The position numbers were made by a program, and so were the translations under genes. The notes beneath the pieces were generated by a model. That model saw only the letters and a list, made by a program, of their open reading frames with translations. It searched no databases and was not told the origin of the DNA. 64,000 bases of DNA. Source: Bacteroides stercoris ATCC 43183 (lineage in GTDB: Bacteria > Bacteroidota > Bacteroidia > Bacteroidales > Bacteroidaceae). Where the stretch lies: the NCBI RefSeq assembly GCF_025147325.1, contig NZ_CP102262.1, forward strand, positions 868,001 through 932,000. The letters run 5' to 3'. Below, piece by piece: positions 1-64,000 of the stretch (the first letter of the stretch is position 1; each line of letters starts with the position of its first letter).

Positions 1-89
1 ATGGATGCTATCATTGTCTCAATTTTGATTTATGGATTATAAGTCTACAAATATCCGTAATTTTCCATAAACGGCAATAAGTTTTATTG

Positions 90-97
90 TATTTTTG
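90..97 (+). promoter_or_regulatory. -7 promoter box for M16 peptidase gene
   Basis: TATTTTTG matches the Bacteroides -7 consensus TAnnTTTG and lies 27 nt before the ATG at 125. No clear -33 TTTG partner is visible. The rest of 1-124 shows no gene that I can support. Confidence 0.5.
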
Positions 98-124
98 TGC
101 CGGTAAACTGTTTGTAGCGTAAGA

Positions 125-1372
125 ATGAAGAATTTAACAGAAGAAATACAGCCTCGCCATAATCAGCACACATTGCCGAACGGCTTGCGCATCATCCATG
201 AACCCTCCTTGTCGAAGGTGGCTTATTGTGGTTTTGCGGTGGATGCCGGAACACGCGATGAACTCGAAAACGAGCAGGGGATGGCGCATTTTGTGGAGCA
301 TCTTATTTTTAAAGGCACCAGGAAGCGCAGGGCGTGGCATATTCTGAACCGCATGGAGAATGTGGGCGGCGATTTGAACGCTTACACCAATAAGGAAGAA
401 ACCGTAATTTATTCCGCATTTCTTACCGAACATTTCGGGCGTGCTTTTGAGTTGCTGACGGATATTGTATTCCATTCCACTTTCCCTCAGCGGGAGGTTG
501 AAAAGGAGACAGAGGTCATTATAGACGAAATCCAGTCGTACGAAGACAACCCGTCCGAACTGATTTTTGATGATTTTGAGGATTTAATCTTTCGCGGGCA
601 TCCTCTGGGACGTAATATCCTCGGCAATCCGGAACAGTTGAAGAAGTTCCGCAGCGAAGATGCGGCGGCCTTTACTTCCCGCTTTTACCGTCCGGGCAAT
701 ATGGTGTTCTTTGTTTTAGGCAATATGGATTTCAGACAAGTGGTGCGTTGGGCGGAAAAACTATTGGCTGATATTCCGGCTGAGGCTGTCGATAACCGTC
801 GTACGCCCCCGCCTTTATATGTTCCGAAAAATCTGGTTTTACACAAAGATACCCATCAGGCGCACATCATGATTGGCAGTAGGGGGTACAATGCGTATGA
901 AGACAAGCGTACGGCGCTCTATCTGCTGAATAACATCCTCGGAGGTCCAGGCATGAACAGCCGGCTGAATGTGGCCTTGCGCGAACGGCGCGGGTTGGTC
1001 TATAATGTAGAGTCCAACCTGACTTCTTATACCGATACCGGAACTTTCTGTATTTATTTCGGTTGCGACCCGGAGGATGCGGAGCTTTGTACCCGCCTTG
1101 TGTATAAAGAACTGAAACGCCTGCGCGATACCCGGATGACTTCTTCCCAGCTTGCCGCCGCCCAAAAACAGCTTATCGGGCAGATAGGCGTGGCTTCGGA
1201 CAATAACGAGAACAATGCCCTCGGCATGGCAAAGACTTTCCTGCATTACAATAAATATGAAACAGCCGAAGCCGTGTTCCGGCGTATCGGACAACTGACT
1301 CCCGAAATTCTGTTGGAAGTGGCAAACGAGATGTTTGCGGAGGATTATTTATCGACACTTGTTTACGATTGA
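125..1372 (+). CDS. M16 family zinc metallopeptidase
   Basis: A processing-peptidase-like (pitrilysin/insulinase clan) zinc protease of 415 aa, the usual length for single-unit bacterial M16 proteins that work as dimers. The inverted zinc motif HxxEH is present as H55-F-V-E58-H59, followed by the downstream acidic stretch NKEETVIYSAF expected to supply the third zinc ligand. No signal peptide is seen, so it is probably cytoplasmic. The ATG at 125 is the first start after a consensus -7 box at 90-97. It appears monocistronic, with a repeat-rich intergenic region after it. The substrate cannot be read from sequence; peptide turnover is the usual role. Confidence 0.93.
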   Translation: MKNLTEEIQPRHNQHTLPNGLRIIHEPSLSKVAYCGFAVDAGTRDELENEQGMAHFVEHLIFKGTRKRRAWHILNRMENVGGDLNAYTNKEETVIYSAFLTEHFGRAFELLTDIVFHSTFPQREVEKETEVIIDEIQSYEDNPSELIFDDFEDLIFRGHPLGRNILGNPEQLKKFRSEDAAAFTSRFYRPGNMVFFVLGNMDFRQVVRWAEKLLADIPAEAVDNRRTPPPLYVPKNLVLHKDTHQAHIMIGSRGYNAYEDKRTALYLLNNILGGPGMNSRLNVALRERRGLVYNVESNLTSYTDTGTFCIYFGCDPEDAELCTRLVYKELKRLRDTRMTSSQLAAAQKQLIGQIGVASDNNENNALGMAKTFLHYNKYETAEAVFRRIGQLTPEILLEVANEMFAEDYLSTLVYD

Positions 1373-1441
1373 CAGCCTTTTCCGTTGCTGAACTCTGGTG
1401 TTGAAGCAGGGATTGTTATGCCGGACTCTTATTGAATTTAA

Positions 1442-1531
1442 TTCGTTAGACGGATGTTGCCCTTTCGTCAGACATCCGTTATCTTTTCGTTAGACAGTTG
1501 TTGAACGAAAGGGTAACAACTGTCTGACGAA
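1442..1531. repeat. Clustered inverted repeats with TTCGTYAGAC units
   Basis: Between the convergent M16 and queH genes lie four copies of TTCGTYAGAC or its reverse complement (1442-1451, 1464-1473, 1486-1495, reversed at 1522-1531). The outer copies form a 17-bp inverted repeat, 1486-1502 against 1515-1531, with 16 of 17 positions paired around a 12-nt loop. A second smaller hairpin uses CGGATGT and ACATCCG at 1451-1478. It may act as a bidirectional 3' structure for the two convergent transcripts, but there is no T-run. Confidence 0.6.
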
Positions 1532-1586
1532 TTAGGATGTGTGGTCCGGCTGCTTGTTTTTGGAATCTCCCTTTACTAAAAATGCC

Positions 1587-2189
1587 TTATTCCCGCTTAT
1601 TCTCTTCAGGCTGTTCCAACCGTTTTCTGCTGAATTCACAGCCGCAGTACAGTTGGTTATAGAAGTCATACTCTTTGAGGAGCTGGTTGCGGCGGTCTTG
1701 CAATCCGCCTTTCCGCCAGTTCTGTTCCCAAAAGATTGTACCGGGATAAAGGGCGGCTGCCCGTTTTCCCGCTTCGTTTATCTGGTCGAGGCTTTTCCAA
1801 CGCGAAGATGCGAGGGTAGTGGTAAAGACAGAGAAGCCGTGTTCGGAAGCATAGCGCGCCGTTTCCGTCAGGCGTAATGTAAAGCATTTCAGGCAACGGC
1901 TGCCTCGTTCCGGTTCGTTTTCCAGTCCCAGCATTGTGTTCCGCCAGTGGGTATAATCGTAATCCGCATCGATGAAATCGAGGTTTTGGGACGTTACGAA
2001 ACGAACGGCTTCCTGCTTTCTTATCTCATATTCCTCTTGCGGATAGATGTTGGGATTACAATAAAACACTGTCGGGCGGATGCCGTTTGCCAGCAGGCAT
2101 TCAATGATGGCAGAGGAACAGGGAGCACAGCAGGAATGGAGCAGAACTCTGTTTTCGCCGTTGGGAGTTTGAATTTTCAACATAGTCAT
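1587..2189 (-). CDS. queH: Epoxyqueuosine reductase QueH
   Basis: QueH (DUF208 family) reduces epoxyqueuosine to queuosine in tRNA, replacing cobalamin-dependent QueG in many anaerobes. The family cysteines are visible: the N-terminal SCCAPCS motif, an RCLKC motif near the middle and a C-terminal CGC motif, which together bind the iron-sulfur cluster and metal site. The reading frame is open further upstream to 2480, but that part overlaps the preceding membrane protein gene and does not look like QueH. I place the start at the ATG at 2189 (200 aa) or the ATG two codons later (2183). It follows the DUF5009 stop by 8 bp and is probably cotranscribed. Confidence 0.9.
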   Translation of the reverse strand: MTMLKIQTPNGENRVLLHSCCAPCSSAIIECLLANGIRPTVFYCNPNIYPQEEYEIRKQEAVRFVTSQNLDFIDADYDYTHWRNTMLGLENEPERGSRCLKCFTLRLTETARYASEHGFSVFTTTLASSRWKSLDQINEAGKRAAALYPGTIFWEQNWRKGGLQDRRNQLLKEYDFYNQLYCGCEFSRKRLEQPEENKRE

Positions 2190-2197
2190 GAAGTATT

Positions 2198-3382
2198 TTA
2201 AACTTTCAGTTTTATTTTGCCTTTCACCAGCAGTCCTGTCAACTGTACGATGATGATGGAGAAGATAAGCGATTTGAGCAGTCCCGGTACACCGCTTCCC
2301 AATGCTTCCGGATAAGTCCAGTCGGCTAATTGCTGGACGGAGTACCATATATAGGGAAGAATGTAGCAAGTGAGCGTTGCCGTTCCTGCGGGTTTGATTA
2401 TATCGAACCGGTTGGTTTTGCCCTTTACATCGGTCAGCCAATAGAAAAAGCCGAATAACGGGAAGAAGGCGGCAAGACAATAAAACAGCCAGGACGGGGT
2501 AGCCTGTATCTTGGAGATAATCCAGTATGGATGCGAAACCAGTGCAAGAATCAACATGCCGGCACCAAGGATGCAGAGCATACCGATGAATTTGCCCGGG
2601 TGTTCGCGATTGGCATAGCGTTGCATGAGCAAGGAGGTCAGCAGGCCCGACATTCCGAATGCGTGCAGCGTCCAGTCACTGGGAATGAAAGGCAGCAACA
2701 GGATACGGCTTCCGTACTCTTCCGGGATAAGGCCGGAATGGCTGATTACAGCGAGCGTTATCACTGCAAACCATGCAACCGCGTTTTTACGCAGGCTTTC
2801 GCGGGTGAACAGATAGATGCCGGCACATACGGCATATGTCCAGCCTATAAGACCGAGGATTCCCCACCAACTTGTATGGAACGGTTTCCCGTTGAGGTCT
2901 TTATAAATAACCAGCGTTGCAAGCAATACCACGCCTGCCACTTTCATTACGGTGAAAAGGGCTTTTTTTGTACCTTCGGCCTTTGGATATACTCCCCATG
3001 TCAGGAAGAAACCGATTACCATAAGGATAGTAAACCAGGAATGGGAAAGACCGCCTTCGATGCCGCCGCTGTTAAGCGAGAACAGCCCCATGGCAATGAG
3101 CGCCACCGTACGCCAGAATATATGTGCAATGACCTGTGTGGTTGTATCACCCTTTTTATAACGGTTCTGTATGGCAAAGGATACTGACATGCCCATGCAG
3201 AACAGAAAGGCCGGGAAGATGGTATCGGAAAATCCCAGCATATCCTCATCGGCAGCGGCGTGCATCAGCCAGTGAGGAACATTCTTCAAACCGGGAATGT
3301 CGTTTACGAAGAGCATAAGGAACATGGTGAGTGCGCGGAATACATCTACCGCAGCCACTCGTTGGAGTGTTAAGTTTTTCAT
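2198..3382 (-). CDS. HGSNAT-like acyltransferase membrane protein (DUF5009)
   Basis: A multi-pass membrane protein of about 394 aa related to heparan-alpha-glucosaminide N-acetyltransferase (HGSNAT/NagX, DUF5009). Family marks include an N-terminal arginine-aspartate segment (VDVFRALTMFLMLFVN), the D-T-I-F-P-A-F-L-F-C-M-G motif after an HWLMHA stretch, and about ten hydrophobic segments. The human enzyme moves acetyl from cytosolic acetyl-CoA to terminal glucosamine across a membrane. The bacterial substrate is unknown. I use the ATG at 3382 rather than the upstream ATG at 3406, because a consensus -7 box sits at 3411-3418 and the homologous N-terminus starts here. It heads a two-gene unit with queH. 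Confidence 0.82.
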   Translation of the reverse strand: MKNLTLQRVAAVDVFRALTMFLMLFVNDIPGLKNVPHWLMHAAADEDMLGFSDTIFPAFLFCMGMSVSFAIQNRYKKGDTTTQVIAHIFWRTVALIAMGLFSLNSGGIEGGLSHSWFTILMVIGFFLTWGVYPKAEGTKKALFTVMKVAGVVLLATLVIYKDLNGKPFHTSWWGILGLIGWTYAVCAGIYLFTRESLRKNAVAWFAVITLAVISHSGLIPEEYGSRILLLPFIPSDWTLHAFGMSGLLTSLLMQRYANREHPGKFIGMLCILGAGMLILALVSHPYWIISKIQATPSWLFYCLAAFFPLFGFFYWLTDVKGKTNRFDIIKPAGTATLTCYILPYIWYSVQQLADWTYPEALGSGVPGLLKSLIFSIIIVQLTGLLVKGKIKLKV

Positions 3383-3410
3383 GATAAATCTGTTTTGGGG
3401 GTTCAAGGGG

Positions 3411-3418
3411 CAAATATA
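3411..3418 (-). promoter_or_regulatory. -7 promoter box for DUF5009-queH
   Basis: On the minus strand TATATTTG fits TAnnTTTG exactly, 28 nt upstream of the ATG at 3382. It makes an ATG start at 3406 unlikely, as the message would begin at or next to it. Confidence 0.5.
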
Positions 3419-3454
3419 GGAAAGAATTTCTCAATATGGGGTATCAGGTTATAA

Positions 3455-3497
3455 AAAAGCCATTCAATCGCAGTATCATTGCAGTTGAATGGCTTTT
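3455..3497 (-). terminator. Intrinsic terminator after uxuA
   Basis: A perfect 13-bp inverted repeat (3455-3467 against 3485-3497, arm AAAAGCCATTCAA) lies 22 nt beyond the uxuA stop. Read on the minus strand it ends in a T-run, the form of a Rho-independent terminator. It separates uxuA from the next minus-strand unit. Confidence 0.85.
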
Positions 3498-3519
3498 AGC
3501 ACGTTTTTAAAGGAATTCC

Positions 3520-4692
3520 TTATTCAAACAAGGATTTGGCGATTCCCATTTCCAGCCCTCTCAGCTCTGCCAATCCTCTCAGACGGCCGATGCAGGAGTA
3601 CCCCGGGTTGGTTTTCTTCTTCAAGTCATCCACCATCTGGTGACCGTGGTCGGGACGCATCGGGATGGAAACCTTACGGCGCTGCTGCAGTTCGAGGAAA
3701 GCCTTCATCACATGGTACATATCGACGTTGCCTTCCAGATGGTTGGCTTCGTAGAAGTTGCCTTCCTCATCGCGTTGCGTGCTGCGCAGGTGCACGAAGT
3801 TGATGCGGTCGCCGAACTGCTCTATCAGGGCGGCACAGTCATTGGCGCTGCTTACGCCCAAAGAACCGGTGCACAGGCACAGACCGTTGCTCTTGTTGGG
3901 AACAGCGTCAATCAGAGCCTGGAAATCGGCGCCACAGCTCATGATACGCGGCAGGCCCAGGATTGAGCAGGGCGGGTCGTCCGGATGGATCACCAGCTCG
4001 ACGCCGGCCTCGTCGGCAACGGGACAGATTTCGCTGAGGAAATATATCAGGTTGGAGCGCAGCTTTTCGGGGGTGATATCCCTGTAGCGGTCAAGCTCTT
4101 TCTGGAACTGCTCCAAGGTAAAGCTCTCTTCCGAACCGGGCAGGCCGGCAATCATGTTGCGTACCAGCAACTGCTTGTCGTCTTCCGTCATCTGCTCGAA
4201 GCGGGCTTTGGCCCTGGCCTTTTCCGCGTCGGTGTAATCGGCTTCCGCACCGGGGCGCTTCAGCAGGAAGAGGTCGAAAGCGATGAAGGCCGCGCGTTCG
4301 AAGCGCAGGGCGCGGCTGCCGTCGGGAAGCTCGTAGGCAAGGTCGGTACGTGTCCAGTCCAGTACGGGCATGAAGTTGTACGTCACGATGTTCACACCGC
4401 ATTTGCCGAGGTTGCGCAGGCTTTCCTTGTAGTTGTCGATATACCGTTGGAAATCTCCGGTCTGCGTCTTGATGTGCTCGTGTACGGGTACGCTTTCAAC
4501 GACCGACCAGCGGAGACCTGCGGCTTCAATCATCTCCTTGCGTTTCATGATTTCTTCCACCGTCCACACCTCACCGTTGGGGATGTGGTGCAGGGCGTTC
4601 ACGATGCCGGTGGCTCCGGCCTGTCTGATGTCCCATAGGCTGACGGGGTCGTTAGGACCGTACCAGCGCCAGGTTTGTTCACAAAGTATCAT
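3520..4692 (-). CDS. uxuA: Mannonate dehydratase
   Basis: UxuA dehydrates D-mannonate to 2-keto-3-deoxy-D-gluconate in the cytoplasm, the step after fructuronate reduction in glucuronate catabolism. The 390-aa length matches the family. The N-terminus ([20 protein letters not shown]) and the segments [17 protein letters not shown] and [13 protein letters not shown], which carry metal-binding and active-site residues, are clear family signatures. It lies 211 bp downstream of an SDR dehydrogenase that probably supplies mannonate; a large inverted repeat separates the two. A strong terminator follows. Its third positions look richer in G and C than those of the neighbouring genes, perhaps reflecting high expression. 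Confidence 0.96.
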
Positions 4693-4766
4693 ATTGTAAT
4701 GGTATAAGTTTATAAAGTATATGTCTGTCTATTATGAATGAGGATGTGCCAAAATACACTTGATGA

Positions 4767-4858
4767 TTTCTTTTTTAGGCACGGATTACACGGATTCCAC
4801 GGAAAAAGGGATAAAATAAATCCGTGTCTATCCGTGTAATCCGTGCCTAAAAAAGAAA
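4767..4858. repeat. Perfect 28-bp inverted repeat, interspersed-type element
   Basis: 4767-4794 and 4831-4858 are exact reverse complements (28 of 28) around a 36-nt loop. The core ATCCGTGTAATCCGTGCC is a sequence I recognise as common in intergenic regions of Bacteroidales. A further partial copy (TCCGTGTCTA) sits in the loop at 4821. The element lies between the SDR gene and uxuA on the minus strand. It could terminate, attenuate or protect the transcript of the upstream gene. Confidence 0.85.
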
Positions 4859-4903
4859 CAGATAGCAAGTGAGTTTTATTTTGGCATACTCTCACGGATT
4901 TCA

Positions 4904-5713
4904 TCAGATGGAGAATGCGTCGAAACCGCCGTCCACCACCGAGAGTGCCCCGGTCACGAAGCTGGAAGCATCACTGATGAGGTAGTGGATGGTTCCGAAC
5001 AGTTCTTCCGGTTCGGCAAAGCGTCCGCACGGAGTGTGGGCGATGATGGTCTTTGCACGGTCTGTGTACGAACCGTCGGGGTTGGTGAGCAGCGCACGGT
5101 TCTGGTTGGTGAGCAGGAATCCCGGAACAATGGCGTTCACGCGGAGTTCGGGGCTGAATTTGGTTGCCAGTTCGGTCGCCATATAGCGTGTATAATTGCC
5201 GATGGCCGCTTTGGCGGAACCGTAACCTACCACGCGCGTCAGCGGACGAAGGGCGGATTCGGAGCAGAAATTAACGATGGCGCCTTTCTTGTTCTTTGCC
5301 ATGACGTCTACGAACACCATGGTGGGAAGCACCGTACCGAAGAGGTTCAGGTCTACCACTTTGCGGAATGCGTCCACATCGAGGTCGAGCACGGTCTTGT
5401 CCGGAGCGATGGTAGCGCCCGGCATGTTGCCGCCTGCGGCGTTCAGCAGCACATCGATAGTGCCGAAGTGTTCGAGGATGGCTTTCTTGTTTTCTTCCAG
5501 CACTTCCTTGTTCAGTACGTCGGTTACGAGAAACAGGGCTTCGGACTTTCGGTTAAGCTCGGCTTCCAGTTCCCTGCCTGCCTCTTCCACACGGTCCAGA
5601 ATCACGATTTTAGCTCCTTGCTCGGCCAGATAGTTGGCGATGTTTTTTCCTAAAATGCCACAACCGCCTGTTATGACGATTACTTTGTCTTTAATGTCGA
5701 ATAAGTTTTTCAT
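4904..5713 (-). CDS. SDR oxidoreductase, probable D-mannonate oxidoreductase
   Basis: A 269-aa short-chain dehydrogenase with the classical Rossmann motif ITGGCGILG, the NAG-type motif (NAAGGN), a catalytic serine region (NFCSESA) and YGSAK supplying the Y-x-x-x-K pair. Bacteroidales commonly encode an SDR enzyme beside UxuA that replaces the classical UxuB in reducing fructuronate to mannonate; that assignment rests on neighbourhood. A 2-deoxygluconate or 5-keto-4-deoxyuronate type dehydrogenase (KduD-like) is the main alternative and would also fit glycosaminoglycan breakdown. It has its own -7 box at 5762-5769. Confidence 0.85.
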   Translation of the reverse strand: MKNLFDIKDKVIVITGGCGILGKNIANYLAEQGAKIVILDRVEEAGRELEAELNRKSEALFLVTDVLNKEVLEENKKAILEHFGTIDVLLNAAGGNMPGATIAPDKTVLDLDVDAFRKVVDLNLFGTVLPTMVFVDVMAKNKKGAIVNFCSESALRPLTRVVGYGSAKAAIGNYTRYMATELATKFSPELRVNAIVPGFLLTNQNRALLTNPDGSYTDRAKTIIAHTPCGRFAEPEELFGTIHYLISDASSFVTGALSVVDGGFDAFSI

Positions 5714-5761
5714 GATTTATGTATTTAGTTATACAGATGTGTATTCTTTAGGTTTGTATGG

Positions 5762-5769
5762 CAAAGATA
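5762..5769 (-). promoter_or_regulatory. -7 promoter box for SDR-uxuA
   Basis: Minus-strand TATCTTTG, an exact TAnnTTTG match, lies about 48 nt upstream of the SDR start codon at 5713. No clear -33 element. Confidence 0.45.
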
Positions 5770-5824
5770 TGGAATTAATACTTCTCTTATTGTTAGAAAA
5801 GTCTCAGAATTTATATAATTTGTA

Positions 5825-6481
5825 TCAGGTGATGGAATTGGAATGAACAGATGAATTGCTTTGTTGCAATATCAATAAGCTTTCCGGTCCCATATTGAAC
5901 AGCAAATCGATAATGCTGAGGTTGGGCAGGAAGCCGAGTTTTTCCTGAAACACTTGATAGTAGGGTTGCGGAAAAAAATCCGTATCTTCCAAGCGGAAGT
6001 CTTTCTTAGGATGAATGCGTTCACGAAAATCTACTTCGTTGGGTGTAAATATAGCTTTGTACTCTGAGGTACGTTCTATAGTTGGCTGTATGTCTATCAG
6101 GGAGCAGACGAGGTGGCAAAGTTCTTCGTTGAAATCGGCTAAAAACTCATATTTCTTTTCATAAAAAGGGCGGAAATCATCTTTGTAATATTCAAAGAAA
6201 GGTGTATGGTTGTATGCCGATTCAATGGCATTCCAGTGCAGATGACGCCAGTTGCCGTGGTCGGAGATACGGATATCACGCATCGGACATTTCGGTGTGT
6301 CGGGTTTGACTGTAGGAATGGAAAGGGCAAGTTCACCGTCGGGCGCAGCAATAGTGCAACGGTTACGATACGTCTGTTTGGTATAATGGTCGTGCTGTTC
6401 GATATATATTTGGTCGTATGCCAACAGTTTGGTATAGTATTCAACCGGAGCCAGATAGGCGGAAGAAAGATAGACGGTCAT
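5825..6481 (-). CDS. WbqC family protein
   Basis: A 218-aa protein of the WbqC-like family. Family features are the N-terminal segment (SSAYLAPVEYYTKLLAYD), the YRNRC segment and a conserved His-Trp region (NWRHLHWNAIESAYNHTPFF). Some relatives sit in O-antigen clusters and are thought to act on amino sugars, but no reaction is established. It is the last gene of the minus-strand run from dapB and follows the second lepB-like gene by 88 bp, so cotranscription is likely but not certain. No signal peptide is seen. Confidence 0.85.
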   Translation of the reverse strand: MTVYLSSAYLAPVEYYTKLLAYDQIYIEQHDHYTKQTYRNRCTIAAPDGELALSIPTVKPDTPKCPMRDIRISDHGNWRHLHWNAIESAYNHTPFFEYYKDDFRPFYEKKYEFLADFNEELCHLVCSLIDIQPTIERTSEYKAIFTPNEVDFRERIHPKKDFRLEDTDFFPQPYYQVFQEKLGFLPNLSIIDLLFNMGPESLLILQQSNSSVHSNSIT

Positions 6482-6569
6482 TTGAATTGAGCATTTAAGA
6501 ATTAAAAATTAAAAAATAAGAACCGGCAGGAGTTACTGCCTGGTACTTTATCATTTGGCTGTTTGATTA

Positions 6570-7508
6570 TCACTTTATTTTTCTCCATATCCTGTCCCAG
6601 CGATACCCGTTGAACAATCCCGTATCCTGCTCCTTTGAGAACCAGATGACGGCGGCCTTTCCGATGACATGGTCTTTGGGGACAAGTCCGAACAAACGGG
6701 AGTCTGACAGGTTTATCGAGTTGTTGGCACCCACCCAATAGTAATCTTTCATAAAGTAACAATGCTGTACAGGTTTTCCTTCTATGTATAGTGTATCATT
6801 TTTGATGTCTGCCCGTTTCCTTTCATGCAACACCAATGTGTTGCGCAGCAGTGTCATGTTCCAGGGATATACACGTACGGCTTTCCCTTTGCCGGGGATG
6901 ATGAGAGGTTTCAGTACGTCAACCGAGTCTTCTTTATCGGCAGGCTCTATCCAGTTGTTTGTTCCTAAAGCCTGTTCCAACAGATAATACTCGTACCTGC
7001 TGAAGCTGCGTACGTTTTTTGCCGTATCCTGTCCCAATAATACGTTGGGGCGGATAGAAAGGATAGTGAGCAGTGAGTCTAACTGCTTCTCTTTCTTCCG
7101 GGGATATGTATAAAGGAACTTCTGGTCGGGAGCGTTTTTTTCCGAAGGAATTACGGAGAAAAGAGAATCTACCCATAAAGTATCTCCCGGTACTCCCAGG
7201 CAACGGCCGATGTATACTTCTCTCTGGTCGATTGCTGTTTGTGAGAGGTTGGCAGGGTTATTGAATACAAGAATGTCATCCTTACGTACTGGTTTGTCGC
7301 CCCAACGGTGATACCCCCATAAGCTTATGAAAGGCAACCGTAGTCCGTAGCTCCATTTGTTTACCAGGATGCGTTCACCGCGGTACAGTGAGTTTTCCAT
7401 TCCTGTGGAAGGAATCAGATAGGAAGTTGCAACGCAGCTCCGGAGCAATATCACTGTAAGTATTACTCCGGTCAGGGTAGCTGCAATCTTCCAATTCCTT
7501 CTCCGCAT
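6570..7508 (-). CDS. Signal peptidase I-like protein lacking catalytic residues
   Basis: A 312-aa homologue of S26 signal peptidase I with one N-terminal membrane segment (about 8-26) and the family boxes in order. Both catalytic positions are changed. Box B reads I32-P-S-T-Gly36-M-E-N-S-L where active enzymes have the nucleophile Ser before Met. Box D reads Y99-I-Gly101-R-C-L-G-V-P-G-D where active enzymes have Lys before Arg. I checked both codons (GGA at 7401-7403, GGC at 7206-7208, minus strand). The remaining fold signatures (VPGD, GANNSINLSDSR near the C-terminus) are kept, so it looks like a folded pseudoenzyme rather than a decaying gene. It follows lepB by 34 bp in the same operon. 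A role as partner or regulator of the active LepB is inference. Confidence 0.88.
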   Translation of the reverse strand: MRRRNWKIAATLTGVILTVILLRSCVATSYLIPSTGMENSLYRGERILVNKWSYGLRLPFISLWGYHRWGDKPVRKDDILVFNNPANLSQTAIDQREVYIGRCLGVPGDTLWVDSLFSVIPSEKNAPDQKFLYTYPRKKEKQLDSLLTILSIRPNVLLGQDTAKNVRSFSRYEYYLLEQALGTNNWIEPADKEDSVDVLKPLIIPGKGKAVRVYPWNMTLLRNTLVLHERKRADIKNDTLYIEGKPVQHCYFMKDYYWVGANNSINLSDSRLFGLVPKDHVIGKAAVIWFSKEQDTGLFNGYRWDRIWRKIK

Positions 7509-7542
7509 AGTGTGTATTGATCGCTAACTTCCGGTCACTGTA

Positions 7543-9027
7543 TTAATGTACCCACTTGAAGATGCGGTTCCAACGGATTTTTCCATCAAACCAACCACGG
7601 TCTTTATCTAATGAGAGCCAGACAACGATAGGCTTACCTACTACGTGGTCTTCCGGTACGAAGCCCCAGTAGCGGGAGTCAAGGGAATTATGGCGGTTGT
7701 CGCCCATCATCCAATAGTAGTCCAGCTTGAAGGTGTAGGTGTCTGTTTTTTGTCCGTTGATGTAGATACCGTCCGGTTTTTGTTCCAGTGTATTGCCTTC
7801 ATAAGCTACGATGCAACGTTCGTAAATGGGCAGGTTATCTTTGTTCAGGGTAATGGTCGCACCTTTTTCCGGTATCCAGACTGGACCGTAATTATCCCGT
7901 GTCCACTTTGTATAGAGGTTTTGCGGATACATTTGTCCTGAAAGGTTTTCCGGTTCCATGACGATGCGGCTGACCAGTTTTTTATTGCCGGCGAGCGTAT
8001 CGTACATTTTCTGGGTGAGGGGCAGGTGGTACACCGGAGTCAGTCTGCCTTGAGCATCGCGGCGGTCCAATCCCATCTGCATAAGTCCTTCTTCATAATT
8101 GAAGTCATCGGTCATCAGTATCTGGTCGTCGTTACTGATGCCCAATTCGCGAAACATCTCTTCCGGTATGTACGGGCCGGTGGTCTGTACGAAATAGTTG
8201 AGCTGCATCTCTTCCGGATTCTCGATGGCTTTTCCGTCGATGTACACTTGTGTATCTTTGATTTGCAGGGTATCTCCCGGCAGGCCGACGCAGCGTTTTA
8301 CATAGTTCTCGCGGCGGTCGACCGGACGTACCACAATATCACCGTACATTTGCGGATTGGTACGGATCAGATTACGGCCGGCATTGTAATAAAGGTCGTA
8401 GACGGTACGCTGCTGGTCGCGCGTCAGACTGTCCATATTGATTTTATTGGGATATACGCGCTGTCCTTCCCTGTAAGCCAGGCTGTAAAAATCTTCTTGC
8501 TGTCTGTTAAGCGCTACCGTATCACCCGCAGGAAAGTTGAACACGACAATGTCATTCAGCTTCACTTTTCCGAAACCCGGTACGCGTTTGTATTCCCATT
8601 GCGGCCATTCAATGTACGATTTGGTGTTGAATATCGGCAAAGTGTGTTGTGCCAACGGCATGGAAAGCGGTGTGTTCGGTACACGCGGACCGTAGCTCAT
8701 TTTACTTACATACAGAAAGTCACCCACCAGCAATGATTTTTCCAGTGAAGACGAAGGTATCTGATAGTTCTGGAATATGTAGATATTCACAAAATAAACA
8801 GCCACCAAAGCGAATACAATGGCGTCTACCCAACTCATAATGCCACGCACAGCCGGATTCTTGGATTTTTTCCAGAAACTCCAAGGTATTTTCTTGCTGA
8901 TGTAGATGTCAAATATGAAAGGAAGTACAATCAGTCCCCACCAACTTTTCACCCAGACAAGGAACATCAGGTAGAGCAGGGTAACTATGCCGAATTTGAC
9001 CCATTGGGCACGTGTTGCTTTTCTCAT
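7543..9027 (-). CDS. lepB: Signal peptidase I
   Basis: The active signal peptidase I, which cleaves signal peptides from exported preproteins on the periplasmic side of the inner membrane. At 494 aa it is longer than the E. coli enzyme owing to inserts between the catalytic boxes, a form usual in Bacteroidales. Two N-terminal membrane segments (about 12-36 and 66-85) precede box B (P91-S-S-Ser94-L-E), with Leu in place of the common Met after the nucleophile. Box D has Y242-V-Lys244-R-C-V-G-L-P-G-D, giving the Ser/Lys dyad. The C-terminal box GDNRHNSLDSRYWG is intact. It starts 6 bp after dapB. Confidence 0.95.
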   Translation of the reverse strand: MRKATRAQWVKFGIVTLLYLMFLVWVKSWWGLIVLPFIFDIYISKKIPWSFWKKSKNPAVRGIMSWVDAIVFALVAVYFVNIYIFQNYQIPSSSLEKSLLVGDFLYVSKMSYGPRVPNTPLSMPLAQHTLPIFNTKSYIEWPQWEYKRVPGFGKVKLNDIVVFNFPAGDTVALNRQQEDFYSLAYREGQRVYPNKINMDSLTRDQQRTVYDLYYNAGRNLIRTNPQMYGDIVVRPVDRRENYVKRCVGLPGDTLQIKDTQVYIDGKAIENPEEMQLNYFVQTTGPYIPEEMFRELGISNDDQILMTDDFNYEEGLMQMGLDRRDAQGRLTPVYHLPLTQKMYDTLAGNKKLVSRIVMEPENLSGQMYPQNLYTKWTRDNYGPVWIPEKGATITLNKDNLPIYERCIVAYEGNTLEQKPDGIYINGQKTDTYTFKLDYYWMMGDNRHNSLDSRYWGFVPEDHVVGKPIVVWLSLDKDRGWFDGKIRWNRIFKWVH

Positions 9028-9033
9028 AATACT

Positions 9034-9798
9034 TTAGTCTTTTAAAAATGGAAATAAATCGCTCATGCCTAAGAAACCTTGTTTGCCGGCTGTATATTCT
9101 GCTGCCAACACAGCTCCCAAAGCAAAGCCGCTGCGGGTCTTGGCATCATGGGTAATGGTGATGCTGTCTGCCTCTGAATCGTAGCGGATGCTGTGAATGC
9201 CCGGTACTTCTCCCTCGCGGATAGAGCTGACCGGAAGTTCGTCGGCAGCGCATTCGACAGAGCCTGACACGGTTCCATCCGGTGCTTGCAAGGTACCTTT
9301 TACCCAACGGCTTTTGCGGTCGAGATTATCCAGAATACCTTCGGCCAGGGTAATGGCAGTGCCGCTTGGAGCATCCAGCTTGTGTATATGGTGAGTTTCG
9401 CTCATTGTTACGTCGTAAGCAGGGAACCGGTTCATGATCTTCGCCAGATATTTGTTGACGGCCGAGAATATGGCTACTCCCAGACTGAAATTAGATGACC
9501 AGAACAGGGTTTTTCCACCTTCGGAACAAAGCTTTCTTACCTCTTCACCATGTTCTTCCAGCCAGCCTGTACTGCCCGAAACCAATTTTACGTCTGCCTT
9601 GAAAGCTTTCATATAATTGTTGTAGGCTGCCGTCGGATTGGTAAATTCTATGGCGACATCGGCACTTTTGAATGCGGCCGATTCAAAATCCTCCTGGTTA
9701 TTCACATCGATGATGCTGACAATTTCGTGTCCGCGGCTTAAGGCAATCTTCTCGATTTCCTTACCCATTTTTCCGTAACCGATTAATGCGATTTTCAT
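9034..9798 (-). CDS. dapB: 4-hydroxy-tetrahydrodipicolinate reductase
   Basis: DapB reduces 4-hydroxy-tetrahydrodipicolinate with NAD(P)H in the diaminopimelate/lysine pathway, supplying lysine and the peptidoglycan cross-linking residue. The nucleotide-binding glycine motif (GYGKMGKEI) is at the N-terminus, and the substrate/catalytic motif ETHHIHKLDAPSGTA is in the middle. The 254-aa length is normal for Bacteroidetes. It is the first gene of the minus-strand run dapB-lepB-lepB-like-wbqC-like, with a -7 box at 9843-9850. Confidence 0.97.
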   Translation of the reverse strand: MKIALIGYGKMGKEIEKIALSRGHEIVSIIDVNNQEDFESAAFKSADVAIEFTNPTAAYNNYMKAFKADVKLVSGSTGWLEEHGEEVRKLCSEGGKTLFWSSNFSLGVAIFSAVNKYLAKIMNRFPAYDVTMSETHHIHKLDAPSGTAITLAEGILDNLDRKSRWVKGTLQAPDGTVSGSVECAADELPVSSIREGEVPGIHSIRYDSEADSITITHDAKTRSGFALGAVLAAEYTAGKQGFLGMSDLFPFLKD

Positions 9799-9842
9799 TG
9801 TTTCTTTGGTTTTTATTCAGTTTATCAACGAACTATATGTCG

Positions 9843-9850
9843 CAAAGGTA
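9843..9850 (-). promoter_or_regulatory. -7 promoter box for dapB-lepB operon
   Basis: Minus-strand TACCTTTG matches TAnnTTTG. A TTG at about 9873-9875 on the same strand, 22 nt upstream, may be the -33 element. It is arranged back to back with the DUF2851 promoter. Confidence 0.5.
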
Positions 9851-9860
9851 ATCTTTTTCT

Positions 9861-9868
9861 TACATTTG
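9861..9868 (+). promoter_or_regulatory. -7 promoter box for DUF2851 gene
   Basis: TACATTTG fits TAnnTTTG 26 nt upstream of the ATG at 9895, so this 96-bp gap holds two divergent promoters. Confidence 0.5.
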
Positions 9869-9894
9869 CGCACAACATTAACGATAAGTTAACA

Positions 9895-11169
9895 ATGGAA
9901 CAATTGCTGCATTACGTTTGGAAGCATAAGATATTTCCTTTAATGCCTCTCCAGACAACCTCCGGACAGCCGGTCGAAGTGATAGATCCCGGTTTGCCGA
10001 ATACTGATGCAGGCCCCGATTTCTTTAACGCAAAACTGAAAATAAACGGTACGCTTTGGGTGGGTAACGTTGAGTTGCATACGCAGGCTTCGGACTGGTT
10101 TCGTCACGGACATAACCGGGATACGGTTTACGATAATGTTATTCTGCATGTGGTGGGCGAGTCGGATTGCGAGGTGTACTATGCCAACGGCGGTATTGTT
10201 CCCCAGCTACTGTTGCACTGTCCGGACAATGTCCGCCGGCGTTATGACGAATTACGTCAGACGGAAATATACCCTCCTTGTTATTCCATTCTTGCTTCCT
10301 TACCGAAACTGACGGTCCATTCCTGGTTATCGGCTTTGCAGGTAGAGCGTTTTGAACAAAAGGCACAGGCCATTGCCGCACGTCTGGAGCGTTGCAACAA
10401 TCATTGGGAAGATGTATTCTTTATTACCCTTGCCCGTAATCTGGGTTTCGGTCTGAATGGCGATGCTTTTGAAGCGTGGGCCGCTCATCTGCCTTTCCGT
10501 GCAGTAGACAAGCATCGGGATAGCCTTTTTCAGGTAGAGGCGTTCTTTTTAGGACAGGCCGGACTTTTGGAAGAAGATTGGCAGGAGGATTGTTACTACC
10601 GGGAACTTCAGAAAGAGTTTCATTATTTGCAGCGCAAGTTCGAATTGTCAGCTCCAGTGAGTAGTGACCGGTGGCGTTTTTTACGTTTGCGTCCCGGCAA
10701 TTTCCCCCATGTGCGCCTGGCACAGCTTGCCTGGCTGTATCATAAGGAACAATCTTTGTTTTCACGAGTTATGGCGGCCGAAACTGCGGAAGATATAAAG
10801 AAGATAATATCCGCACGGACTTCGCCCTATTGGGAGACACATTTTATGTTTAAAAAAAGCTCGCCCCATCAAGAAAAGCGTTTGGGAGAGAATGCTTTGA
10901 ACCTTATTCTTATCAACACCGTTATCCCTTTTCTGTATGCTTACGGAATGCACAGAGCAGATGAACGGCTTTGTGACCGTGCAACTTGTTTTCTTGAAGC
11001 ATTGAAAGCCGAGAACAATCATGTCACCCGTCTGTGGAGTGGAGCCGGACTTCCCGTTTATACTGCGGCCGACTCACAGGCTTTGCTTCAGCTTCAAAAA
11101 GAATATTGCGACAGGAAGGACTGTTTGCGCTGCCGCTTCGGTTATGAGTATTTGAGGGGTAAGAAGTAA
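9895..11169 (+). CDS. DUF2851 family protein
   Basis: A 424-aa protein of the DUF2851 family, widespread and well conserved in Bacteroidetes but without an assigned function. Recognisable family segments are the N-terminal LLHYVWKHKIFP, the NTDAGPDFFNAKLKINGTLWVGNVELH stretch, whose shape recalls a nuclease-like fold, and a cysteine-containing C-terminus (EYCDRKDCLRCRFG) that could bind a metal. No signal peptide or membrane segment is visible, so a cytoplasmic location is likely. It stands alone between two promoters. Confidence 0.88.
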   Translation: MEQLLHYVWKHKIFPLMPLQTTSGQPVEVIDPGLPNTDAGPDFFNAKLKINGTLWVGNVELHTQASDWFRHGHNRDTVYDNVILHVVGESDCEVYYANGGIVPQLLLHCPDNVRRRYDELRQTEIYPPCYSILASLPKLTVHSWLSALQVERFEQKAQAIAARLERCNNHWEDVFFITLARNLGFGLNGDAFEAWAAHLPFRAVDKHRDSLFQVEAFFLGQAGLLEEDWQEDCYYRELQKEFHYLQRKFELSAPVSSDRWRFLRLRPGNFPHVRLAQLAWLYHKEQSLFSRVMAAETAEDIKKIISARTSPYWETHFMFKKSSPHQEKRLGENALNLILINTVIPFLYAYGMHRADERLCDRATCFLEALKAENNHVTRLWSGAGLPVYTAADSQALLQLQKEYCDRKDCLRCRFGYEYLRGKK

Positions 11170-11217
11170 CAGATGTAAATTCCCGCCGGCTTTTCATTGT
11201 AAATTTCCGGCTTGTCG

Positions 11218-11225
11218 TATATTTG
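11218..11225 (+). promoter_or_regulatory. -7 promoter box for small secreted protein
   Basis: TATATTTG with an upstream TTG at 11197-11199 (18-nt spacer) resembles a Bacteroides -33/-7 promoter, 30 nt before the ATG at 11256. Confidence 0.5.
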
Positions 11226-11255
11226 CACTTTAAATCGGAATAACTCGTATCTATT

Positions 11256-11765
11256 ATGAAAGCTATTAATTTTGTTGTTTGTCTGTGCATGGCGTTTATG
11301 CTCTCAACTTTCAACAGTCTGGCAGCCGGAGAGGATTTCAAGTCATTTCTCCATAAGTTTACATCCAGTGCTTCATTTCAGTATTCACGTATCAAGTTTC
11401 CTTTGAAATCGCCTATCATATTGTTGCAGGATGACGGCGAGACAGAGCAGACTTTTCCTTTTACCCGTGATAAATGGGCGTTGCTGGATAGTGAAACATT
11501 GAAAGAAGGACGTATCACAGAAGAGGAAGGAGGAGTTTACATCTCACGTTTTACCCGGGATGAACCTGCCTATAAAGAATTTGAGGCGGGGTATGATGAG
11601 TCGGAGCCTTCGCTCCGCGTTGTGTTTGAGCTGGTGGGCGGTAATTGGTATGTGACCGACTGCTATAATGATTGGTATAATCTCGACCTGCCTATCGGGG
11701 AGCTGGAAGAGACTGTCCGTACAATGCAGGAGGAGAATAAAAGCTTTGAGGAGCTTCATCCGTAA
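11256..11765 (+). CDS. Small exported protein, DUF4348-like
   Basis: A 169-aa protein with a clear signal peptide (about residues 1-24, ending SLAAG), so it is probably periplasmic. The mature part is mixed alpha/beta and acidic, with no cysteine except one near the C-terminus. It resembles the small Bacteroidales DUF4348 family, though I assign this from memory and not from a defined motif. No function can be read from it. It has its own promoter and a good terminator. Confidence 0.7.
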   Translation: MKAINFVVCLCMAFMLSTFNSLAAGEDFKSFLHKFTSSASFQYSRIKFPLKSPIILLQDDGETEQTFPFTRDKWALLDSETLKEGRITEEEGGVYISRFTRDEPAYKEFEAGYDESEPSLRVVFELVGGNWYVTDCYNDWYNLDLPIGELEETVRTMQEENKSFEELHP

Positions 11766-11830
11766 CATCTGCTGTCGTTTTTTGGATTTTTGCACAAGGA
11801 CATGTGCTTTTTGCATTGGGGCAAACAATA

Positions 11831-11867
11831 AAAAAAGTCCGTCGGATAATTTCCGATGGACTTTTTT
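11831..11867. terminator. Bidirectional intrinsic terminator
   Basis: A 16-position stem (AAAAAAGTCC... to ...GGACTTTTTT, one G-T mispair inside) with a 5-nt loop, A-run on the left and T-run on the right. It lies between the convergent DUF4348-like gene and susD1, and can terminate both. Confidence 0.88.
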
Positions 11868-11926
11868 GTATCTGACTCCGGTATTGATTTTTTTCTTTCA
11901 GAGTATTATATCATATCCGGTGTATA

Positions 11927-13672
11927 TTACCATCCCGGATTGTTAGGGCGTAAATTGGGATTCTTATCTATTTCGTCCTGCGGAATAGGCCATAGATAGT
12001 CTCTTTCGTTGACTACACGGTCATAAAGTTTCTTGTTTACGATATCTTTCACCGGGCCTGCCACTTCCTCCAGTAAGCCCCAACGTCTCATGTCACTGAA
12101 GCTCCAGCCTTCTGCTGCCAGTTCTACAGCGCGTTCATGACGGATACGGGCAAATACTTCTTCTTTGGTTCTTGCTTCCATCCAAGAATCACCGTTATTG
12201 ATTTCAGGCATATTTACACTGGCACGGTTACGGACTTTATTGATATAATATACAGCTTTTTCCTGATCTCCGTTTTCCATCTGGTTATAACATTCGGCGA
12301 GCATCAGATACACATCGGCCAGTCGGATGATAGGAAAGTTAATCGGAGTGTCGGCACGGTTATTGATAGCACCGTCCATGTTGCCCTCTGCTACGAATTT
12401 TCTCCAGAGATAGAGCTGATAATTCTGATTGACACGGATGAAACCATTGTTTTCATGGGCATCACCCTGTTTTTCCAGGAGAATGAATTCTGTATCTTTC
12501 GGCGCATTTTTCACCCAGCCGGCATAGTGTGTGTAGGGAAGAATAATAGATGCTTTCATACGCGGGTCGCGATTTTCGTACATTTCCAATAGCTTCTCGC
12601 GGCTTGCAGGATAAGTTACCACTTTTTTGCTGTTGTCCAGCTTGGCATAGAGTACTTCTTTCCTTATATCTATATTCTCGTTATAACCTTCGAAGTAGTC
12701 GTTCCAGTTAAAGGGCTTTCCGTCTTTACATTCATAGCTGTCTACAAAATCTATAGAGGCCATGACATTGTTCCAGCAACTTCCATAGGAAGCACGGCTA
12801 CCCATATAGAAAGTCGTGGGCATACCGAAATCCTGTCCTACACCCCCTATGTTCTGAATGGCGAAAATCATTTCACTGCTTTCATCACCACCCGGTTTGA
12901 ACAAGCCTGCATAATCCGGGTAGAGTTCTTTTTCGCCATATTTGCCTTCCTTGTTTGTTACAACAGCCTCAAAACATTCTTTGGCGGCTTCATACTCTTT
13001 GGCATAGAGTAGCACTTTACCCTTCAGCGACATGGCAGCAGCCTTGGTAGCTCGACCGGCATTGGACGCATCCCATTCTGTAGGCAGGTAAGTATCGGCG
13101 TTGTCCAAGTCGTCAATGATAAATTTGCGTACTTCTTCCAGACTTTTTCTTGGCTCCAGCATGTTCATGAAATCTTCGGCTACGATAGTGCTTTCATCAT
13201 AAACAGGTACAGGACCGAAGAAGTCCATCAGAGTAAAATAATAGAGTGCACGCATAAATCGGGCCTCAGCTTTGTATCTCAGTTTCAGCTCATCGCTCAT
13301 ATCGCACCGGTCTACGTTTTGAAGCAAGATATTGGCACGGGCTATGCCTTCGTACAGATTTTTGAATTTTCCGGTTACTAATCCGGAAGTAGAGTTATAA
13401 GTACCGCGACCTATAACTGCGTATGATGCAGGGTCATATCCGCTGCCGATGCCACCCAAACAGTCAAGACCGAACTGACGTCCAAAAATATCATCCGACT
13501 GCATTTGGCTGTAGACACCCATCATAATTTGGTCTGCATGGTCTTGAGTCTGGAAAAAGGTTCCCGAACTCAATTGGTCTTCAGGATATACATCCAAATC
13601 ATAGCAGCTGCTTGTAAGGAATAGAGAAGCAGCCAATGTGATAAAGAGTTTATATTTTTTCATTTTATTCAA
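11927..13672 (-). CDS. SusD-like outer-membrane lipoprotein (pair 1)
   Basis: A RagB/SusD-family glycan-binding lipoprotein, 581 aa, that caps its SusC partner at the cell surface. It has a lipoprotein signal ending LFLTSSC, TPR-like helices in the N-terminal half (RYKAEARFMRALYYFTLMDFFG) and the C-terminal segments typical of the family (FPIIRLADVYLMLAECYNQ; FARIRHERAVELAAEGWSFSDMRRWG). An in-frame ATG at 13663 is an alternative start. It begins 9 bp after the susC1 stop, so the pair is cotranscribed. The glycan is inferred as a glycosaminoglycan fragment from the divergent PL8 lyase. Confidence 0.94.
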   Translation of the reverse strand: MNKMKKYKLFITLAASLFLTSSCYDLDVYPEDQLSSGTFFQTQDHADQIMMGVYSQMQSDDIFGRQFGLDCLGGIGSGYDPASYAVIGRGTYNSTSGLVTGKFKNLYEGIARANILLQNVDRCDMSDELKLRYKAEARFMRALYYFTLMDFFGPVPVYDESTIVAEDFMNMLEPRKSLEEVRKFIIDDLDNADTYLPTEWDASNAGRATKAAAMSLKGKVLLYAKEYEAAKECFEAVVTNKEGKYGEKELYPDYAGLFKPGGDESSEMIFAIQNIGGVGQDFGMPTTFYMGSRASYGSCWNNVMASIDFVDSYECKDGKPFNWNDYFEGYNENIDIRKEVLYAKLDNSKKVVTYPASREKLLEMYENRDPRMKASIILPYTHYAGWVKNAPKDTEFILLEKQGDAHENNGFIRVNQNYQLYLWRKFVAEGNMDGAINNRADTPINFPIIRLADVYLMLAECYNQMENGDQEKAVYYINKVRNRASVNMPEINNGDSWMEARTKEEVFARIRHERAVELAAEGWSFSDMRRWGLLEEVAGPVKDIVNKKLYDRVVNERDYLWPIPQDEIDKNPNLRPNNPGW

Positions 13673-13681
13673 TGTTATTGG

Positions 13682-16600
13682 TTAAAAGCTAAGGTTAATG
13701 CCGAATACTACATTTTTCATGGCAGGATAGTCAATGCTTCCTCCTATTTCAGGATCGAAGCCTCTGAAAGAGGTGAAAGTGAAGAAGTTCTCCAAACTAC
13801 CGTAGAAGCGAAGACGTTCTAATGAAATTTTCTTGGTTAATTTGGCTGGAAGCGTATACCCCAGTTGGATATTACGTATTTTCAGATAAGCCAGATTCTC
13901 CAGGTAGAAGTCGCTCATTTGTTTGTTTCTTTGGTCTTGGTATTCCAGCAGGCGCGGATAGGTTGCATCTGTTCTGCCTTCGTACCATCTGCCGTCTGCC
14001 ACTTCCTTGTTCAGTTGATAGCCGTGGCGTACACTGGGGGTATTGGCCAAATCATTTTGCCAGTAAATTTTAGCACCGGCTTGCCCTTGCAGCAGCATGG
14101 CAAAATCAATCCCCTTATAAGAAGCATTCAGATTCAGACCAAATTGGAATTTTGGGTTCGGGCCATCGCTTACGATTTCGCGGTCATCCATATCGATAAT
14201 ACCGTCCTGATTGATGTCTTTGTAAAGCAAGTCACCTTTTTGCGGAGTACCGAAAGCTGCGAACGGATCAACTTTTTTGCCGTCTACCACCGGAGCATTG
14301 TCTATCATTTGCTGTACCAATGCCAAATCTTCATCGGTTTGGATGATGCGGTCGCAACGCAACAGGTATTGTGAATTGATAGCATGTCCTTCCCAAATGA
14401 TATTAGCGCCGCTGTAGGTAATGCCACCTTTGTCTTTGCCTTTATATTTGGTCACTTCATTCTTTACATAAGTAAAGTTTCCGTTTACCGAGTAGGAGAA
14501 ATCTCCTATTTTATCTTGCCAACCCAGTGTAAGTTCCACACCTTGGTTCCACACCTCTGCACTATTTTGTTTGGGAATGGATGCGATACCGTGTACGGCA
14601 GGTGCGGGGAGATTGATGAGGATATCTTTGGTTTTCTTGTGGAAGTAATCCATTGTACCGGTCAGACGATTGTTGAATAGCCCGAAATCAATACCTACAT
14701 TGGTCATATAAGTTGACTCCCAGGTTAAATTAGGATTGGCAATACGGGCTTGTGCCAGACCTAATGCCACTAAATTGTTCAGACTGTAGTTGAAAGCACC
14801 GTCATCGTTTTTGTTGGCATATAAAGCCAGGGCATCATAGTTGCCCACTGCATTGTTGCCTAACGAACCGTAAGACAAACGCAGCTTCAGTGTGCTCAAT
14901 CCTTTGTCTCTTAATCCTTCCATGAATTTTTCCTGTTCTAAACGCCATGCAAAAGATGCGGAAGGAAAGTATCCGGTACGTTTGGATTTGAGGAAGCGGG
15001 AAGATTGGTCGGCTCTCAAATTGATTTCCAGCAAATACTTCTGTTGCCAATCCAAGTTGACACGACCGAAGAAAGAACGCATGGCCCATTCTGCACTGCT
15101 TCCACTGGCAGATGCATCACCGATAGCACCATTAAGTACTCCAAGGCTGGTATCTATCATATCATATTTAGTAGCTTTAAAATTGTGTGAACGGTATTTT
15201 TCCTGGCTGGCACCCAACATTGCATTGATACCTAACGCATCGTTTATCAGGCGAGTTTCATAACGGGCTACTACATCATTGAAGAATCGGTCTATCTTTC
15301 CGTCGTAGTTCATGATGCTGCTTTTCTTCTTATTGGTGAAAGTTACTATTTCATTTCTGAAGTCCCAACCTTCAAGGAAGACCGGTTTGCTGCTTCGCTC
15401 TTCATCTACAAACTCATAGGAGTAGGAGCCTGTCAGGGTAAAACCCTTGAATGGTTTGAGTGTTGCTATAAAGCGGCTTCGTACATTGGTCTTGTGAATG
15501 TTACCGTCCACGGAGTTCAGACGAAGCAATGGATTGTTGTTGGCTGATTGGGAAGAGTCTTCCGAGTTGTTCATAGCACCGTAGCGTCCGTCGGGAGCAC
15601 GGAATACCATACCCGGAGTGGTGGCTGAGGCAAATTTAAATACATCGCTTACTGTACTTCCTTCACTTTGATACTTGGCTGCAGGATCCATGTTGGAAAC
15701 GTAGCCACTGACTTGAGCGGCCAGATTCAGCCATTTTTTAACATCGGCAGAGACATTCAGACGGGCATTATATTTCTCAAAACCGGTGTTTTCCATTACA
15801 CCCGGATTGTTTTGATAGCCGAAAGATGAGTAGAATTTAATTTTTTCACTACCACCGTTCATGGAAATAACATGATTGTGTGCAACGGAGGATTTAAAGG
15901 TTTCTTCCAGCCAGTTGGTATTGGGATATTTCAACGGATTTTTTCCTGCATCAGCACGCCATTCTTCAATAAGAGCCTGGTCCTTAAAGGGCTTTGCCAT
16001 GCCAGACTGCTCATATCCTTCGTTAATCAGTTCCATGTAATCGGCATAGTTGGATACCGGATCCATGTGGTGGGGAATGGTGGTTGAAGTACAAGATATG
16101 TAGCCGTTATAGTCTATATGGATACTTCCCGCCTTGCCTTGCTTGGTGGTAATTAAGATAACACCATTGGCCGCCCGTGAACCGTAGATAGCCGCAGAGG
16201 CGGCATCTTTCAGGATAGATATAGATTCAATATCCTGAGGATTGACCGTATTGATGCCGGCTTCCGCACCATCAATGATGACCAGGGGAGCCGATTCGTT
16301 CAAGGTACCTTGTCCTCGTACTGTTATAGTAGCATTGTCATTACCTGGTTGGTTGCTGCCGCTCATAACGCTCACACCTGCTGCTACACCGGCCAAAGCT
16401 TGTGATACATTGGTAATGGGACGGCTTTCTGTCAGTTCTCCTACATTTACAGAAGAAACAGACCCTGACATGTTTACTTTTTTTTGAGTACCATAACCCA
16501 CTACCACTACTTCTTCCAAGGTCTCGGAGTCTTCTTTCAGATGGATATTCAGATTTTTGGTTGTTCCGGTAATTTGAATTTCCTCGGTAAGAAAACCGAT

Positions 16601-16900
16601 GTACGAAATTTCCAAGACAGAGTTAACCGGAACTTCAATTGAAAATTTACCATCGATGTCTGTGATTGTACCAGTAGTACTCCCTTTTACATGTACATTG
16701 GCACCGATAACCGGTCCGTACTGGTCCGTTACGACTCCTGTCACAGTTTTTACTTGAGTAATACTTTCTATTGCATGATGATGAGGCGTTTCGTTCTGGG
16801 TATTGCCGGCCCATGCAACAGTGTAGGTAGAAGCTAAAATCAAGGATGTTCCCAATACAATTCTCTTGGGTAGAGAAATCGGGTCTTGCTTTTTTCTCAT
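13682..16900 (-). CDS. SusC-like TonB-dependent transporter (pair 1)
   Basis: An outer-membrane SusC/RagA transporter of about 1072 aa. After a signal sequence come a carboxypeptidase-D-like regulatory domain (about 50-125, GVVTDQYGPVIGANVHVKG), the conserved segment EEVVVVGYGTQKK, a plug domain with ESISILKDAASAAIYGSRAANGVI, and a long beta-barrel ending in the aromatic FGINLSF. The frame is open to an ATG at 16993, but I choose the ATG at 16900 because it begins a normal signal peptide (MRKKQDPISLPKRI) and the promoter box at 16963-16970 lies between the two. Confidence 0.94.
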   Translation of the reverse strand: MRKKQDPISLPKRIVLGTSLILASTYTVAWAGNTQNETPHHHAIESITQVKTVTGVVTDQYGPVIGANVHVKGSTTGTITDIDGKFSIEVPVNSVLEISYIGFLTEEIQITGTTKNLNIHLKEDSETLEEVVVVGYGTQKKVNMSGSVSSVNVGELTESRPITNVSQALAGVAAGVSVMSGSNQPGNDNATITVRGQGTLNESAPLVIIDGAEAGINTVNPQDIESISILKDAASAAIYGSRAANGVILITTKQGKAGSIHIDYNGYISCTSTTIPHHMDPVSNYADYMELINEGYEQSGMAKPFKDQALIEEWRADAGKNPLKYPNTNWLEETFKSSVAHNHVISMNGGSEKIKFYSSFGYQNNPGVMENTGFEKYNARLNVSADVKKWLNLAAQVSGYVSNMDPAAKYQSEGSTVSDVFKFASATTPGMVFRAPDGRYGAMNNSEDSSQSANNNPLLRLNSVDGNIHKTNVRSRFIATLKPFKGFTLTGSYSYEFVDEERSSKPVFLEGWDFRNEIVTFTNKKKSSIMNYDGKIDRFFNDVVARYETRLINDALGINAMLGASQEKYRSHNFKATKYDMIDTSLGVLNGAIGDASASGSSAEWAMRSFFGRVNLDWQQKYLLEINLRADQSSRFLKSKRTGYFPSASFAWRLEQEKFMEGLRDKGLSTLKLRLSYGSLGNNAVGNYDALALYANKNDDGAFNYSLNNLVALGLAQARIANPNLTWESTYMTNVGIDFGLFNNRLTGTMDYFHKKTKDILINLPAPAVHGIASIPKQNSAEVWNQGVELTLGWQDKIGDFSYSVNGNFTYVKNEVTKYKGKDKGGITYSGANIIWEGHAINSQYLLRCDRIIQTDEDLALVQQMIDNAPVVDGKKVDPFAAFGTPQKGDLLYKDINQDGIIDMDDREIVSDGPNPKFQFGLNLNASYKGIDFAMLLQGQAGAKIYWQNDLANTPSVRHGYQLNKEVADGRWYEGRTDATYPRLLEYQDQRNKQMSDFYLENLAYLKIRNIQLGYTLPAKLTKKISLERLRFYGSLENFFTFTSFRGFDPEIGGSIDYPAMKNVVFGINLSF

Positions 16901-16962
16901 AAAACAACTAATTAAGGTTAAAAAAACTACGGATATAAATTTCTTATATCTTATATTGACCG

Positions 16963-16993
16963 CAAATATATGTGTAAAATGCATAATAAACAA
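16963..16993 (-). promoter_or_regulatory. -33/-7 promoter of susC1-susD1
   Basis: On the minus strand, TATATTTG (16963-16970) is preceded by TTG (16991-16993) with a 20-nt spacer, a good fit to the Bacteroides sigma-ABfr promoter. It lies 62 nt before the ATG at 16900. Confidence 0.6.
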
Positions 16994-17309
16994 TACGAGA
17001 TTTTATTTCTATCGCAGGCCCGTAAAGAGCCGTATCCAATGTATTTCCGCTATTTCTTCCTAATCAATAATATGTAAATTAATATGATACAGACAAATGG
17101 GAGTGACAACTCTTTTTCTGTTTCAGCTTGTTGTCTGAGGTATGATATAAGGGCTTATGACATTTTTAGACCTCTTCTGTACGATTTATGTCACTCTTTT
17201 TTTTGAAAGAGTTTTTTCTTTGTACAATACTTAATTATAAGATTCACTTACGCGGAGGAGATGTTGGGTATCTAAAATGAAACATATAAATAACCTTAAG
17301 TAAATAAAT
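16994..17309. promoter_or_regulatory. Divergent control region before PL8 lyase
   Basis: This is the only gap over 300 bp (16901-17309 in full). Besides the susC1 promoter it has GAGTGACA at 17101-17108 and its exact reverse complement TGTCACTC at 17189-17196. ACTCTTTTT-like runs follow both. A 7-bp hairpin (ACTCTTT 17193-17199, AAAGAGT 17206-17212) sits just before a TTTG at 17219-17222 that could be a -33 element. No consensus -7 box follows, as expected for a promoter needing an activator such as the HTCS. The operator role is inference. No gene or RNA is seen here. Confidence 0.35.
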
Positions 17310-20300
17310 ATGATGCAATTTAGTAAATGGACAATGGGAGTAGGGATGCTCCTCGGGACTTTGTTACCGGTAAGTGCAGAAGCCCAGGTAGTGAAGAATG
17401 ACAAACTGCTTTCTTTTGAAGACCCGCAAATACCGGTATTTATTTCGGGAACGGATTCCCGTTTGGAAATCAGTGATGAACATTATAAAGATGGTTTGCA
17501 GAGCTTGAGTTGGACATTTAATCCGGGGGCTGTGCTTTCTATCAAAAAGGATTTGAAGTTCGAGAAAAAAGACCCTACCGGAAAAGATACCTATCTTTCC
17601 GCTTTCATTGTATGGGTGTACAATGAGCAAGCACAGGACAAGAAAATAGAGTTTGAATTTTTAAAAGATGGAAAGAAATGCACTTCTTTCCCATTTGGAA
17701 TCAACTTTACCGGTTGGCGTGCAGCATGGGTGTGCTATGAACGTGATATGGTGGGGACGCCGGAAGAGGGGATGAATGAAATCCGTATTATTGCTCCCGA
17801 TACAAAAGGGAAGTTATATTTAGATCATATTATACCCGCCAGTAAGGTGGATGCCCGCCAGCAGACGGCTGACGTGCAAGTTCCGTTTGTGAATAAGGGA
17901 ACTACCAATCATTGGCTTGTTATTTACGAACATTCTTTGTGGAAGCCGGATATACCCTTGACTGCCGTTAGCGAAACGCAGAAACAGGAAATGCGGAAAA
18001 TAGAAAAACGCTTCAGGGATATGCTCTATACACCCGGAAAGTTGTCAGATAAGGAAATGACGGCTATCCGTAAACAGTATGACTACTATAAGATTACGTA
18101 CAAAAACGGGAAAGTGAGCGGTCTGCCTATCTTCATGGTGCGTCAGGCGGAAGCTTACGAACGTATGATACCGAATTGGGATAAGGATATGTTTACCAAG
18201 CTGGGTATGGAAATGGACAAGTATTTCAAACTGATGAAACGTATTGCCATAGCCTATAACAATGCAGCGGATGTTGCTGCGCAGGATGAATTGAAGCAAA
18301 AGTTCCTTGCCATGTACGACCATATTACCGACCAAGGTGTGGCTTACGGCAGTTGTTGGGGAAACATCCATCATTACGGTTACAGTATGCGCGGACTCTA
18401 TGTAGCCTATTTCCTGATGAAGGAGGTACTGAATGAAGCCGGCAAGCTGAATGAAGCCGAACGCACGCTGCGCTGGTATGCCATCACTAACGAGGTTTAT
18501 CCTAAACCTACCGTAAACGGTATAGATATAGATTCTTTCAATACGCAGACCCAGGGACGTATGGCCAGTATCCTGATTATGGAGGATACTCCGGAAAAGC
18601 TGCAATATCTGCGTTCTTTCTCGCGTTGGTTGGATTATGGATGCCGTCCGGCTCAAGGCTTGTCGGGTTCTTTCAAGAAAGATGGAGCTTGTTTTCATCA
18701 TCGTAATAACTATCCCGCTTATGCTGTCGGTGGGTTGGATGGAGCCACGAATATGATTTATTTATTGAGCGGAACAGAGTTCAAGGTGTCTGAACTGGCG
18801 CATTCCACTGTTAAGAACGTGCTGCTCACGATGCGGTTTTATTGTAATTTGAAGCAATGGTCTCTTTCCATGTCAGGTCGTCATCCTAACGGAAAAGGAG
18901 AACTGATTCCCATTCAATATGCTACTATGGCTATTGCAGGAACACCGGACGGTAAGCAGGAATATGATGCCGACATGGCTGCTGCTTATCTGCGTTTGAT
19001 GGCTTATGTCAATAGGCCCGATGAAGATGCTCCTGATTATCTTCCGAAGGCTTCCACTCGTCAAGAGTTGGAGATGAAGAAACTGCTTGAAGCACAGGGA
19101 TTCCGCCCCGAACCCGATCCGCAAGGCAACCTTGCATTGGGCTACGGTTGTGTTTCCGTACAGCGTCGGGATAATTGGGCGGCTGTAGTGCGTGGACATT
19201 CCCGTTATCTGTGGGCTGCCGAACACTATCTTCCCGCCAATTTCTACGGCCGTTATCTGGCACATGGCAGTATGCAGATATTAACGGGTAAACCCGATGA
19301 AATGGTGACTTTTACTACTAGTGGCTGGCAAGAAAACGGCTTCGACTGGAATCGCATTCCGGGAGTGACGAGTATTCATCTGCCTTTTGAGCAATTGCGC
19401 GCCAAGGTATTGAATGTGGATGTTTACTCAGGTATGGAAGAAATGCTTTATTCCGATGAGGCCTTTGCCGGTGGGCTGTCCCAGGCCCGCCTGAATGGTA
19501 ACTTCGGTATGAAGCTGCATGAGCATGACAAATATAACGGCTCTCACCGTGCCCGTAAGTCTTTCCACTTCTTTGACGGTACGATAGTATGTTTAGGTAC
19601 GGACATTGAGAATGCGAATACAGAGTATCCTACCGAGACGACTGTTTTCCAATTAGCAGCCATTACTCCTGAGAATCATAAATACTGGGATGGTTACAAG
19701 AGTGACGGACAGACTTATATCGATCCGAATGGGGTAGGGTACTATCTTTCCAAATCCTCTATGAGAAGTGCGAAATATGAAAAGAATTTCCCGCAGGTTA
19801 CAGTCGGTGAACGAAGTACAAAGCCGACTTCGGGCGATTGGGTTTCCTTGACGCTGCAACATGGTAAGGCTCCGAGAGGCGCTTCTTATGAATATGCCGT
19901 ATTGCCCCGTACGGACGCTGTTTCCCTGAAAGCATTTGCGAAGAAGCCTTCCTATAAAGTTCTTCAGCAGGATCGTAATGCCCACATAGTCCGTTCTTTG
20001 ACGGATAATCTTACCTCTTATGTTTTGTTTGAAACTCCTCAGACGCTTCCTGCAGACGGTCTGTTACAGAAGGCGGATACTTCCTGTCTGGTTATGATTC
20101 GTGAAGATAGAGGCAAACTGTTACTGACTGTTTCCCAGCCGGATTTGGCATTGTACCGCGGTCCGAGTGATGAGGCTTTTGATAAGGATGGAAAGCGGAT
20201 TGAACGGAGTATCTATTCTCGTCCGTGGATTGATAACGAGAGTGGAGAAATTCCCGTGACTGTTACATTGAAAGGTTGGTGGAAAGTAGCGGAAACACCG

Positions 20301-20396
20301 TATTGCAAACTTGTTTCGGCAGATAAGAAACAAACAGTGTTGCGTTTTACGTGTAAGGATGCTGCAAGCTTTGATGTAGAGTTGTTGCGTAAATAG
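17310..20396 (+). CDS. PL8 chondroitin sulfate ABC-type lyase
   Basis: A secreted polysaccharide lyase family 8 enzyme of 1028 aa, the length of chondroitinase ABC-type lyases. A signal peptide (ending SAEAQ) is followed by an N-terminal jelly-roll lyase domain (about 30-200), an alpha-toroid catalytic domain (about 230-600) and C-terminal beta-sandwich domains. The catalytic residues of the family align in spacing: His464 and Tyr471 in [10 protein letters not shown], and an Arg at about 524 in MSGRHP. The enzyme cuts chondroitin/dermatan sulfate or hyaluronan by beta-elimination, leaving an unsaturated uronic acid that the GH88 at 47.4 kb can remove. It is divergent from susC1 and 23 bp before a sulfatase. 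Exact polymer preference is not readable. Confidence 0.9.
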
Positions 20397-20419
20397 GTTT
20401 TGATTAAATCTTTTTTGTC

Positions 20420-21778
20420 ATGACGGAATTAAAGAATATCATGTTTTGTGCAACTGCCTTTGCCCCCTCTTTATTGGGGGCAAAGGAGCTGCCTAATATT
20501 ATTTATATTGTAACCGACCAGCAGACAGCTTCTGCCATGAGTTGTATGGGAAATACAGATGTACACACGCCGAATATGGATCGTTTGGCACAGGCAGGTA
20601 TTTTATTTAAAAATGCTTATTGCTCCGCTCCGTTAAGCGGTCCTTCCAGGGCATCCATGTTTACAGGACATACTTCCCACGAAGTCGGACTCTCCCGAAA
20701 CAACGTTCCTATGGCCGATTCTTTGCGTACTGCCAGTTTAGGCTGGTTAATGCAACGTGCCGGTTATGAGTGTGCTTATGGTGGAAAATGGCATGTACAT
20801 ACCCCTTCCATGCCCGATGGTGAGTTCGGCTTTTCTACCATTCATCCGCATAATGATAATGGCTTGGCTGAAGCTTCCGTTGCTTTCCTTGAGCAGAAAC
20901 ATTCCAAACCCTTTTTTCTTGTAGTGGGTTTTGATAATCCCCATAATATCTGTGAGTATGCGCGCAGTCAGAACTTGCCATTTGGCAATTTGCCCGAACT
21001 TCCTCAAGATGAATGGCCCGGACTTCCTTCAAATTTTGCCCGTAATCCTTATGATGCCGATGTAATAGATTATGAACAGACATTGAACTATTCGGCTTAT
21101 CCCACCCGTCATTATTCTCCTGATGATTGGCGGCGTTATCGCAGCCTTTACTTCCGGCTGGTGGAAAAGGTGGATGCTGAGATTGGTAAGATTGTCGATG
21201 CAATTGATAAACAGGATTTGTGGAAGAATACGGTAGTTATCTTTACAAGCGATCATGGTGATGGTATGGGTGCGCATCATTGGAACCAGAAATCGGCTTT
21301 ATATGAAGAAGTAGTGAATGTACCTTTGATAGTTACCCTTCCCGGAAAGAAGAATGCCGGCAAAGAAATGCCCCAACTTATTAATGAAGGTGTCGATTTC
21401 TTTGCTTCCGTATGTGACTGGGCGGGAATTTCCCTTCCTGGAGGTTTACATGGCGTCTCTTTTAGGCCTTTGGTGGAAAAAGCTGATCCTCAACAGGTAC
21501 ACCAGCCTTATATTGTCAGTGAGACTACATTTGATAAAGGAGTTGCCCGAGGTTGGGCCTTGCGTACTCCGCGTTATAAATATGTATTGTATGATAAAGG
21601 GTTGTATCGTGAGCAGCTTTATGACATGGTGAATGACCGCGGAGAAATGAGGAACTTGGCTATAGAGAAAAAGTATCGGCAAATTCTCTTACAACATCGT
21701 GCTTATTTGAATGAGTGGATGAAACTGCATCATGTAGTTCAAATACGTCCTGAGGTGCATTTAATTCCGGATATGTAA
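20420..21778 (+). CDS. S1 family sulfatase, serine type
   Basis: A formylglycine-dependent sulfatase of 452 aa. The modification motif is Ser73-G-P-S-R77, so it needs an anaerobic sulfatase-maturating radical SAM enzyme acting on serine. Metal-ligand segments are visible in NIIYIVTDQQ near the N-terminus and TSDHGDGMGAHHW near 280. The N-terminus is hydrophobic but a weak signal peptide, so export is uncertain. It follows the PL8 lyase by 23 bp and is surely cotranscribed, which points to a glycosaminoglycan sulfate ester; which position (2-O, 4-O or 6-O) cannot be told here. Confidence 0.92.
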   Translation: MTELKNIMFCATAFAPSLLGAKELPNIIYIVTDQQTASAMSCMGNTDVHTPNMDRLAQAGILFKNAYCSAPLSGPSRASMFTGHTSHEVGLSRNNVPMADSLRTASLGWLMQRAGYECAYGGKWHVHTPSMPDGEFGFSTIHPHNDNGLAEASVAFLEQKHSKPFFLVVGFDNPHNICEYARSQNLPFGNLPELPQDEWPGLPSNFARNPYDADVIDYEQTLNYSAYPTRHYSPDDWRRYRSLYFRLVEKVDAEIGKIVDAIDKQDLWKNTVVIFTSDHGDGMGAHHWNQKSALYEEVVNVPLIVTLPGKKNAGKEMPQLINEGVDFFASVCDWAGISLPGGLHGVSFRPLVEKADPQQVHQPYIVSETTFDKGVARGWALRTPRYKYVLYDKGLYREQLYDMVNDRGEMRNLAIEKKYRQILLQHRAYLNEWMKLHHVVQIRPEVHLIPDM

Positions 21779-21783
21779 ATCGG

Positions 21784-21915
21784 AAAGTGTGTTAAATGCT
21801 GATAATCTTACATCCTGTCATTAACTTTGCTTAGAATGTTCTTTCATTTCTGGTATTAAATCATCGTTGGAAGACGTTAGGCCGATAATGACCGAAAAGC
21901 ATTTTGACACACTTT
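21784..21915. repeat. Inverted repeat flanking convergent intergenic gap
   Basis: AAAGTGTGTTAAATGCT at 21784-21800 is mirrored by AGCATTTTGACACACTTT at 21898-21915, with one mismatch and one extra base. The arms bracket nearly the whole gap between the sulfatase and the dihydrouridine synthase gene. No classical terminator is seen in it; a long-range stem at the 3' ends of both messages is possible. Confidence 0.45.
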
Positions 21916-21933
21916 CTTTCTCTGTTTTTATTC

Positions 21934-22887
21934 TTATTGGTATGAAGATAGCAAATCGTTTACTGCTATCCGGTAATTGGTTAGTTTACTGGTTTTATGT
22001 ATAGTTTTTTTAGCTTTACGGTTACCGTTGGGTAGCAGATATTCCCAAAAGTTCTTCATTTTCATCAATAACTGTGTTTCACCGCCTTGTAACTGTTCTT
22101 CATAGCTGTTGTATATCGCTGTATGTAGCTGTTTTACTTTGGATAGCATTTCATCAGGAGACAGCTTTCTGTTTTGTTGGTATTCCCAAGCTAAAGCCGG
22201 ATTGGCAAGCAGACCGCGCCCTATTACAACTCCTGCCAATCTCGGAAAACGTTCGGTAACGGTCTGTATATCTTCTATTGTATGCAGGTCTCCATTATAC
22301 AACAAGGGTTTATCGCATCCATGATAAAAAGCCTCAAATCCGTTTAAATCTACCTCTCCTTTATATTGCTGTTTCCCTAAACGCGGATGCAGGATGATGT
22401 GGGATAGGGGAAGTGTGTTCAGTAACGGTAGGAGTGCAAGGCATTCATTGGCGTTTTCCCAGCCTAATCTGAGCTTGACTGAGAAACGGATTTGAGGATA
22501 TTTTTCTGTGGCAGCAGTCAGTAGTTCTTTTATTTCTTCGGGATACGGCAACATTCCTGCTCCGTTATGCCGTTTGGCCAGCATGGGGAAAGGACACCCC
22601 AGATTGATGTCTGCTTCCTGGTAATTATGCTCGATAAAAAGGGATACAATCTGTTCCAACGTGCTTGGTTGGGGGGCAATCAGTTGGGGGATCAGGTGTA
22701 TATTCCGATTGTTTTCCGGGTTTATATCGCGTATGTCTTTTCGGCGGATTTCACCGTGTTCCACACGTACAAAAGGAGAATAATAGGTGTCGATACCGCC
22801 GAAGATACAAGCATGTGCTTGTCGGTAAGCAGCATCTGTATATCCTTGAAGAGGAGAGAAATGGATAGGCAATAAATTCTTGTTCAT
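21934..22887 (-). CDS. tRNA-dihydrouridine synthase
   Basis: An FMN-dependent Dus enzyme of 317 aa that reduces uridines in tRNA. It opens with the family segment FSPLQGYTDAAYR, has the catalytic-cysteine motif NLGCPFPMLAKRHNGAGML and later the FMN-phosphate segment YNGDLHTIEDIQ...GVVIGRGLLANPAL. Which of DusA/B/C it corresponds to is unclear. It is a housekeeping gene set inside the polysaccharide region. Its ATG lies only 5 nt after a consensus -7 box, so its mRNA may be leaderless. Confidence 0.93.
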   Translation of the reverse strand: MNKNLLPIHFSPLQGYTDAAYRQAHACIFGGIDTYYSPFVRVEHGEIRRKDIRDINPENNRNIHLIPQLIAPQPSTLEQIVSLFIEHNYQEADINLGCPFPMLAKRHNGAGMLPYPEEIKELLTAATEKYPQIRFSVKLRLGWENANECLALLPLLNTLPLSHIILHPRLGKQQYKGEVDLNGFEAFYHGCDKPLLYNGDLHTIEDIQTVTERFPRLAGVVIGRGLLANPALAWEYQQNRKLSPDEMLSKVKQLHTAIYNSYEEQLQGGETQLLMKMKNFWEYLLPNGNRKAKKTIHKTSKLTNYRIAVNDLLSSYQ

Positions 22888-22892
22888 AACCG

Positions 22893-22900
22893 CAAAGATA
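22893..22900 (-). promoter_or_regulatory. -7 box 5 nt before dus ATG (leaderless candidate)
   Basis: Minus-strand TATCTTTG is followed by CGGTT and then the ATG (22887-22885). With the usual 4-7 nt between box and start point, transcription would begin at or next to the ATG. No -33 match and no Shine-Dalgarno are seen. The box lies in the 18-bp gap after the beta-propeller gene. Confidence 0.5.
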
Positions 22901-22905
22901 CGTTT

Positions 22906-24039
22906 TTATTCTTTATCTTTTATAGGAATAACCATATTCCAAGAGTGTGATGCATTCTCGAATCCGCCGGGACCATCCATAGTGGCAAAGAAAATGTAAG
23001 TAGGTTTGCCGTTTTCAAAGAAAATAAAGGGGCGTTCCAGTTGCCCTTGCATCTCCACTTTTCCGTCTTCCCATTCTATGGTACGGGAATAGGCTTTGGG
23101 AGCCTTGTCTACTGTCCACTGGATACCGTTTTCAGAGTGTGCCATAACACCACCGCCCCGTTCTCCTGTAAATTTGGCTACATGGTCTTTGAATAGGATG
23201 TGATAGCCTTCGGTGTCTTTCCATAGGAAAGGGTCTTCGGCTTCACCTTGTCCGTTTACTTCAAAGATAGGCTGATTGTTGTTCAATACATGGTAAGGAC
23301 CTTCTATTGCAGGAGCATAGGCTATTCCGAGACTCATTGCCGAATGTTCGTAATTGTTAGTGTAATGGCGGCCTTTGAAGATCATGAGAACTGAACCGTC
23401 TTCCTGTATGATTGGAGAAGGATTTGAGGTAAGGAAACTATAGAATGTACCCGGTTGGGTTTTGAGTATCGGTTCGTCCAGACGTTTCCAGGGACCATAT
23501 GGAGAATCGGCTACAGCCAGTCCGATGCGCTTATTGGCGCGGGCAACGGTGCACCAGGGGCTGTCTAAGGTGAGCTGCGCGTATGTCGGTTCGGCAAACG
23601 GGTGTGTAGATCCCATATAAATGAGATAATATTTACCGTTTTGTTTCAATATGCGCGGATTGTGTGTAGAACGCCCGTCCCAATACTGTGCACCGCGTGC
23701 GGGAAGTGCGATATCACTGAAACGATAAGGTCCTTGCGGTATATCGGACACAGCATGTACAATTTCAGACGCGACCATCCATCCCGGATGAAATGGTAAT
23801 TTTTGGGGAAACCGGGATACGAACATGTGATATTTACCGTCATCTCCCTTTACTATTGAGCTGCCCCATACCCAATAACCTTCGGATGCAAAGGCAGGTG
23901 TGCGTGGGGCTTTATCCAGGCGGTGAAACAAACGGTTTTCCGACTGCTGCTTTAACTCAACCAGGTTTTCTATTTTTTGCGCAGATGCTGTTAGAAGAAT
24001 GAAAATATTAAAGAAAAGTATCAGCTTATATCTTTTCAT
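22906..24039 (-). CDS. Secreted five-bladed beta-propeller glycosidase-like protein
   Basis: A 377-aa exported protein (signal peptide ending ASAQ) with repeated blade patterns such as GSSIVKGDDGKYHMFVSRF, HNPRILKQNGKYYLIYMGS and EDPFLWKDTEGYHILFKDH, typical of GH43/GH32/GH117/GH130-type propellers. Candidate active-site residues are Asp121, the H126-N-P-R129 segment and E268-D269-P270. I cannot place it in a defined family. It lies between sulfatase/lyase genes and SusCD pair 2, has its own -7 box at 24076-24083, and is separated from susD2 by a terminator. A glycan-processing role in the PUL is inference. Confidence 0.75.
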   Translation of the reverse strand: MKRYKLILFFNIFILLTASAQKIENLVELKQQSENRLFHRLDKAPRTPAFASEGYWVWGSSIVKGDDGKYHMFVSRFPQKLPFHPGWMVASEIVHAVSDIPQGPYRFSDIALPARGAQYWDGRSTHNPRILKQNGKYYLIYMGSTHPFAEPTYAQLTLDSPWCTVARANKRIGLAVADSPYGPWKRLDEPILKTQPGTFYSFLTSNPSPIIQEDGSVLMIFKGRHYTNNYEHSAMSLGIAYAPAIEGPYHVLNNNQPIFEVNGQGEAEDPFLWKDTEGYHILFKDHVAKFTGERGGGVMAHSENGIQWTVDKAPKAYSRTIEWEDGKVEMQGQLERPFIFFENGKPTYIFFATMDGPGGFENASHSWNMVIPIKDKE

Positions 24040-24075
24040 GAATGTGATAATGTTATAGCGTTAATTGGATGTGAA

Positions 24076-24083
24076 CAAAGATA
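24076..24083 (-). promoter_or_regulatory. -7 promoter box for beta-propeller gene
   Basis: Minus-strand TATCTTTG, exact to TAnnTTTG, 36 nt before the ATG at 24039; no clear -33 element. Confidence 0.45.
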
Positions 24084-24120
24084 CAGGTTTTTCGTATACC
24101 GGGTATATTGTTTATAAGAA

Positions 24121-24154
24121 AAAGAGAGAAGAATCTCACGATCCTTCCCTCTTT
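24121..24154 (-). terminator. Intrinsic terminator after susC2-susD2
   Basis: A 15-bp stem (24121-24135 against 24140-24154, 13 of 15 paired) with a 4-nt loop, followed on the minus strand by TTTTTCTT. It lies about 74 nt beyond the susD2 stop and uncouples this operon from the beta-propeller gene. Confidence 0.75.
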
Positions 24155-24227
24155 ACATGTTAAATTGATTAAGGTCTGTTTATCAGATTATTGATAATAA
24201 AAATAAGGTTAGAAGTTTTGTGGTATA

Positions 24228-25733
24228 TTAATATCCTGCATTATTGGTCCAACCGGCAAGGTCTACCTGTTGATAAGGTACCGGGAAATAGTAATGGTGA
24301 TTTGTGTTGAAAGTGGAAGCATCCCATTCTTCAGCACGTACCTCTTTTACTTTTTCCAAACGTACCAGTTCGAACCAGCGTTTCATTTCTGCAAAGAATT
24401 CCCAACCTCGTTCGTTGGATACGGCTGCTAAGAATGCGGCAGGTTCGGTTGTTGTGGTCAGTTCTATTTGCCTGTTTTGATAACCGGCGCGTTTCTGTAC
24501 CTCCTGGATAGCATTCAGGGCATCTTGGTTCACAGAGTTTGTAGCACGGGTAGAAGCTTCGGCGTACATTAAAAGAACTTCTGCATAGCGGTAAATACAA
24601 GTTATACCGTTTGATTGTGCACTTTTACCGGGGGCTCCTTCGTCATAATCATAGTACTTGGAGATGGCGGGAAGTTTGTCTGCACTTTCGGTATATGGGA
24701 TAATCTCTCCGCTTTTTATTTTCCATTCTGTCATATAGTTCCATTCTTTGCGGTCATCATTGGGATACGCCTTGAAGAAATCTTCATTGCCGTAATAGTC
24801 TGCCCATCCTGCATTAGGAGAATAATCGCTCGGATAGTAAGATTTACCGTAGTTACTTGCTATCTTATGTTTGGCACTATGCTGCAGGGCAAACATTACT
24901 TCGTTGGTTTCTGTTTTCTTGTCTTCTTTCCATAAATCGGAATATTCGGCTGTCAGTACAAGACCGGCTTGGGCCTTATTGTCCATGATTTCTTTGGCTT
25001 GGGCTGCTGCCAGACCGTAATATTCGGTTCCTTTGTTTAACGGCCATCCTGCCATTGTCATATAAGCATCTGCCAAGCATGCTTTTGCGGCCCATTTTGA
25101 GGGAGTGCTGTTGCCGCTACGTCCTTTGTTGGGTAACCATTCGGTAGCTGTAGTCAGACTGGGAATAATCGCTTTATCGTATATTTCGGCAACTGATGTT
25201 CTCGGCATGGTGATGGTTGCCTCATCGTTTTCCAGTAATAAAGGCACATCGCCATACAGACGGGTCAGATAGAAATAGGAAAGACCGCGCATGAAATAGG
25301 CTTCGCCCAATACTTCTTTAAATGCTTTGGCTTCTTTTTCGTTGGTGGGGATAGTAGTTCCCTTGATAATTTTGTTGGAACTGCTGATGACCTTATAGAA
25401 CAGGGTCCAAGTAGTTGAGAAATCAGCATCATTAGCTGTAAGATTCGGAGTCAGTCTGCTATAATAAGCCAGTTCGTTATTGGCCTTGGCTGCACGGTAG
25501 GTAATATCATCCGCACATACATTGATGCGTTGCAGACGGCTGTTGAATCCGTAATTTCCTTGCCATAAATCGCTGTAAAGGGCGTCTGCCGCTTTTTCAA
25601 GGCTTGCTTGGTCTACCGTATTCCAGTATTCTTCTTCTGTGATAAAGGATTCGGGTTCTTGTGTGAGGTCTACGCAAGAGGTCGTCAGTAATAAACTTCC
25701 GGCAACTGCTGTTAAATATATTAATTTCTTCAT
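24228..25733 (-). CDS. SusD-like outer-membrane lipoprotein (pair 2)
   Basis: A SusD-family surface glycan-binding lipoprotein of 501 aa with a lipoprotein signal ending LLLTTSC. Family signatures include LGEAYFMRGLSYFYLTRLYGDVPLLL, YRYAEVLLMYAEA and the C-terminal NERGWEFFAEMKRWFELVR. It starts 27 bp after susC2. It differs clearly in sequence from the pair-1 SusD, so it probably binds another ligand or a different fragment of the same polymer. Confidence 0.94.
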   Translation of the reverse strand: MKKLIYLTAVAGSLLLTTSCVDLTQEPESFITEEEYWNTVDQASLEKAADALYSDLWQGNYGFNSRLQRINVCADDITYRAAKANNELAYYSRLTPNLTANDADFSTTWTLFYKVISSSNKIIKGTTIPTNEKEAKAFKEVLGEAYFMRGLSYFYLTRLYGDVPLLLENDEATITMPRTSVAEIYDKAIIPSLTTATEWLPNKGRSGNSTPSKWAAKACLADAYMTMAGWPLNKGTEYYGLAAAQAKEIMDNKAQAGLVLTAEYSDLWKEDKKTETNEVMFALQHSAKHKIASNYGKSYYPSDYSPNAGWADYYGNEDFFKAYPNDDRKEWNYMTEWKIKSGEIIPYTESADKLPAISKYYDYDEGAPGKSAQSNGITCIYRYAEVLLMYAEASTRATNSVNQDALNAIQEVQKRAGYQNRQIELTTTTEPAAFLAAVSNERGWEFFAEMKRWFELVRLEKVKEVRAEEWDASTFNTNHHYYFPVPYQQVDLAGWTNNAGY

Positions 25734-25760
25734 GTTGTTCTTATTTAAGTAGGTTATTCA

Positions 25761-28700
25761 TTAGAATGAGAAATTCAGACCGATTAAATAATTGCGGCTG
25801 TTAGGATAGGCTCCCCAATCAACACCTTGTACCAAAGGACTACCCATAGTAGCTTCCGGGTCCAGACCGGAGTATTTGGTGATGTGGAACGGATTCTGTA
25901 CGGAGGCATATACACGCAGGTTGTTGATACCCAATGAACGGCAGGTTGCTTCAGGAAGAGTATAACCTAATGTGATGCTTTTCATCTTGATGAAACTTCC
26001 GTTTTCAACGAAACGCGTGCTGAAGAAGTCTTTATTTTCAGTTCCGCCTTTCACGAATCCCGGTATATCTGTATTGGTGTTGGTCGGTGTCCAACGGTTC
26101 AGCAACTCGCGCATAGGGGTTACGCCTGCCATTTGTTGGCTCTTAATCAGGTTATATCCCATTTGGTGAGTGGCATTGTAGATGTCAAATCCATGGAAAC
26201 CTACTACGAAGAACGAGAAGTCAAAGTTTTTGTAATTGAATGTATTGTTCCAGCCCCAGTTGAATGTCGGTTGTCCGCATCCGATAATGCCTTGGTCTGC
26301 ATCATTGTATACGCCGTCTTTGTTGACATCTACATATTTGGAGTTACCCGGTTTTACTTTGTACACTTCTCCGTTGGTTTTGCCGTTTGTTTGACCATTG
26401 GCATCTACGAATGGAGCATTTACATCATCCTCCTGCCATACTCCTGCGAATGTGTATCCCCAGAATGAACCTAACTTCTCTCCTTCAATCATTTGGAATA
26501 TCTGGTTTTGGAAGTTTCCGGCCTGTTGTTGGCGGTGGTTGGCTGTCGGAATCTTGTTGAACGTACCTTTGTTGTGAGATAACGTCAGGTCTGTGTGCCA
26601 GCTGAATTCTTTATCACTGAAAGGATCTGCACTGATTGTAAACTCAACACCTGTGTTCTTGATTTCACCTGCGTTATCAAGGATGGCAGTATATCCCATG
26701 TGTGAGGGACGTGCCACTTCCAGCAAAATATCTTTTGACAATTTGCTATACCAGTCTGCTGTTAAGCGTACGCGACCGTTCAGAATACCGAAATCAACTC
26801 CGACATTGAACTGGTCGTTGCGTTCCCATTTTAGGAAAGGAGCAGCCGGTCGGTCTATCTTATAGGCGGTAGAAGAACTCCCGTTTGGAGTAGTAACGGT
26901 AACAGGCGTCATTTTGGAATAGATACGGTAAGCCTCTACAGCTTGGTTTCCTACGGAGCCGTATCCCAAACGGAGTTTCAGTTGGTCGATGAAACTGTTC
27001 TCTTTCAAGAAATTTTCTTGCTTCAAATCCCATGCCAATGCAGCAGAAGGGAAGTAACTCCATTTATCTTTCAGACGTGAGGAACCATCGGCACGGATAG
27101 AGGCGGTAAGCATGTAACGGTTCATGAATACATAGTTGACACGTAACATTCCTGACATAAGGGTATTGATGCTGCGGTCGGATGCAATGGCTGCGAGGTT
27201 TGAATCGGACCATGCCAGATTATTGACACCGATCATGTCGATATAGTCTAAGTTATATCCTGTACCGGTATGGTTGTAGTTGTTGTCATAAGACTGCTCG
27301 AATACGGCAGTTGCATTGATACGGTGATTTTCATTGAATTCCTTTACATAACTCAAAGTGTTGGTATTCAGCCATGAAGTATTCCAATAGCTACGTGCCT
27401 GTCCTTGAGTCAGACTGTTTTTGTAGGAATAATAACTGTCTTCGTTTTCTACCGAAGTATTCAGTCTGTTATCAAAAAGCACGCCTAGTTGAGAGCGGAA
27501 ACTCAAACCGTCCAGAATATCGAACTGGACATAGCCCTGTATGCGGTTATTGATTGTTTTGTTAGAGTTGCTGGATTCCCAGATGTATCCCATAGGATTG
27601 TATGCCTTGCCACCATCGAAGAAGCTATTGTTATATTCTCCTTCTTCGTTTTTGGGTTCGATGGTACTTGGAAAGTACATGCTTTGCTGTATCAAGCCAT
27701 CGTATTCGGTAATACGGGGTTTGCTTGTTTCACGATAGTGACCGTATATATTCAAACCTGCTTTCAGCCATTTCTTGATTTTGGTATCTACCTTTAAACG
27801 CCAGCTGTAGATTTGGCTTCCTGATTCTTTAATGATACCTTGGTCGTCCTGATAACGGAGAGAGGCTAAGAACGTTGTTTTTTCACCACCACCGGCAATG
27901 GAAAGTTCATAGTTCTGAGTAACTGCCGGGCTGCGGAAAATTTCTCTTGAATAGTCATATCCTGCCTTGCCGGATTTGAATGCTTCGAGTTGTTCCGGGC
28001 TGTAAAAATGATTATCGCCATAGCCAAAGTATTCTTTACCGTAATCGTTTACCAAGTTGGCATATTCGTACGGAGAGAGGTTATCGGGGTATTTGGCAAC
28101 GGTTTTAATATTGGCAAATGCGTTGAAAGAGACAGTTAGCTTATCCTTTTCAGGATTTTTGGTTGTTACCAGGATAACACCATTGGCACCGCGTGAACCG
28201 TATACGGCTGTTGCTGAAGCGTCTTTTAATACCTCAATGGAGGCGATATCCGCAGGGTTCAATGACTGGAGAGAACCACCGATGAATCCGTCAATTACAA
28301 CAAGCGGTCCTGTTTCTGCCGTAATAGAGTTGATACCACGGACGCGGATGGTGTTGTCGCCGCTGGGGTCACCGGAACCTGAGAGTACGGATACACCGGC
28401 CATACGTCCTTGCAAGGCATCGGATACATTACCTGTCGGGGTACTTTTTAATGCATCGGCTGTCTTTACGGAAGCCACGGCACCGGTCAAGTCACTTTTA
28501 CGTTGAACGCCATAGCCCACTACCACCACTTCTTGCAATAATTGACTGTCTTCACTTAGCGTTACGTTAATATGCGTTTTGCCGGCTACTGCTATTTTTT
28601 GGGTCTGATAACCGATATACGAGAATACGAGAGTCGCATTGGACGGTACGTTGGGAAGTGTGTAATTTCCGTCAATGTCTGTAATACATCCGTTGCTGGT

Positions 28701-28853
28701 TCCTTCCACTTGTATGGAAGCACCAATCACAGGACCTAAATTGTCACTTACTGTACCTGTTACTGTAATGTTTTGTGCATTAGCTTGTGTGGCGAATAGC
28801 ACAAAGAGCAACATAATACCTAATGTTTTGAATAGATTAGATTTCTGTTTCAT
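25761..28853 (-). CDS. SusC-like TonB-dependent transporter (pair 2)
   Basis: An outer-membrane SusC/RagA transporter of 1030 aa: signal peptide (ending QANAQ), carboxypeptidase-D-like domain (about 30-100), the EVVVVGYGVQRK segment, a plug with ASIEVLKDASATAVYGSRGANGVI, and a long beta-barrel ending GLNFSF. A -7 box at 28925-28932 places transcription start about 65 nt upstream. It lies downstream of a sulfatase on the same strand, with a hairpin between. Confidence 0.94.
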   Translation of the reverse strand: MKQKSNLFKTLGIMLLFVLFATQANAQNITVTGTVSDNLGPVIGASIQVEGTSNGCITDIDGNYTLPNVPSNATLVFSYIGYQTQKIAVAGKTHINVTLSEDSQLLQEVVVVGYGVQRKSDLTGAVASVKTADALKSTPTGNVSDALQGRMAGVSVLSGSGDPSGDNTIRVRGINSITAETGPLVVIDGFIGGSLQSLNPADIASIEVLKDASATAVYGSRGANGVILVTTKNPEKDKLTVSFNAFANIKTVAKYPDNLSPYEYANLVNDYGKEYFGYGDNHFYSPEQLEAFKSGKAGYDYSREIFRSPAVTQNYELSIAGGGEKTTFLASLRYQDDQGIIKESGSQIYSWRLKVDTKIKKWLKAGLNIYGHYRETSKPRITEYDGLIQQSMYFPSTIEPKNEEGEYNNSFFDGGKAYNPMGYIWESSNSNKTINNRIQGYVQFDILDGLSFRSQLGVLFDNRLNTSVENEDSYYSYKNSLTQGQARSYWNTSWLNTNTLSYVKEFNENHRINATAVFEQSYDNNYNHTGTGYNLDYIDMIGVNNLAWSDSNLAAIASDRSINTLMSGMLRVNYVFMNRYMLTASIRADGSSRLKDKWSYFPSAALAWDLKQENFLKENSFIDQLKLRLGYGSVGNQAVEAYRIYSKMTPVTVTTPNGSSSTAYKIDRPAAPFLKWERNDQFNVGVDFGILNGRVRLTADWYSKLSKDILLEVARPSHMGYTAILDNAGEIKNTGVEFTISADPFSDKEFSWHTDLTLSHNKGTFNKIPTANHRQQQAGNFQNQIFQMIEGEKLGSFWGYTFAGVWQEDDVNAPFVDANGQTNGKTNGEVYKVKPGNSKYVDVNKDGVYNDADQGIIGCGQPTFNWGWNNTFNYKNFDFSFFVVGFHGFDIYNATHQMGYNLIKSQQMAGVTPMRELLNRWTPTNTNTDIPGFVKGGTENKDFFSTRFVENGSFIKMKSITLGYTLPEATCRSLGINNLRVYASVQNPFHITKYSGLDPEATMGSPLVQGVDWGAYPNSRNYLIGLNFSF

Positions 28854-28924
28854 AAATATTAATTTAATTGGTTATTTAAAAAAAGGCTTTTATCAGTCTT
28901 GTTCAAAATCGGAAAATCTCTTCG

Positions 28925-28932
28925 CAAAAGTA
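28925..28932 (-). promoter_or_regulatory. -7 promoter box for susC2-susD2
   Basis: Minus-strand TACTTTTG fits TAnnTTTG, 71 nt upstream of the ATG at 28853. No -33 TTTG at the right distance. Confidence 0.45.
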
Positions 28933-28961
28933 TAGGCTAATAAAGGTAGAGATATTCACTA

Positions 28962-29005
28962 ATTGTCCGCAAATAATCTGATATTGTACATTATCTGCGG
29001 ACAAT
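28962..29005. repeat. 16-bp inverted repeat between sulfatase and susC2
   Basis: ATTGTCCGCAAATAAT (28962-28977) pairs with 28990-29005 at 15 of 16 positions around a 12-nt loop. It begins 22 nt after the sulfatase stop and 29 nt upstream of the susC2 -7 box. There is no T-run on the minus strand, so it is either a processing/stability hairpin for the sulfatase message or an operator-like palindrome for susC2. Confidence 0.7.
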
Positions 29006-29027
29006 CGGTGCTCTGCTTAGTCCTTAT

Positions 29028-30575
29028 TTACTTGGTTTTTGCAGCTTTTACTTTTTCCAGCAGAATAGCCAGCTCTTTTACTTTATCAGGGTGAGTTCCA
29101 GCCAAATTTTCTTTTTCGGAAGGGTCTACAGATAAGTCATAAAGTTGTGGTTGGGGATTGTTTCCCGTTTCCATTTTAGTCCAATGTTCCAAAGCCGGTT
29201 TGTCACTCGGTTCGATGTATTTCCAGTTATTCTGAATGATGGATAGAGTATTATTCAGATTCTGTTGTACCACATAGTCGCACCCGATGGTATCCGTGCC
29301 AAGGAAGTTGTTGAGTTGGTCGCGGCTGTCAGGGGCAACACCTGTAGGAAGTTCATGATTCAGCAGGGCTGCAAATGAAGCATATACATCAATCATGGAA
29401 AATGGAGCCTGTTGTTTGCCCGGTTTGATACCATTCGGCCAGCGTACGATAAATGGAATACGGGTTCCGGCATCGAATGCGCTATACTTGCCGCCCCGGT
29501 AATGTTTCATGGGGGTGTGACCGTTCAGCAATTCAAAGGCCTGGTCTTGATAACCATCATCAATGACGGGACCGTTGTCGCTGCATAATACGAAGATTGT
29601 ATTATCAGCAATATCCAGACTATCGAGGGTGTGCATGATCTCGCCGACTGTCCAGTCCAGTTGTAAAATAACGTCACCACGCGGTCCTAAACCGCTTTTC
29701 CCTGCAAAACGCGGATGGGGGACTCGGGGAACGTGTACATCTTGTGTACCCATATACAGGAAGAAAGGTTCGTTTTTATGTGCAACGATAAAATCTTTGG
29801 CTTTTCCGGTAATGATATCTGCAATATCTTCATCCACCCAAAGAGCAGATTTGCCACCGGTCATCCAACCGATACGGGGGATACCGTTGATAATGGTATT
29901 ATTATGTCCCTGGCTGGGTTTCATCTTTACCAATTCAGGATTTTCAAGTCCTGTAGGCCAGTCGCCCACTTTGTGCTGGTAGCTGACAGTAATGGGATCT
30001 TGGGGATCAAGCCCTACAACATGGGCATTTTCTACGAACACACAAGGAACCCTGTCTACTGTGGCAGGAATGATAAATTCATAGTTGAAGCCTATGTCTT
30101 GAGTATTCGGCCTGATTTCGCGATTGAAGTCCGTGCCACCTTTAGGACCTAATCCCAAATGCCATTTGCCGACGGCTCCGGTGTAATAGCCTTCCTCCTT
30201 GAACATATCGGCCATTGTGACACAAGCTGTATCAATAATCAGTTCGGAGTTACCCGGTGCAATGCCTGTGTTCTCTTGCCGCCAGGGATACATACCTGTA
30301 AGCAGTCCGAAGCGGGAAGGGGTACTTGTGGAAGAGGTGGCATATGCATTGGTGAATTGCATACCCTGACCGGCAAGGCGGTCTATATTCGGGGTACTTA
30401 TTTTAGTGGCACCGTAGCAGCTGAGGTCGCCGATGCCCAAGTCGTCAGCGATCAGGTAGATAACATTAGGCTTTTGCGGTTGGTCACTCTTGGCTTCTTG
30501 TTTAGACGGATTGCCACATCCTATCAAAAGGACCGTACTTGGAAGATACGGTAGAAGATTAGATAAATATTTCAT
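29028..30575 (-). CDS. S1 family sulfatase lipoprotein, serine type
   Basis: A 515-aa sulfatase with a lipoprotein signal (lipobox LIGC, Cys20). The formylglycine motif is Ser84-T-P-S-R88, again serine type. The metal-site segments IADDLGIGD and SDNGPVIDDG are present, the first with the classical Asp-Asp pair missing from the sulfatase at 20.4 kb. The overall pattern (YPWRQENTGIAPG, MKHYRGGKYSAFDAGTRIPF) is that of exo-acting sulfatases on glycosaminoglycan-derived sugars, for example N-acetylgalactosamine-6-sulfatases; this specificity is inferred. It sits between the HTCS and susC2 with its own -7 box. Confidence 0.92.
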   Translation of the reverse strand: MKYLSNLLPYLPSTVLLIGCGNPSKQEAKSDQPQKPNVIYLIADDLGIGDLSCYGATKISTPNIDRLAGQGMQFTNAYATSSTSTPSRFGLLTGMYPWRQENTGIAPGNSELIIDTACVTMADMFKEEGYYTGAVGKWHLGLGPKGGTDFNREIRPNTQDIGFNYEFIIPATVDRVPCVFVENAHVVGLDPQDPITVSYQHKVGDWPTGLENPELVKMKPSQGHNNTIINGIPRIGWMTGGKSALWVDEDIADIITGKAKDFIVAHKNEPFFLYMGTQDVHVPRVPHPRFAGKSGLGPRGDVILQLDWTVGEIMHTLDSLDIADNTIFVLCSDNGPVIDDGYQDQAFELLNGHTPMKHYRGGKYSAFDAGTRIPFIVRWPNGIKPGKQQAPFSMIDVYASFAALLNHELPTGVAPDSRDQLNNFLGTDTIGCDYVVQQNLNNTLSIIQNNWKYIEPSDKPALEHWTKMETGNNPQPQLYDLSVDPSEKENLAGTHPDKVKELAILLEKVKAAKTK

Positions 30576-30607
30576 AGCCTTTGGACTTTAAAGTTTTATT
30601 CCAAGTC

Positions 30608-30615
30608 CAAAGATA
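30608..30615 (-). promoter_or_regulatory. -7 promoter box for sulfatase
   Basis: Minus-strand TATCTTTG, 32 nt before the ATG at 30575. A short hairpin (GTGTGTA 30634-30640, TACACAC 30649-30655) lies just upstream, near the -33 region and after the HTCS stop. Confidence 0.45.
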
Positions 30616-30687
30616 TGCGCTATCTTTCGGTCTGTGTGTATAAAAGAGTACACACGGAATCATAAAAAGTACAAAAGTGCAGAATTC

Positions 30688-33600
30688 TTATTTTTCATTT
30701 ACTGCTTCTTCCTCGTCTTTATCAGCTTCCTCTCCTTTGCGATAAGCCAGCGGGCTGACATGATAGATGTCCTTAAAGCACTTGCTGAAGTAGCGTGAGG
30801 AACTGAATCCTATCTTATCGGAAATTTCCGTAATGTTCAGTTCCGGATTATTGCGCAACATCAAAGCACCTTTCTTCAAACGGATAGTCAGTATAAATTC
30901 GTTTGGGGTTTGTCCTGTAATGGCCTTCAGTTTGGTGAACAGGTTGGTGCGCGCCATTGCCATTTCTCTGGCAAAGACATTGACATTGAATTCTGTGTCG
31001 TCCAGATGTTGTTCGATGATAGACATGGCACGGTCCAGAATGTCTTTGTCAATCGGATTGGTAGCAAGCATATGTGCAGCCGTTTGCGGTTGCTTGCTGA
31101 ATTTTTCCTGTAAGAGGATGCGTGAATTCACCAGGTTGTTGCAGCGGGATATCAGTAAGTTTGTATTGAACGGTTTGGTTATGTAATCGTCCGCGCCGAT
31201 CCGCAATCCTTCGATATTCGATTCAATGGCAGTGCGTGCAGTCAATAACACTACGGGGATATGGCAGGTGTTGAAATCCGTTTTTATGAGTTTGCATAGT
31301 TCTGTACCCGACATTTTGGGCATGACCACATCGCTTACCACAATGCAGGGCATTTCACTGCGTACCAGTTCCCAGCCTTCTTCTCCGTTGGCTGCCATCA
31401 ATATCTGATAGAATGGCTTGAAGATGTTGGCAAGCATTTCGCGGATGGACTCATTATCCTCTACAATCAATAGTTTGGCATCCGGAATACGTTTGATGGG
31501 AGCATTTTCTTCCAGTTCGGTTTTCAGGAAAGCATCTGCTTCGGATTTGGAAATTTCAATCTGATGTACGCAATCCGGATTCCGGTTGATTTGTTCTTCT
31601 GTAAAGAATTCGTTACCCAAGCGTAGTGTAACGATAAAGCTTGTACCTTTGCCAAGTTCGCTTTCTACACGGATGGAACCATGATGTAATTCTATAATAC
31701 CTTTGGTCAAAGCCAGTCCTATACCAGTGCCGCTCTTGCCGGCATCAGTAGAACCGGTCGGTTCTATCTGATAAAAGCGGTCGAATATCTTATCTATCTC
31801 CTTTGCATCGATACCGCTTCCCGTATCTTTTACACAAATTATAACGTTATTCCGTTCTTCCTTTACACTGAGCGTAATGGTATCTTCTTTTTCCGTATGC
31901 TTGATAGCATTGGATAAGAGGTTATTGATAACTTTCTGCATTTGCTTCTGGTCGTACCATACTTCGAGTTCGTCAGTCTCTTTTTCAAAATTGAAGTTGA
32001 TTTGTTTGGCACTGGCATATTCAAGGAACAGCAGATAGTTTTCATACAGAAAATTCACGATGTTGTGCGGACTGACTTTAATCTTCATATGGCCCTGTTC
32101 CTGCTTGCGGAAGTCGAGTAATTCGGTTATTAGCTCGCGTAGCTGGATACTGTTTTTATAAATGCCCAATATCTTGTTGTAGATGGCAGGTGTGAAGTTC
32201 TGTAATTGCAGCAAGGTTTCTACCTGAGCCACAATAAGAGTCAGAGGAGTGCGGAACTCATGCGAGATGTTGGTGAAGAAGCGCAATTTGGATTGGTTCA
32301 GCGCTTCTACATCCTGAATATGTTTCTGTTCGTATTTCAAAGATTCGCGTAGTTTGATTTTTGATTTGTAGGCGCGTATCAGATACCACAGAACCGCTCC
32401 CGTTATGATGATATATATGAAGTAGGCAAGTGTTGTTTTGTAGTACGGCGGCAATACATGAATGGTGAGCTGTGCTTGCGGACAAAGGTTTTCGTCTTTT
32501 CCTTCCGGCTTGATGAGCAATGTGTAAGTGCCTGCATTCAAATTGGTGTAAGTAATGGTATGCAGCCCTCGCGTGCTTGTCCATTCATTGGAAAAGCCTT
32601 CCAGTCTGTAAATAATATCGTCTTTGTTGGCAGGTATGTAATTGGATGTGGCAAACTCTATACTGAACATGCTTTGGTCTGCATTGAGGGTTATCTCTCC
32701 GGTGTGGCATAAAGAGTGCTGCAAGATGCCGGTTTTATCTCCTACAGAGATTTCCCTACCGTTGACGATGAGCCGTGAGAGGATAATCTTATAAGGTTTT
32801 GGGGTAAAGTTCAGTTCCATTTCATGGAAAGAAATCATGCCTTGTATGCCTCCCAGAAATATTTCACCGTCGCAGGTGACACAGAGTGCATTTTCGTTGA
32901 CGGCTGTCAACGGGAAACCGTTTTCAGCACTGTAATTATTAAAAGTCTTATTTTTGTAGTTAAAGATGGAGAATCCTTCGTTGGTGATGAGCAGTAATTT
33001 GCCGCTGCTGGGAGATTCTTGTGTTTCATAAATGCAGTCACTGGCCAGACCGTTCCTTTCCTTGTCGAAATTTTCAAAATCATTGGTTGCGGGGCGATAT
33101 AAGTCCAGACCGCTACCCGAGGTGGAGAACCACAGGTTGCCTTTGCTATCTTGCGTTATATTGTTCACATTGTTATTGCTGAGACTGTTCGGGTTGGTGG
33201 CATCATGGCGGTAGTTTGTCAGTCTGCAGGTGTCAAAACGATAACTGAATACTCCTTCTCCAGTGGCAGCAATCCATAGTGTACCCTCCGAATCGAATGT
33301 GACATCTGCTACCATTTTAATGGATTTTCCTTCTTTGCTATCTTTGAACAGTTGTTGGCATTGTCCGTTAGCGGGGTCAAAGAGGCATACTCCGTTTTGT
33401 GTGGCTATAATCAGCAGGCTTTTGTAGGGAATGATATCGCGGATAATGTCTGATGGAAGAGTGTTAGGATTACCTTCTTCCATGCGGTAATGGGTAAAAT
33501 GCCCTGAGCGTATATCCAGTTTGTTAAGACCGCCCAAATGAGTGCCTATCCATATAATTTCTTTATCGGCATCATAATAAAGCGCTTTTACATTATTATG

Positions 33601-34758
33601 CGAAATGCTGTTACGTCCTTCCTGTGGGCGATACCATTTGAATTCGCGTGTGCGGCGGTTGTAATAATTCAGTCCGCCGCCTTCGGTTCCTATCCACAGA
33701 TTGCCGTCTCTATCCTCAATGGTGCGTCCTACAACCGGATTGCTCAGCCCTTTCTTCTCGTTGGAAGAGTAGGAATAACGGGTGTAGATTTCATATTCCG
33801 GATTGAAGTAGTTGACACCGCCGAAATAGGTTCCCAACCAAAGTGTACCTTGGTTATCTTTTACGATACACCAGATGGAAGAGTGGGTGAGCCCGTCGGC
33901 TTGTGTGTCATTGGCTGTATGGTTCTGGAATAATCCGGTTATTTTATTGTATCGGTTTAATCCGTTGAAAGTACCTATCCATATATTGCCCAAATTGTCC
34001 TCACAGCAGGCCCTGACGAAATTGGAGGAGAGACTGTGTGGGTCTTTGGCATTGTATTTGAAGTTTTCTATTGTTCCGTCTGCTTTTACACGGAACAGTC
34101 CTTCTTCCCAACTGCCAATCCACAATTCACTTTCGCTGTCCTGATAAAAACTGGTAATATTTCCTTTCTGAATGGGATGCGTCAGTTCTTTTTTGTCAAT
34201 ATTCAGGCAGTATACGCCGTTGGTTGTTGTTCCCAGCCATAGTACATCCTTATTGATGTGTATACAGACTATTTCCAGATTTCGGTCCGGGAGTTGATAG
34301 TAAAGGTCGAAATTTCCAGTTTCCTCGTTATAACGGTATATTTCATTCTTTTTGCCGATAAAAAGTCCGTCATTGTAATAGATGCTGTTGATATTGCCTT
34401 GTATTAACGTAGTGAATTTTTGGGTGGCAAGGTTGAATTCCGCCACTCCTTCGGTGCAGAGCAGATATATTTTCCCGTTATGATTGCCCGTAATGCGGGA
34501 TACGGTATTGCAGAAAAGGCTGTTGGGATTGTTCTTCTGTAGCTTGTAGGTCTGTATATCGTCTCCATTGTAACGGTTCAACCCTTCGCGTGTGCCAATC
34601 CATAGGATGCCGTTTTCATCAACATATAAGCTGTTTACGGAAAACTGAGATAATCCGTCGTCGGTGGTAAGGTGGTTAAAGGTTATGTTCTGCCCATACA
34701 CATTTGCGAAAGCCGCACTCGCTAAAATAAAGAATAATCTGATGATAAGCTTCTGCAC
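30688..34758 (-). CDS. Hybrid two-component system regulator (HTCS)
   Basis: A single-chain sensor and transcription factor of 1356 aa. A signal peptide (ending NVYGQ) leads to periplasmic beta-propeller repeats of the Reg_prop type (many copies of a pattern like LWIGTxxGLNRYN, about 30-650) and a Y_Y_Y domain (about 690-765). One membrane helix follows (about 771-790), then HisKA with His833 in SHEFRTPLTL, HATPase_c (DTGSGIDA, GTGIGLALTKG), a receiver domain with Asp1143 in VSDVVMPKMSG, and a C-terminal AraC-type DNA-binding domain. In B. thetaiotaomicron a similar regulator in the chondroitin sulfate locus binds unsaturated disaccharides; the same role here is inferred from the neighbours. 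Confidence 0.95.
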   Translation of the reverse strand: MQKLIIRLFFILASAAFANVYGQNITFNHLTTDDGLSQFSVNSLYVDENGILWIGTREGLNRYNGDDIQTYKLQKNNPNSLFCNTVSRITGNHNGKIYLLCTEGVAEFNLATQKFTTLIQGNINSIYYNDGLFIGKKNEIYRYNEETGNFDLYYQLPDRNLEIVCIHINKDVLWLGTTTNGVYCLNIDKKELTHPIQKGNITSFYQDSESELWIGSWEEGLFRVKADGTIENFKYNAKDPHSLSSNFVRACCEDNLGNIWIGTFNGLNRYNKITGLFQNHTANDTQADGLTHSSIWCIVKDNQGTLWLGTYFGGVNYFNPEYEIYTRYSYSSNEKKGLSNPVVGRTIEDRDGNLWIGTEGGGLNYYNRRTREFKWYRPQEGRNSISHNNVKALYYDADKEIIWIGTHLGGLNKLDIRSGHFTHYRMEEGNPNTLPSDIIRDIIPYKSLLIIATQNGVCLFDPANGQCQQLFKDSKEGKSIKMVADVTFDSEGTLWIAATGEGVFSYRFDTCRLTNYRHDATNPNSLSNNNVNNITQDSKGNLWFSTSGSGLDLYRPATNDFENFDKERNGLASDCIYETQESPSSGKLLLITNEGFSIFNYKNKTFNNYSAENGFPLTAVNENALCVTCDGEIFLGGIQGMISFHEMELNFTPKPYKIILSRLIVNGREISVGDKTGILQHSLCHTGEITLNADQSMFSIEFATSNYIPANKDDIIYRLEGFSNEWTSTRGLHTITYTNLNAGTYTLLIKPEGKDENLCPQAQLTIHVLPPYYKTTLAYFIYIIITGAVLWYLIRAYKSKIKLRESLKYEQKHIQDVEALNQSKLRFFTNISHEFRTPLTLIVAQVETLLQLQNFTPAIYNKILGIYKNSIQLRELITELLDFRKQEQGHMKIKVSPHNIVNFLYENYLLFLEYASAKQINFNFEKETDELEVWYDQKQMQKVINNLLSNAIKHTEKEDTITLSVKEERNNVIICVKDTGSGIDAKEIDKIFDRFYQIEPTGSTDAGKSGTGIGLALTKGIIELHHGSIRVESELGKGTSFIVTLRLGNEFFTEEQINRNPDCVHQIEISKSEADAFLKTELEENAPIKRIPDAKLLIVEDNESIREMLANIFKPFYQILMAANGEEGWELVRSEMPCIVVSDVVMPKMSGTELCKLIKTDFNTCHIPVVLLTARTAIESNIEGLRIGADDYITKPFNTNLLISRCNNLVNSRILLQEKFSKQPQTAAHMLATNPIDKDILDRAMSIIEQHLDDTEFNVNVFAREMAMARTNLFTKLKAITGQTPNEFILTIRLKKGALMLRNNPELNITEISDKIGFSSSRYFSKCFKDIYHVSPLAYRKGEEADKDEEEAVNEK

Positions 34759-34785
34759 GTTGAGTCATTTTTAAGGTTTCAGTCA

Positions 34786-34793
34786 CAAATATA
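34786..34793 (-). promoter_or_regulatory. -7 promoter box for HTCS gene
   Basis: Minus-strand TATATTTG fits TAnnTTTG 27 nt before the ATG at 34758. A TTTG at 34807-34810 is present, but the 13-nt spacer is short for a -33 element. Confidence 0.45.
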
Positions 34794-34912
34794 AGGATAT
34801 TTTGTACAAAGATTCTCATTTATTATTTGGATTTTGCGGTTATGTTTGTTTAAATGTATATTTTTGGATGTTCATCGGACAATAATAAACTTATTATATG
34901 TAATAAAGAGCG

Positions 34913-34920
34913 TATATTTG
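34913..34920 (+). promoter_or_regulatory. -7 promoter box for kinase-CBM9 unit
   Basis: TATATTTG fits TAnnTTTG, 26 nt before the ATG at 34947; no -33 TTTG at the usual spacing. Confidence 0.5.
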
Positions 34921-34946
34921 TATCATAAATTAATTTATTTATTATC

Positions 34947-36029
34947 ATGAAAGACCTTTTATCTATCGTATCTCATTTTCAATTGCAGGGTACAGTTCAA
35001 GAAATCAATCCTTTAGGGGCCGGTCTTATTAATGACACCTATAAAGTAAGCACTCTCGAGGCTGATGCCCCCGATTATGTATTGCAGCGTATCAATCATG
35101 CCATTTTCCAAAACGTAGAAATGTTGCAGGCCAATATCAATGCCGTAACCACTCATATCCGTAAGAAACTGGAAGAGAAAGGCGAGAAAGACATTGAACG
35201 TAAGGTGCTGCATTTCTTTCCTGCCGATACAGGAAAGACTTATTGGCATGATGGTGAGAGTTATTGGCGTGTCATGGCGTTTATTCCCAATGCAAGGACC
35301 TACGAAACGGTTAACCCCGAATATTCGTATTATGCAGGCGTAGCTTTCGGTAATTTCCAGGCAATGCTTGCCGATATTCCCGATAAACTGGGCGAGACGA
35401 TTCCCGACTTCCATAATATGGAATTCCGTTTGAAACAGCTTCGCGATGCCGTGGCGGCCGATGCTGCCGGACGTGTAAAGGAAGTACGGTATTTTCTGGA
35501 TGAGATAGAGCGCCGTGCAGAAGAAATGTGCAAAGCGGAGCGCCTGCATCGTGAAGGCAAGTTACCTAAGCGGGTTTGCCATTGTGATACGAAAGTCAAT
35601 AATATGATGTTTGACGAAAGTGGCAATGTACTTTGTGTCATCGACCTCGATACCGTAATGCCCAGTTTCGTCTTTTCCGACTTTGGCGATTTCCTGCGTT
35701 CGGGAGCCAATACCGGTTTGGAAGATGATAAAGACCTTGCGAATGTGAATTTCAATATGGAAATATTCAAGGCATTCACAAAAGGCTATCTGGAATCGGC
35801 CAAATCTTTCCTGCTGCCGGTAGAGATAGAGAACCTGCCCTATGCGGCTGCTCTGTTCCCTTATATGCAGTGCGTGCGTTTCCTGGCCGACTATATCAAT
35901 GGCGATACTTATTATAAAATTCAATATCCGGAACATAACCTGGTGCGCACAAAGGCTCAATTCAAACTGCTTCAAAGCGTAGAAGAACATACTCCGGAAA
36001 TGCAGAAATTCATAGCTTCATGCATTTGA
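34947..36029 (+). CDS. NahK-like N-acetylhexosamine kinase (phosphotransferase family)
   Basis: A 360-aa aminoglycoside-phosphotransferase-fold kinase, the same length as bifidobacterial N-acetylhexosamine 1-kinase NahK. The catalytic loop is H212-C-Asp214-x4-N and the metal-binding segment is VIDLDTVMPS. The N-terminal GAGLINDTYKV and VLQRIN segments correspond to the nucleotide-binding lobe. No signal peptide, so cytoplasmic. It is divergent from the HTCS and shares a 10-bp overlap with the next gene. In a glycosaminoglycan locus it could phosphorylate the GalNAc or GlcNAc released by GH88; homoserine or choline kinase-like activities are alternatives. Confidence 0.8.
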   Translation: MKDLLSIVSHFQLQGTVQEINPLGAGLINDTYKVSTLEADAPDYVLQRINHAIFQNVEMLQANINAVTTHIRKKLEEKGEKDIERKVLHFFPADTGKTYWHDGESYWRVMAFIPNARTYETVNPEYSYYAGVAFGNFQAMLADIPDKLGETIPDFHNMEFRLKQLRDAVAADAAGRVKEVRYFLDEIERRAEEMCKAERLHREGKLPKRVCHCDTKVNNMMFDESGNVLCVIDLDTVMPSFVFSDFGDFLRSGANTGLEDDKDLANVNFNMEIFKAFTKGYLESAKSFLLPVEIENLPYAAALFPYMQCVRFLADYINGDTYYKIQYPEHNLVRTKAQFKLLQSVEEHTPEMQKFIASCI

Positions 36030-36754
36030 AAAGGTGTATAATGGCGGCGATGATGGGTTGCTGTGTCTTACCCTTATTCGCATTAACTCCTAAAAATAAG
36101 ATGATGAAAGAACTGGATGTCAAGAAAGTGAGTATGGCAAATATACCGGTAGAAGCGGTGCCTGCTCTTTTGGATGAAGAAAAAGTGGCTTTTCAGCCGG
36201 TTAATACAGTGAATTGGGCGGCATATCCATACTGTCCGGACGTAAAGTTCCGTATTGCTTATACGGACAACGCTATCCTGATTCATTATAAAGTGAAAGA
36301 AGCCAGCGTACGCGCAGTAGCGGGCAAAGACAACGGGCCGGTTTGGGAAGATGCCTGTGTGGAGTTCTTTTCTATTCCTGCCGGAGACGGAGTATATTAT
36401 AATATGGAATGTAACTGTGTTGGAAGATTGCTTATCGGTGCGGGAGCAGGACGCTCCAACCGTCAACATGCACCGCAGGAAGTGCTTGATAAAGTGCAGC
36501 GTTGGTCTTCTTTGGGGCAGGAAGATTTTGAGGAACGGATAGGAGATTGCAGTTGGGAAGTGGCTTTGGTGATACCTTATTCCGCTTTCTTTATGCATAA
36601 TATCACCTCATTGGACGGTAAGGCCATTCGTGCCAATTTCTATAAATGCGGTGATAAGTTGCAGACTCCTCATTTCCTGTCATGGAATCCCATTGATTTG
36701 GAAAAGCCGAACTTCCATTGTCCGGAATTTTTTGGGATGTTGCGTTTCAAGTAG
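36020..36754 (+). CDS. CBM9-like carbohydrate-binding domain protein
   Basis: A 244-aa exported protein (signal peptide about 1-21, ending PLFAL) that is almost entirely one carbohydrate-binding family 9-like domain: FRIAYTDNAILIHYKVKE, VWEDACVEFFS, a WEVALVIPYSAFF strand near the end and the closing segment HFLSWNPIDLEKPNFHCPEFFG. Such stand-alone proteins are frequent in Bacteroidales polysaccharide loci. The start ATG lies inside the last codons of the kinase gene (10-bp overlap), so translation is probably coupled. It may hold or sense glycan fragments in the periplasm; this is inference. Confidence 0.85.
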   Translation: MHLKRCIMAAMMGCCVLPLFALTPKNKMMKELDVKKVSMANIPVEAVPALLDEEKVAFQPVNTVNWAAYPYCPDVKFRIAYTDNAILIHYKVKEASVRAVAGKDNGPVWEDACVEFFSIPAGDGVYYNMECNCVGRLLIGAGAGRSNRQHAPQEVLDKVQRWSSLGQEDFEERIGDCSWEVALVIPYSAFFMHNITSLDGKAIRANFYKCGDKLQTPHFLSWNPIDLEKPNFHCPEFFGMLRFK

Positions 36755-36805
36755 GTACGAGGGTTATAATACTCTGAATAGTAATAAAACCGGTATATAA
36801 AATAT

Positions 36806-36852
36806 AGGCTTGCAGATGTCTTATTCACAGGACTTCTGCAAGCCTTTTTTCT
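36806..36852 (+). terminator. Intrinsic terminator after CBM9-like gene
   Basis: AGGCTTGCAGATGTC (36806-36820) pairs with 36831-36845 at 14 of 15 positions around a 10-nt loop, followed by a T-run ending in TTTTTTCTT. It closes the plus-strand kinase-CBM9 unit and faces the convergent lpxA-like gene. Confidence 0.9.
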
Positions 36853-36865
36853 TATATGCCGAGGT

Positions 36866-37633
36866 TTACTTTACAATACCTTTTGAGTTACGGATAAAGT
36901 TGATGATATTATGTATCTCATCACTCATCGGAACCTGATCTTCAATCTTCTGTAAAGCGTCCTGTATGCTGAAATTCCCTTGATATACCAGGCGGTAAGC
37001 ATTGACTATATGGCGCAGAATACGCTCGGTAACCTGATGCTTATGCTGGAGTACCACCGCATTGATACCGTGATATTCTGCCGGATTGCCGTTCATTATA
37101 ACATAAGGCGGTACATCTTTTGAGATGCGGCAACCTGCCTGAATCAATACCCAACTGCCTATGTGGCAATTCTGATGTAGGATAACATTACTGCTCAGGA
37201 TTGTACAGTCGTCTATGTGGCAGTCGCCAGCCACCGTGCTCTTAATTCCCAGTACACAGTGATTGCCTACTTGTACGTCGTGGCAGAGGTGAACACCGTC
37301 CATTAGATAGTTACTATCGCCAATGCGCGTACATCCGCTTTCGTGCGTGGCACGGCTGATAACCACATTTTCACGAATGTCGTTGTTGTCACCGATAATC
37401 AACCGACTTGCTTCGCCTGTGTAATGAAAATCTTGCGGTTCACTACCCAGTACGGCACCATGGTGTACTTTATTTCCTTTACCTAAACGCGTACCCTTGA
37501 GGATACTTGCATTTGACATAATCACACAGTCGTCACCGATTTCCACATCTCCTTCGATGTAAGCGAAAGGCTGAATGGTTACATTCTTACCGATTTTTGC
37601 GGTAGAATCTACAGATGCTAATGGACTAATCAT
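36866..37633 (-). CDS. lpxA: LpxA-like acyl-ACP--UDP-N-acetylglucosamine O-acyltransferase
   Basis: A left-handed beta-helix (hexapeptide repeat) acyltransferase, 255 aa, with the LpxA C-terminal helical domain (about 190-255). LpxA transfers an (R)-3-hydroxyacyl chain from acyl carrier protein to UDP-GlcNAc, the first step of lipid A synthesis. The catalytic region H115-L-C-H118-D keeps the histidine. The segment that reads HRGT or NRGT in most LpxA proteins is S-R-A-T here. It is the last gene after the RND operon and not next to lpxD/lpxC/fabZ, so it may be a second, divergent copy. Confidence 0.85.
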   Translation of the reverse strand: MISPLASVDSTAKIGKNVTIQPFAYIEGDVEIGDDCVIMSNASILKGTRLGKGNKVHHGAVLGSEPQDFHYTGEASRLIIGDNNDIRENVVISRATHESGCTRIGDSNYLMDGVHLCHDVQVGNHCVLGIKSTVAGDCHIDDCTILSSNVILHQNCHIGSWVLIQAGCRISKDVPPYVIMNGNPAEYHGINAVVLQHKHQVTERILRHIVNAYRLVYQGNFSIQDALQKIEDQVPMSDEIHNIINFIRNSKGIVK

Positions 37634-37640
37634 AGTAATT

Positions 37641-37720
37641 AGTTATGAGTTATAAATTATAAGTTATGAGTTATGGGAGATGAGCCGTCAAAAATAACTT
37701 ATAACCCATAACCCGTAACT
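37641..37720. repeat. AT-rich GTTAT-type inverted/direct repeats
   Basis: Several copies of AGTTATGAGTTAT and ATAAGTTAT fill the left half, and TAACTTATAACCCATAACCC the right half, making an imperfect long inverted repeat around GAGCCGTC. It separates lpxA from the tolC-like gene. No promoter box is evident, so lpxA is likely read from the efflux operon. Confidence 0.55.
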
Positions 37721-37724
37721 GATA

Positions 37725-39104
37725 TTATTCTCTTCCTCCGCCCAATGCTTGATACAGGCTGATTACAGACTGCATGCGGTCGAAGGTGTCGGCCACTTCC
37801 GAAAGCTGTGCGCTGAGGTAAGACTGTTCGGCGGACAAGACTTCCAAATAGGTTGACGTGCCTAAGTTAAACAATTCTTTTGTATCTTCCGCAGCTTTAC
37901 GGGCAGAATTCACTTGAATTTCACGTGAAATGGCTTTGTCCGAGGTCATTTGATATTGATACAAAGCATTGCTTACTTCATTTCCGGCCTTGAGCAGTGT
38001 GGTCTGGAACTGGATTTTGGCTTGCTCTTCCTGTGCCTTTGCTTGTTTCAACCGGGCAATGTTGGCACCGCGGTAGAACAGAGGTTGTGTGAGCGAACCG
38101 ATAGCGGATGCCAGCAGCTTTCCTGGATTGATAATAGCGGAACCTGCACTGTTGGTCCATCCGGCAGAACCGCTTAAGGTGATTTGCGGATAGAAGGCTG
38201 CACGTGCGCTGTTGGTGTCGTAGTAGCTTGCTGCCAGTGACATTTCAGCAGCTTTTACATCGGGACGGTTGGACAGCAGTTGCAAAGGAATACCGGTAGA
38301 GAATTCGGCAGGTAACTGCTGCTGTTCCAATGTACCACGTGCAATGCTCTGTGCGGGTTGGTTCAGCATCAGGCATAGTGCGTTTTCCGTTTCACGGATG
38401 CTTTGGCGGATATCGGGCAGGGAAGCCAGTACTTGTGCATAGGCGGTGCGGCTTTGCTCTACGGCTGCACTGTTAGCCATAGCAGCCTCTTTCATTGCTT
38501 CTACGGTTTCAAGGTTGCGTTTCAGGATGTCACAGGTGCTTTCGCTTATTTGCAACTGGCGGTCGAGCATTAGCAGCGTATAGTACATATTGGCTACGTT
38601 TGCAATCACTTGTGTCTGTACAGCCTGTTCATAGAACTGTGTCTGTTTCAGTGAGACTTGAGCCTTACGCTTGGGGTTCAGCAACTGACCGAACAGATCT
38701 ATCTGCCAGCTTGCCGTCACAGGAAGCGAATACGTCTGTGTGGCTTTACCTTTGTCGAAGCTGCTTACCGTTCCTTGCGGAGAGAGAGCCAGCATGGGAG
38801 CATAAGCCAGACGTGCGGACATCAGTGCTGCCTGAGCCTGCTTTACGGTGAGTGCAGCACTGCGAAGGTCGGCATTGTTGGTCAATGCCTGTTCGATAAG
38901 TGTCTGTAACTGTGCATCCGTAAACACTTCTTTCCAGGGCAGATTACCGAAATTGGCAGTATCTGCGGCAAGTGTATCGCCACCGGCAATGGTGTCCCGA
39001 TATAGGCCTTCTACTGTAATATCTTCGGGTCTGTCGTATGATTTGTAGATATGGCAACTGCTCAATAAAGCAGTTGCGCACATCAGAATTATTATTTTCT
39101 TCAT
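37725..39104 (-). CDS. Outer-membrane efflux lipoprotein (TolC/OprM family)
   Basis: A 459-aa outer-membrane factor of the NodT/OprM type with a lipoprotein signal (lipobox LSSC, Cys17). Two repeats of long coiled-coil helices and beta segments are visible (ADLRSAALTVKQAQAALMSARL; GIPLQLLSNRPDVKAAEMSLAAS). It forms the outer-membrane channel for the adaptor and RND pump encoded just upstream. The spacer to the pump gene (94 bp) holds AT-rich repeats and a small hairpin but no promoter box. Confidence 0.93.
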   Translation of the reverse strand: MKKIIILMCATALLSSCHIYKSYDRPEDITVEGLYRDTIAGGDTLAADTANFGNLPWKEVFTDAQLQTLIEQALTNNADLRSAALTVKQAQAALMSARLAYAPMLALSPQGTVSSFDKGKATQTYSLPVTASWQIDLFGQLLNPKRKAQVSLKQTQFYEQAVQTQVIANVANMYYTLLMLDRQLQISESTCDILKRNLETVEAMKEAAMANSAAVEQSRTAYAQVLASLPDIRQSIRETENALCLMLNQPAQSIARGTLEQQQLPAEFSTGIPLQLLSNRPDVKAAEMSLAASYYDTNSARAAFYPQITLSGSAGWTNSAGSAIINPGKLLASAIGSLTQPLFYRGANIARLKQAKAQEEQAKIQFQTTLLKAGNEVSNALYQYQMTSDKAISREIQVNSARKAAEDTKELFNLGTSTYLEVLSAEQSYLSAQLSEVADTFDRMQSVISLYQALGGGRE

Positions 39105-39117
39105 GATAAACTATATT

Positions 39118-39199
39118 TTAGTGTTTAGCGGTTAGTGTTTAATAATTAGTATTTTGCTTGTGGATGTCCACTATCCATTAATCGTTAAACGCTAATCAC
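39118..39199. repeat. Imperfect inverted repeat with internal hairpin
   Basis: TTAGTGTTTAGCGGTTAG-like sequence on the left is mirrored by CGTTAAACGCTAATCACT on the right, around a short hairpin GTGGA/TCCAC (39160-39164, 39167-39171). It lies between the RND pump gene and the tolC-like gene; it may set relative expression within the operon. Confidence 0.45.
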
Positions 39200-42100
39200 T
39201 ATTTTGTATATTGTTCAATCTCAGGTTCTGCATCCGAGTTATCCACATCTTCCCATTCCATCGGTTTAACCTTCTCCTGGAGATATTGGAAAGCAACGAA
39301 CAGGGCAGGTACGATGAATATCTGCAGAATCATACCGATTAACATACCGCCGATAGCCGAAGTTCCCAGTGTACGGTTACCGTTGGCTCCTGCACCGGAA
39401 GCAAACATCAACGGGAGCAGACCGACAATCATTGCCAGAGAAGTCATCAGGATAGGACGCAGACGGGCGGCGGCACCCAGCACGGCAGCCCATGTAATGC
39501 TCATACCCATTTTGCGGCGGTCGAGGGCGAACTCTACGATCAGGATGGCGTTCTTGGCCAACAGACCCATCAGCATGATAAGTGCAATCTGCATGTAGAT
39601 GTCGTTAGACATGGTTCCCAAAATCATTTTCAATGCAGGAATGTTACCCAATGAACCGATACCGCTGACAAACAGGAAGCTACCCAACAATCCGAATGGT
39701 ACGGAGAGCAATACGGAGAGCGGAAGAATATAACTTTCATATTGCGCACTCAACAACAGGTAAACGAATACGAAACAGAGCACAAAAATCAAACCGGTTG
39801 TGCTACCGCTGGTTTCGGCTTCCTCACGTGCCATACCGCCGAGTTCGTAGGCAAAACCGGCAGGCAGGTTCTCTTTGGCCACTTCTGCAATGGCAGCAAG
39901 TGCCTGACCGGATGTATAACCGCTGGCGGGAGCCACCATCACTTTCATGGATGTGTAAAGGTTGAAACGGCTGATGATATCCGGACCGTATACCTTCTTG
40001 ACGGATACGAACTGGGTGATGGGAGCCATCTCATTGCCGTTACGTACCTTGATGCTGGAGAGTGATTCCAGATTTTTGGTTGCATTCGGTTCTGCCTGAA
40101 TCATGACACGGTACATTTTACCGAAGCTGTTGAAGTTAGAAGCGTAAAGTCCACCGAAATATCCCTGCATGGTGCTGAGGATGTCGCTTGGGCTGAGACC
40201 TGCTTTCTTACAGGCAGCAGCATCAATATCCAACATATATTGCGGGAAGTTAGGGTTGAAACTGGTCTTTGCGGAGTTGATTTCCGGACGTGCTTCCAGT
40301 GCGGCAGTATAGTCGTTCACTACATCGAAGAAGTGGTTCAGGTCGCCACCGGTTTTATCCTGCATGTTCAGTTCGATATCGCTGGATGCCGAATAACCCG
40401 GAATCATAGGCGGAGCAAAGAACAGTACCTGTGCTTCCTTGATGATTTTTTGCGCACGCATGAAAAGTGTGGCGTAAACTACCGTTGAATTCTGCATAGT
40501 GGAACGTTCTTCCCAATTTTTCAGCTTGATAATGAGCGAACCGTAGGAAGGTCCCTGACCACCGATGAAGCTGAAACCGGAAATTACCGTACGCGATTCT
40601 ACCGCTGGGTCGGCTGCAACGAGACTGTCTACACGGTTCAGCACTTCCATGGCACGTTCTTGTGAAGTACCGGGAGGAAGCGTTACTACACCCATGATGG
40701 TACCGGTGTCTTCGTTGGGCACCATACCTGTCGGTGTGATGTTCATAAACACCATCAACAGTACAATGGAACCTACCACAATACCGCCGGAGAGCCATTT
40801 CTTCTGGATAAAGCGGAGCACTTGTTTCTTGTATTTACCCAGGATGGAGTCGTAGGATGCGTTGAAAGAGTGTTTGAACTTATCCGTAGTCATACCTGCT
40901 AATGCCAATACGCTGATAACGATCATTACCAGACAGAGTACAGGATGGTTCTCAAAGTTGAACAAACCGAAAATCATACCCAAAATGGCGATTGTAGTAA
41001 AGAGCAGTGTAAGGCCGGGACGCATCATTCTGCCGATAGAATCCACATAACGGGCTATCATGATTTTACGTGCCTCTTTAGTTGCGACACCGATGCGTTC
41101 TTTCATGGTGGCATCACTGTTGTGCGGTTTCAGGAAGATGGCACACAAGGCCGGACTCAGTGTCAAGGCGTTCAATGCGGAGAAACCGATGGCGATGGCC
41201 ATTGTAAGACCGAACTGGCGGTAGAATGTACCGGCTGTACCACCCATGAAACTTACCGGCACAAACACGGACATCATCACTAATGTAATGGAAATGATAG
41301 CGCCGCCCAGCTCGCTCATGGCGTCGATAGATGCAGTCCGTGCCGATTTATATCCCTGGTCGAGCTTGGCATGGACACCTTCGACGACAACTATGGCGTC
41401 ATCCACTACAATTGCGATGGCAAGCACCATAGCCGAGAGTGTCAGCAGGTTAATACTGAAGCCGATCAGTTGCAGTACGAAGAAAGTAGCAATCAAAGCT
41501 ACCGGAATGGCAATGGCAGGAATCAGCGTAGAGCGCATGTCTTGCAGGAAGATATACACTACGATGAACACGAGGATGAACGCCTCAATCAATGTTTTGA
41601 TTACTTCATGGATAGAAGCGAACAGAAAGTCATTGGCACTTTGGGCGATATTGATTTTCAAACCGGAAGGCAGCGTTTCGGATGCTTTTCCAAGTACTTC
41701 TTCCAGGTCACTGATAGTCTGCGTAGCATTGGTTCCTGCCATCTGGTATACGATACAGGATACTGCCTTATGGCCGTTTACCGTATTATTGAAGTTGTAG
41801 GACAGACGTCCGAGTTCAATATCGGCAATGTCTTTCAAACGGAGAACTTCACCGTTCTCAAGGGCTTTGATTACGATATTCTCAAATTCTTCCGGCTGTT
41901 GAAGACGGCCTTTGTAGCGGATGGTGTATTGGAAGCTTTGGTTGCCGCGTTCACCAAACTGTCCGGGAGCCGCTTCGATATTTTGTTCGGCCAGTGCACC
42001 GGCTACATCGTTAGGAATCAACTTGTATTGTGCCATTACATCCGGTTTCAGCCAGATACGCATGGAGTAGTCCTGACCGAGCACGGTGGCATCACCCACA

Positions 42101-42615
42101 CCGTTTACACGCTTTACTTCCGGAATAAGGTTGATGTTGGCATAGTTCTCAAGGAATTCGATGTCGTACTGGTCTTTCTCATCGTAAATGGAGAATACCA
42201 TCAACATGGATGTCTGTCGCTTCTGCGTAGTCACACCGACTTTGGTTACTTCGGCCGGTAGCAAACCCTGAGCCATGGAAACGCGGTTCTGTACGTTAAC
42301 GGCTGCCATATCAGGGTCTGTACCCTGTTTGAAGTAAATGGAAATTTCGGCGGAACCGTTATTGGATGCACTGGAAGTCATGTACATCATGTTCTCCACA
42401 CCGTTGATTTGGTCTTCCAGCGGCGCAATGACAGAGTTCAACACCGTTTGGGCGTTGGCACCCTGGTAAGTGGCGCGTACCGATACCGTCGGTGGTGCAA
42501 TGTCCGGATATTGGGTGATAGGCAGCGTTGCCAGACCAATAAGTCCCAGGATTACTATCAGGATGGAGATTACCGTAGATAGTACCGGACGATTAATAAA
42601 TCTATCTAATTTCAT
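39199..42615 (-). CDS. RND efflux pump, HAE1 (AcrB) family
   Basis: The inner-membrane proton/drug antiporter of a tripartite efflux system. It has the AcrB signatures: N-terminal FINRPVLSTVISILIVILG, TM4 with the paired acidic residues AIAIVVDDAIVVVE, and the second-half NAILIVEFA. At 1138 aa it is longer than the usual 1030-1050 aa. The excess is mainly an insert at about residues 530-580, before the second half, with two hydrophobic stretches that could add a transmembrane hairpin. It is 28 bp from the adaptor gene. Substrates cannot be read from sequence. Confidence 0.95.
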   Translation of the reverse strand: MKLDRFINRPVLSTVISILIVILGLIGLATLPITQYPDIAPPTVSVRATYQGANAQTVLNSVIAPLEDQINGVENMMYMTSSASNNGSAEISIYFKQGTDPDMAAVNVQNRVSMAQGLLPAEVTKVGVTTQKRQTSMLMVFSIYDEKDQYDIEFLENYANINLIPEVKRVNGVGDATVLGQDYSMRIWLKPDVMAQYKLIPNDVAGALAEQNIEAAPGQFGERGNQSFQYTIRYKGRLQQPEEFENIVIKALENGEVLRLKDIADIELGRLSYNFNNTVNGHKAVSCIVYQMAGTNATQTISDLEEVLGKASETLPSGLKINIAQSANDFLFASIHEVIKTLIEAFILVFIVVYIFLQDMRSTLIPAIAIPVALIATFFVLQLIGFSINLLTLSAMVLAIAIVVDDAIVVVEGVHAKLDQGYKSARTASIDAMSELGGAIISITLVMMSVFVPVSFMGGTAGTFYRQFGLTMAIAIGFSALNALTLSPALCAIFLKPHNSDATMKERIGVATKEARKIMIARYVDSIGRMMRPGLTLLFTTIAILGMIFGLFNFENHPVLCLVMIVISVLALAGMTTDKFKHSFNASYDSILGKYKKQVLRFIQKKWLSGGIVVGSIVLLMVFMNITPTGMVPNEDTGTIMGVVTLPPGTSQERAMEVLNRVDSLVAADPAVESRTVISGFSFIGGQGPSYGSLIIKLKNWEERSTMQNSTVVYATLFMRAQKIIKEAQVLFFAPPMIPGYSASSDIELNMQDKTGGDLNHFFDVVNDYTAALEARPEINSAKTSFNPNFPQYMLDIDAAACKKAGLSPSDILSTMQGYFGGLYASNFNSFGKMYRVMIQAEPNATKNLESLSSIKVRNGNEMAPITQFVSVKKVYGPDIISRFNLYTSMKVMVAPASGYTSGQALAAIAEVAKENLPAGFAYELGGMAREEAETSGSTTGLIFVLCFVFVYLLLSAQYESYILPLSVLLSVPFGLLGSFLFVSGIGSLGNIPALKMILGTMSNDIYMQIALIMLMGLLAKNAILIVEFALDRRKMGMSITWAAVLGAAARLRPILMTSLAMIVGLLPLMFASGAGANGNRTLGTSAIGGMLIGMILQIFIVPALFVAFQYLQEKVKPMEWEDVDNSDAEPEIEQYTK

Positions 42616-42643
42616 GTTACTTAATGATTAGGGGCGTTAAATG

Positions 42644-43819
42644 TTAATTGAACGCAGTTTGGATATTACCTTCTTTTTGGTCTTTGAGGGCTTTCTGATA
42701 TTCAGCCTCTTTCTCTTCAGGAGTGATAGGAGTGATGCTTTGTCCATCTTTCAGGTTCTGTACGCCTTCTATCACGATTTTATCGCCGGCCTTCAAGCCG
42801 TCTGTAACGTAAAAATATTTGCCATCATTCAGGCTGAATACCTGTATTTCGGTATTTTTCAGCGTGTTGTCAGGTTGTGCAACGAATACGAATTTCTTGT
42901 CCTGTATTTCTGTGGTGGCCGATTGAGGAATCATGATTACATTCTCCATCGGATTGGGGAATACTACGTTTCCTGTACCGCCGCTACGCAGAATGTTGTG
43001 TTTGTTGGGGAAGAGGGCACGCATGTTTACTGCACCTGTAGTCTGGTCGATAACGCCGCTGATGGTTTCTACACGACCACTGTCGGCATACATGGTTCCG
43101 TCAATCAGTTGCAGTTGTACCTGAGGCATCTTTGCCAGAATATCCTTGGTACTTCCGCCTTCGCGTATCAGTGACAGGAGCTGTCTTTCGGTCATGGAGA
43201 AATAAGCGAACATTTCGGAGATGTCGGCAACTGTGGTCAACGGGGTGGCCATGGAGGGGCTTACCAAACTACCTACACGGTAGGGGATAGTACCTACTAT
43301 ACCGTCGCTGGGGCTTGTTACACTGGTGTATGACAGGTTGTTTTGAGCATTGATCAGTTGCGCTTCCGCTTGTGCCAATTGTGCTTTGGTTTGTGCCAAC
43401 TGGTTTTCAGCCATTTGCAGGTCGTAATCGCTGATGATGTTCTTTTGGTTCAGCGTGCGTTTGTTGCTCACAGTAAGTTCTTGTGTGTTTACAGCGGCTT
43501 TTGCCGTTTCAACCGCAGCCTTGGCCGAATTTACTGCAGCCTGGTATTGTACAGGGTCGATGCTGAACAATACTTGTCCTTTGTGTACGACGGAACCCTC
43601 GTCCACATGTAATTTGGTGATGAAACCGCTTACCATCGGACGGATTTCCACATCTTGTTTACCTTTAATAGTAGCCGGATAACTGTTTGTCAGGTTGGCA
43701 GTGGTTGTTTCTACTGTAATCACTGCAAATTCGGGTGCTTTTCCCGTGCTTTTGTCACCTTGTCCACAACTGCTGAGCAGTGCCAGGCAACATGCCAATA
43801 ATACTAATCTACTCTTCAT
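42644..43819 (-). CDS. RND efflux periplasmic adaptor (AcrA family)
   Basis: A 391-aa membrane-fusion protein with a lipoprotein signal (lipobox LSSC, Cys18). A biotinyl-lipoyl-like region (VEIRPMVSGFITKLHVDEGSVVHKG) flanks an alanine-rich coiled-coil hairpin (about 95-160), then beta-barrel and membrane-proximal domains. It links the pump to the TolC-like channel. First gene of the efflux operon, with a -7 box at 43931-43938. No TetR- or MarR-type regulator lies beside it. Confidence 0.94.
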   Translation of the reverse strand: MKSRLVLLACCLALLSSCGQGDKSTGKAPEFAVITVETTTANLTNSYPATIKGKQDVEIRPMVSGFITKLHVDEGSVVHKGQVLFSIDPVQYQAAVNSAKAAVETAKAAVNTQELTVSNKRTLNQKNIISDYDLQMAENQLAQTKAQLAQAEAQLINAQNNLSYTSVTSPSDGIVGTIPYRVGSLVSPSMATPLTTVADISEMFAYFSMTERQLLSLIREGGSTKDILAKMPQVQLQLIDGTMYADSGRVETISGVIDQTTGAVNMRALFPNKHNILRSGGTGNVVFPNPMENVIMIPQSATTEIQDKKFVFVAQPDNTLKNTEIQVFSLNDGKYFYVTDGLKAGDKIVIEGVQNLKDGQSITPITPEEKEAEYQKALKDQKEGNIQTAFN

Positions 43820-43930
43820 ACTCTTTTATTCTCTGTATAATTTTATTCTAGTTAATCCGAAGCTTTTGTGTGTAAATCATAGAAGAAGGATAACGGTGAA
43901 AACTAAATTATAATGTTTAGTTTTCGGTCG

Positions 43931-43938
43931 CAAAATTA
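43931..43938 (-). promoter_or_regulatory. -7 promoter box for RND efflux operon
   Basis: Minus-strand TAATTTTG fits TAnnTTTG, which gives a leader of about 105 nt before the ATG at 43819, long compared with other operons in the window. No -33 partner is seen. Confidence 0.4.
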
Positions 43939-44064
43939 TTCTTTTCTCCGTATATAAGGTATGAATTTCCCTCATTTTTAACTATGTTTTATATATACTT
44001 GAAGGAAATATTTGTTTTTTGATTAAAATACTGTAAAGCATACTGCTAATTGCAGGATAACCTT

Positions 44065-44072
44065 TATTTTTG
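44065..44072 (+). promoter_or_regulatory. -7 promoter box for Ig-like lipoprotein gene
   Basis: TATTTTTG fits TAnnTTTG. Because it lies downstream of the TTG at 44050 and 5 nt before an ATG at 44077, it supports the later ATG at 44104 as the start. Confidence 0.5.
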
Positions 44073-44103
44073 CATCATGTTAGATTGCAAGCATCATATT
44101 AAG

Positions 44104-46041
44104 ATGAAACCGTTTGTACGTCGGTTGTTAGGGGCAGCTGTAAGTGTGGCTGTTTTATATTCCTGTGCCAGTGTGGGCCGTCTGGAGGGTGGTCCGATTG
44201 ATGAGGAACCGCCTCGTTTTGTCACCGGTTCTCCCCTGCCGGGTGCACTCCATAACAAAAAGAGTAAAATCTCTATTGAGTTCGATGAGTTTATCAAACT
44301 GGAGAAAGCCAATGAAAAAGTGGTTATTTCACCTCCTCAAGTGCAGCAACCGGAAATAAAGGCAAACGGTAAAAGGGTAGTGGTCAACCTGCAAGATACG
44401 TTAAAGGCTAATACTACGTATACTATCGATTTTGCCGACGCGATTCAGGATAATAATGAAGGAAACCCGATGCAGGGGTTTACCTATACATTTTCTACCG
44501 GAGCAGAGCTTGATTCAATGGCCATTGCCGGTACGTTGCTTGATGCATCGAATTTGGAACCGGTAAAGGGGGTACTGGTAGGATTACATGCCAATTTAGC
44601 CGATTCGGCATTTACCACGTTGCCTTTCGACCTTGTAGGCCGTACGGATAGCCGTGGACAGTTTTCCATTCGTGGAGTCTCTCCTGGCAAATATCGTATT
44701 TATGCTTTAATGGATGCCGACCAGAATTTTAAATTTTCCCAGCCTACGGAGGTCATAGCTTTTAATGACTCCGTTATTATCCCTTCCATGGAAAGGCGTA
44801 TGCGCCAGGATACCTTGTGGAGAGACTCTTTGACCGTAGATACGATTGTAGAGAGACAATATACCCATTTCCTGCCGGATGATGTGCTGTTGCGCAGTTT
44901 CAAGGAAAAAACTTTCTCGCAGCGTCTTATGAAAACGGAACGTCTTACTCCGGAAAAATTCTCTTTTTATTTTACGGCTCCTGCCGACAGTCTGCCGCTG
45001 ATGAAAGGGTTGAATTTCGATGAAAAGGATGCTTTTGTCATTGAGCAGACAACCGGGAGGAACGACACGATTCACTATTGGATAAAAGATTCTTTGCTTT
45101 ATCAGCAAGATACATTGAGGATGAGCTTGAGTTATTTGTATACAGATACTTTGAATCAGTTGGTTCCCCGGACAGATACTTTGAGAATTGTATCGAAGGT
45201 AAGCTGGCAGAAACTGCAGGAAAAGAAACTGGAAGAGAAGGAAAAAGCCGAGAAGGAGAAGAAGAAAAGAAGGAAAAAGGGTGAAGAAGAGCCGGAACCG
45301 ACTCCTTTCCTTGCAATGGATGTGTATGCGCCTTCGGCAATGGATGTATACGACTATATCACATTGAGCTTTACGGAACCGATAGCCGGCTTTAATGATA
45401 CTGCCTTGCATGTAAGGCAGAAGGTCGATACACTATGGCAGGATGTGCCGTTTGACTTTATGCGGGATTCGTTGGATTTGAAACGTTACAATCTGTATGC
45501 AGACTGGAAACCGGGTGAAAGTTACGTTTTTGAAGTGGACTCGACCGCTTTTCACGGGTTGTACGGTTTGTTTACCGATAAAGTGAAGAAGGAGTTTACT
45601 GTAAAGAAACTGGAAGAGTACGGACAGATATTTTTCAACATTACCGGAGCTGATTCTACAGCATTTGTAGAATTGCTGGATGCTCAGGACAAGGTGGTAC
45701 GTACTGTTCCGGTTGTAGAAGGAAAAGCGGATTTTTATTATTTGAATCCGGGTAAATATGGAGCCCGGCTCATTAATGATACAAATGGGAATGGGGTATG
45801 GGATACCGGTGATTATGCTGCCAGGCGCCAGCCCGAAATGGTTTATTACTATCCGCAGGTATTGGAATTTAAGGCCAATTTTGATTTGATTCAGGACTGG
45901 AACGTAAAAGAAAAACCGTTGGATAAGCAAAAACCGGATGAACTGAAAAAACAAAAGCCAGATGAAGACAAGAAAAAGAAGAAAAGCCAGAATAACCGCA
46001 ACAACAGCAACCGTAACAGCGGTAGGGGATATAGTTATTAA
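44104..46041 (+). CDS. Ig-like domain lipoprotein with charged tail
   Basis: A 645-aa surface or periplasmic lipoprotein (lipobox VLYSC). It opens with a bacterial Ig-like domain of the Big_5 type (about 25-130, PPRFVTGSPLPGALHNKKSKISIEFDE region), followed by a carboxypeptidase-regulatory-like domain (about 140-215, VKGVLVGLHANLAD) and further beta domains. Two strongly charged low-complexity stretches stand out: a Lys/Glu-rich run near 380-405 and a Lys/Asn/Arg-rich tail of about 35 residues. The ATG at 44104 is chosen over TTG 44050 and ATG 44077 because it gives a direct lipoprotein signal and sits after the -7 box. Function unknown. Confidence 0.85.
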   Translation: MKPFVRRLLGAAVSVAVLYSCASVGRLEGGPIDEEPPRFVTGSPLPGALHNKKSKISIEFDEFIKLEKANEKVVISPPQVQQPEIKANGKRVVVNLQDTLKANTTYTIDFADAIQDNNEGNPMQGFTYTFSTGAELDSMAIAGTLLDASNLEPVKGVLVGLHANLADSAFTTLPFDLVGRTDSRGQFSIRGVSPGKYRIYALMDADQNFKFSQPTEVIAFNDSVIIPSMERRMRQDTLWRDSLTVDTIVERQYTHFLPDDVLLRSFKEKTFSQRLMKTERLTPEKFSFYFTAPADSLPLMKGLNFDEKDAFVIEQTTGRNDTIHYWIKDSLLYQQDTLRMSLSYLYTDTLNQLVPRTDTLRIVSKVSWQKLQEKKLEEKEKAEKEKKKRRKKGEEEPEPTPFLAMDVYAPSAMDVYDYITLSFTEPIAGFNDTALHVRQKVDTLWQDVPFDFMRDSLDLKRYNLYADWKPGESYVFEVDSTAFHGLYGLFTDKVKKEFTVKKLEEYGQIFFNITGADSTAFVELLDAQDKVVRTVPVVEGKADFYYLNPGKYGARLINDTNGNGVWDTGDYAARRQPEMVYYYPQVLEFKANFDLIQDWNVKEKPLDKQKPDELKKQKPDEDKKKKKSQNNRNNSNRNSGRGYSY

Positions 46042-46870
46042 ACGGAAGCGGGCTGCAGGATTGTTTTTGCTGGCCGGACTTCTGTGTCTGTGCAGCATAA
46101 TGCCTGTGCAGGCTCAATGCGTGGCTAAGAACGAAGCGTTTCAGTCGGGCGAACATGTTATGTACGATTTGTATTTCAACTGGAAATTTATCTGGAAGAA
46201 AGTAGGGCTGGCAAGCTTGACTACTAATGCTACTACTTACCGCTTCCAGCCGGCCTACCGTTTCAATCTTCTTTCTGTGGGTAGCAAGAAAACGGATTTT
46301 TTCTTTAAAATGCGCGATACGCTGACTTGCTATGTCAGCGATAAACTGGAACCGCTTTATTTTCGTAAAGCAGCCGAGGAGGGAAAACGCTATACGGTCG
46401 ATGAGGCATGGTTCTCGTATGATGACGGTATAGCTACCGTAAAGCAGAGACGTACCTGGCATAATCCCGTGCGTGAACCGCAGGAGATGGAGTACAGCGA
46501 CAGCCGCTGTATCTTTGATATGCTGAGTATTTTGGCGCAAGCCCGTTCTTATAACCCTAAAGACTACAAGATAGGCGAGAAGATACTTTTCCCTATGGCA
46601 ACAGGGCGCAGAGTGGAGGAGCAAACCTTGATTTATCGCGGAAAGGAAGATATAGAAGCGAATAATGATACAATTTACCGCTGCCTTGTATTCTCTTTCG
46701 TGGAGTACAAGAAAGGAAAAGAGAAAGAGGTGATTACTTTCTTCGTTTCCGATGATAAGAACCACCTTCCCATACGTTTGGATATGTATTTGAATTTCGG
46801 CTCTGCAAAAGCTTTCCTCAAAAGTGTAAGGGGGAATCGTTACCCGATGACTTCCGTTGTTACAAAGTAA
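45962..46870 (+). CDS. DUF3108 family exported protein
   Basis: A 302-aa protein with a DUF3108 domain (EHVMYDLYFNWKFIWKKVGLASL onward to the C-terminus), a family of periplasmic beta-barrel-like proteins of unknown function. The only ATG in frame before the signal peptide lies 80 bp inside the preceding gene, giving a basic N-terminal extension of about 30 residues before the hydrophobic GLFLLAGLLCLCS segment. A non-ATG start near 46030 is an alternative. The overlap points to translational coupling with the Ig-like lipoprotein. Its 3' end overlaps the convergent thioesterase gene by 11 bp. Confidence 0.82.
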   Translation: MKTRKRRKARITATTATVTAVGDIVIKRKRAAGLFLLAGLLCLCSIMPVQAQCVAKNEAFQSGEHVMYDLYFNWKFIWKKVGLASLTTNATTYRFQPAYRFNLLSVGSKKTDFFFKMRDTLTCYVSDKLEPLYFRKAAEEGKRYTVDEAWFSYDDGIATVKQRRTWHNPVREPQEMEYSDSRCIFDMLSILAQARSYNPKDYKIGEKILFPMATGRRVEEQTLIYRGKEDIEANNDTIYRCLVFSFVEYKKGKEKEVITFFVSDDKNHLPIRLDMYLNFGSAKAFLKSVRGNRYPMTSVVTK

Positions 46871-47264
46871 ACGGCAGTGCGTCTCCTTTTCTGAAGATAC
46901 TTGACTCGAATGTGGCTACCAGCTCACCGTTCTGGTTGGTGATGTCAATCTGATAATGTCCGGTAGTACGTCCGATGTACCGTTCGCGGGCTTCGGCATA
47001 TAATATGTCGCCCGGACCGCTGCTACGCAGGAAAGTGATATTGGAAGACAGTGAGAAAGCCAGTGTGCCGTGAGAATTGGCTGCCGCTGCCAAGGCGAGG
47101 TCGGCCAGTGTAAAAAGCGCTCCGCCTTGGGTGCGATTTCCGGCATTGAGATGTGTTTCCGTAATCACCAGACGGGCTTTGCTGTATCCTTCTTTTATTT
47201 CTATCAGTTCTACACCTGCTTTATCGGCAAAACAGTCTTTCTTGAAAAATTCTTGCGGCGTCAT
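46860..47264 (-). CDS. PaaI-type hotdog-fold thioesterase
   Basis: A 134-aa hotdog-fold acyl-CoA thioesterase. The PaaI/4HBT signature is visible: LNAGNRTQGGALFTLADLALAAAAN, with the conserved Asn/Gly and acidic residue of the active-site helix, then SSNITFLRSSGPGDILYAEAR. Cytoplasmic. Substrate unknown; aryl- or acyl-CoA hydrolysis is the family role. It has a -7 box at 47317-47324 and a convergent 11-bp overlap with the DUF3108 gene. Confidence 0.9.
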   Translation of the reverse strand: MTPQEFFKKDCFADKAGVELIEIKEGYSKARLVITETHLNAGNRTQGGALFTLADLALAAAANSHGTLAFSLSSNITFLRSSGPGDILYAEARERYIGRTTGHYQIDITNQNGELVATFESSIFRKGDALPFTL

Positions 47265-47316
47265 GTCGTTTGGTAATAAATGATTAATATTAAGGAGAAA
47301 TCTGATGTTTTGGACA

Positions 47317-47324
47317 CAAATGTA
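47317..47324 (-). promoter_or_regulatory. -7 promoter box for thioesterase gene
   Basis: Minus-strand TACATTTG fits TAnnTTTG, 52 nt before the ATG at 47264. Confidence 0.45.
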
Positions 47325-47363
47325 ATATTTTAGCTTTTAATTGGATAATTTAGGTGGGTTATT

Positions 47364-47395
47364 TTCGAAAGCATGCACTACTTTTGTCTTCGAAA
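47364..47395 (+). promoter_or_regulatory. Promoter region of GH88-sulfatase unit with TTCGAAA repeats
   Basis: TACTTTTG at 47379-47386 fits the -7 consensus, 42 nt before the ATG at 47429. It is flanked by two direct copies of TTCGAAA, at 47364-47370 and 47389-47395, 25 bp apart, each containing the palindrome TTCGAA. The copies could be a regulator site, or chance; there is no functional evidence. Confidence 0.4.
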
Positions 47396-47428
47396 AAATA
47401 GACATAATTAATAAATAAATCCCTTATT

Positions 47429-48628
47429 ATGAAAACGACTCTTACTACATTGGGTATTTTCCTTCTTGTTTTAGCAGGTTGTGCAGGACAAAAAAAGACT
47501 GCAAATGATTTCATTCAGGAGAATATTGATAATGCGGTGGCACAGGAAACACTTCAGACAGACATTATCGAAAAATCTGGCAAAATTCTTAATCCGCGTA
47601 CCATTAATAAGGATGGTAGCATTCACTACGTTCCTATCGACGACTGGTGCTCTGGTTTCTTTCCCGGTAATATTTGGTATACGTACGAACTGACCGGTGA
47701 TAAAAAGTGGTTACCGCTGGCAGAGAAGTATACTGAAGCATTGGATTCCGTACAATATCTTACTTGGCATCATGATGTAGGCTTTATGATTGGTTCCAGC
47801 TATCTGAACGGGTATCGTTTTGCCAATAAGGAAGAGTACAAGCCCGTAATTATCCAGACCGCTAAATCATTGTCTACCCGTTTTCGTCCGGGTGCAGGCG
47901 TTATCCAGTCTTGGGATGCCGACAAAGGCTGGCAGGCCGAACGCGGATGGAAATGTCCGGTTATCATTGACAATATGATGAATTTGGAGCTGCTGTTCGA
48001 AGCCACTAAACTTTCGGGCGACTCTACTTTCTATAATGTGGCTAAGAAACATGCCGACACGACTATGGCCAACCACTTCCGTGCGGACAACAGTTGTTAC
48101 CACGTGGTGGATTATGATCCAGAGATTGGTGAGGTGCGCAAAAAACAAACAGCGCAGGGCTACGCCGATGAATCGTCTTGGGCTCGCGGACAGGCATGGG
48201 CTTTGTACGGTTATACAATGTGTTATCGGTATACTCATGATGCCAAATATCTGGCACAGGCAGAAAAGGTGTATAACTTTATTTTCGGAAACAAGAACCT
48301 TCCCGAAGATTTGGTTCCTTACTGGGACTTCGATGCTCCGAAGATTCCGAACGAGCCTCGTGACGCTTCTGCCGCAGCATGTACAGCTTCTGCCCTCTAT
48401 GAACTGAGTACCTATGTTACCGATAAGGGGTATAAGGAAACGGCTGACAGAATTATGGAAAGTCTTGCTTCTCCGGCTTATCGTGCAGAGGTAGGGACAA
48501 ACGGGAACTTTATCCTGATGCACTCGGTCGGCAGTATTCCTCACGGTGCTGAAATCGATGTTCCGCTGAACTATGCCGATTATTATTTCCTGGAAGCTTT
48601 GAAGCGTAAAAGAGATTTGGAAAAATGA
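47429..48628 (+). CDS. GH88 unsaturated glucuronyl hydrolase
   Basis: A 399-aa lipoprotein-signal protein (lipobox LAGC, Cys18) of glycoside hydrolase family 88. It removes the 4,5-unsaturated uronic acid from the non-reducing end of lyase products by hydration of the vinyl ether. The two family aspartates are found as Asp116 in WHHDVGFMIG and Asp181 in IIDNMMNLELLF, and the conserved WARGQAWALYG segment follows. It completes the route started by the PL8 lyase 27 kb away. It overlaps the next sulfatase gene by 4 bp (ATGA), an arrangement also seen in chondroitin loci of other Bacteroides. Confidence 0.95.
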   Translation: MKTTLTTLGIFLLVLAGCAGQKKTANDFIQENIDNAVAQETLQTDIIEKSGKILNPRTINKDGSIHYVPIDDWCSGFFPGNIWYTYELTGDKKWLPLAEKYTEALDSVQYLTWHHDVGFMIGSSYLNGYRFANKEEYKPVIIQTAKSLSTRFRPGAGVIQSWDADKGWQAERGWKCPVIIDNMMNLELLFEATKLSGDSTFYNVAKKHADTTMANHFRADNSCYHVVDYDPEIGEVRKKQTAQGYADESSWARGQAWALYGYTMCYRYTHDAKYLAQAEKVYNFIFGNKNLPEDLVPYWDFDAPKIPNEPRDASAAACTASALYELSTYVTDKGYKETADRIMESLASPAYRAEVGTNGNFILMHSVGSIPHGAEIDVPLNYADYYFLEALKRKRDLEK

Positions 48629-50175
48629 AAAGTCAATTGAATATATTGTTAGGTGGTTTAGGCTTGTTCGCCTTGCAGGGTTGTAAAACTCCGCAGGCAG
48701 AGCAGGCCCAACAGCCGAATGTTATTTATGTTTTTCCCGACCAGTTCCGCAATCAGGCAATGGAGTTCTGGGGGCAGGAGAGTTTTCGGGAGAAAGTGAA
48801 TTTCCGGAATGATCCGGTGCATACTCCTCGTCTGAATGATTTTGCGAGAGAGTCTTTGGTACTGACCTCTGCCATGAGCAATTGCCCGTTGAGCAGTCCT
48901 CACCGGGGTTCGTTACTGACAGGCATGTATCCCAACAAGAGTGGCATTCCTTTGAACTGCAATTCGAACCGTCCTATCAGTTCGTTGCGTGAAGATGTAG
49001 ACTGTGTGAGCGATGTATTCAGCAATGCGGGATACGACTGTGCTTATTTCGGTAAACTGCATGCAGACTTCCCGACCCCCAATGACCCCCAGCGTCCGGG
49101 AAAATATGTGGAAGACCGCATACCAGCATGGGATGCTTATACACCGAAAGACCGTCGTCACGGATTTAACTATTGGTATGCTTACGGAACTTTTGATGAA
49201 CATAAGAATCCGCATTATTGGGATACGGACGGTAAACGGCATGATCCGCGCGAATGGTCTCCGCTGCATGAGTCAGGTAAAGTTATTTCTTATCTGAAGA
49301 ATGAGGGAAATGTACGTGACCCGAAGAAACCGTTCTTTATCATGGTCGGCATGAATCCGCCGCATAGTCCCTATCGTTCGTTGGACGACTGTATGGAACA
49401 GGACTTCAACTTATACAAGGATCAGCCGTTGGACAGCCTGCTGGTTCGCCCCAATGCCGATTCTAAAATGGCAAAGGCGGAGAGTGTACGTTACTATTTC
49501 GCTTCCGTTACAGGTGTTGACCGTGCTTTCGGGCAGATACTCGATGCGTTGAAAGAACTGGGATTGGATAAAAACACAATCGTGGTCTTCTCTTCCGACC
49601 ATGGTGAGACTATGTGCAGCCAGCACACGGACGATCCGAAGAATTCTCCTTTCTCCGAGTCGATGAATGTGCCTTTCCTGGTTCGCTTCCCCGACAAGAT
49701 TCAACCCCGTCTGGATGATTTGATGCTTTCTTCTCCGGATATTATGCCTACTTTGTTGGGGTTGGCGGGTCTTTCCGATTCTATTCCGGCAAATGTGCAG
49801 GGACACAATTATGCTCCGCTGTTCTTTAATGAAAAAGCTGATATAGTGCGTCCTGCAGGAGCTCTTTATATTCAGAACGTAGACGGTAAGAAAGATGAAG
49901 ACGGTAAGGTCCGTTCCTATTTTCCATCGTCACGCGGTTTTAAATCGGCCCGTTACACATTGGCTCTTTATGTAGACCGTGATAATCACAAGCTTGTAAA
50001 GAGTTTCTTGTTTGACGACGAAAAAGATCCGTATCAGATGAATAATCTTCCGTTAGAGGAGAATAAGGAAATAGTAGATGAGCTGTGTGCAGAGATGGGA
50101 AAAGTCTTGAAGGAGATTGACGATCCCTGGTACAGAGAGCGCATCTTGTCCGACATGATACCGTACGATAAATAA
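48625..50175 (+). CDS. S1 family sulfatase lipoprotein, serine type (SSPHR)
   Basis: A 516-aa sulfatase with a lipoprotein signal (lipobox LQGC, Cys20). The formylglycine motif is Ser90-S-P-H-R94; the histidine replaces the common serine at the fourth position. The metal-site segment FPDQFRNQ and the SSDHGETMCS segment are present. It is translationally coupled to GH88, which fits removal of sulfate from the same unsaturated disaccharides, probably a 6-O or 4-O sulfate on GalNAc; this is inferred from the partnership. A strong terminator follows. Confidence 0.93.
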   Translation: MKSQLNILLGGLGLFALQGCKTPQAEQAQQPNVIYVFPDQFRNQAMEFWGQESFREKVNFRNDPVHTPRLNDFARESLVLTSAMSNCPLSSPHRGSLLTGMYPNKSGIPLNCNSNRPISSLREDVDCVSDVFSNAGYDCAYFGKLHADFPTPNDPQRPGKYVEDRIPAWDAYTPKDRRHGFNYWYAYGTFDEHKNPHYWDTDGKRHDPREWSPLHESGKVISYLKNEGNVRDPKKPFFIMVGMNPPHSPYRSLDDCMEQDFNLYKDQPLDSLLVRPNADSKMAKAESVRYYFASVTGVDRAFGQILDALKELGLDKNTIVVFSSDHGETMCSQHTDDPKNSPFSESMNVPFLVRFPDKIQPRLDDLMLSSPDIMPTLLGLAGLSDSIPANVQGHNYAPLFFNEKADIVRPAGALYIQNVDGKKDEDGKVRSYFPSSRGFKSARYTLALYVDRDNHKLVKSFLFDDEKDPYQMNNLPLEENKEIVDELCAEMGKVLKEIDDPWYRERILSDMIPYDK

Positions 50176-50196
50176 AAATTGTTGTTTCTAAACTGA

Positions 50197-50238
50197 ATTA
50201 CCCCTGCCACAATCATATGTAGCAGGGGTAATTTTTTG
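50197..50238 (+). terminator. Intrinsic terminator after GH88-sulfatase unit
   Basis: ATTACCCCTGC (50197-50207) and its exact complement at 50222-50232 form an 11-bp stem with a 14-nt loop and a following T-run. It ends the GH88-sulfatase transcript. Confidence 0.9.
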
Positions 50239-50296
50239 GAGGATATGATGCACCTCTTTCTTTCGTTTATAGGAAACGGTTATAACCGTTTTGAGT

Positions 50297-51772
50297 TTAC
50301 TTGTTTAATTTCCACTCACATCCGTCCTTGGTGTCCTTGATGGCAAAGCCTAATGCAGTCAGTTCATCACGGATTTTATCGGAAGTAGCCCAGTCCTTGT
50401 TGGCTTTGGCTTTTATACGCTCTGCCAGCAACATGTCTACAACTTTACCGAAAGCGGCTTCGCGTTCTTCATTGGAGGTGTTCTCCTCTTTCAGTCCCAA
50501 TATATCGAAACAGAAGAGATGGAAGGTCTCTTTCAGCTCTTTCAGGTCTTCGGCTGTAATGGTGTCATTGCCTGCAATGATATTGTTTATCATTCTGGCA
50601 CCATCGAAGAGATGGGCTATTACAATCGGAGAATTCAAATCATCGTTCATGGCTTCATAGCATTCGGCACGTAATGTTTTCACGTTTACCGTAGAAGCTT
50701 TGCCTGGAACAATCTTCTCCAGTCCGTGTACAGCATCCATAAGCCTTGCCAGACCTTTTTCTGCAGCTTGCAGAGCTTCATTGCTGAAATCTACCGTACT
50801 GCGATAGTGGGCCTGGAGAATGAAGAAACGGATGGTCATCGGGCTGTAAGCCTGTGTCAGCGTTTTGTTGGAGCCGGTGAAGAACTCATCCAATGTGATG
50901 AAGTTGCCGAGGCTTTTACCCATTTTCTGTCCGTTGATGGTTATCATGTTGTTATGCATCCAGTAATGCACCATGTCATCGCCTTGTGATGCTACGGATT
51001 GTGCAATTTCACATTCGTGGTGCGGGAAGATAAGGTCCATACCGCCACCGTGAATGTCGAAATGTTTACCCAGATATTTCTTTCCCATTGCCGTACATTC
51101 GGCGTGCCAGCCGGGGAAGCCGTCACTCCATGGGCTTGGCCAGCGCATGATATGTTCCGGTTGGGCACGTTTCCACAGTGCAAAGTCGGCGGGATTGTGT
51201 TTTTCCTCCTGGCCGTCCAGCTCACGCGTAGTGTTTAGTACATCGTCCAGATTACGTCCTGACAGTTTGCCGTAGTGGTGGTCTTTGTTGTATTTGGCTA
51301 CATCAAAGTAAATGGAGCCTTCACTTTCGTAAGCGTAGCCGTTCTCCAGTATCTCTTTTACGAGCTCTATCTGTTCGATGATATGTCCCGATGCATGCGG
51401 TTCGATGCTGGGAGAAAGCACGTTTAATGCTTCCATTGCCTTGTGATAACGGTTTATATAATACTGTGCCACTTCCATGGGCTCCAGTTGTTCCAAACGG
51501 GCTTTCTTTGCAATTTTGTCTTCACCGTCGTCCGCGTCATGTTCCAAATGACCTACATCGGTAATATTGCGGACATAGCGCACTTTATAGCCAATGTGTG
51601 TAAGATAGCGGAAAAGTAAATCGAAAGTAATGGCAGGACGTGCGTGGCCCAGGTGGGCATCACCGTAAACGGTCGGTCCGCAGACATACATACCTACATG
51701 AGGAGCATGCAAAGGTACGAATAACTCCTTTTTTCTATTTAAGGTGTTGTAAATGGTCAGTTGTTGTTCCAT
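50297..51772 (-). CDS. cysS: Cysteinyl-tRNA synthetase
   Basis: A 491-aa class I aminoacyl-tRNA synthetase charging tRNA-Cys. The HIGH motif is HLGH in [16 protein letters not shown]; the zinc-binding residues include Cys30 or so in YVCGPT and HHECE further on. The KMSKS loop reads KMGKSLGN, a normal variant. The anticodon-binding helical domain occupies the C-terminal third. A -7 box is at 51804-51811. Confidence 0.97.
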
Positions 51773-51803
51773 AACGTTTGATAATTAGTTCTTTTTGGAA
51801 AGG

Positions 51804-51811
51804 CAAAGGTA
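51804..51811 (-). promoter_or_regulatory. -7 promoter box for cysS
   Basis: Minus-strand TACCTTTG fits TAnnTTTG, 31 nt before the ATG at 51772, in the gap after the HAD phosphatase gene. Confidence 0.45.
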
Positions 51812-51844
51812 TAACAAATATTTGTAAATTAGGACTATCTGTTT

Positions 51845-52666
51845 TTAAAAAGCGTGCAGGAAGTATCGTTCTACGGCGATGGCTACTCCATCTTCGTCGT
51901 TACTTGGGGCAATGTAGTCCGCAGCAGCTTTCACGGGTTCCTGTGCATTGTCCATTGCTATGCCAAGTCCGGCGTATTTTATCATGCTGAGATCATTGTA
52001 ACCGTCGCCCATGGCTGCCACTTCTTCGCGGGTGATACCCAGCTTTTCCGATAATACGGCGATCGAACGTGCTTTGTCTATGCCCAAAGGAACGAGTTCC
52101 AGAAAATAAGGTTCCGAACGGTATACGCTGATTTGCCTTTGCAGACGAAGGCTCAGTTCGGCTTCTGTTTTCATAAGTTGTTCAGGTTCACCTACAATGA
52201 GGCATTTGGGTAGGGGAAGGGGAATTTCCTGCAGGAAGTTCTCTACGCGGCGTACCTGCATTTTGTTGAGGAATGCTTCTTTTTGTACGTACGGGTCGTT
52301 GGGATTTTCGGTAAGTATGCATTCGTTGTCGTATGTGAGGATTGTTTGCCGGTTATCGGTTGCAGTCTGGTACAGGATAGGCAGTACATCGTCGGGAAGC
52401 AGGTTTTTATACAGTAGCTCACCGGTGCTCCAGTCTATGATTTCTCCGCCGTTATAAGAAAGAATATAGCCGTTGTTTTCTTTCATTTGCAGTTGTTCCG
52501 CCAAAGGAACAATACCGTAGGTAGGACGGCCTGACGCCAGTACCAGGCGTACGCCGCTTTGCTGTAGCCGTAACAGGGTACGGAGATTGCGCGGAGAGAT
52601 TTCTTTCTTCGAATTGGTCAGGGTTCCGTCCAGGTCAAGGACGAGCAGTCGATAGTCTTGTTTCAT
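51845..52666 (-). CDS. HAD-family Cof-type sugar phosphatase
   Basis: A 273-aa haloacid dehalogenase hydrolase of the Cof subfamily (class IIB cap). Motif I is LDLDGTLTNSKKEIS, the cap lies at about 85-190, and motif IV is GDGYNDLSMIKYAG with the following GIAMDNAQ. It probably dephosphorylates sugar phosphates or FMN-like compounds in the cytoplasm; the exact substrate is not readable. It has its own -7 box at 52698-52705, divergent from mnmA. Confidence 0.93.
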   Translation of the reverse strand: MKQDYRLLVLDLDGTLTNSKKEISPRNLRTLLRLQQSGVRLVLASGRPTYGIVPLAEQLQMKENNGYILSYNGGEIIDWSTGELLYKNLLPDDVLPILYQTATDNRQTILTYDNECILTENPNDPYVQKEAFLNKMQVRRVENFLQEIPLPLPKCLIVGEPEQLMKTEAELSLRLQRQISVYRSEPYFLELVPLGIDKARSIAVLSEKLGITREEVAAMGDGYNDLSMIKYAGLGIAMDNAQEPVKAAADYIAPSNDEDGVAIAVERYFLHAF

Positions 52667-52697
52667 GGTTTGAATTTGATTGTTTTTTTGAAAGTGG

Positions 52698-52705
52698 CAA
52701 AGATA
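52698..52705 (-). promoter_or_regulatory. -7 promoter box for HAD phosphatase
   Basis: Minus-strand TATCTTTG fits TAnnTTTG, 31 nt before the ATG at 52666. Confidence 0.45.
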
Positions 52706-52727
52706 GGGTTTTCTCAGGATGAAATAC

Positions 52728-52735
52728 TATTTTTG
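52728..52735 (+). promoter_or_regulatory. -7 box 4 nt before mnmA ATG (leaderless candidate)
   Basis: TATTTTTG is followed by CAGT and then the ATG at 52740. Transcription should begin at or within a few bases of that ATG, so no room is left for a ribosome-binding site. It also rules out the upstream ATG at 52719. Confidence 0.5.
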
Positions 52736-52739
52736 CAGT

Positions 52740-53792
52740 ATGAAGTCAAAAGAACGTGTATTATTGGGAATGAGCGGCGGTACGGACAGTTCCGTGGCTG
52801 CCATGAAGTTACAGGAAGCCGGCTATGAAGTAACGGGAGTCACTTTCCGTTTTTACGAAGTGGGTGGAAAAACGGAATACCTGGAAGATGCGCGGGCACT
52901 GGCAGGACGGTTGGGTATTGAGCATATTACATACGATGCAAGGGAACTCTTCCGTGAACGCATTATCCGTTACTTTATAGATGAATATCTGGCGGGGCAT
53001 ACCCCCGTTCCCTGTACCCTCTGCAATAATGAGCTGAAGTGGAAACTTTTGGCGGAAATAGCCGATGAAAAGGGGATTTATTGGATCTCTACCGGACATT
53101 ACGTACGTAAACTCTTTTTAGAGGACAACTATTACATTGCTCCGGCAGTTGACAGAGACAAGGACCAGACTTTCTTTTTATGGGGCTTGAAACAGGATAT
53201 CTTGCAACGGATGTTACTCCCGATGGGAGATATGACAAAAGAGGATGCGCGTGCTTATGCCGCTGAACGTGGGTTTATGCGTGTTGCCGCTAAAAAAGAC
53301 AGTATAGGAGTGTGTTTCTGTCCGTTGGATTACCGTTCTTTCCTGAAGCGTGAGGTTCCTATGGAGCAACTGCCGGGCAGAGGGCATTTTCTCGATGAAA
53401 AGGGGAATGTATTAGGATGGCATGAAGGATACCCTTTCTATACGATAGGTCAACGGCGTGGACTGGGCATTCATCTGAATAGGGCTGTATTTGTGAAGGA
53501 AGTCAGAATGGAAACCAACGAGGTGGTACTTGCACCACTTGCCTCCTTATATAAAAAGGAAATGTATCTTAAAGATTGGAACCTTATCAGTGCACATCGG
53601 GTATTGGGAGCGGAAACGGTTATCGTAAAGATACGCTATCGCAAGCAGGCAAACCGCTGTATGGTTGCTCAGGAGGAGAACGGACATCTGCGGGTTTCGC
53701 TGTTGGAGCCGTTGGAGTCTATCGCTCCGGGGCAAGCCGCCGCCTTTTATGATGCGGACGGCTTGTTGTTGGGCGGTGGTATTATTCTTTGA
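52740..53792 (+). CDS. mnmA: tRNA-specific 2-thiouridylase
   Basis: MnmA adds sulfur to uridine-34 of certain tRNAs. The PP-loop [13 protein letters not shown] is at the N-terminus. The active-site cysteines appear in [11 protein letters not shown] and DSIGVCFC. At 350 aa from this start it has the family length. The frame is open to an ATG at 52719, but that lies upstream of the -7 box, so I use 52740. Some Bacteroidales carry two MnmA paralogues; whether this is the only one cannot be told. Its end overlaps the convergent GH3-type gene by 11 bp. Confidence 0.94.
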
Positions 53793-55299
53793 AGTTGAGC
53801 TTCAGCATCTCTTCAATGTATTCTCTTGTATTGCTGAGGCGCGGTATCTTATGCTGTCCGCCAAGCTTGCCTTTACTGTCCAGCCAATCGTGGAACAGAT
53901 TTCTGCGGGCAACGATTATCTCCAGAGGCTGCAAAGCCAGGTCATTCTGCCGTTTGGCTTCATAGTCGGAATTCACTTCTTTAAGGGTGTCATCCAATAT
54001 TTTGGCAAATTTATCCAGGTCATCTGGCATTTTGGCAAATTCAATCAGCCATTGATGGCGGCATTTGGCATGTTCGTCCATGAAGACGGGAGCGGCGGAA
54101 TAGTCTACAATCTGTGCTCCCGTGGCAGCACAGGCTTTGCTTAAACCTTTTTCCGCATTGTCCACGATAAGTTCTTCGCCAAAGGCATTGATGAAATGCT
54201 TTGTGCGGCCGGTAATGACGAATTTGTACGGGCGGTTATTGGTGAACTTCACGGTATCTCCAATCATATACCGCCACAGTCCGGCAGAAGTGGAGATGAC
54301 CATTGCGTAGTTCTTGTTGAGTTCTACTTCTTCCAGACAGCAGATACGCGGATTTTCCTTGCCGACATCTTCCAAAGGTATGAATTCATAGAAAACACCG
54401 TAATCAATCATCATCAGCATGGCCGGATCGTTCGGGTCGTTCTGTGTGCCGAAATAGCCTTCGGAGGCATTATATGTCTCGACATAGTGCATCTTGGAAC
54501 TTTTGATGACTTGTCTGTATTGTTCCCGATAAGGAGTAAAAGCCACTCCGCCATGGAAGAATACTTCCAGATTGGGCCATACTTCTTCCAATGACTGTTT
54601 CCCGGTTTTTTCAAGTATATGTTTAACAAGTACCAGCATCCAGGATGGCACACCCGAAAGATTGGTGACATTGGCATGGATTGTACTGTTGGCTATGGCC
54701 TCCATCTTAGGTTCGAACTCGCTCATCAAGGCTATTTCCTTGCTTGGCACACGGATATAGTTGACCAGCGGGTGTACATTCTGTATCAGAATGGCAGATA
54801 AATCACCTACCAAACTATGGTTGGAGTTCAGGTTGGGGCTGTGGCTACCGCCGAGAATCAATCCTTTTCCGGAAAAAAAACGGCTTTCGGGATTGATTCC
54901 CAGATAGATGGCAACAGCATCTTTCCCGCCTTGATAATGAGTGTCTTGCAGAGACTCTTTGCTGACCGGAAGGAATTTGCTTTTATCGTTGGTTGTTCCC
55001 GAAGACTTGGCAAACCAACATATTTCCGACGGCCAGAGCAAATTTTGTTCACCGGCACGCAAGCGGGCTACATAAGGTTTGATTTCTTCGTAAGTCTGTA
55101 TGGGAAGGCGTTTTTTGAAATCTTCATAAGTACGAATAGAGGCATAGTCATATTTCTTTCCCCATTCCGTATTGGCGGCCATGCGTACCAAACGTTTCAG
55201 GACACCTGCCTGCAACTCACCTGCATGTTCAGTGTACAGTTCGATTTCTTTCAAGCGGGGGGCGAAGTATACTTTATTCAGAAGTTTTGTAATATTCAT
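53782..55299 (-). CDS. GH3 (auxin-responsive) family acyl-adenylating enzyme
   Basis: A 505-aa bacterial member of the GH3 family (unrelated to glycoside hydrolase 3), which in plants conjugates amino acids to jasmonate or auxin through acyl adenylates. The nucleotide-binding segment [18 protein letters not shown] and [14 protein letters not shown], then the [22 protein letters not shown] segment before the C-terminal domain, are family marks. The substrate in Bacteroides is unknown. It has a -7 box at 55328-55335. Confidence 0.9.
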
Positions 55300-55327
55300 C
55301 GTTCTTATCGAAATCTGTTTAAGTGTG

Positions 55328-55335
55328 CAAAATTA
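55328..55335 (-). promoter_or_regulatory. -7 promoter box for GH3-type gene
   Basis: Minus-strand TAATTTTG fits TAnnTTTG, 28 nt before the ATG at 55299. Confidence 0.45.
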
Positions 55336-55428
55336 ATCTTATTTATCGGCATCTCTATCTTTTTTCTCTTTTTTTTCTATCTTTACGTCCGTATAGGTGA
55401 AAAGAACCGTAATTTAAACTAAAACATC

Positions 55429-56439
55429 ATGAGAATCGGTATTTTGACTTCAGGCGGGGATTGCCCCGGTATCAATGCGACTATCCGCGGCGTTTGCAAA
55501 ACGGCTATCAATCATTATGGAATGGAAGTAATAGGTATTCATAGCGGTTTTCAAGGATTATTGACAAAAGATGTGGAATCGTTTACGGACAAGTCTCTGT
55601 CCGGGTTATTGAATTTGGGCGGTACGATGCTGGGTACTTCCCGTGAAAAGCCGTTCAAGAAAAACGGGGTGGTATCCGATGTAAACAAGCCTGCTTTGAT
55701 AGAACGGAATGTAAAGGAACTGGGGCTGGACTGTATTGTCTGTATCGGCGGTAACGGTACGCAGAAAACGGCTGCTAAGTTGGCTGCCATGGGCTTGAAT
55801 ATAGTTTCCGTACCTAAAACCATTGATAATGATATTTGGGGGACCGATTTTTCTTTCGGTTTTGATTCTGCCGTCAGTATTGCTACGGATGCCATAGACC
55901 GGTTACACTCTACCGCCAGTTCGCACAAGCGGGTGATGGTGATAGAAGTGATGGGGCATAAAGCCGGATGGATTGCGTTGTACTCCGGTATGGCTGGTGG
56001 CGGTGATGTGATTTTAATTCCCGAACTTTCTTATAATATTCATAATATAGGTGATACGATTCTGAATCGTCTGAAGAAAGGAAAGCCGTATTCCATCGTT
56101 GTGGTTGCCGAGGGAATCCAGACGGACGGCAAGAAACGTGCAGCCGAATATATCGCACAGGAGATTGAATACGAAACGGGTATCGAAACCCGTGAAACGG
56201 TTTTGGGGTATATCCAGCGGGGTGGTTCGCCTACGCCTTTTGACCGTAATTTGTCGACCCGCATGGGAGGGCATGCTACGGAGTTGATTGCAGGCGGACA
56301 GTTTGGACGTATGGTAACGCTGAAAGGGAATGAAATATCTTCCGCTCCTTTGGGGGAGATAGCCGGAAAGCTCAAATTAGTGACCGAAGACCATGATTTA
56401 GTCGTCCAGGGTAAGCGTATGGGGATTTGTTTCGGATGA
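55429..56439 (+). CDS. pfkA: 6-phosphofructokinase with mixed donor-site signature
   Basis: A 336-aa phosphofructokinase, phosphorylating fructose 6-phosphate in glycolysis. The phosphate-binding GGDCPGINA is at residues 9-17 and the catalytic segment PKTIDND at 129-135 (Asp133). The phosphoryl-donor site reads G107-G-Asn109-Gly110-T where E. coli PfkA has G-G-D-G-S. Lys130 replaces the Gly124 of E. coli. Gly110 suggests ATP as donor, Lys130 is typical of PPi-type enzymes, and Asn109 replaces a metal-site Asp. So the donor is uncertain (ATP favoured). It overlaps the convergent rnc gene by 42 bp. Confidence 0.92.
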   Translation: MRIGILTSGGDCPGINATIRGVCKTAINHYGMEVIGIHSGFQGLLTKDVESFTDKSLSGLLNLGGTMLGTSREKPFKKNGVVSDVNKPALIERNVKELGLDCIVCIGGNGTQKTAAKLAAMGLNIVSVPKTIDNDIWGTDFSFGFDSAVSIATDAIDRLHSTASSHKRVMVIEVMGHKAGWIALYSGMAGGGDVILIPELSYNIHNIGDTILNRLKKGKPYSIVVVAEGIQTDGKKRAAEYIAQEIEYETGIETRETVLGYIQRGGSPTPFDRNLSTRMGGHATELIAGGQFGRMVTLKGNEISSAPLGEIAGKLKLVTEDHDLVVQGKRMGICFG

Positions 56440-57345
56440 TTTGACCGTATCTTGTGCAGCATCCGCAGGTTCCGTATAATCTGTAGCTTCAAGAACTTCT
56501 GATGTCTCTACAGCAGAAGCCTCTTCTGCGACAATTTGGGTTTCCTCTGTTGCCATATTTTCCTTTGCCGCGTGGTTCTGTATCTTGGCTGTTTCAATAG
56601 CTTCTTTGAAGGCTTCGTCACTCTTGATTTTCTTCAATGCCATTTGTGCGGCATTTTGCTGTGACTCCTTTTTGGAATAGCCTGTGCCAGTACCGGCAGA
56701 AAGGCCCTCTATGCGGACTTCGGTGTGGAACATCGGGTTGTAATCCTGGTCGAGGAATTGCTCTATCAACTCAAAGGAAACCTCCATTTTGGTTTTCTGG
56801 CTCCATTCGATAAGTTTGGACTTGAAGTTGACTTCCTTGCGCGACATCTTGTCGAGGTCGATGTAGTTCTTGAGGATTTTTTTCTCCATGAACTGCTTGC
56901 AGCGTTCATAGCCTTGGTCTAAATAGATAGCTCCGATAAATGCCTCGAAAGCATTGCCGTACATATAGCTGTTGTGCGACGAAGAACGGGTGGAATACTT
57001 AACCAGTTTGTCCAGCCCTATTTCTACAGCCAGTTTGTTTAGAGTTTCCCGTTGCACGATTTTAGAACGGGTATTGGTAAGAAAGCCTTCCCTGCGTCCT
57101 TCAAAGTGCTTATATACTATATCACCGACAATGGCATCCAAAATGGCGTCGCCTAAAAATTCCAGCCGCTCGTTATTTAACGGACGTCCTTTTTCGGAAC
57201 GGATGGAAGTGGATTTGTGAAGCAGTGCCTGCTCATAGAACCGGATGTTACGGGGAAAGAATCCGAGTATCTTATAAAAACAAAAATAAGACTCTCTGTC
57301 CTTATGGAATAAGAGCCTTATTTTATCTATTTGATTACGTAACAC
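56398..57345 (-). CDS. rnc: Ribonuclease III with acidic C-terminal tail
   Basis: RNase III, cleaving double-stranded RNA in rRNA processing and mRNA decay. The signature NERLEFLGDAILDAIVGD and a second acidic site (GNAFEAFIGAIYLDQG) are in the nuclease domain (about 30-165), followed by a dsRNA-binding domain (about 170-245). A tail of about 70 residues, rich in Glu, Ala and Thr, follows. The start is taken as GTG at 57345, 7 bp after the fabF stop; the in-frame ATG at 57405 lies within fabF and precedes residues that do not resemble RNase III. It ends inside the convergent pfkA gene. Confidence 0.92.
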   Translation of the reverse strand: MLRNQIDKIRLLFHKDRESYFCFYKILGFFPRNIRFYEQALLHKSTSIRSEKGRPLNNERLEFLGDAILDAIVGDIVYKHFEGRREGFLTNTRSKIVQRETLNKLAVEIGLDKLVKYSTRSSSHNSYMYGNAFEAFIGAIYLDQGYERCKQFMEKKILKNYIDLDKMSRKEVNFKSKLIEWSQKTKMEVSFELIEQFLDQDYNPMFHTEVRIEGLSAGTGTGYSKKESQQNAAQMALKKIKSDEAFKEAIETAKIQNHAAKENMATEETQIVAEEASAVETSEVLEATDYTEPADAAQDTVKSSETNPHTLTLDD

Positions 57346-57352
57346 GACCGTA

Positions 57353-58615
57353 TTATTCTGCGTATTTCTTGAAAATAACACATGCGTTATGACCGCCGAA
57401 TCCAAACGTGTTGGACAAAGCTACATTCACTTCACGCTTCTGAGCCTTGTTGAACGTAAAGTTCAGGTCATAGTCGATGTTTTCGTCGTTATCACCCTCT
57501 TCGTGGTTGATAGTCGGAGGAATAATGCCATTCTTGATGGCAAGAATACTTGCGATGGCTTCCACCGCACCGGCAGCACCCAATAAGTGGCCTGTCATGG
57601 ATTTGGTTGAACTGATGTTCAACTCATAAGCATGCTTGCCGAATACTTCCTGGATAGCTTTCACTTCCGAAATATCACCAACAGGAGTAGATGTACCATG
57701 AACGTTGATGTAATCTACTTCTTCGGGTTTCATTTCTGCATCTTCCAACGCATTTGTCATTACCAGTTTGGCTCCCAGACCTTCCGGGTGGGAAGCTGTC
57801 AGGTGATGCGCATCGGCAGACATACCTACGCCGGCAACCTCTGCATAAATCTTGGCACCACGTGCTTTAGCGTGTTCCAGTTCTTCAAGAACCAGACAGC
57901 CGCCGCCTTCACCCATGATGAAACCGTCGCGGCTTGCGCTGAACGGGCGGGATGCAGTCTCCGGAGAGTCATTGCGGGTAGATAAAGCGTGCATAGCGTT
58001 GAAGCCACCTACACCGCAGGCTGCGATAGCTGCTTCCGAACCACCGCTGATGATGGCATTTGCCTTACCCAAGCGGATGAGGTTGAATGCATCGGCAATG
58101 GCATTGGTAGAAGTGGCGCATGCAGAACAAGTCGCATAGTTAGGACCATGAAAACCGTACAGGATAGAAATTTGTCCGGCAGCAATATCCGAAATCATCT
58201 TGGGGATGAAGAACGGATTGAACTTAGGACCGTTTTCTTTATGGAGGGCATAGTTACCTGCTTCTTCTTCAAATGTACGGATTCCACCAATACCGGCGCC
58301 AAAGATGACACCGATCTTGTTCAAATCCTCATTTTCGACATCAAGACCGGAATCTTCTACCGCTTGCTTGGCTACACCAATGGCATATTGGGTATACAAG
58401 TCCATCTTGCGTGCCTCTTTGCGGTCGATATATTGATTGGCATCAAAGTTTTTCACCTCGCATGCGAATTGGGTCTTGAAAAGTGATGCGTCGAAATGAG
58501 TAATAGGTCCTGCTCCACTAACCCCATTCACGAGATTTTCCCAGAATTCGGGTACTGTGTTGCCAATGGGAGTAATGGCGCCAAGACCTGTTACTACAAC
58601 TCTTTTTAATTCCAT
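57353..58615 (-). CDS. fabF: Beta-ketoacyl-ACP synthase II
   Basis: A 420-aa condensing enzyme of fatty acid synthesis. Catalytic residues are Cys166 in ATCSACATS, His in NVHGTSTP and His in MTGHLLGAAG. The family C-terminal NTFGFGGHNACVIF is present. It lies 23 bp after acpP and just before rnc, the acpP-fabF-rnc order that is common in bacteria. Confidence 0.97.
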   Translation of the reverse strand: MELKRVVVTGLGAITPIGNTVPEFWENLVNGVSGAGPITHFDASLFKTQFACEVKNFDANQYIDRKEARKMDLYTQYAIGVAKQAVEDSGLDVENEDLNKIGVIFGAGIGGIRTFEEEAGNYALHKENGPKFNPFFIPKMISDIAAGQISILYGFHGPNYATCSACATSTNAIADAFNLIRLGKANAIISGGSEAAIAACGVGGFNAMHALSTRNDSPETASRPFSASRDGFIMGEGGGCLVLEELEHAKARGAKIYAEVAGVGMSADAHHLTASHPEGLGAKLVMTNALEDAEMKPEEVDYINVHGTSTPVGDISEVKAIQEVFGKHAYELNISSTKSMTGHLLGAAGAVEAIASILAIKNGIIPPTINHEEGDNDENIDYDLNFTFNKAQKREVNVALSNTFGFGGHNACVIFKKYAE

Positions 58616-58638
58616 ACTAAGATATGAATGGATTAAGA

Positions 58639-58875
58639 TTACTTAGCGTGTTCTTCGATGTAAGATACAGCATCACCTACAGTACCAATCTTCTCAGCTT
58701 GGTCATCAGGAATAGAGATACCGAATTCTTTTTCGAATTCCATGATAAGTTCTACAGTGTCAAGAGAATCTGCTCCCAAATCGTTAGTGAAGCTAGCTTC
58801 GTTAGTAACTTCTGATTCTTCAACGCCTAATTTGTCGACGATAATCGCTTTCACTCTTGATGCAATTTCAGACAT
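58639..58875 (-). CDS. acpP: Acyl carrier protein
   Basis: A 78-aa acidic acyl carrier protein. The phosphopantetheine attachment site is Ser37 in [11 protein letters not shown]. First gene of the acpP-fabF-rnc operon, with a good -33/-7 promoter at 58927-58958. Confidence 0.97.
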
Positions 58876-58926
58876 AACTTTAAGTTTTTAATTAATAATT
58901 AGTTTTATTTCTTTAAATTTGCGGTG

Positions 58927-58958
58927 CAAAGGAATGAATATTTATCGTTCCTCGCAAA
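58927..58958 (-). promoter_or_regulatory. -33/-7 promoter of acpP-fabF-rnc
   Basis: On the minus strand TTTG (58955-58958) is followed after 20 nt by TTCCTTTG (58927-58934), which matches seven of eight positions of the TAnnTTTG form and has the correct spacing. Confidence 0.55.
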
Positions 58959-59024
58959 TATTTGATGAATTAAATGCACCTTTTTGCACATTTTTCACGG
59001 TTTTGTGCAGGATTTGGAGGGCTT

Positions 59025-59600
59025 ATGAGTAAAAACATTGCTATTTTCGCTTCCGGTAACGGGACAAATGCAGAGAATATCATCCGTTATTTCCAAAATA
59101 GCGAATCGGTGAACGTAAAGCTGGTTTTGGCAGATAGGGAGACTGCCTTTGTTTTGGAACGTGCACGTAGACTGAATGTTCCGTTTGCCTGTTTGGACAA
59201 GGCCGCATGGGCGGATGGTACGGTTGTATTGTCTTTGTTGGAAGATAAAGGAATAGATTTTATTGTCCTTGCCGGTTTCCTTGCACGTGTGCCGGACTGT
59301 ATCTTGCATGCTTATCCTAATAAAATTATAAATATTCACCCTTCCTTATTGCCTAAATTTGGCGGTAAGGGAATGTATGGCGGGCATGTGCATGAAGCTG
59401 TGGTGGCTGCCGGTGAAACGGAAACCGGTATTACCATACATTATTTGAATGAGCATTTCGATGAGGGCGAAATTATAGTGCAGTACAAATGCCCTGTCCT
59501 GCCGCAGGATACGGCAGAAGACGTGGCAAAGAAAGTGCATGCGCTGGAATACGAATATTACCCGAAAGTTATCGGCGGTTTGTTGTCGGAAGTGTGCTGA
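59025..59600 (+). CDS. purN: Phosphoribosylglycinamide formyltransferase
   Basis: PurN transfers a formyl group from 10-formyl-tetrahydrofolate to GAR in purine synthesis. It has FASGNGTNAENI at the N-terminus, the catalytic Asn-His-Asp set in INIHPSLLPKFGGKGMYG and HYLNEHFDEGEII. I use the ATG at 59025 (191 aa), which has GGAGG five bases upstream, not the ATG at 58974. Confidence 0.95.
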   Translation: MSKNIAIFASGNGTNAENIIRYFQNSESVNVKLVLADRETAFVLERARRLNVPFACLDKAAWADGTVVLSLLEDKGIDFIVLAGFLARVPDCILHAYPNKIINIHPSLLPKFGGKGMYGGHVHEAVVAAGETETGITIHYLNEHFDEGEIIVQYKCPVLPQDTAEDVAKKVHALEYEYYPKVIGGLLSEVC

Positions 59601-59641
59601 TAACCTTTCGGGATATTGTTTTTGCGGAAAGAAGCGGCATG

Positions 59642-60691
59642 CTATTCCGGATGATTCACAATTGTGTATGCTTCTTTCTCTCTTCTTAAAGGATAGTCTC
59701 CCCGTAACTTCTCAAATAGTTCCGGATGCGTTTTGAGCGCATTGCTGTCTTGTCGGGGATCGTACATTTGTAGATAGGCGGCCGATAGGGTATCTGCTGT
59801 AATGCGCGGTTGGCTTGGGGCAGGAGGAATAATCTGATAGTCTGCCTGTACATTGAAATACCGGCATAGGGCATCCAGCGACATGCGGGTTGCATTGGCT
59901 TTGCCGTCTGCCGAATAGCCGGCGATGTGCGGTGTGCCGAGGAATACCTTGTCCAATAAGGTGAGGTTTATGGCCGGTTCATTTTCCCAGACGTCAATGA
60001 TAGCATCCGAAACCAGCCCTGTTTCCAAAGCGTTCAGCAGTGCACCGGTCTCGATTATTTCTCCGCGTGAAGTGTTGATGATAACAGGCTTCCGCTTTAG
60101 CGATTGGAAAAAGGCGTCGTCGGCGAGATGGCAGGTCTTGTATCTGCCTTCCCTATATAAAGGTACGTGGAAAGTGAGTATGTCGCATTCTTCGGCGAGT
60201 GTTTGCAGGGACGAAAAGCCTTGTTTCCCCTCTCTATCCTCACGGGGAAGGTCGTTCAGTAAAACGCGTATCCCCAATTCCTGTGCCACTTTTGCAACTT
60301 TGCTGCCTACATTGCCTACTCCGATAATGCCGATAGTAACTTCCGGTAAATTGATACCTTTCAGCGTTTGCAGCAAAATTAAAGATGATTGCAGGTATTG
60401 GGCTACGGAGGCGGAATTGCAGCCGGGAGCATTTGTCCATGTAATACCGGCTTCGCGGCAGTATTCCGCATCGATATGGTCGAAGCCGATGGTTGCCGTA
60501 GCGATAAACTTAACCTTGCTACCTTCCAGCAATTCCCGGTTGCAACGAGTGCGTGTACGGATAATTAGTGCATCCGCATCTTTCACCAAAGAAGGGGTGA
60601 AGTCTTTTCCCGGTGCGTAGACTACTTCATCGGCTATTTTTTCAATGGCTTCCTTTATAAAAGGTATTTTATCATCGACAATTACTTTCAT
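59642..60691 (-). CDS. pdxB: Erythronate-4-phosphate dehydrogenase
   Basis: PdxB oxidises 4-phosphoerythronate in the DXP-independent branch leading to pyridoxal phosphate. A 349-aa D-2-hydroxyacid dehydrogenase: NAD motif GIIGVGNVGSKVAKVA, catalytic Arg in NTSRGEIIETGALL, Glu in WENEP and His in GTPHIAGYSADGK. The C-terminal PdxB dimerisation domain is present. A -7 box is at 60714-60721. Confidence 0.94.
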   Translation of the reverse strand: MKVIVDDKIPFIKEAIEKIADEVVYAPGKDFTPSLVKDADALIIRTRTRCNRELLEGSKVKFIATATIGFDHIDAEYCREAGITWTNAPGCNSASVAQYLQSSLILLQTLKGINLPEVTIGIIGVGNVGSKVAKVAQELGIRVLLNDLPREDREGKQGFSSLQTLAEECDILTFHVPLYREGRYKTCHLADDAFFQSLKRKPVIINTSRGEIIETGALLNALETGLVSDAIIDVWENEPAINLTLLDKVFLGTPHIAGYSADGKANATRMSLDALCRYFNVQADYQIIPPAPSQPRITADTLSAAYLQMYDPRQDSNALKTHPELFEKLRGDYPLRREKEAYTIVNHPE

Positions 60692-60713
60692 GATGCTTTT
60701 GTTTTATTGCAGG

Positions 60714-60721
60714 CAAAGTTA
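60714..60721 (-). promoter_or_regulatory. -7 promoter box for pdxB
   Basis: Minus-strand TAACTTTG fits TAnnTTTG, 22 nt before the ATG at 60691. Confidence 0.45.
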
Positions 60722-60763
60722 GAAATAATTCATGAGAACAGACATTTCTGATATAATAATGCA

Positions 60764-60771
60764 TACCTTTG
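60764..60771 (+). promoter_or_regulatory. -7 promoter box for ORF6N gene
   Basis: TACCTTTG fits TAnnTTTG, 32 nt before the ATG at 60804. Confidence 0.45.
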
Positions 60772-60803
60772 ACAGATTGTTTAAAACATAAATTGATATA
60801 CTG

Positions 60804-61355
60804 ATGAAAACACTGATTGGCTTTGAGGAAATAGAGGATAAGATAATTACTCTTCGCGGGCAGAAGGTTCTTTTGGACAGGGATGTTGCCACTTTGTGTG
60901 GGGTGGAGACGAAACGTGTGAATGAAGCCCTTAGAAATAACCTTGATAAATTTCCCAAGGATTATTGTTTTACGTTGCAAGTATCTGAAAAACAGTATCT
61001 GGTCGAAAATTTCGACCGGTTCTCTGTGTTGAAACATTCTACAGTTGAACCTAAAGCCTTTACAGAGAAAGGTCTTTATATGCTTGCTACCATTCTGAAA
61101 AGTTCTCGTGCTACAAATGCAACGTTTGCGATTATCGAGACTTTTGCCAAACTGCGCGAACTCTCCCGTACCTTGAACAACCTGCCGGATGCTTCCGAAG
61201 AGCAGCAGAAATCCTTGTTGGAGAAAAGCGGTGATTTGTTCACCGATTTATTGGATAATAATCTTCAGGCAACAGACTCGGAAACAACGATTGAACTGAA
61301 TCTCGCCGTATTGAAAGTAAAGCATACGGTAAAACGGAAAGCAGATAAGGAATAA
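60804..61355 (+). CDS. ORF6N domain-containing protein
   Basis: A 183-aa protein whose first 90 residues form an ORF6N (KilA-N-related) domain: IITLRGQKVLLDRDVATLCGVETKRVNEALRNN, then FPKDYCFTL and TEKGLYMLATILKS. Such domains are common in phage and mobile-element regulators. The C-terminal part is helical and charged. No phage, integrase or transposase genes lie beside it, so it is an orphan, perhaps a domesticated DNA-binding protein. Function unknown. Confidence 0.88.
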   Translation: MKTLIGFEEIEDKIITLRGQKVLLDRDVATLCGVETKRVNEALRNNLDKFPKDYCFTLQVSEKQYLVENFDRFSVLKHSTVEPKAFTEKGLYMLATILKSSRATNATFAIIETFAKLRELSRTLNNLPDASEEQQKSLLEKSGDLFTDLLDNNLQATDSETTIELNLAVLKVKHTVKRKADKE

Positions 61356-61368
61356 ATGAGGCAAACTG

Positions 61369-61400
61369 TTTGGCTGTGTGCAAAATATTGTATAGTTTTG
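61369..61400 (+). promoter_or_regulatory. -33/-7 promoter of glycosyltransferase cluster
   Basis: TTTG at 61369-61372, a 20-nt spacer and TAGTTTTG at 61393-61400 form the best match in the window to the Bacteroides -33/-7 consensus. The leader to the ATG at 61455 is about 50 nt. Confidence 0.65.
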
Positions 61401-61454
61401 TCAACTTGTGGGAATTTTGCAGCTTGTTGAACAAAGACTAATTAATTATATCCA

Positions 61455-62171
61455 ATGAAGTGTATTCATATCATTACTCCTGTAAAGGACTCCATTGAAT
61501 TGACGTTGCAAACGGTGGAAGCCATTGTTGCATCCGATTTTCAGATGCCGTTTACCTATACCGTATATAATGACTTCAGTACAGAAGAGAACACGGCTAA
61601 GTTGCAGGATGCATCCGAAAAACTGGGCTTTGAATTGGTAAATCTTGCGGAAATAACGGATCATCCCTCACCGAACTATCTGCTGGTATTGCAAATGGCA
61701 CAGCAACGTGCCATCGAGGCGGAGGCAGGTTTGATAATCGTGGAGTCGGATGTTGTGGTAAAGAAGAATACATTGCAGGCTTTGTTCAACGGAGCGGCAG
61801 AACGGGCGGACTGCGGTATTGCCGCTGCCGTCACAGTCGATGAGAAAGGAGAAATCAACTATCCCTATCTTTTTGCGAAAGGTAAGGAAAACCAGGTGTT
61901 TCCGGAGAAAAAGCATTGCAGTTTCTGTTGTTCCTTGCTGACATTGAATTTCCTGAAAGCATTCGACTTCCATCAGTTGAACCCTGAAAAGAACTGGCAT
62001 GATGTAACTGTTTCGCATCAATCTTTAAAAGAAGGGTTTAAGAATTACCTGTTTACTACGTTGCCAGTATTGCATCAGCCCCATGGCAGCCGTCCGTGGA
62101 AACAATTGAAATATAAGAATCCGTTGAAATATTACTGGTTGAAGTATACAAAGGGGTTAGATAAAATCTGA
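61455..62171 (+). CDS. Glycosyltransferase family 2-like protein
   Basis: A 238-aa glycosyltransferase with a GT-A fold start (IHIITPVKDSIELTLQTVEAIV), a short acidic motif VESDVVVKKN serving as DxD-like metal site and a C-terminal region rich in Trp, Lys and Tyr. No membrane segment. It heads a tight three-gene cluster (gaps 7 bp each) with a Kdo-kinase-like protein and another glycosyltransferase, which suggests lipopolysaccharide or cell-surface glycan core assembly. Donor and acceptor are unknown. Confidence 0.85.
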   Translation: MKCIHIITPVKDSIELTLQTVEAIVASDFQMPFTYTVYNDFSTEENTAKLQDASEKLGFELVNLAEITDHPSPNYLLVLQMAQQRAIEAEAGLIIVESDVVVKKNTLQALFNGAAERADCGIAAAVTVDEKGEINYPYLFAKGKENQVFPEKKHCSFCCSLLTLNFLKAFDFHQLNPEKNWHDVTVSHQSLKEGFKNYLFTTLPVLHQPHGSRPWKQLKYKNPLKYYWLKYTKGLDKI

Positions 62172-62178
62172 TATATTT

Positions 62179-62943
62179 ATGAAATCTGAAATGAGCCGGA
62201 AATCCGATATGTTTCATCCTTATACATTAGTTATTCACCCGGACTTTAAGGAGTTGGGAGATTTTATCTTGTCTTTGCCGGAACGTTTTGAGAAAAACGA
62301 AGGTGTCGTTATTCATAAAGGACGTAACGAATTGAGAAAGATGGAATATGGCGGTCGGGAGTATGTTGTTAAATCTTTTCACCGCCCGAATATCATTAAT
62401 CGCTTTGTGTACGGTATTTTCCGTCCATCCAAAGCGAAGCGTTCTTACGATCATGCCGAACTGTATCTTAAGATAGGGGTAGGGACTCCGCAACCGGTAG
62501 GATATTTCAATGTGCGCAGCGGCCTTTTATTCGATAAAAGTTACTATGTGAGCTGTCTGTCAACATGTCCGTATGTCTATAACGACCTGTTCAGGCGGAA
62601 GTTTGACTATGAAGAGGAAGTTTTGCGTGAGATAGGGCGGGTAACTGCCGTTCTCCACGAACATGGATATGCCCATAAAGATTACGGACGTGAAAATATC
62701 CTGTTTCAGAAAACACCGGAAGGCATTAAGCTGGAGATTGTCGACTTGAACCGTATGTTTGTCGGAACTATCGGCATGAAAGCCGGTTGCAAGAACTTCG
62801 AACGGTTGCCGGCTACCCCGCAGATGCATCGCTGGATGGCGGAGGAGTATGCAAAGGCCCGCGGTTTCGATGTGGAAAAGTGTTTTGAGCTGATGGTTGC
62901 TTACAGAAGTACTCAGCCGGGAAAGATTGATAATCTTTATTAA
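62179..62943 (+). CDS. InaA/WaaP-type lipopolysaccharide kinase-like protein
   Basis: A 254-aa protein-kinase-fold enzyme of the lipopolysaccharide kinase (Kdo/WaaP, InaA-like) group. The catalytic loop is H-K-D-Y-G-R-E-N in HEHGYAHKDYGRENILF and the metal site IVDLNRM stands in for DFG. A Lys in VVKSFHRPN is a candidate for ATP binding. Its place between two glycosyltransferases supports phosphorylation of a core sugar such as Kdo or heptose; this is inferred. Confidence 0.85.
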   Translation: MKSEMSRKSDMFHPYTLVIHPDFKELGDFILSLPERFEKNEGVVIHKGRNELRKMEYGGREYVVKSFHRPNIINRFVYGIFRPSKAKRSYDHAELYLKIGVGTPQPVGYFNVRSGLLFDKSYYVSCLSTCPYVYNDLFRRKFDYEEEVLREIGRVTAVLHEHGYAHKDYGRENILFQKTPEGIKLEIVDLNRMFVGTIGMKAGCKNFERLPATPQMHRWMAEEYAKARGFDVEKCFELMVAYRSTQPGKIDNLY

Positions 62944-62950
62944 AATCGTC

Positions 62951-63850
62951 ATGAATATTATAGCCGTAGTTGTCACTTATAATCGGATAGAACTGTTGAA
63001 GAGAACGGTTCGTTGCCTGCAACAGAATAAGCCTGTTTCCTCAATTGTAGTTGTCAATAACGGCAGTACGGATGCTACTGCCGAATGGCTGAAGACCCAA
63101 TCGGGACTTACCGTTATCAATCAGGCTAATGTGGGGGGCTCCGGTGGTTTTTACACCGGTATGCAGTATGCATATCAGGCAGGTGCGGATTGGATTTGGT
63201 GCATGGATGATGATGTTTTTCCGCGTGCCGATTGTCTGGAACGGTTATTGCAGCATGCCGGTCGGGAAGATATAGGTATACTTGCTCCGCGCCGTTTGCA
63301 GGAGGGGAAGCTTTTCACGCATGAGTTTCAAGGGTATAACTTGACGAATCCTTTTGCTTCCATGTACACCGGGAAGCTGGCGAAACAGACTGTAACAGGG
63401 CCTGTGGAGATACAAGGAGCGGCTTTTGAGGGACCGTTTATCCGGCGTGAGGTTGTTGGGAAGATTGGCTATCCCAATAAGGATCTGTTTATCTTTTGTG
63501 ATGATACGGACTATTGTCTCCGTACGGTACAGGCGGGATTCAGAATATTGTATGTTCCTGATGCGCTGATGGATAAGGAGAAGTTTTTCTCGAATGACAG
63601 TTGGAGCGAACGGAGTAAGAAGAAAAAGTGGAAACGTTTCTATCAGGTACGTAATTCCACTTATTTGAGTCATCATTATGGACGTAATTGGGCAGTAAGG
63701 TATCTTCGTGGTTTTAATGGAGTGGCGGGCTATATTTTGACGGCGCTTGTCACTTGTCCGTTTACCGATGCTTACCGATGGAGTGATATCCCTAAACTGT
63801 GGAAAGCTTATTGCGACGGGATACACGAAAGGCTGGGGAAAATAGACTGA
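62951..63850 (+). CDS. Glycosyltransferase family 2 (GlfT2-like)
   Basis: A 299-aa GT2 glycosyltransferase: VVVTYNRIELLKRTVRCLQ at the N-terminus, NNGSTDATAEW, the GGSGGFYTGM segment and the metal-binding CMDDDVFPRAD (DxD motif), then a FCDDTDYCLR acceptor-site motif. This arrangement is typical of galactofuranosyltransferase-like and rhamnosyl-type enzymes. I choose the ATG at 62951, 7 bp after the kinase stop, not the ATG at 62897 inside it. Probably adds a sugar to lipopolysaccharide or capsule. Confidence 0.9.
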   Translation: MNIIAVVVTYNRIELLKRTVRCLQQNKPVSSIVVVNNGSTDATAEWLKTQSGLTVINQANVGGSGGFYTGMQYAYQAGADWIWCMDDDVFPRADCLERLLQHAGREDIGILAPRRLQEGKLFTHEFQGYNLTNPFASMYTGKLAKQTVTGPVEIQGAAFEGPFIRREVVGKIGYPNKDLFIFCDDTDYCLRTVQAGFRILYVPDALMDKEKFFSNDSWSERSKKKKWKRFYQVRNSTYLSHHYGRNWAVRYLRGFNGVAGYILTALVTCPFTDAYRWSDIPKLWKAYCDGIHERLGKID

Positions 63851-63861
63851 TTGACCGGTTG

Positions 63862-64000
63862 TCAGAATGCCTTATCGGTCAGGAGATGGGCATAGATTGT
63901 CTTTCTCCCGTTGCGGGTTTGCATGGCAAATGCTTTCTTGTAAGTCAGCTTGTGGAAATGGTATTTGGTATAAAACGTTTCCATTGCTTTTTTATCATAT
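63862..64000 (-). CDS. C-terminal end of an unidentified minus-strand protein (partial)
   Basis: Reading the minus strand from the window edge, an open frame of 45 codons ends in TGA at 63862-63864. The end reads YAHLLTDKAF after a basic region (QTRNGRKTI). The start lies beyond the window, 11 bp separate it from the convergent glycosyltransferase stop, and I cannot name the family. It is too short to judge more than that it looks like coding sequence. Confidence 0.5.
   Translation of the reverse strand, partial: YDKKAMETFYTKYHFHKLTYKKAFAMQTRNGRKTIYAHLLTDKAF

Follow-up and report, generated by a model that had tools for sequence, protein, structure and literature searches.

A catalytically dead paralogue of signal peptidase I is maintained beside LepB in Bacteroides stercoris and its relatives

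In the 64,000-nucleotide stretch of Bacteroides stercoris DNA analysed here (the window), the gene that follows lepB encodes a second signal peptidase homologue in which both catalytic residues are replaced, and comparison with relatives leads us to conclude that this protein is an old, maintained pseudoenzyme. We refer to it as LepB2, a label coined in this analysis. The lepB2 gene (6570-7508, minus strand) is an open frame of 312 amino acids plus a stop codon that carries no frameshift, as the first-pass annotation of this DNA had read it, and it was identified as a dead type I signal peptidase paralogue from an S26 profile, alignment and a structural model. It lies third in the conserved order dapB-lepB-lepB2-wbqC, all on the minus strand: dapB (9034-9798) and the wbqC-like gene downstream of lepB2 (5825-6481) were assigned by profile and by the loci of relatives, and lepB (7543-9027, 494 amino acids) by profile and alignment. 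The gaps between the successive genes are 6, 34 and 88 bases. A weak terminator-like hairpin was seen at 6525-6540 (minus strand), between lepB2 and wbqC; terminator-like sites such as this one showed no excess over shuffled sequences.

LepB2 scored 83 bits against the Peptidase_S26 profile PF10502 (curated cut-off 22.9), which places it in the S26 fold superfamily, and all 23 members of set A1 matched the same profile. The model of LepB2 adopts the signal peptidase fold that characterizes this superfamily. The N-terminal hydrophobic helix of the AlphaFold2 model (residues 2-25; 7434-7505, minus strand) is likely, judging from its sequence, to be a single membrane anchor, and a cap subdomain (residues 121-198; 6915-7148, minus strand) is inserted in the signal peptidase core. 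LepB2 and LepB match at 38% across a C-terminal stretch of 114 residues, and no other S26 frame was found anywhere in the 4.0-Mb genome. To place the catalytic columns, we aligned 93 S26 rows taken from the window and 49 loci. The first-pass annotation had read glycine at both catalytic positions of LepB2 and an intact dyad in the adjacent LepB, and this alignment bore it out: the columns of LepB Ser94 (codon 8746-8748, minus strand) and Lys244 (codon 8296-8298, minus strand; both by alignment numbering) hold Gly36 (GGA, 7401-7403, minus strand) and Gly101 (GGC, 7206-7208, minus strand) in LepB2, as read from the codons on the DNA. When E. coli signal peptidase I was aligned, its catalytic serine and lysine, numbered Ser90 and Lys145 in PMC4049620, fell opposite the same two glycines. 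Hence LepB2 has neither of the residues that mark catalytic type I signal peptidases (S26A), the serine of box B and the lysine of box D.

Compared with the type I signal peptidases LepB/SPase I (MEROPS S26, PF10502; PDB 1b12, 3s04, 9nlo), LepB2 is not only devoid of the nucleophile serine and the lysine; it is also shorter (312 versus 494 amino acids) and differs in box E, which reads GDNRHNSLDSR in LepB and GANNSINLSDSR in LepB2. An earlier statement that the other family boxes are kept therefore stands in part: the equivalents of Asp280 and Arg282 are retained, and those of Gly272, Asp273 and Ser278 are replaced. With Ala261 and Leu267 in the Gly272 and Ser278 columns, LepB2 lacks the box E support for the lysine that S26A enzymes have. 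The equivalents of Gly272 and Ser278 are also gone in the window's family (f1), and its hydrophobic cleft residues stay. Across 29 rows from ten other families of the order (a count that, like the later trees, leaves out the loci L264 and L265), the Gly272 equivalent is glycine in 8 and the Asp273 equivalent is aspartate in all 29. The cleft-edge equivalents of Pro87 and Tyr143 are unconserved in these ten families, and the hydrophobic cleft columns of the alignment are less well retained outside f1.

The same loss of the dyad was found throughout the close relatives. A protein search with LepB2 returned 2196 homologues with E-values of 1e-5 or lower, and among the best 120 of these the serine column was glycine in 120/120, with serine (101) or glycine (19) and never lysine in the lysine column. 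The first-pass annotation had allowed for an isolated decaying copy whose close orthologues mostly keep Ser and Lys, and that did not occur. Because the relatives are also without Ser and Lys, sequencing error, chance or recent decay could be ruled out as the origin of Gly36 and Gly101. In a wider comparison, 473 S26 frames (duplicates removed by genome) were classed by two purpose-built profiles into 266 LepB-like and 207 LepB2-like frames. The LepB-like frames carried Ser and Lys in 239 cases, the rest being contig-end cuts or second copies of deeper families; the LepB2-like frames comprised 155 from f1, 21 from named loci and 31 from other families. None of the 155 frames of f1, drawn from 154 genomes chosen for having lepB2, had lysine at the general-base column. 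Their serine column held Gly in 148, Ala in 3, Ser in 2, Asn in 1 and a gap in 1, and the raw sequences revealed that two of the Ala reads were misaligned glycines and the third a piece of a frameshifted gene. Column 36 was glycine in 147 of 150 rows, compared with a mean column identity of 0.64.

Outside f1, the serine column of the 31 LepB2-like frames held Gln (20), Ala (5), Ser (4) or Cys (2), and lysine was present in only one of them, L264 (family f104). This sole LepB2-like row with both Ser and Lys was set aside as probably another S26 paralogue, because its score was weak (173 bits), its stretch showed neither lepB nor wbqC and its branch was long; L265 (f80, Gln/Gly), which stood alone on a long branch, was set aside with it. 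Glutamine, the commonest residue at the former nucleophile column in these rows (loci including L031, L035 and L036), recalls the Gln found after signal peptides in the same phylum, and this may be a coincidence. A search with the copy of one such family, f60, returned 5510 proteins; among the 120 listed, 91 had Ser and Lys, 27 had Gln together with Ala, Gly or Ser, and 2 were incomplete at a column.

LepB2 thus shows one hallmark of pseudo-signal-peptidases of the SipA/SpsA kind: on an S26 fold, the dyad is replaced across the whole orthologous group. The alignments and the model show that LepB2 should be unable to use the signal peptidase mechanism, as the window and its relatives lack both nucleophile and base, and the window's family also lacks residues that support the base. 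It is very improbable that it has some other catalytic activity through other residues. A residue in favour of such an activity, Ser34 (the equivalent of E. coli Ser88), is kept in 131 of 151 f1 rows, but in only 10 of 29 rows once the ten other families are considered; the nucleophile and base columns vary with no new pair in common. The conserved lysines of LepB2, K51 and K284, also occur in LepB by sequence comparison, and therefore no new conserved lysine stands out.

We then considered gene order and selection. The order lepB, lepB2, wbqC was present in 140 of the 154 f1 genomes with fetched loci; 11 of the remaining loci had no wbqC in the stretch and 3 were irregular. The same order occurred in nine further families (f60, f109, f20, f24, f91, f31, f22, f3 and f105). 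The dN/dS of lepB2 (Nei-Gojobori) was 0.056 to B. clarus, 0.048 to B. propionicigenes and 0.071 to B. gallinarum, with 0.017-0.025 for lepB in the same comparisons; with dS close to saturation in these named pairs, the values are rough, but they are still far below 1. In independent family pairs the median was 0.072 for lepB2 (20 pairs, range 0.035-0.177), 0.045 for lepB (18 pairs) and 0.130 for wbqC (19 pairs). Thus purifying selection acts on lepB2, at a dN/dS of about 0.05-0.07; this value and the conservation show that selection preserves LepB2 for a function other than catalysis. The idea of a maintained pseudoenzyme beside an active LepB, put forward at the first pass, is upheld by the conserved dyad loss, the gene order, the purifying selection and the retained fold.

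A decaying duplicate without function is hardly credible: the dN/dS of 0.05-0.07 and the persistence of Gly36, of the gene order and of the fold across many families refute it in the main lineages. What speaks for decay comes from particular genomes: a frameshifted copy in B. rodentium, in which lepB2 is split into two frames with both pieces otherwise well conserved (L022:4917-5917; L176 holds the same gene), shortened copies of 233-250 amino acids, and clean losses. A search across 158 genomes of the genus gave a match below 1e-60 in 126, a weaker match in 30, which was LepB itself or a short form, and none in 2. Loci from most of the 126, together with loci of other families, supplied frames for the classification above. 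A full-length lepB2 was therefore not seen in 32 of the 158, many of them incomplete drafts. Among the 93 well-assembled genomes (completeness 90% or more, contamination 5% or less), about 7 had a weaker match only, a count that is approximate because completeness was rounded. We surveyed 12 genomes picked for weak lepB2 matches. In six (G490, G443, G480, G420, G548 and G568) lepB was followed by wbqC with no S26 frame between them, and in three (G441, G476 and G590) short dyad-less forms of 235-245 amino acids occupied the place of lepB2. Of the other three, G442 had nothing; G429 (5.0 Mb, listed as complete) had a distant S26 protein only, and canonical LepB was not found in it; and G622 had an unrelated gene after lepB. 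This last gene (L299:580-1455), which replaces lepB2 between lepB and wbqC, encodes a membrane protein with a cysteine-rich N-terminal motif. Extra small S26 proteins, in open frames of about 230-317 amino acids, were also seen in some Bacteroides (L304, L307 and places in G441), and Ser and Lys are both present in the two whose sequences were read. The 32 genomes of 158 without a full-length copy and the direct lepB-wbqC loci indicate that LepB can do without LepB2, and lepB2 is dispensable in places.

Second S26 copies of deeper families retain the dyad to different degrees. Those of f77, f90, f63, f38, f65 and f85 have lost Ser, replaced by Arg, Lys, Asn, Met or Leu, and kept Lys; those of f97, f54 and others have neither residue; and those of f13, f69 and part of f89 have both intact. 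In all of these named families the second copy directly follows lepB, except in f77 and f13, where no lepB lay within the fetched stretch. Loci such as L237, L241, L242, L245 and L248, with Ser lost and Lys kept, look like an intermediate stage of loss. Some tandem second copies in other orders of the class are also intact (L287, L288 and L292). All our trees are of a quick kind. In a tree of 106 rows, from which 14 long, partial or near-duplicate rows of 120 had been dropped, all 72 second copies formed one clade (SH-aLRT 100). When relatives from other orders were added, the second copies were not one clade in the free tree; a clade that joins them with the three intact tandem copies from other orders was not rejected (p-AU 0.42). 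The core dyad-less clade of 11 families was recovered in every tree (49 rows, support 99; 47 rows, 100; 38 rows, 100). Parsimony needs 4 changes for the dyad losses in the 106-row tree and 3 in the tree with other orders, and a single clade of all 65 dyad-less rows was not rejected either (p-AU 0.267). The graded series of relatives, from an intact dyad through loss of Ser with Lys kept to loss of both, makes the history of this loss traceable.

As to what LepB2 does, we consider it about an even call that it is a membrane-anchored, non-catalytic preprotein-binding partner of LepB, a role that we infer from the features described above. Made from a gene that neighbours lepB on the same strand, LepB2 would sit in the inner membrane by one N-terminal anchor and expose a domain of the signal peptidase fold to the periplasm. 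Its retained cleft may bind signal peptides by their C-terminal portion, or preproteins early in the mature region, and beside LepB the protein would be an accessory subunit or a hand-off partner, tuning LepB's choice of precursors or the speed of cleavage. The suggestion of the first-pass annotation, that it might adjust LepB activity or substrate choice, stays conjectural. The strongest points against a partner role are the natural losses and the absence of specific co-evolution with LepB: in a comparison of distances, no special co-evolution of the two proteins was seen, the partial r being 0.41 with LepB versus 0.59 with WbqC. The close coupling of lepB and lepB2, and the retention of cleft-lining columns while catalysis was lost, would suit a decoy or brake that withholds signal peptides or uncleaved signal anchors from LepB, or that limits LepB through a mixed dimer; natural loss of lepB2 in several lineages argues against this, and we regard it as quite unlikely.

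Dead signal peptidases as a kind are known from Gram-positive bacteria. SipA of Streptococcus pyogenes (PDB 4n31) has a signal peptidase fold with the catalytic residues replaced (Asp48 and Gly85) and the cleft kept; as in LepB2, its equivalent of Gly272 is also replaced, in this case by a side chain, and it is essential for pilus polymerisation (PMC4049620). By analogy, LepB2 might serve as an assembly chaperone that binds one class of exported proteins, such as surface fimbriae or lipoproteins, so that they can be assembled later, and does so without LepB, its gene neighbourhood then reflecting co-expression only. We find this unlikely: SipA is encoded in a Gram-positive pilus cluster, but the sortase-pilus setting of the SipA family was not found around lepB2, which in Gram-negative Bacteroidales occupies a housekeeping locus beside an active signal peptidase, with dapB, lepB and wbqC and no pilin or assembly genes as neighbours here and in relatives. 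SipA and LepB2 are, besides, distant, at 16% over 122 aligned residues. SpsA of Staphylococcus aureus is a dead S26 paralogue too, and its genome has one active SpsB; PMC12445088 describes SpsA as inactive, as lacking two of the conserved catalytic residues and as dispensable. SpsA belongs to another phylum than LepB2, and the likeness is one of description. In Staphylococcus aureus, spsA presumably adjoins spsB.

No paper on LepB2 of Bacteroidales was found in the open-licence literature, and its lineage, its setting beside lepB and its breadth appear to be new. The NCBIfam equivalog model for signal peptidase I, TIGR02227, accepts LepB2 at 76.6 bits (cut-off 47), and automatic annotation would therefore call this dead protein an active signal peptidase; sources do name LepB2-like proteins signal peptidase, which is an annotation error. 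Signal peptidase I of Gram-negative bacteria is usually regarded as an enzyme that works alone. Tentatively, and with more doubt than confidence, we suggest that in Bacteroidales it may instead be a two-subunit machine, in which a dead paralogue takes in the precursor and chooses the signal peptides to be cut, and LepB provides the catalysis. Such a machine would be a bacterial counterpart, reached by protease duplication and dyad loss, of the eukaryotic signal peptidase complex, which consists of Sec11 and non-catalytic partners; for LepB2 a complex is a proposal only, and to our knowledge the accessory subunits beside Sec11 are not S26 proteins. The conservation of LepB2 points to a function as a helper of protein export that has yet to be described, and a dead paralogue beside LepB in many families of an order prominent in the human gut makes a concrete candidate, open to testing, for a second export-pathway component.
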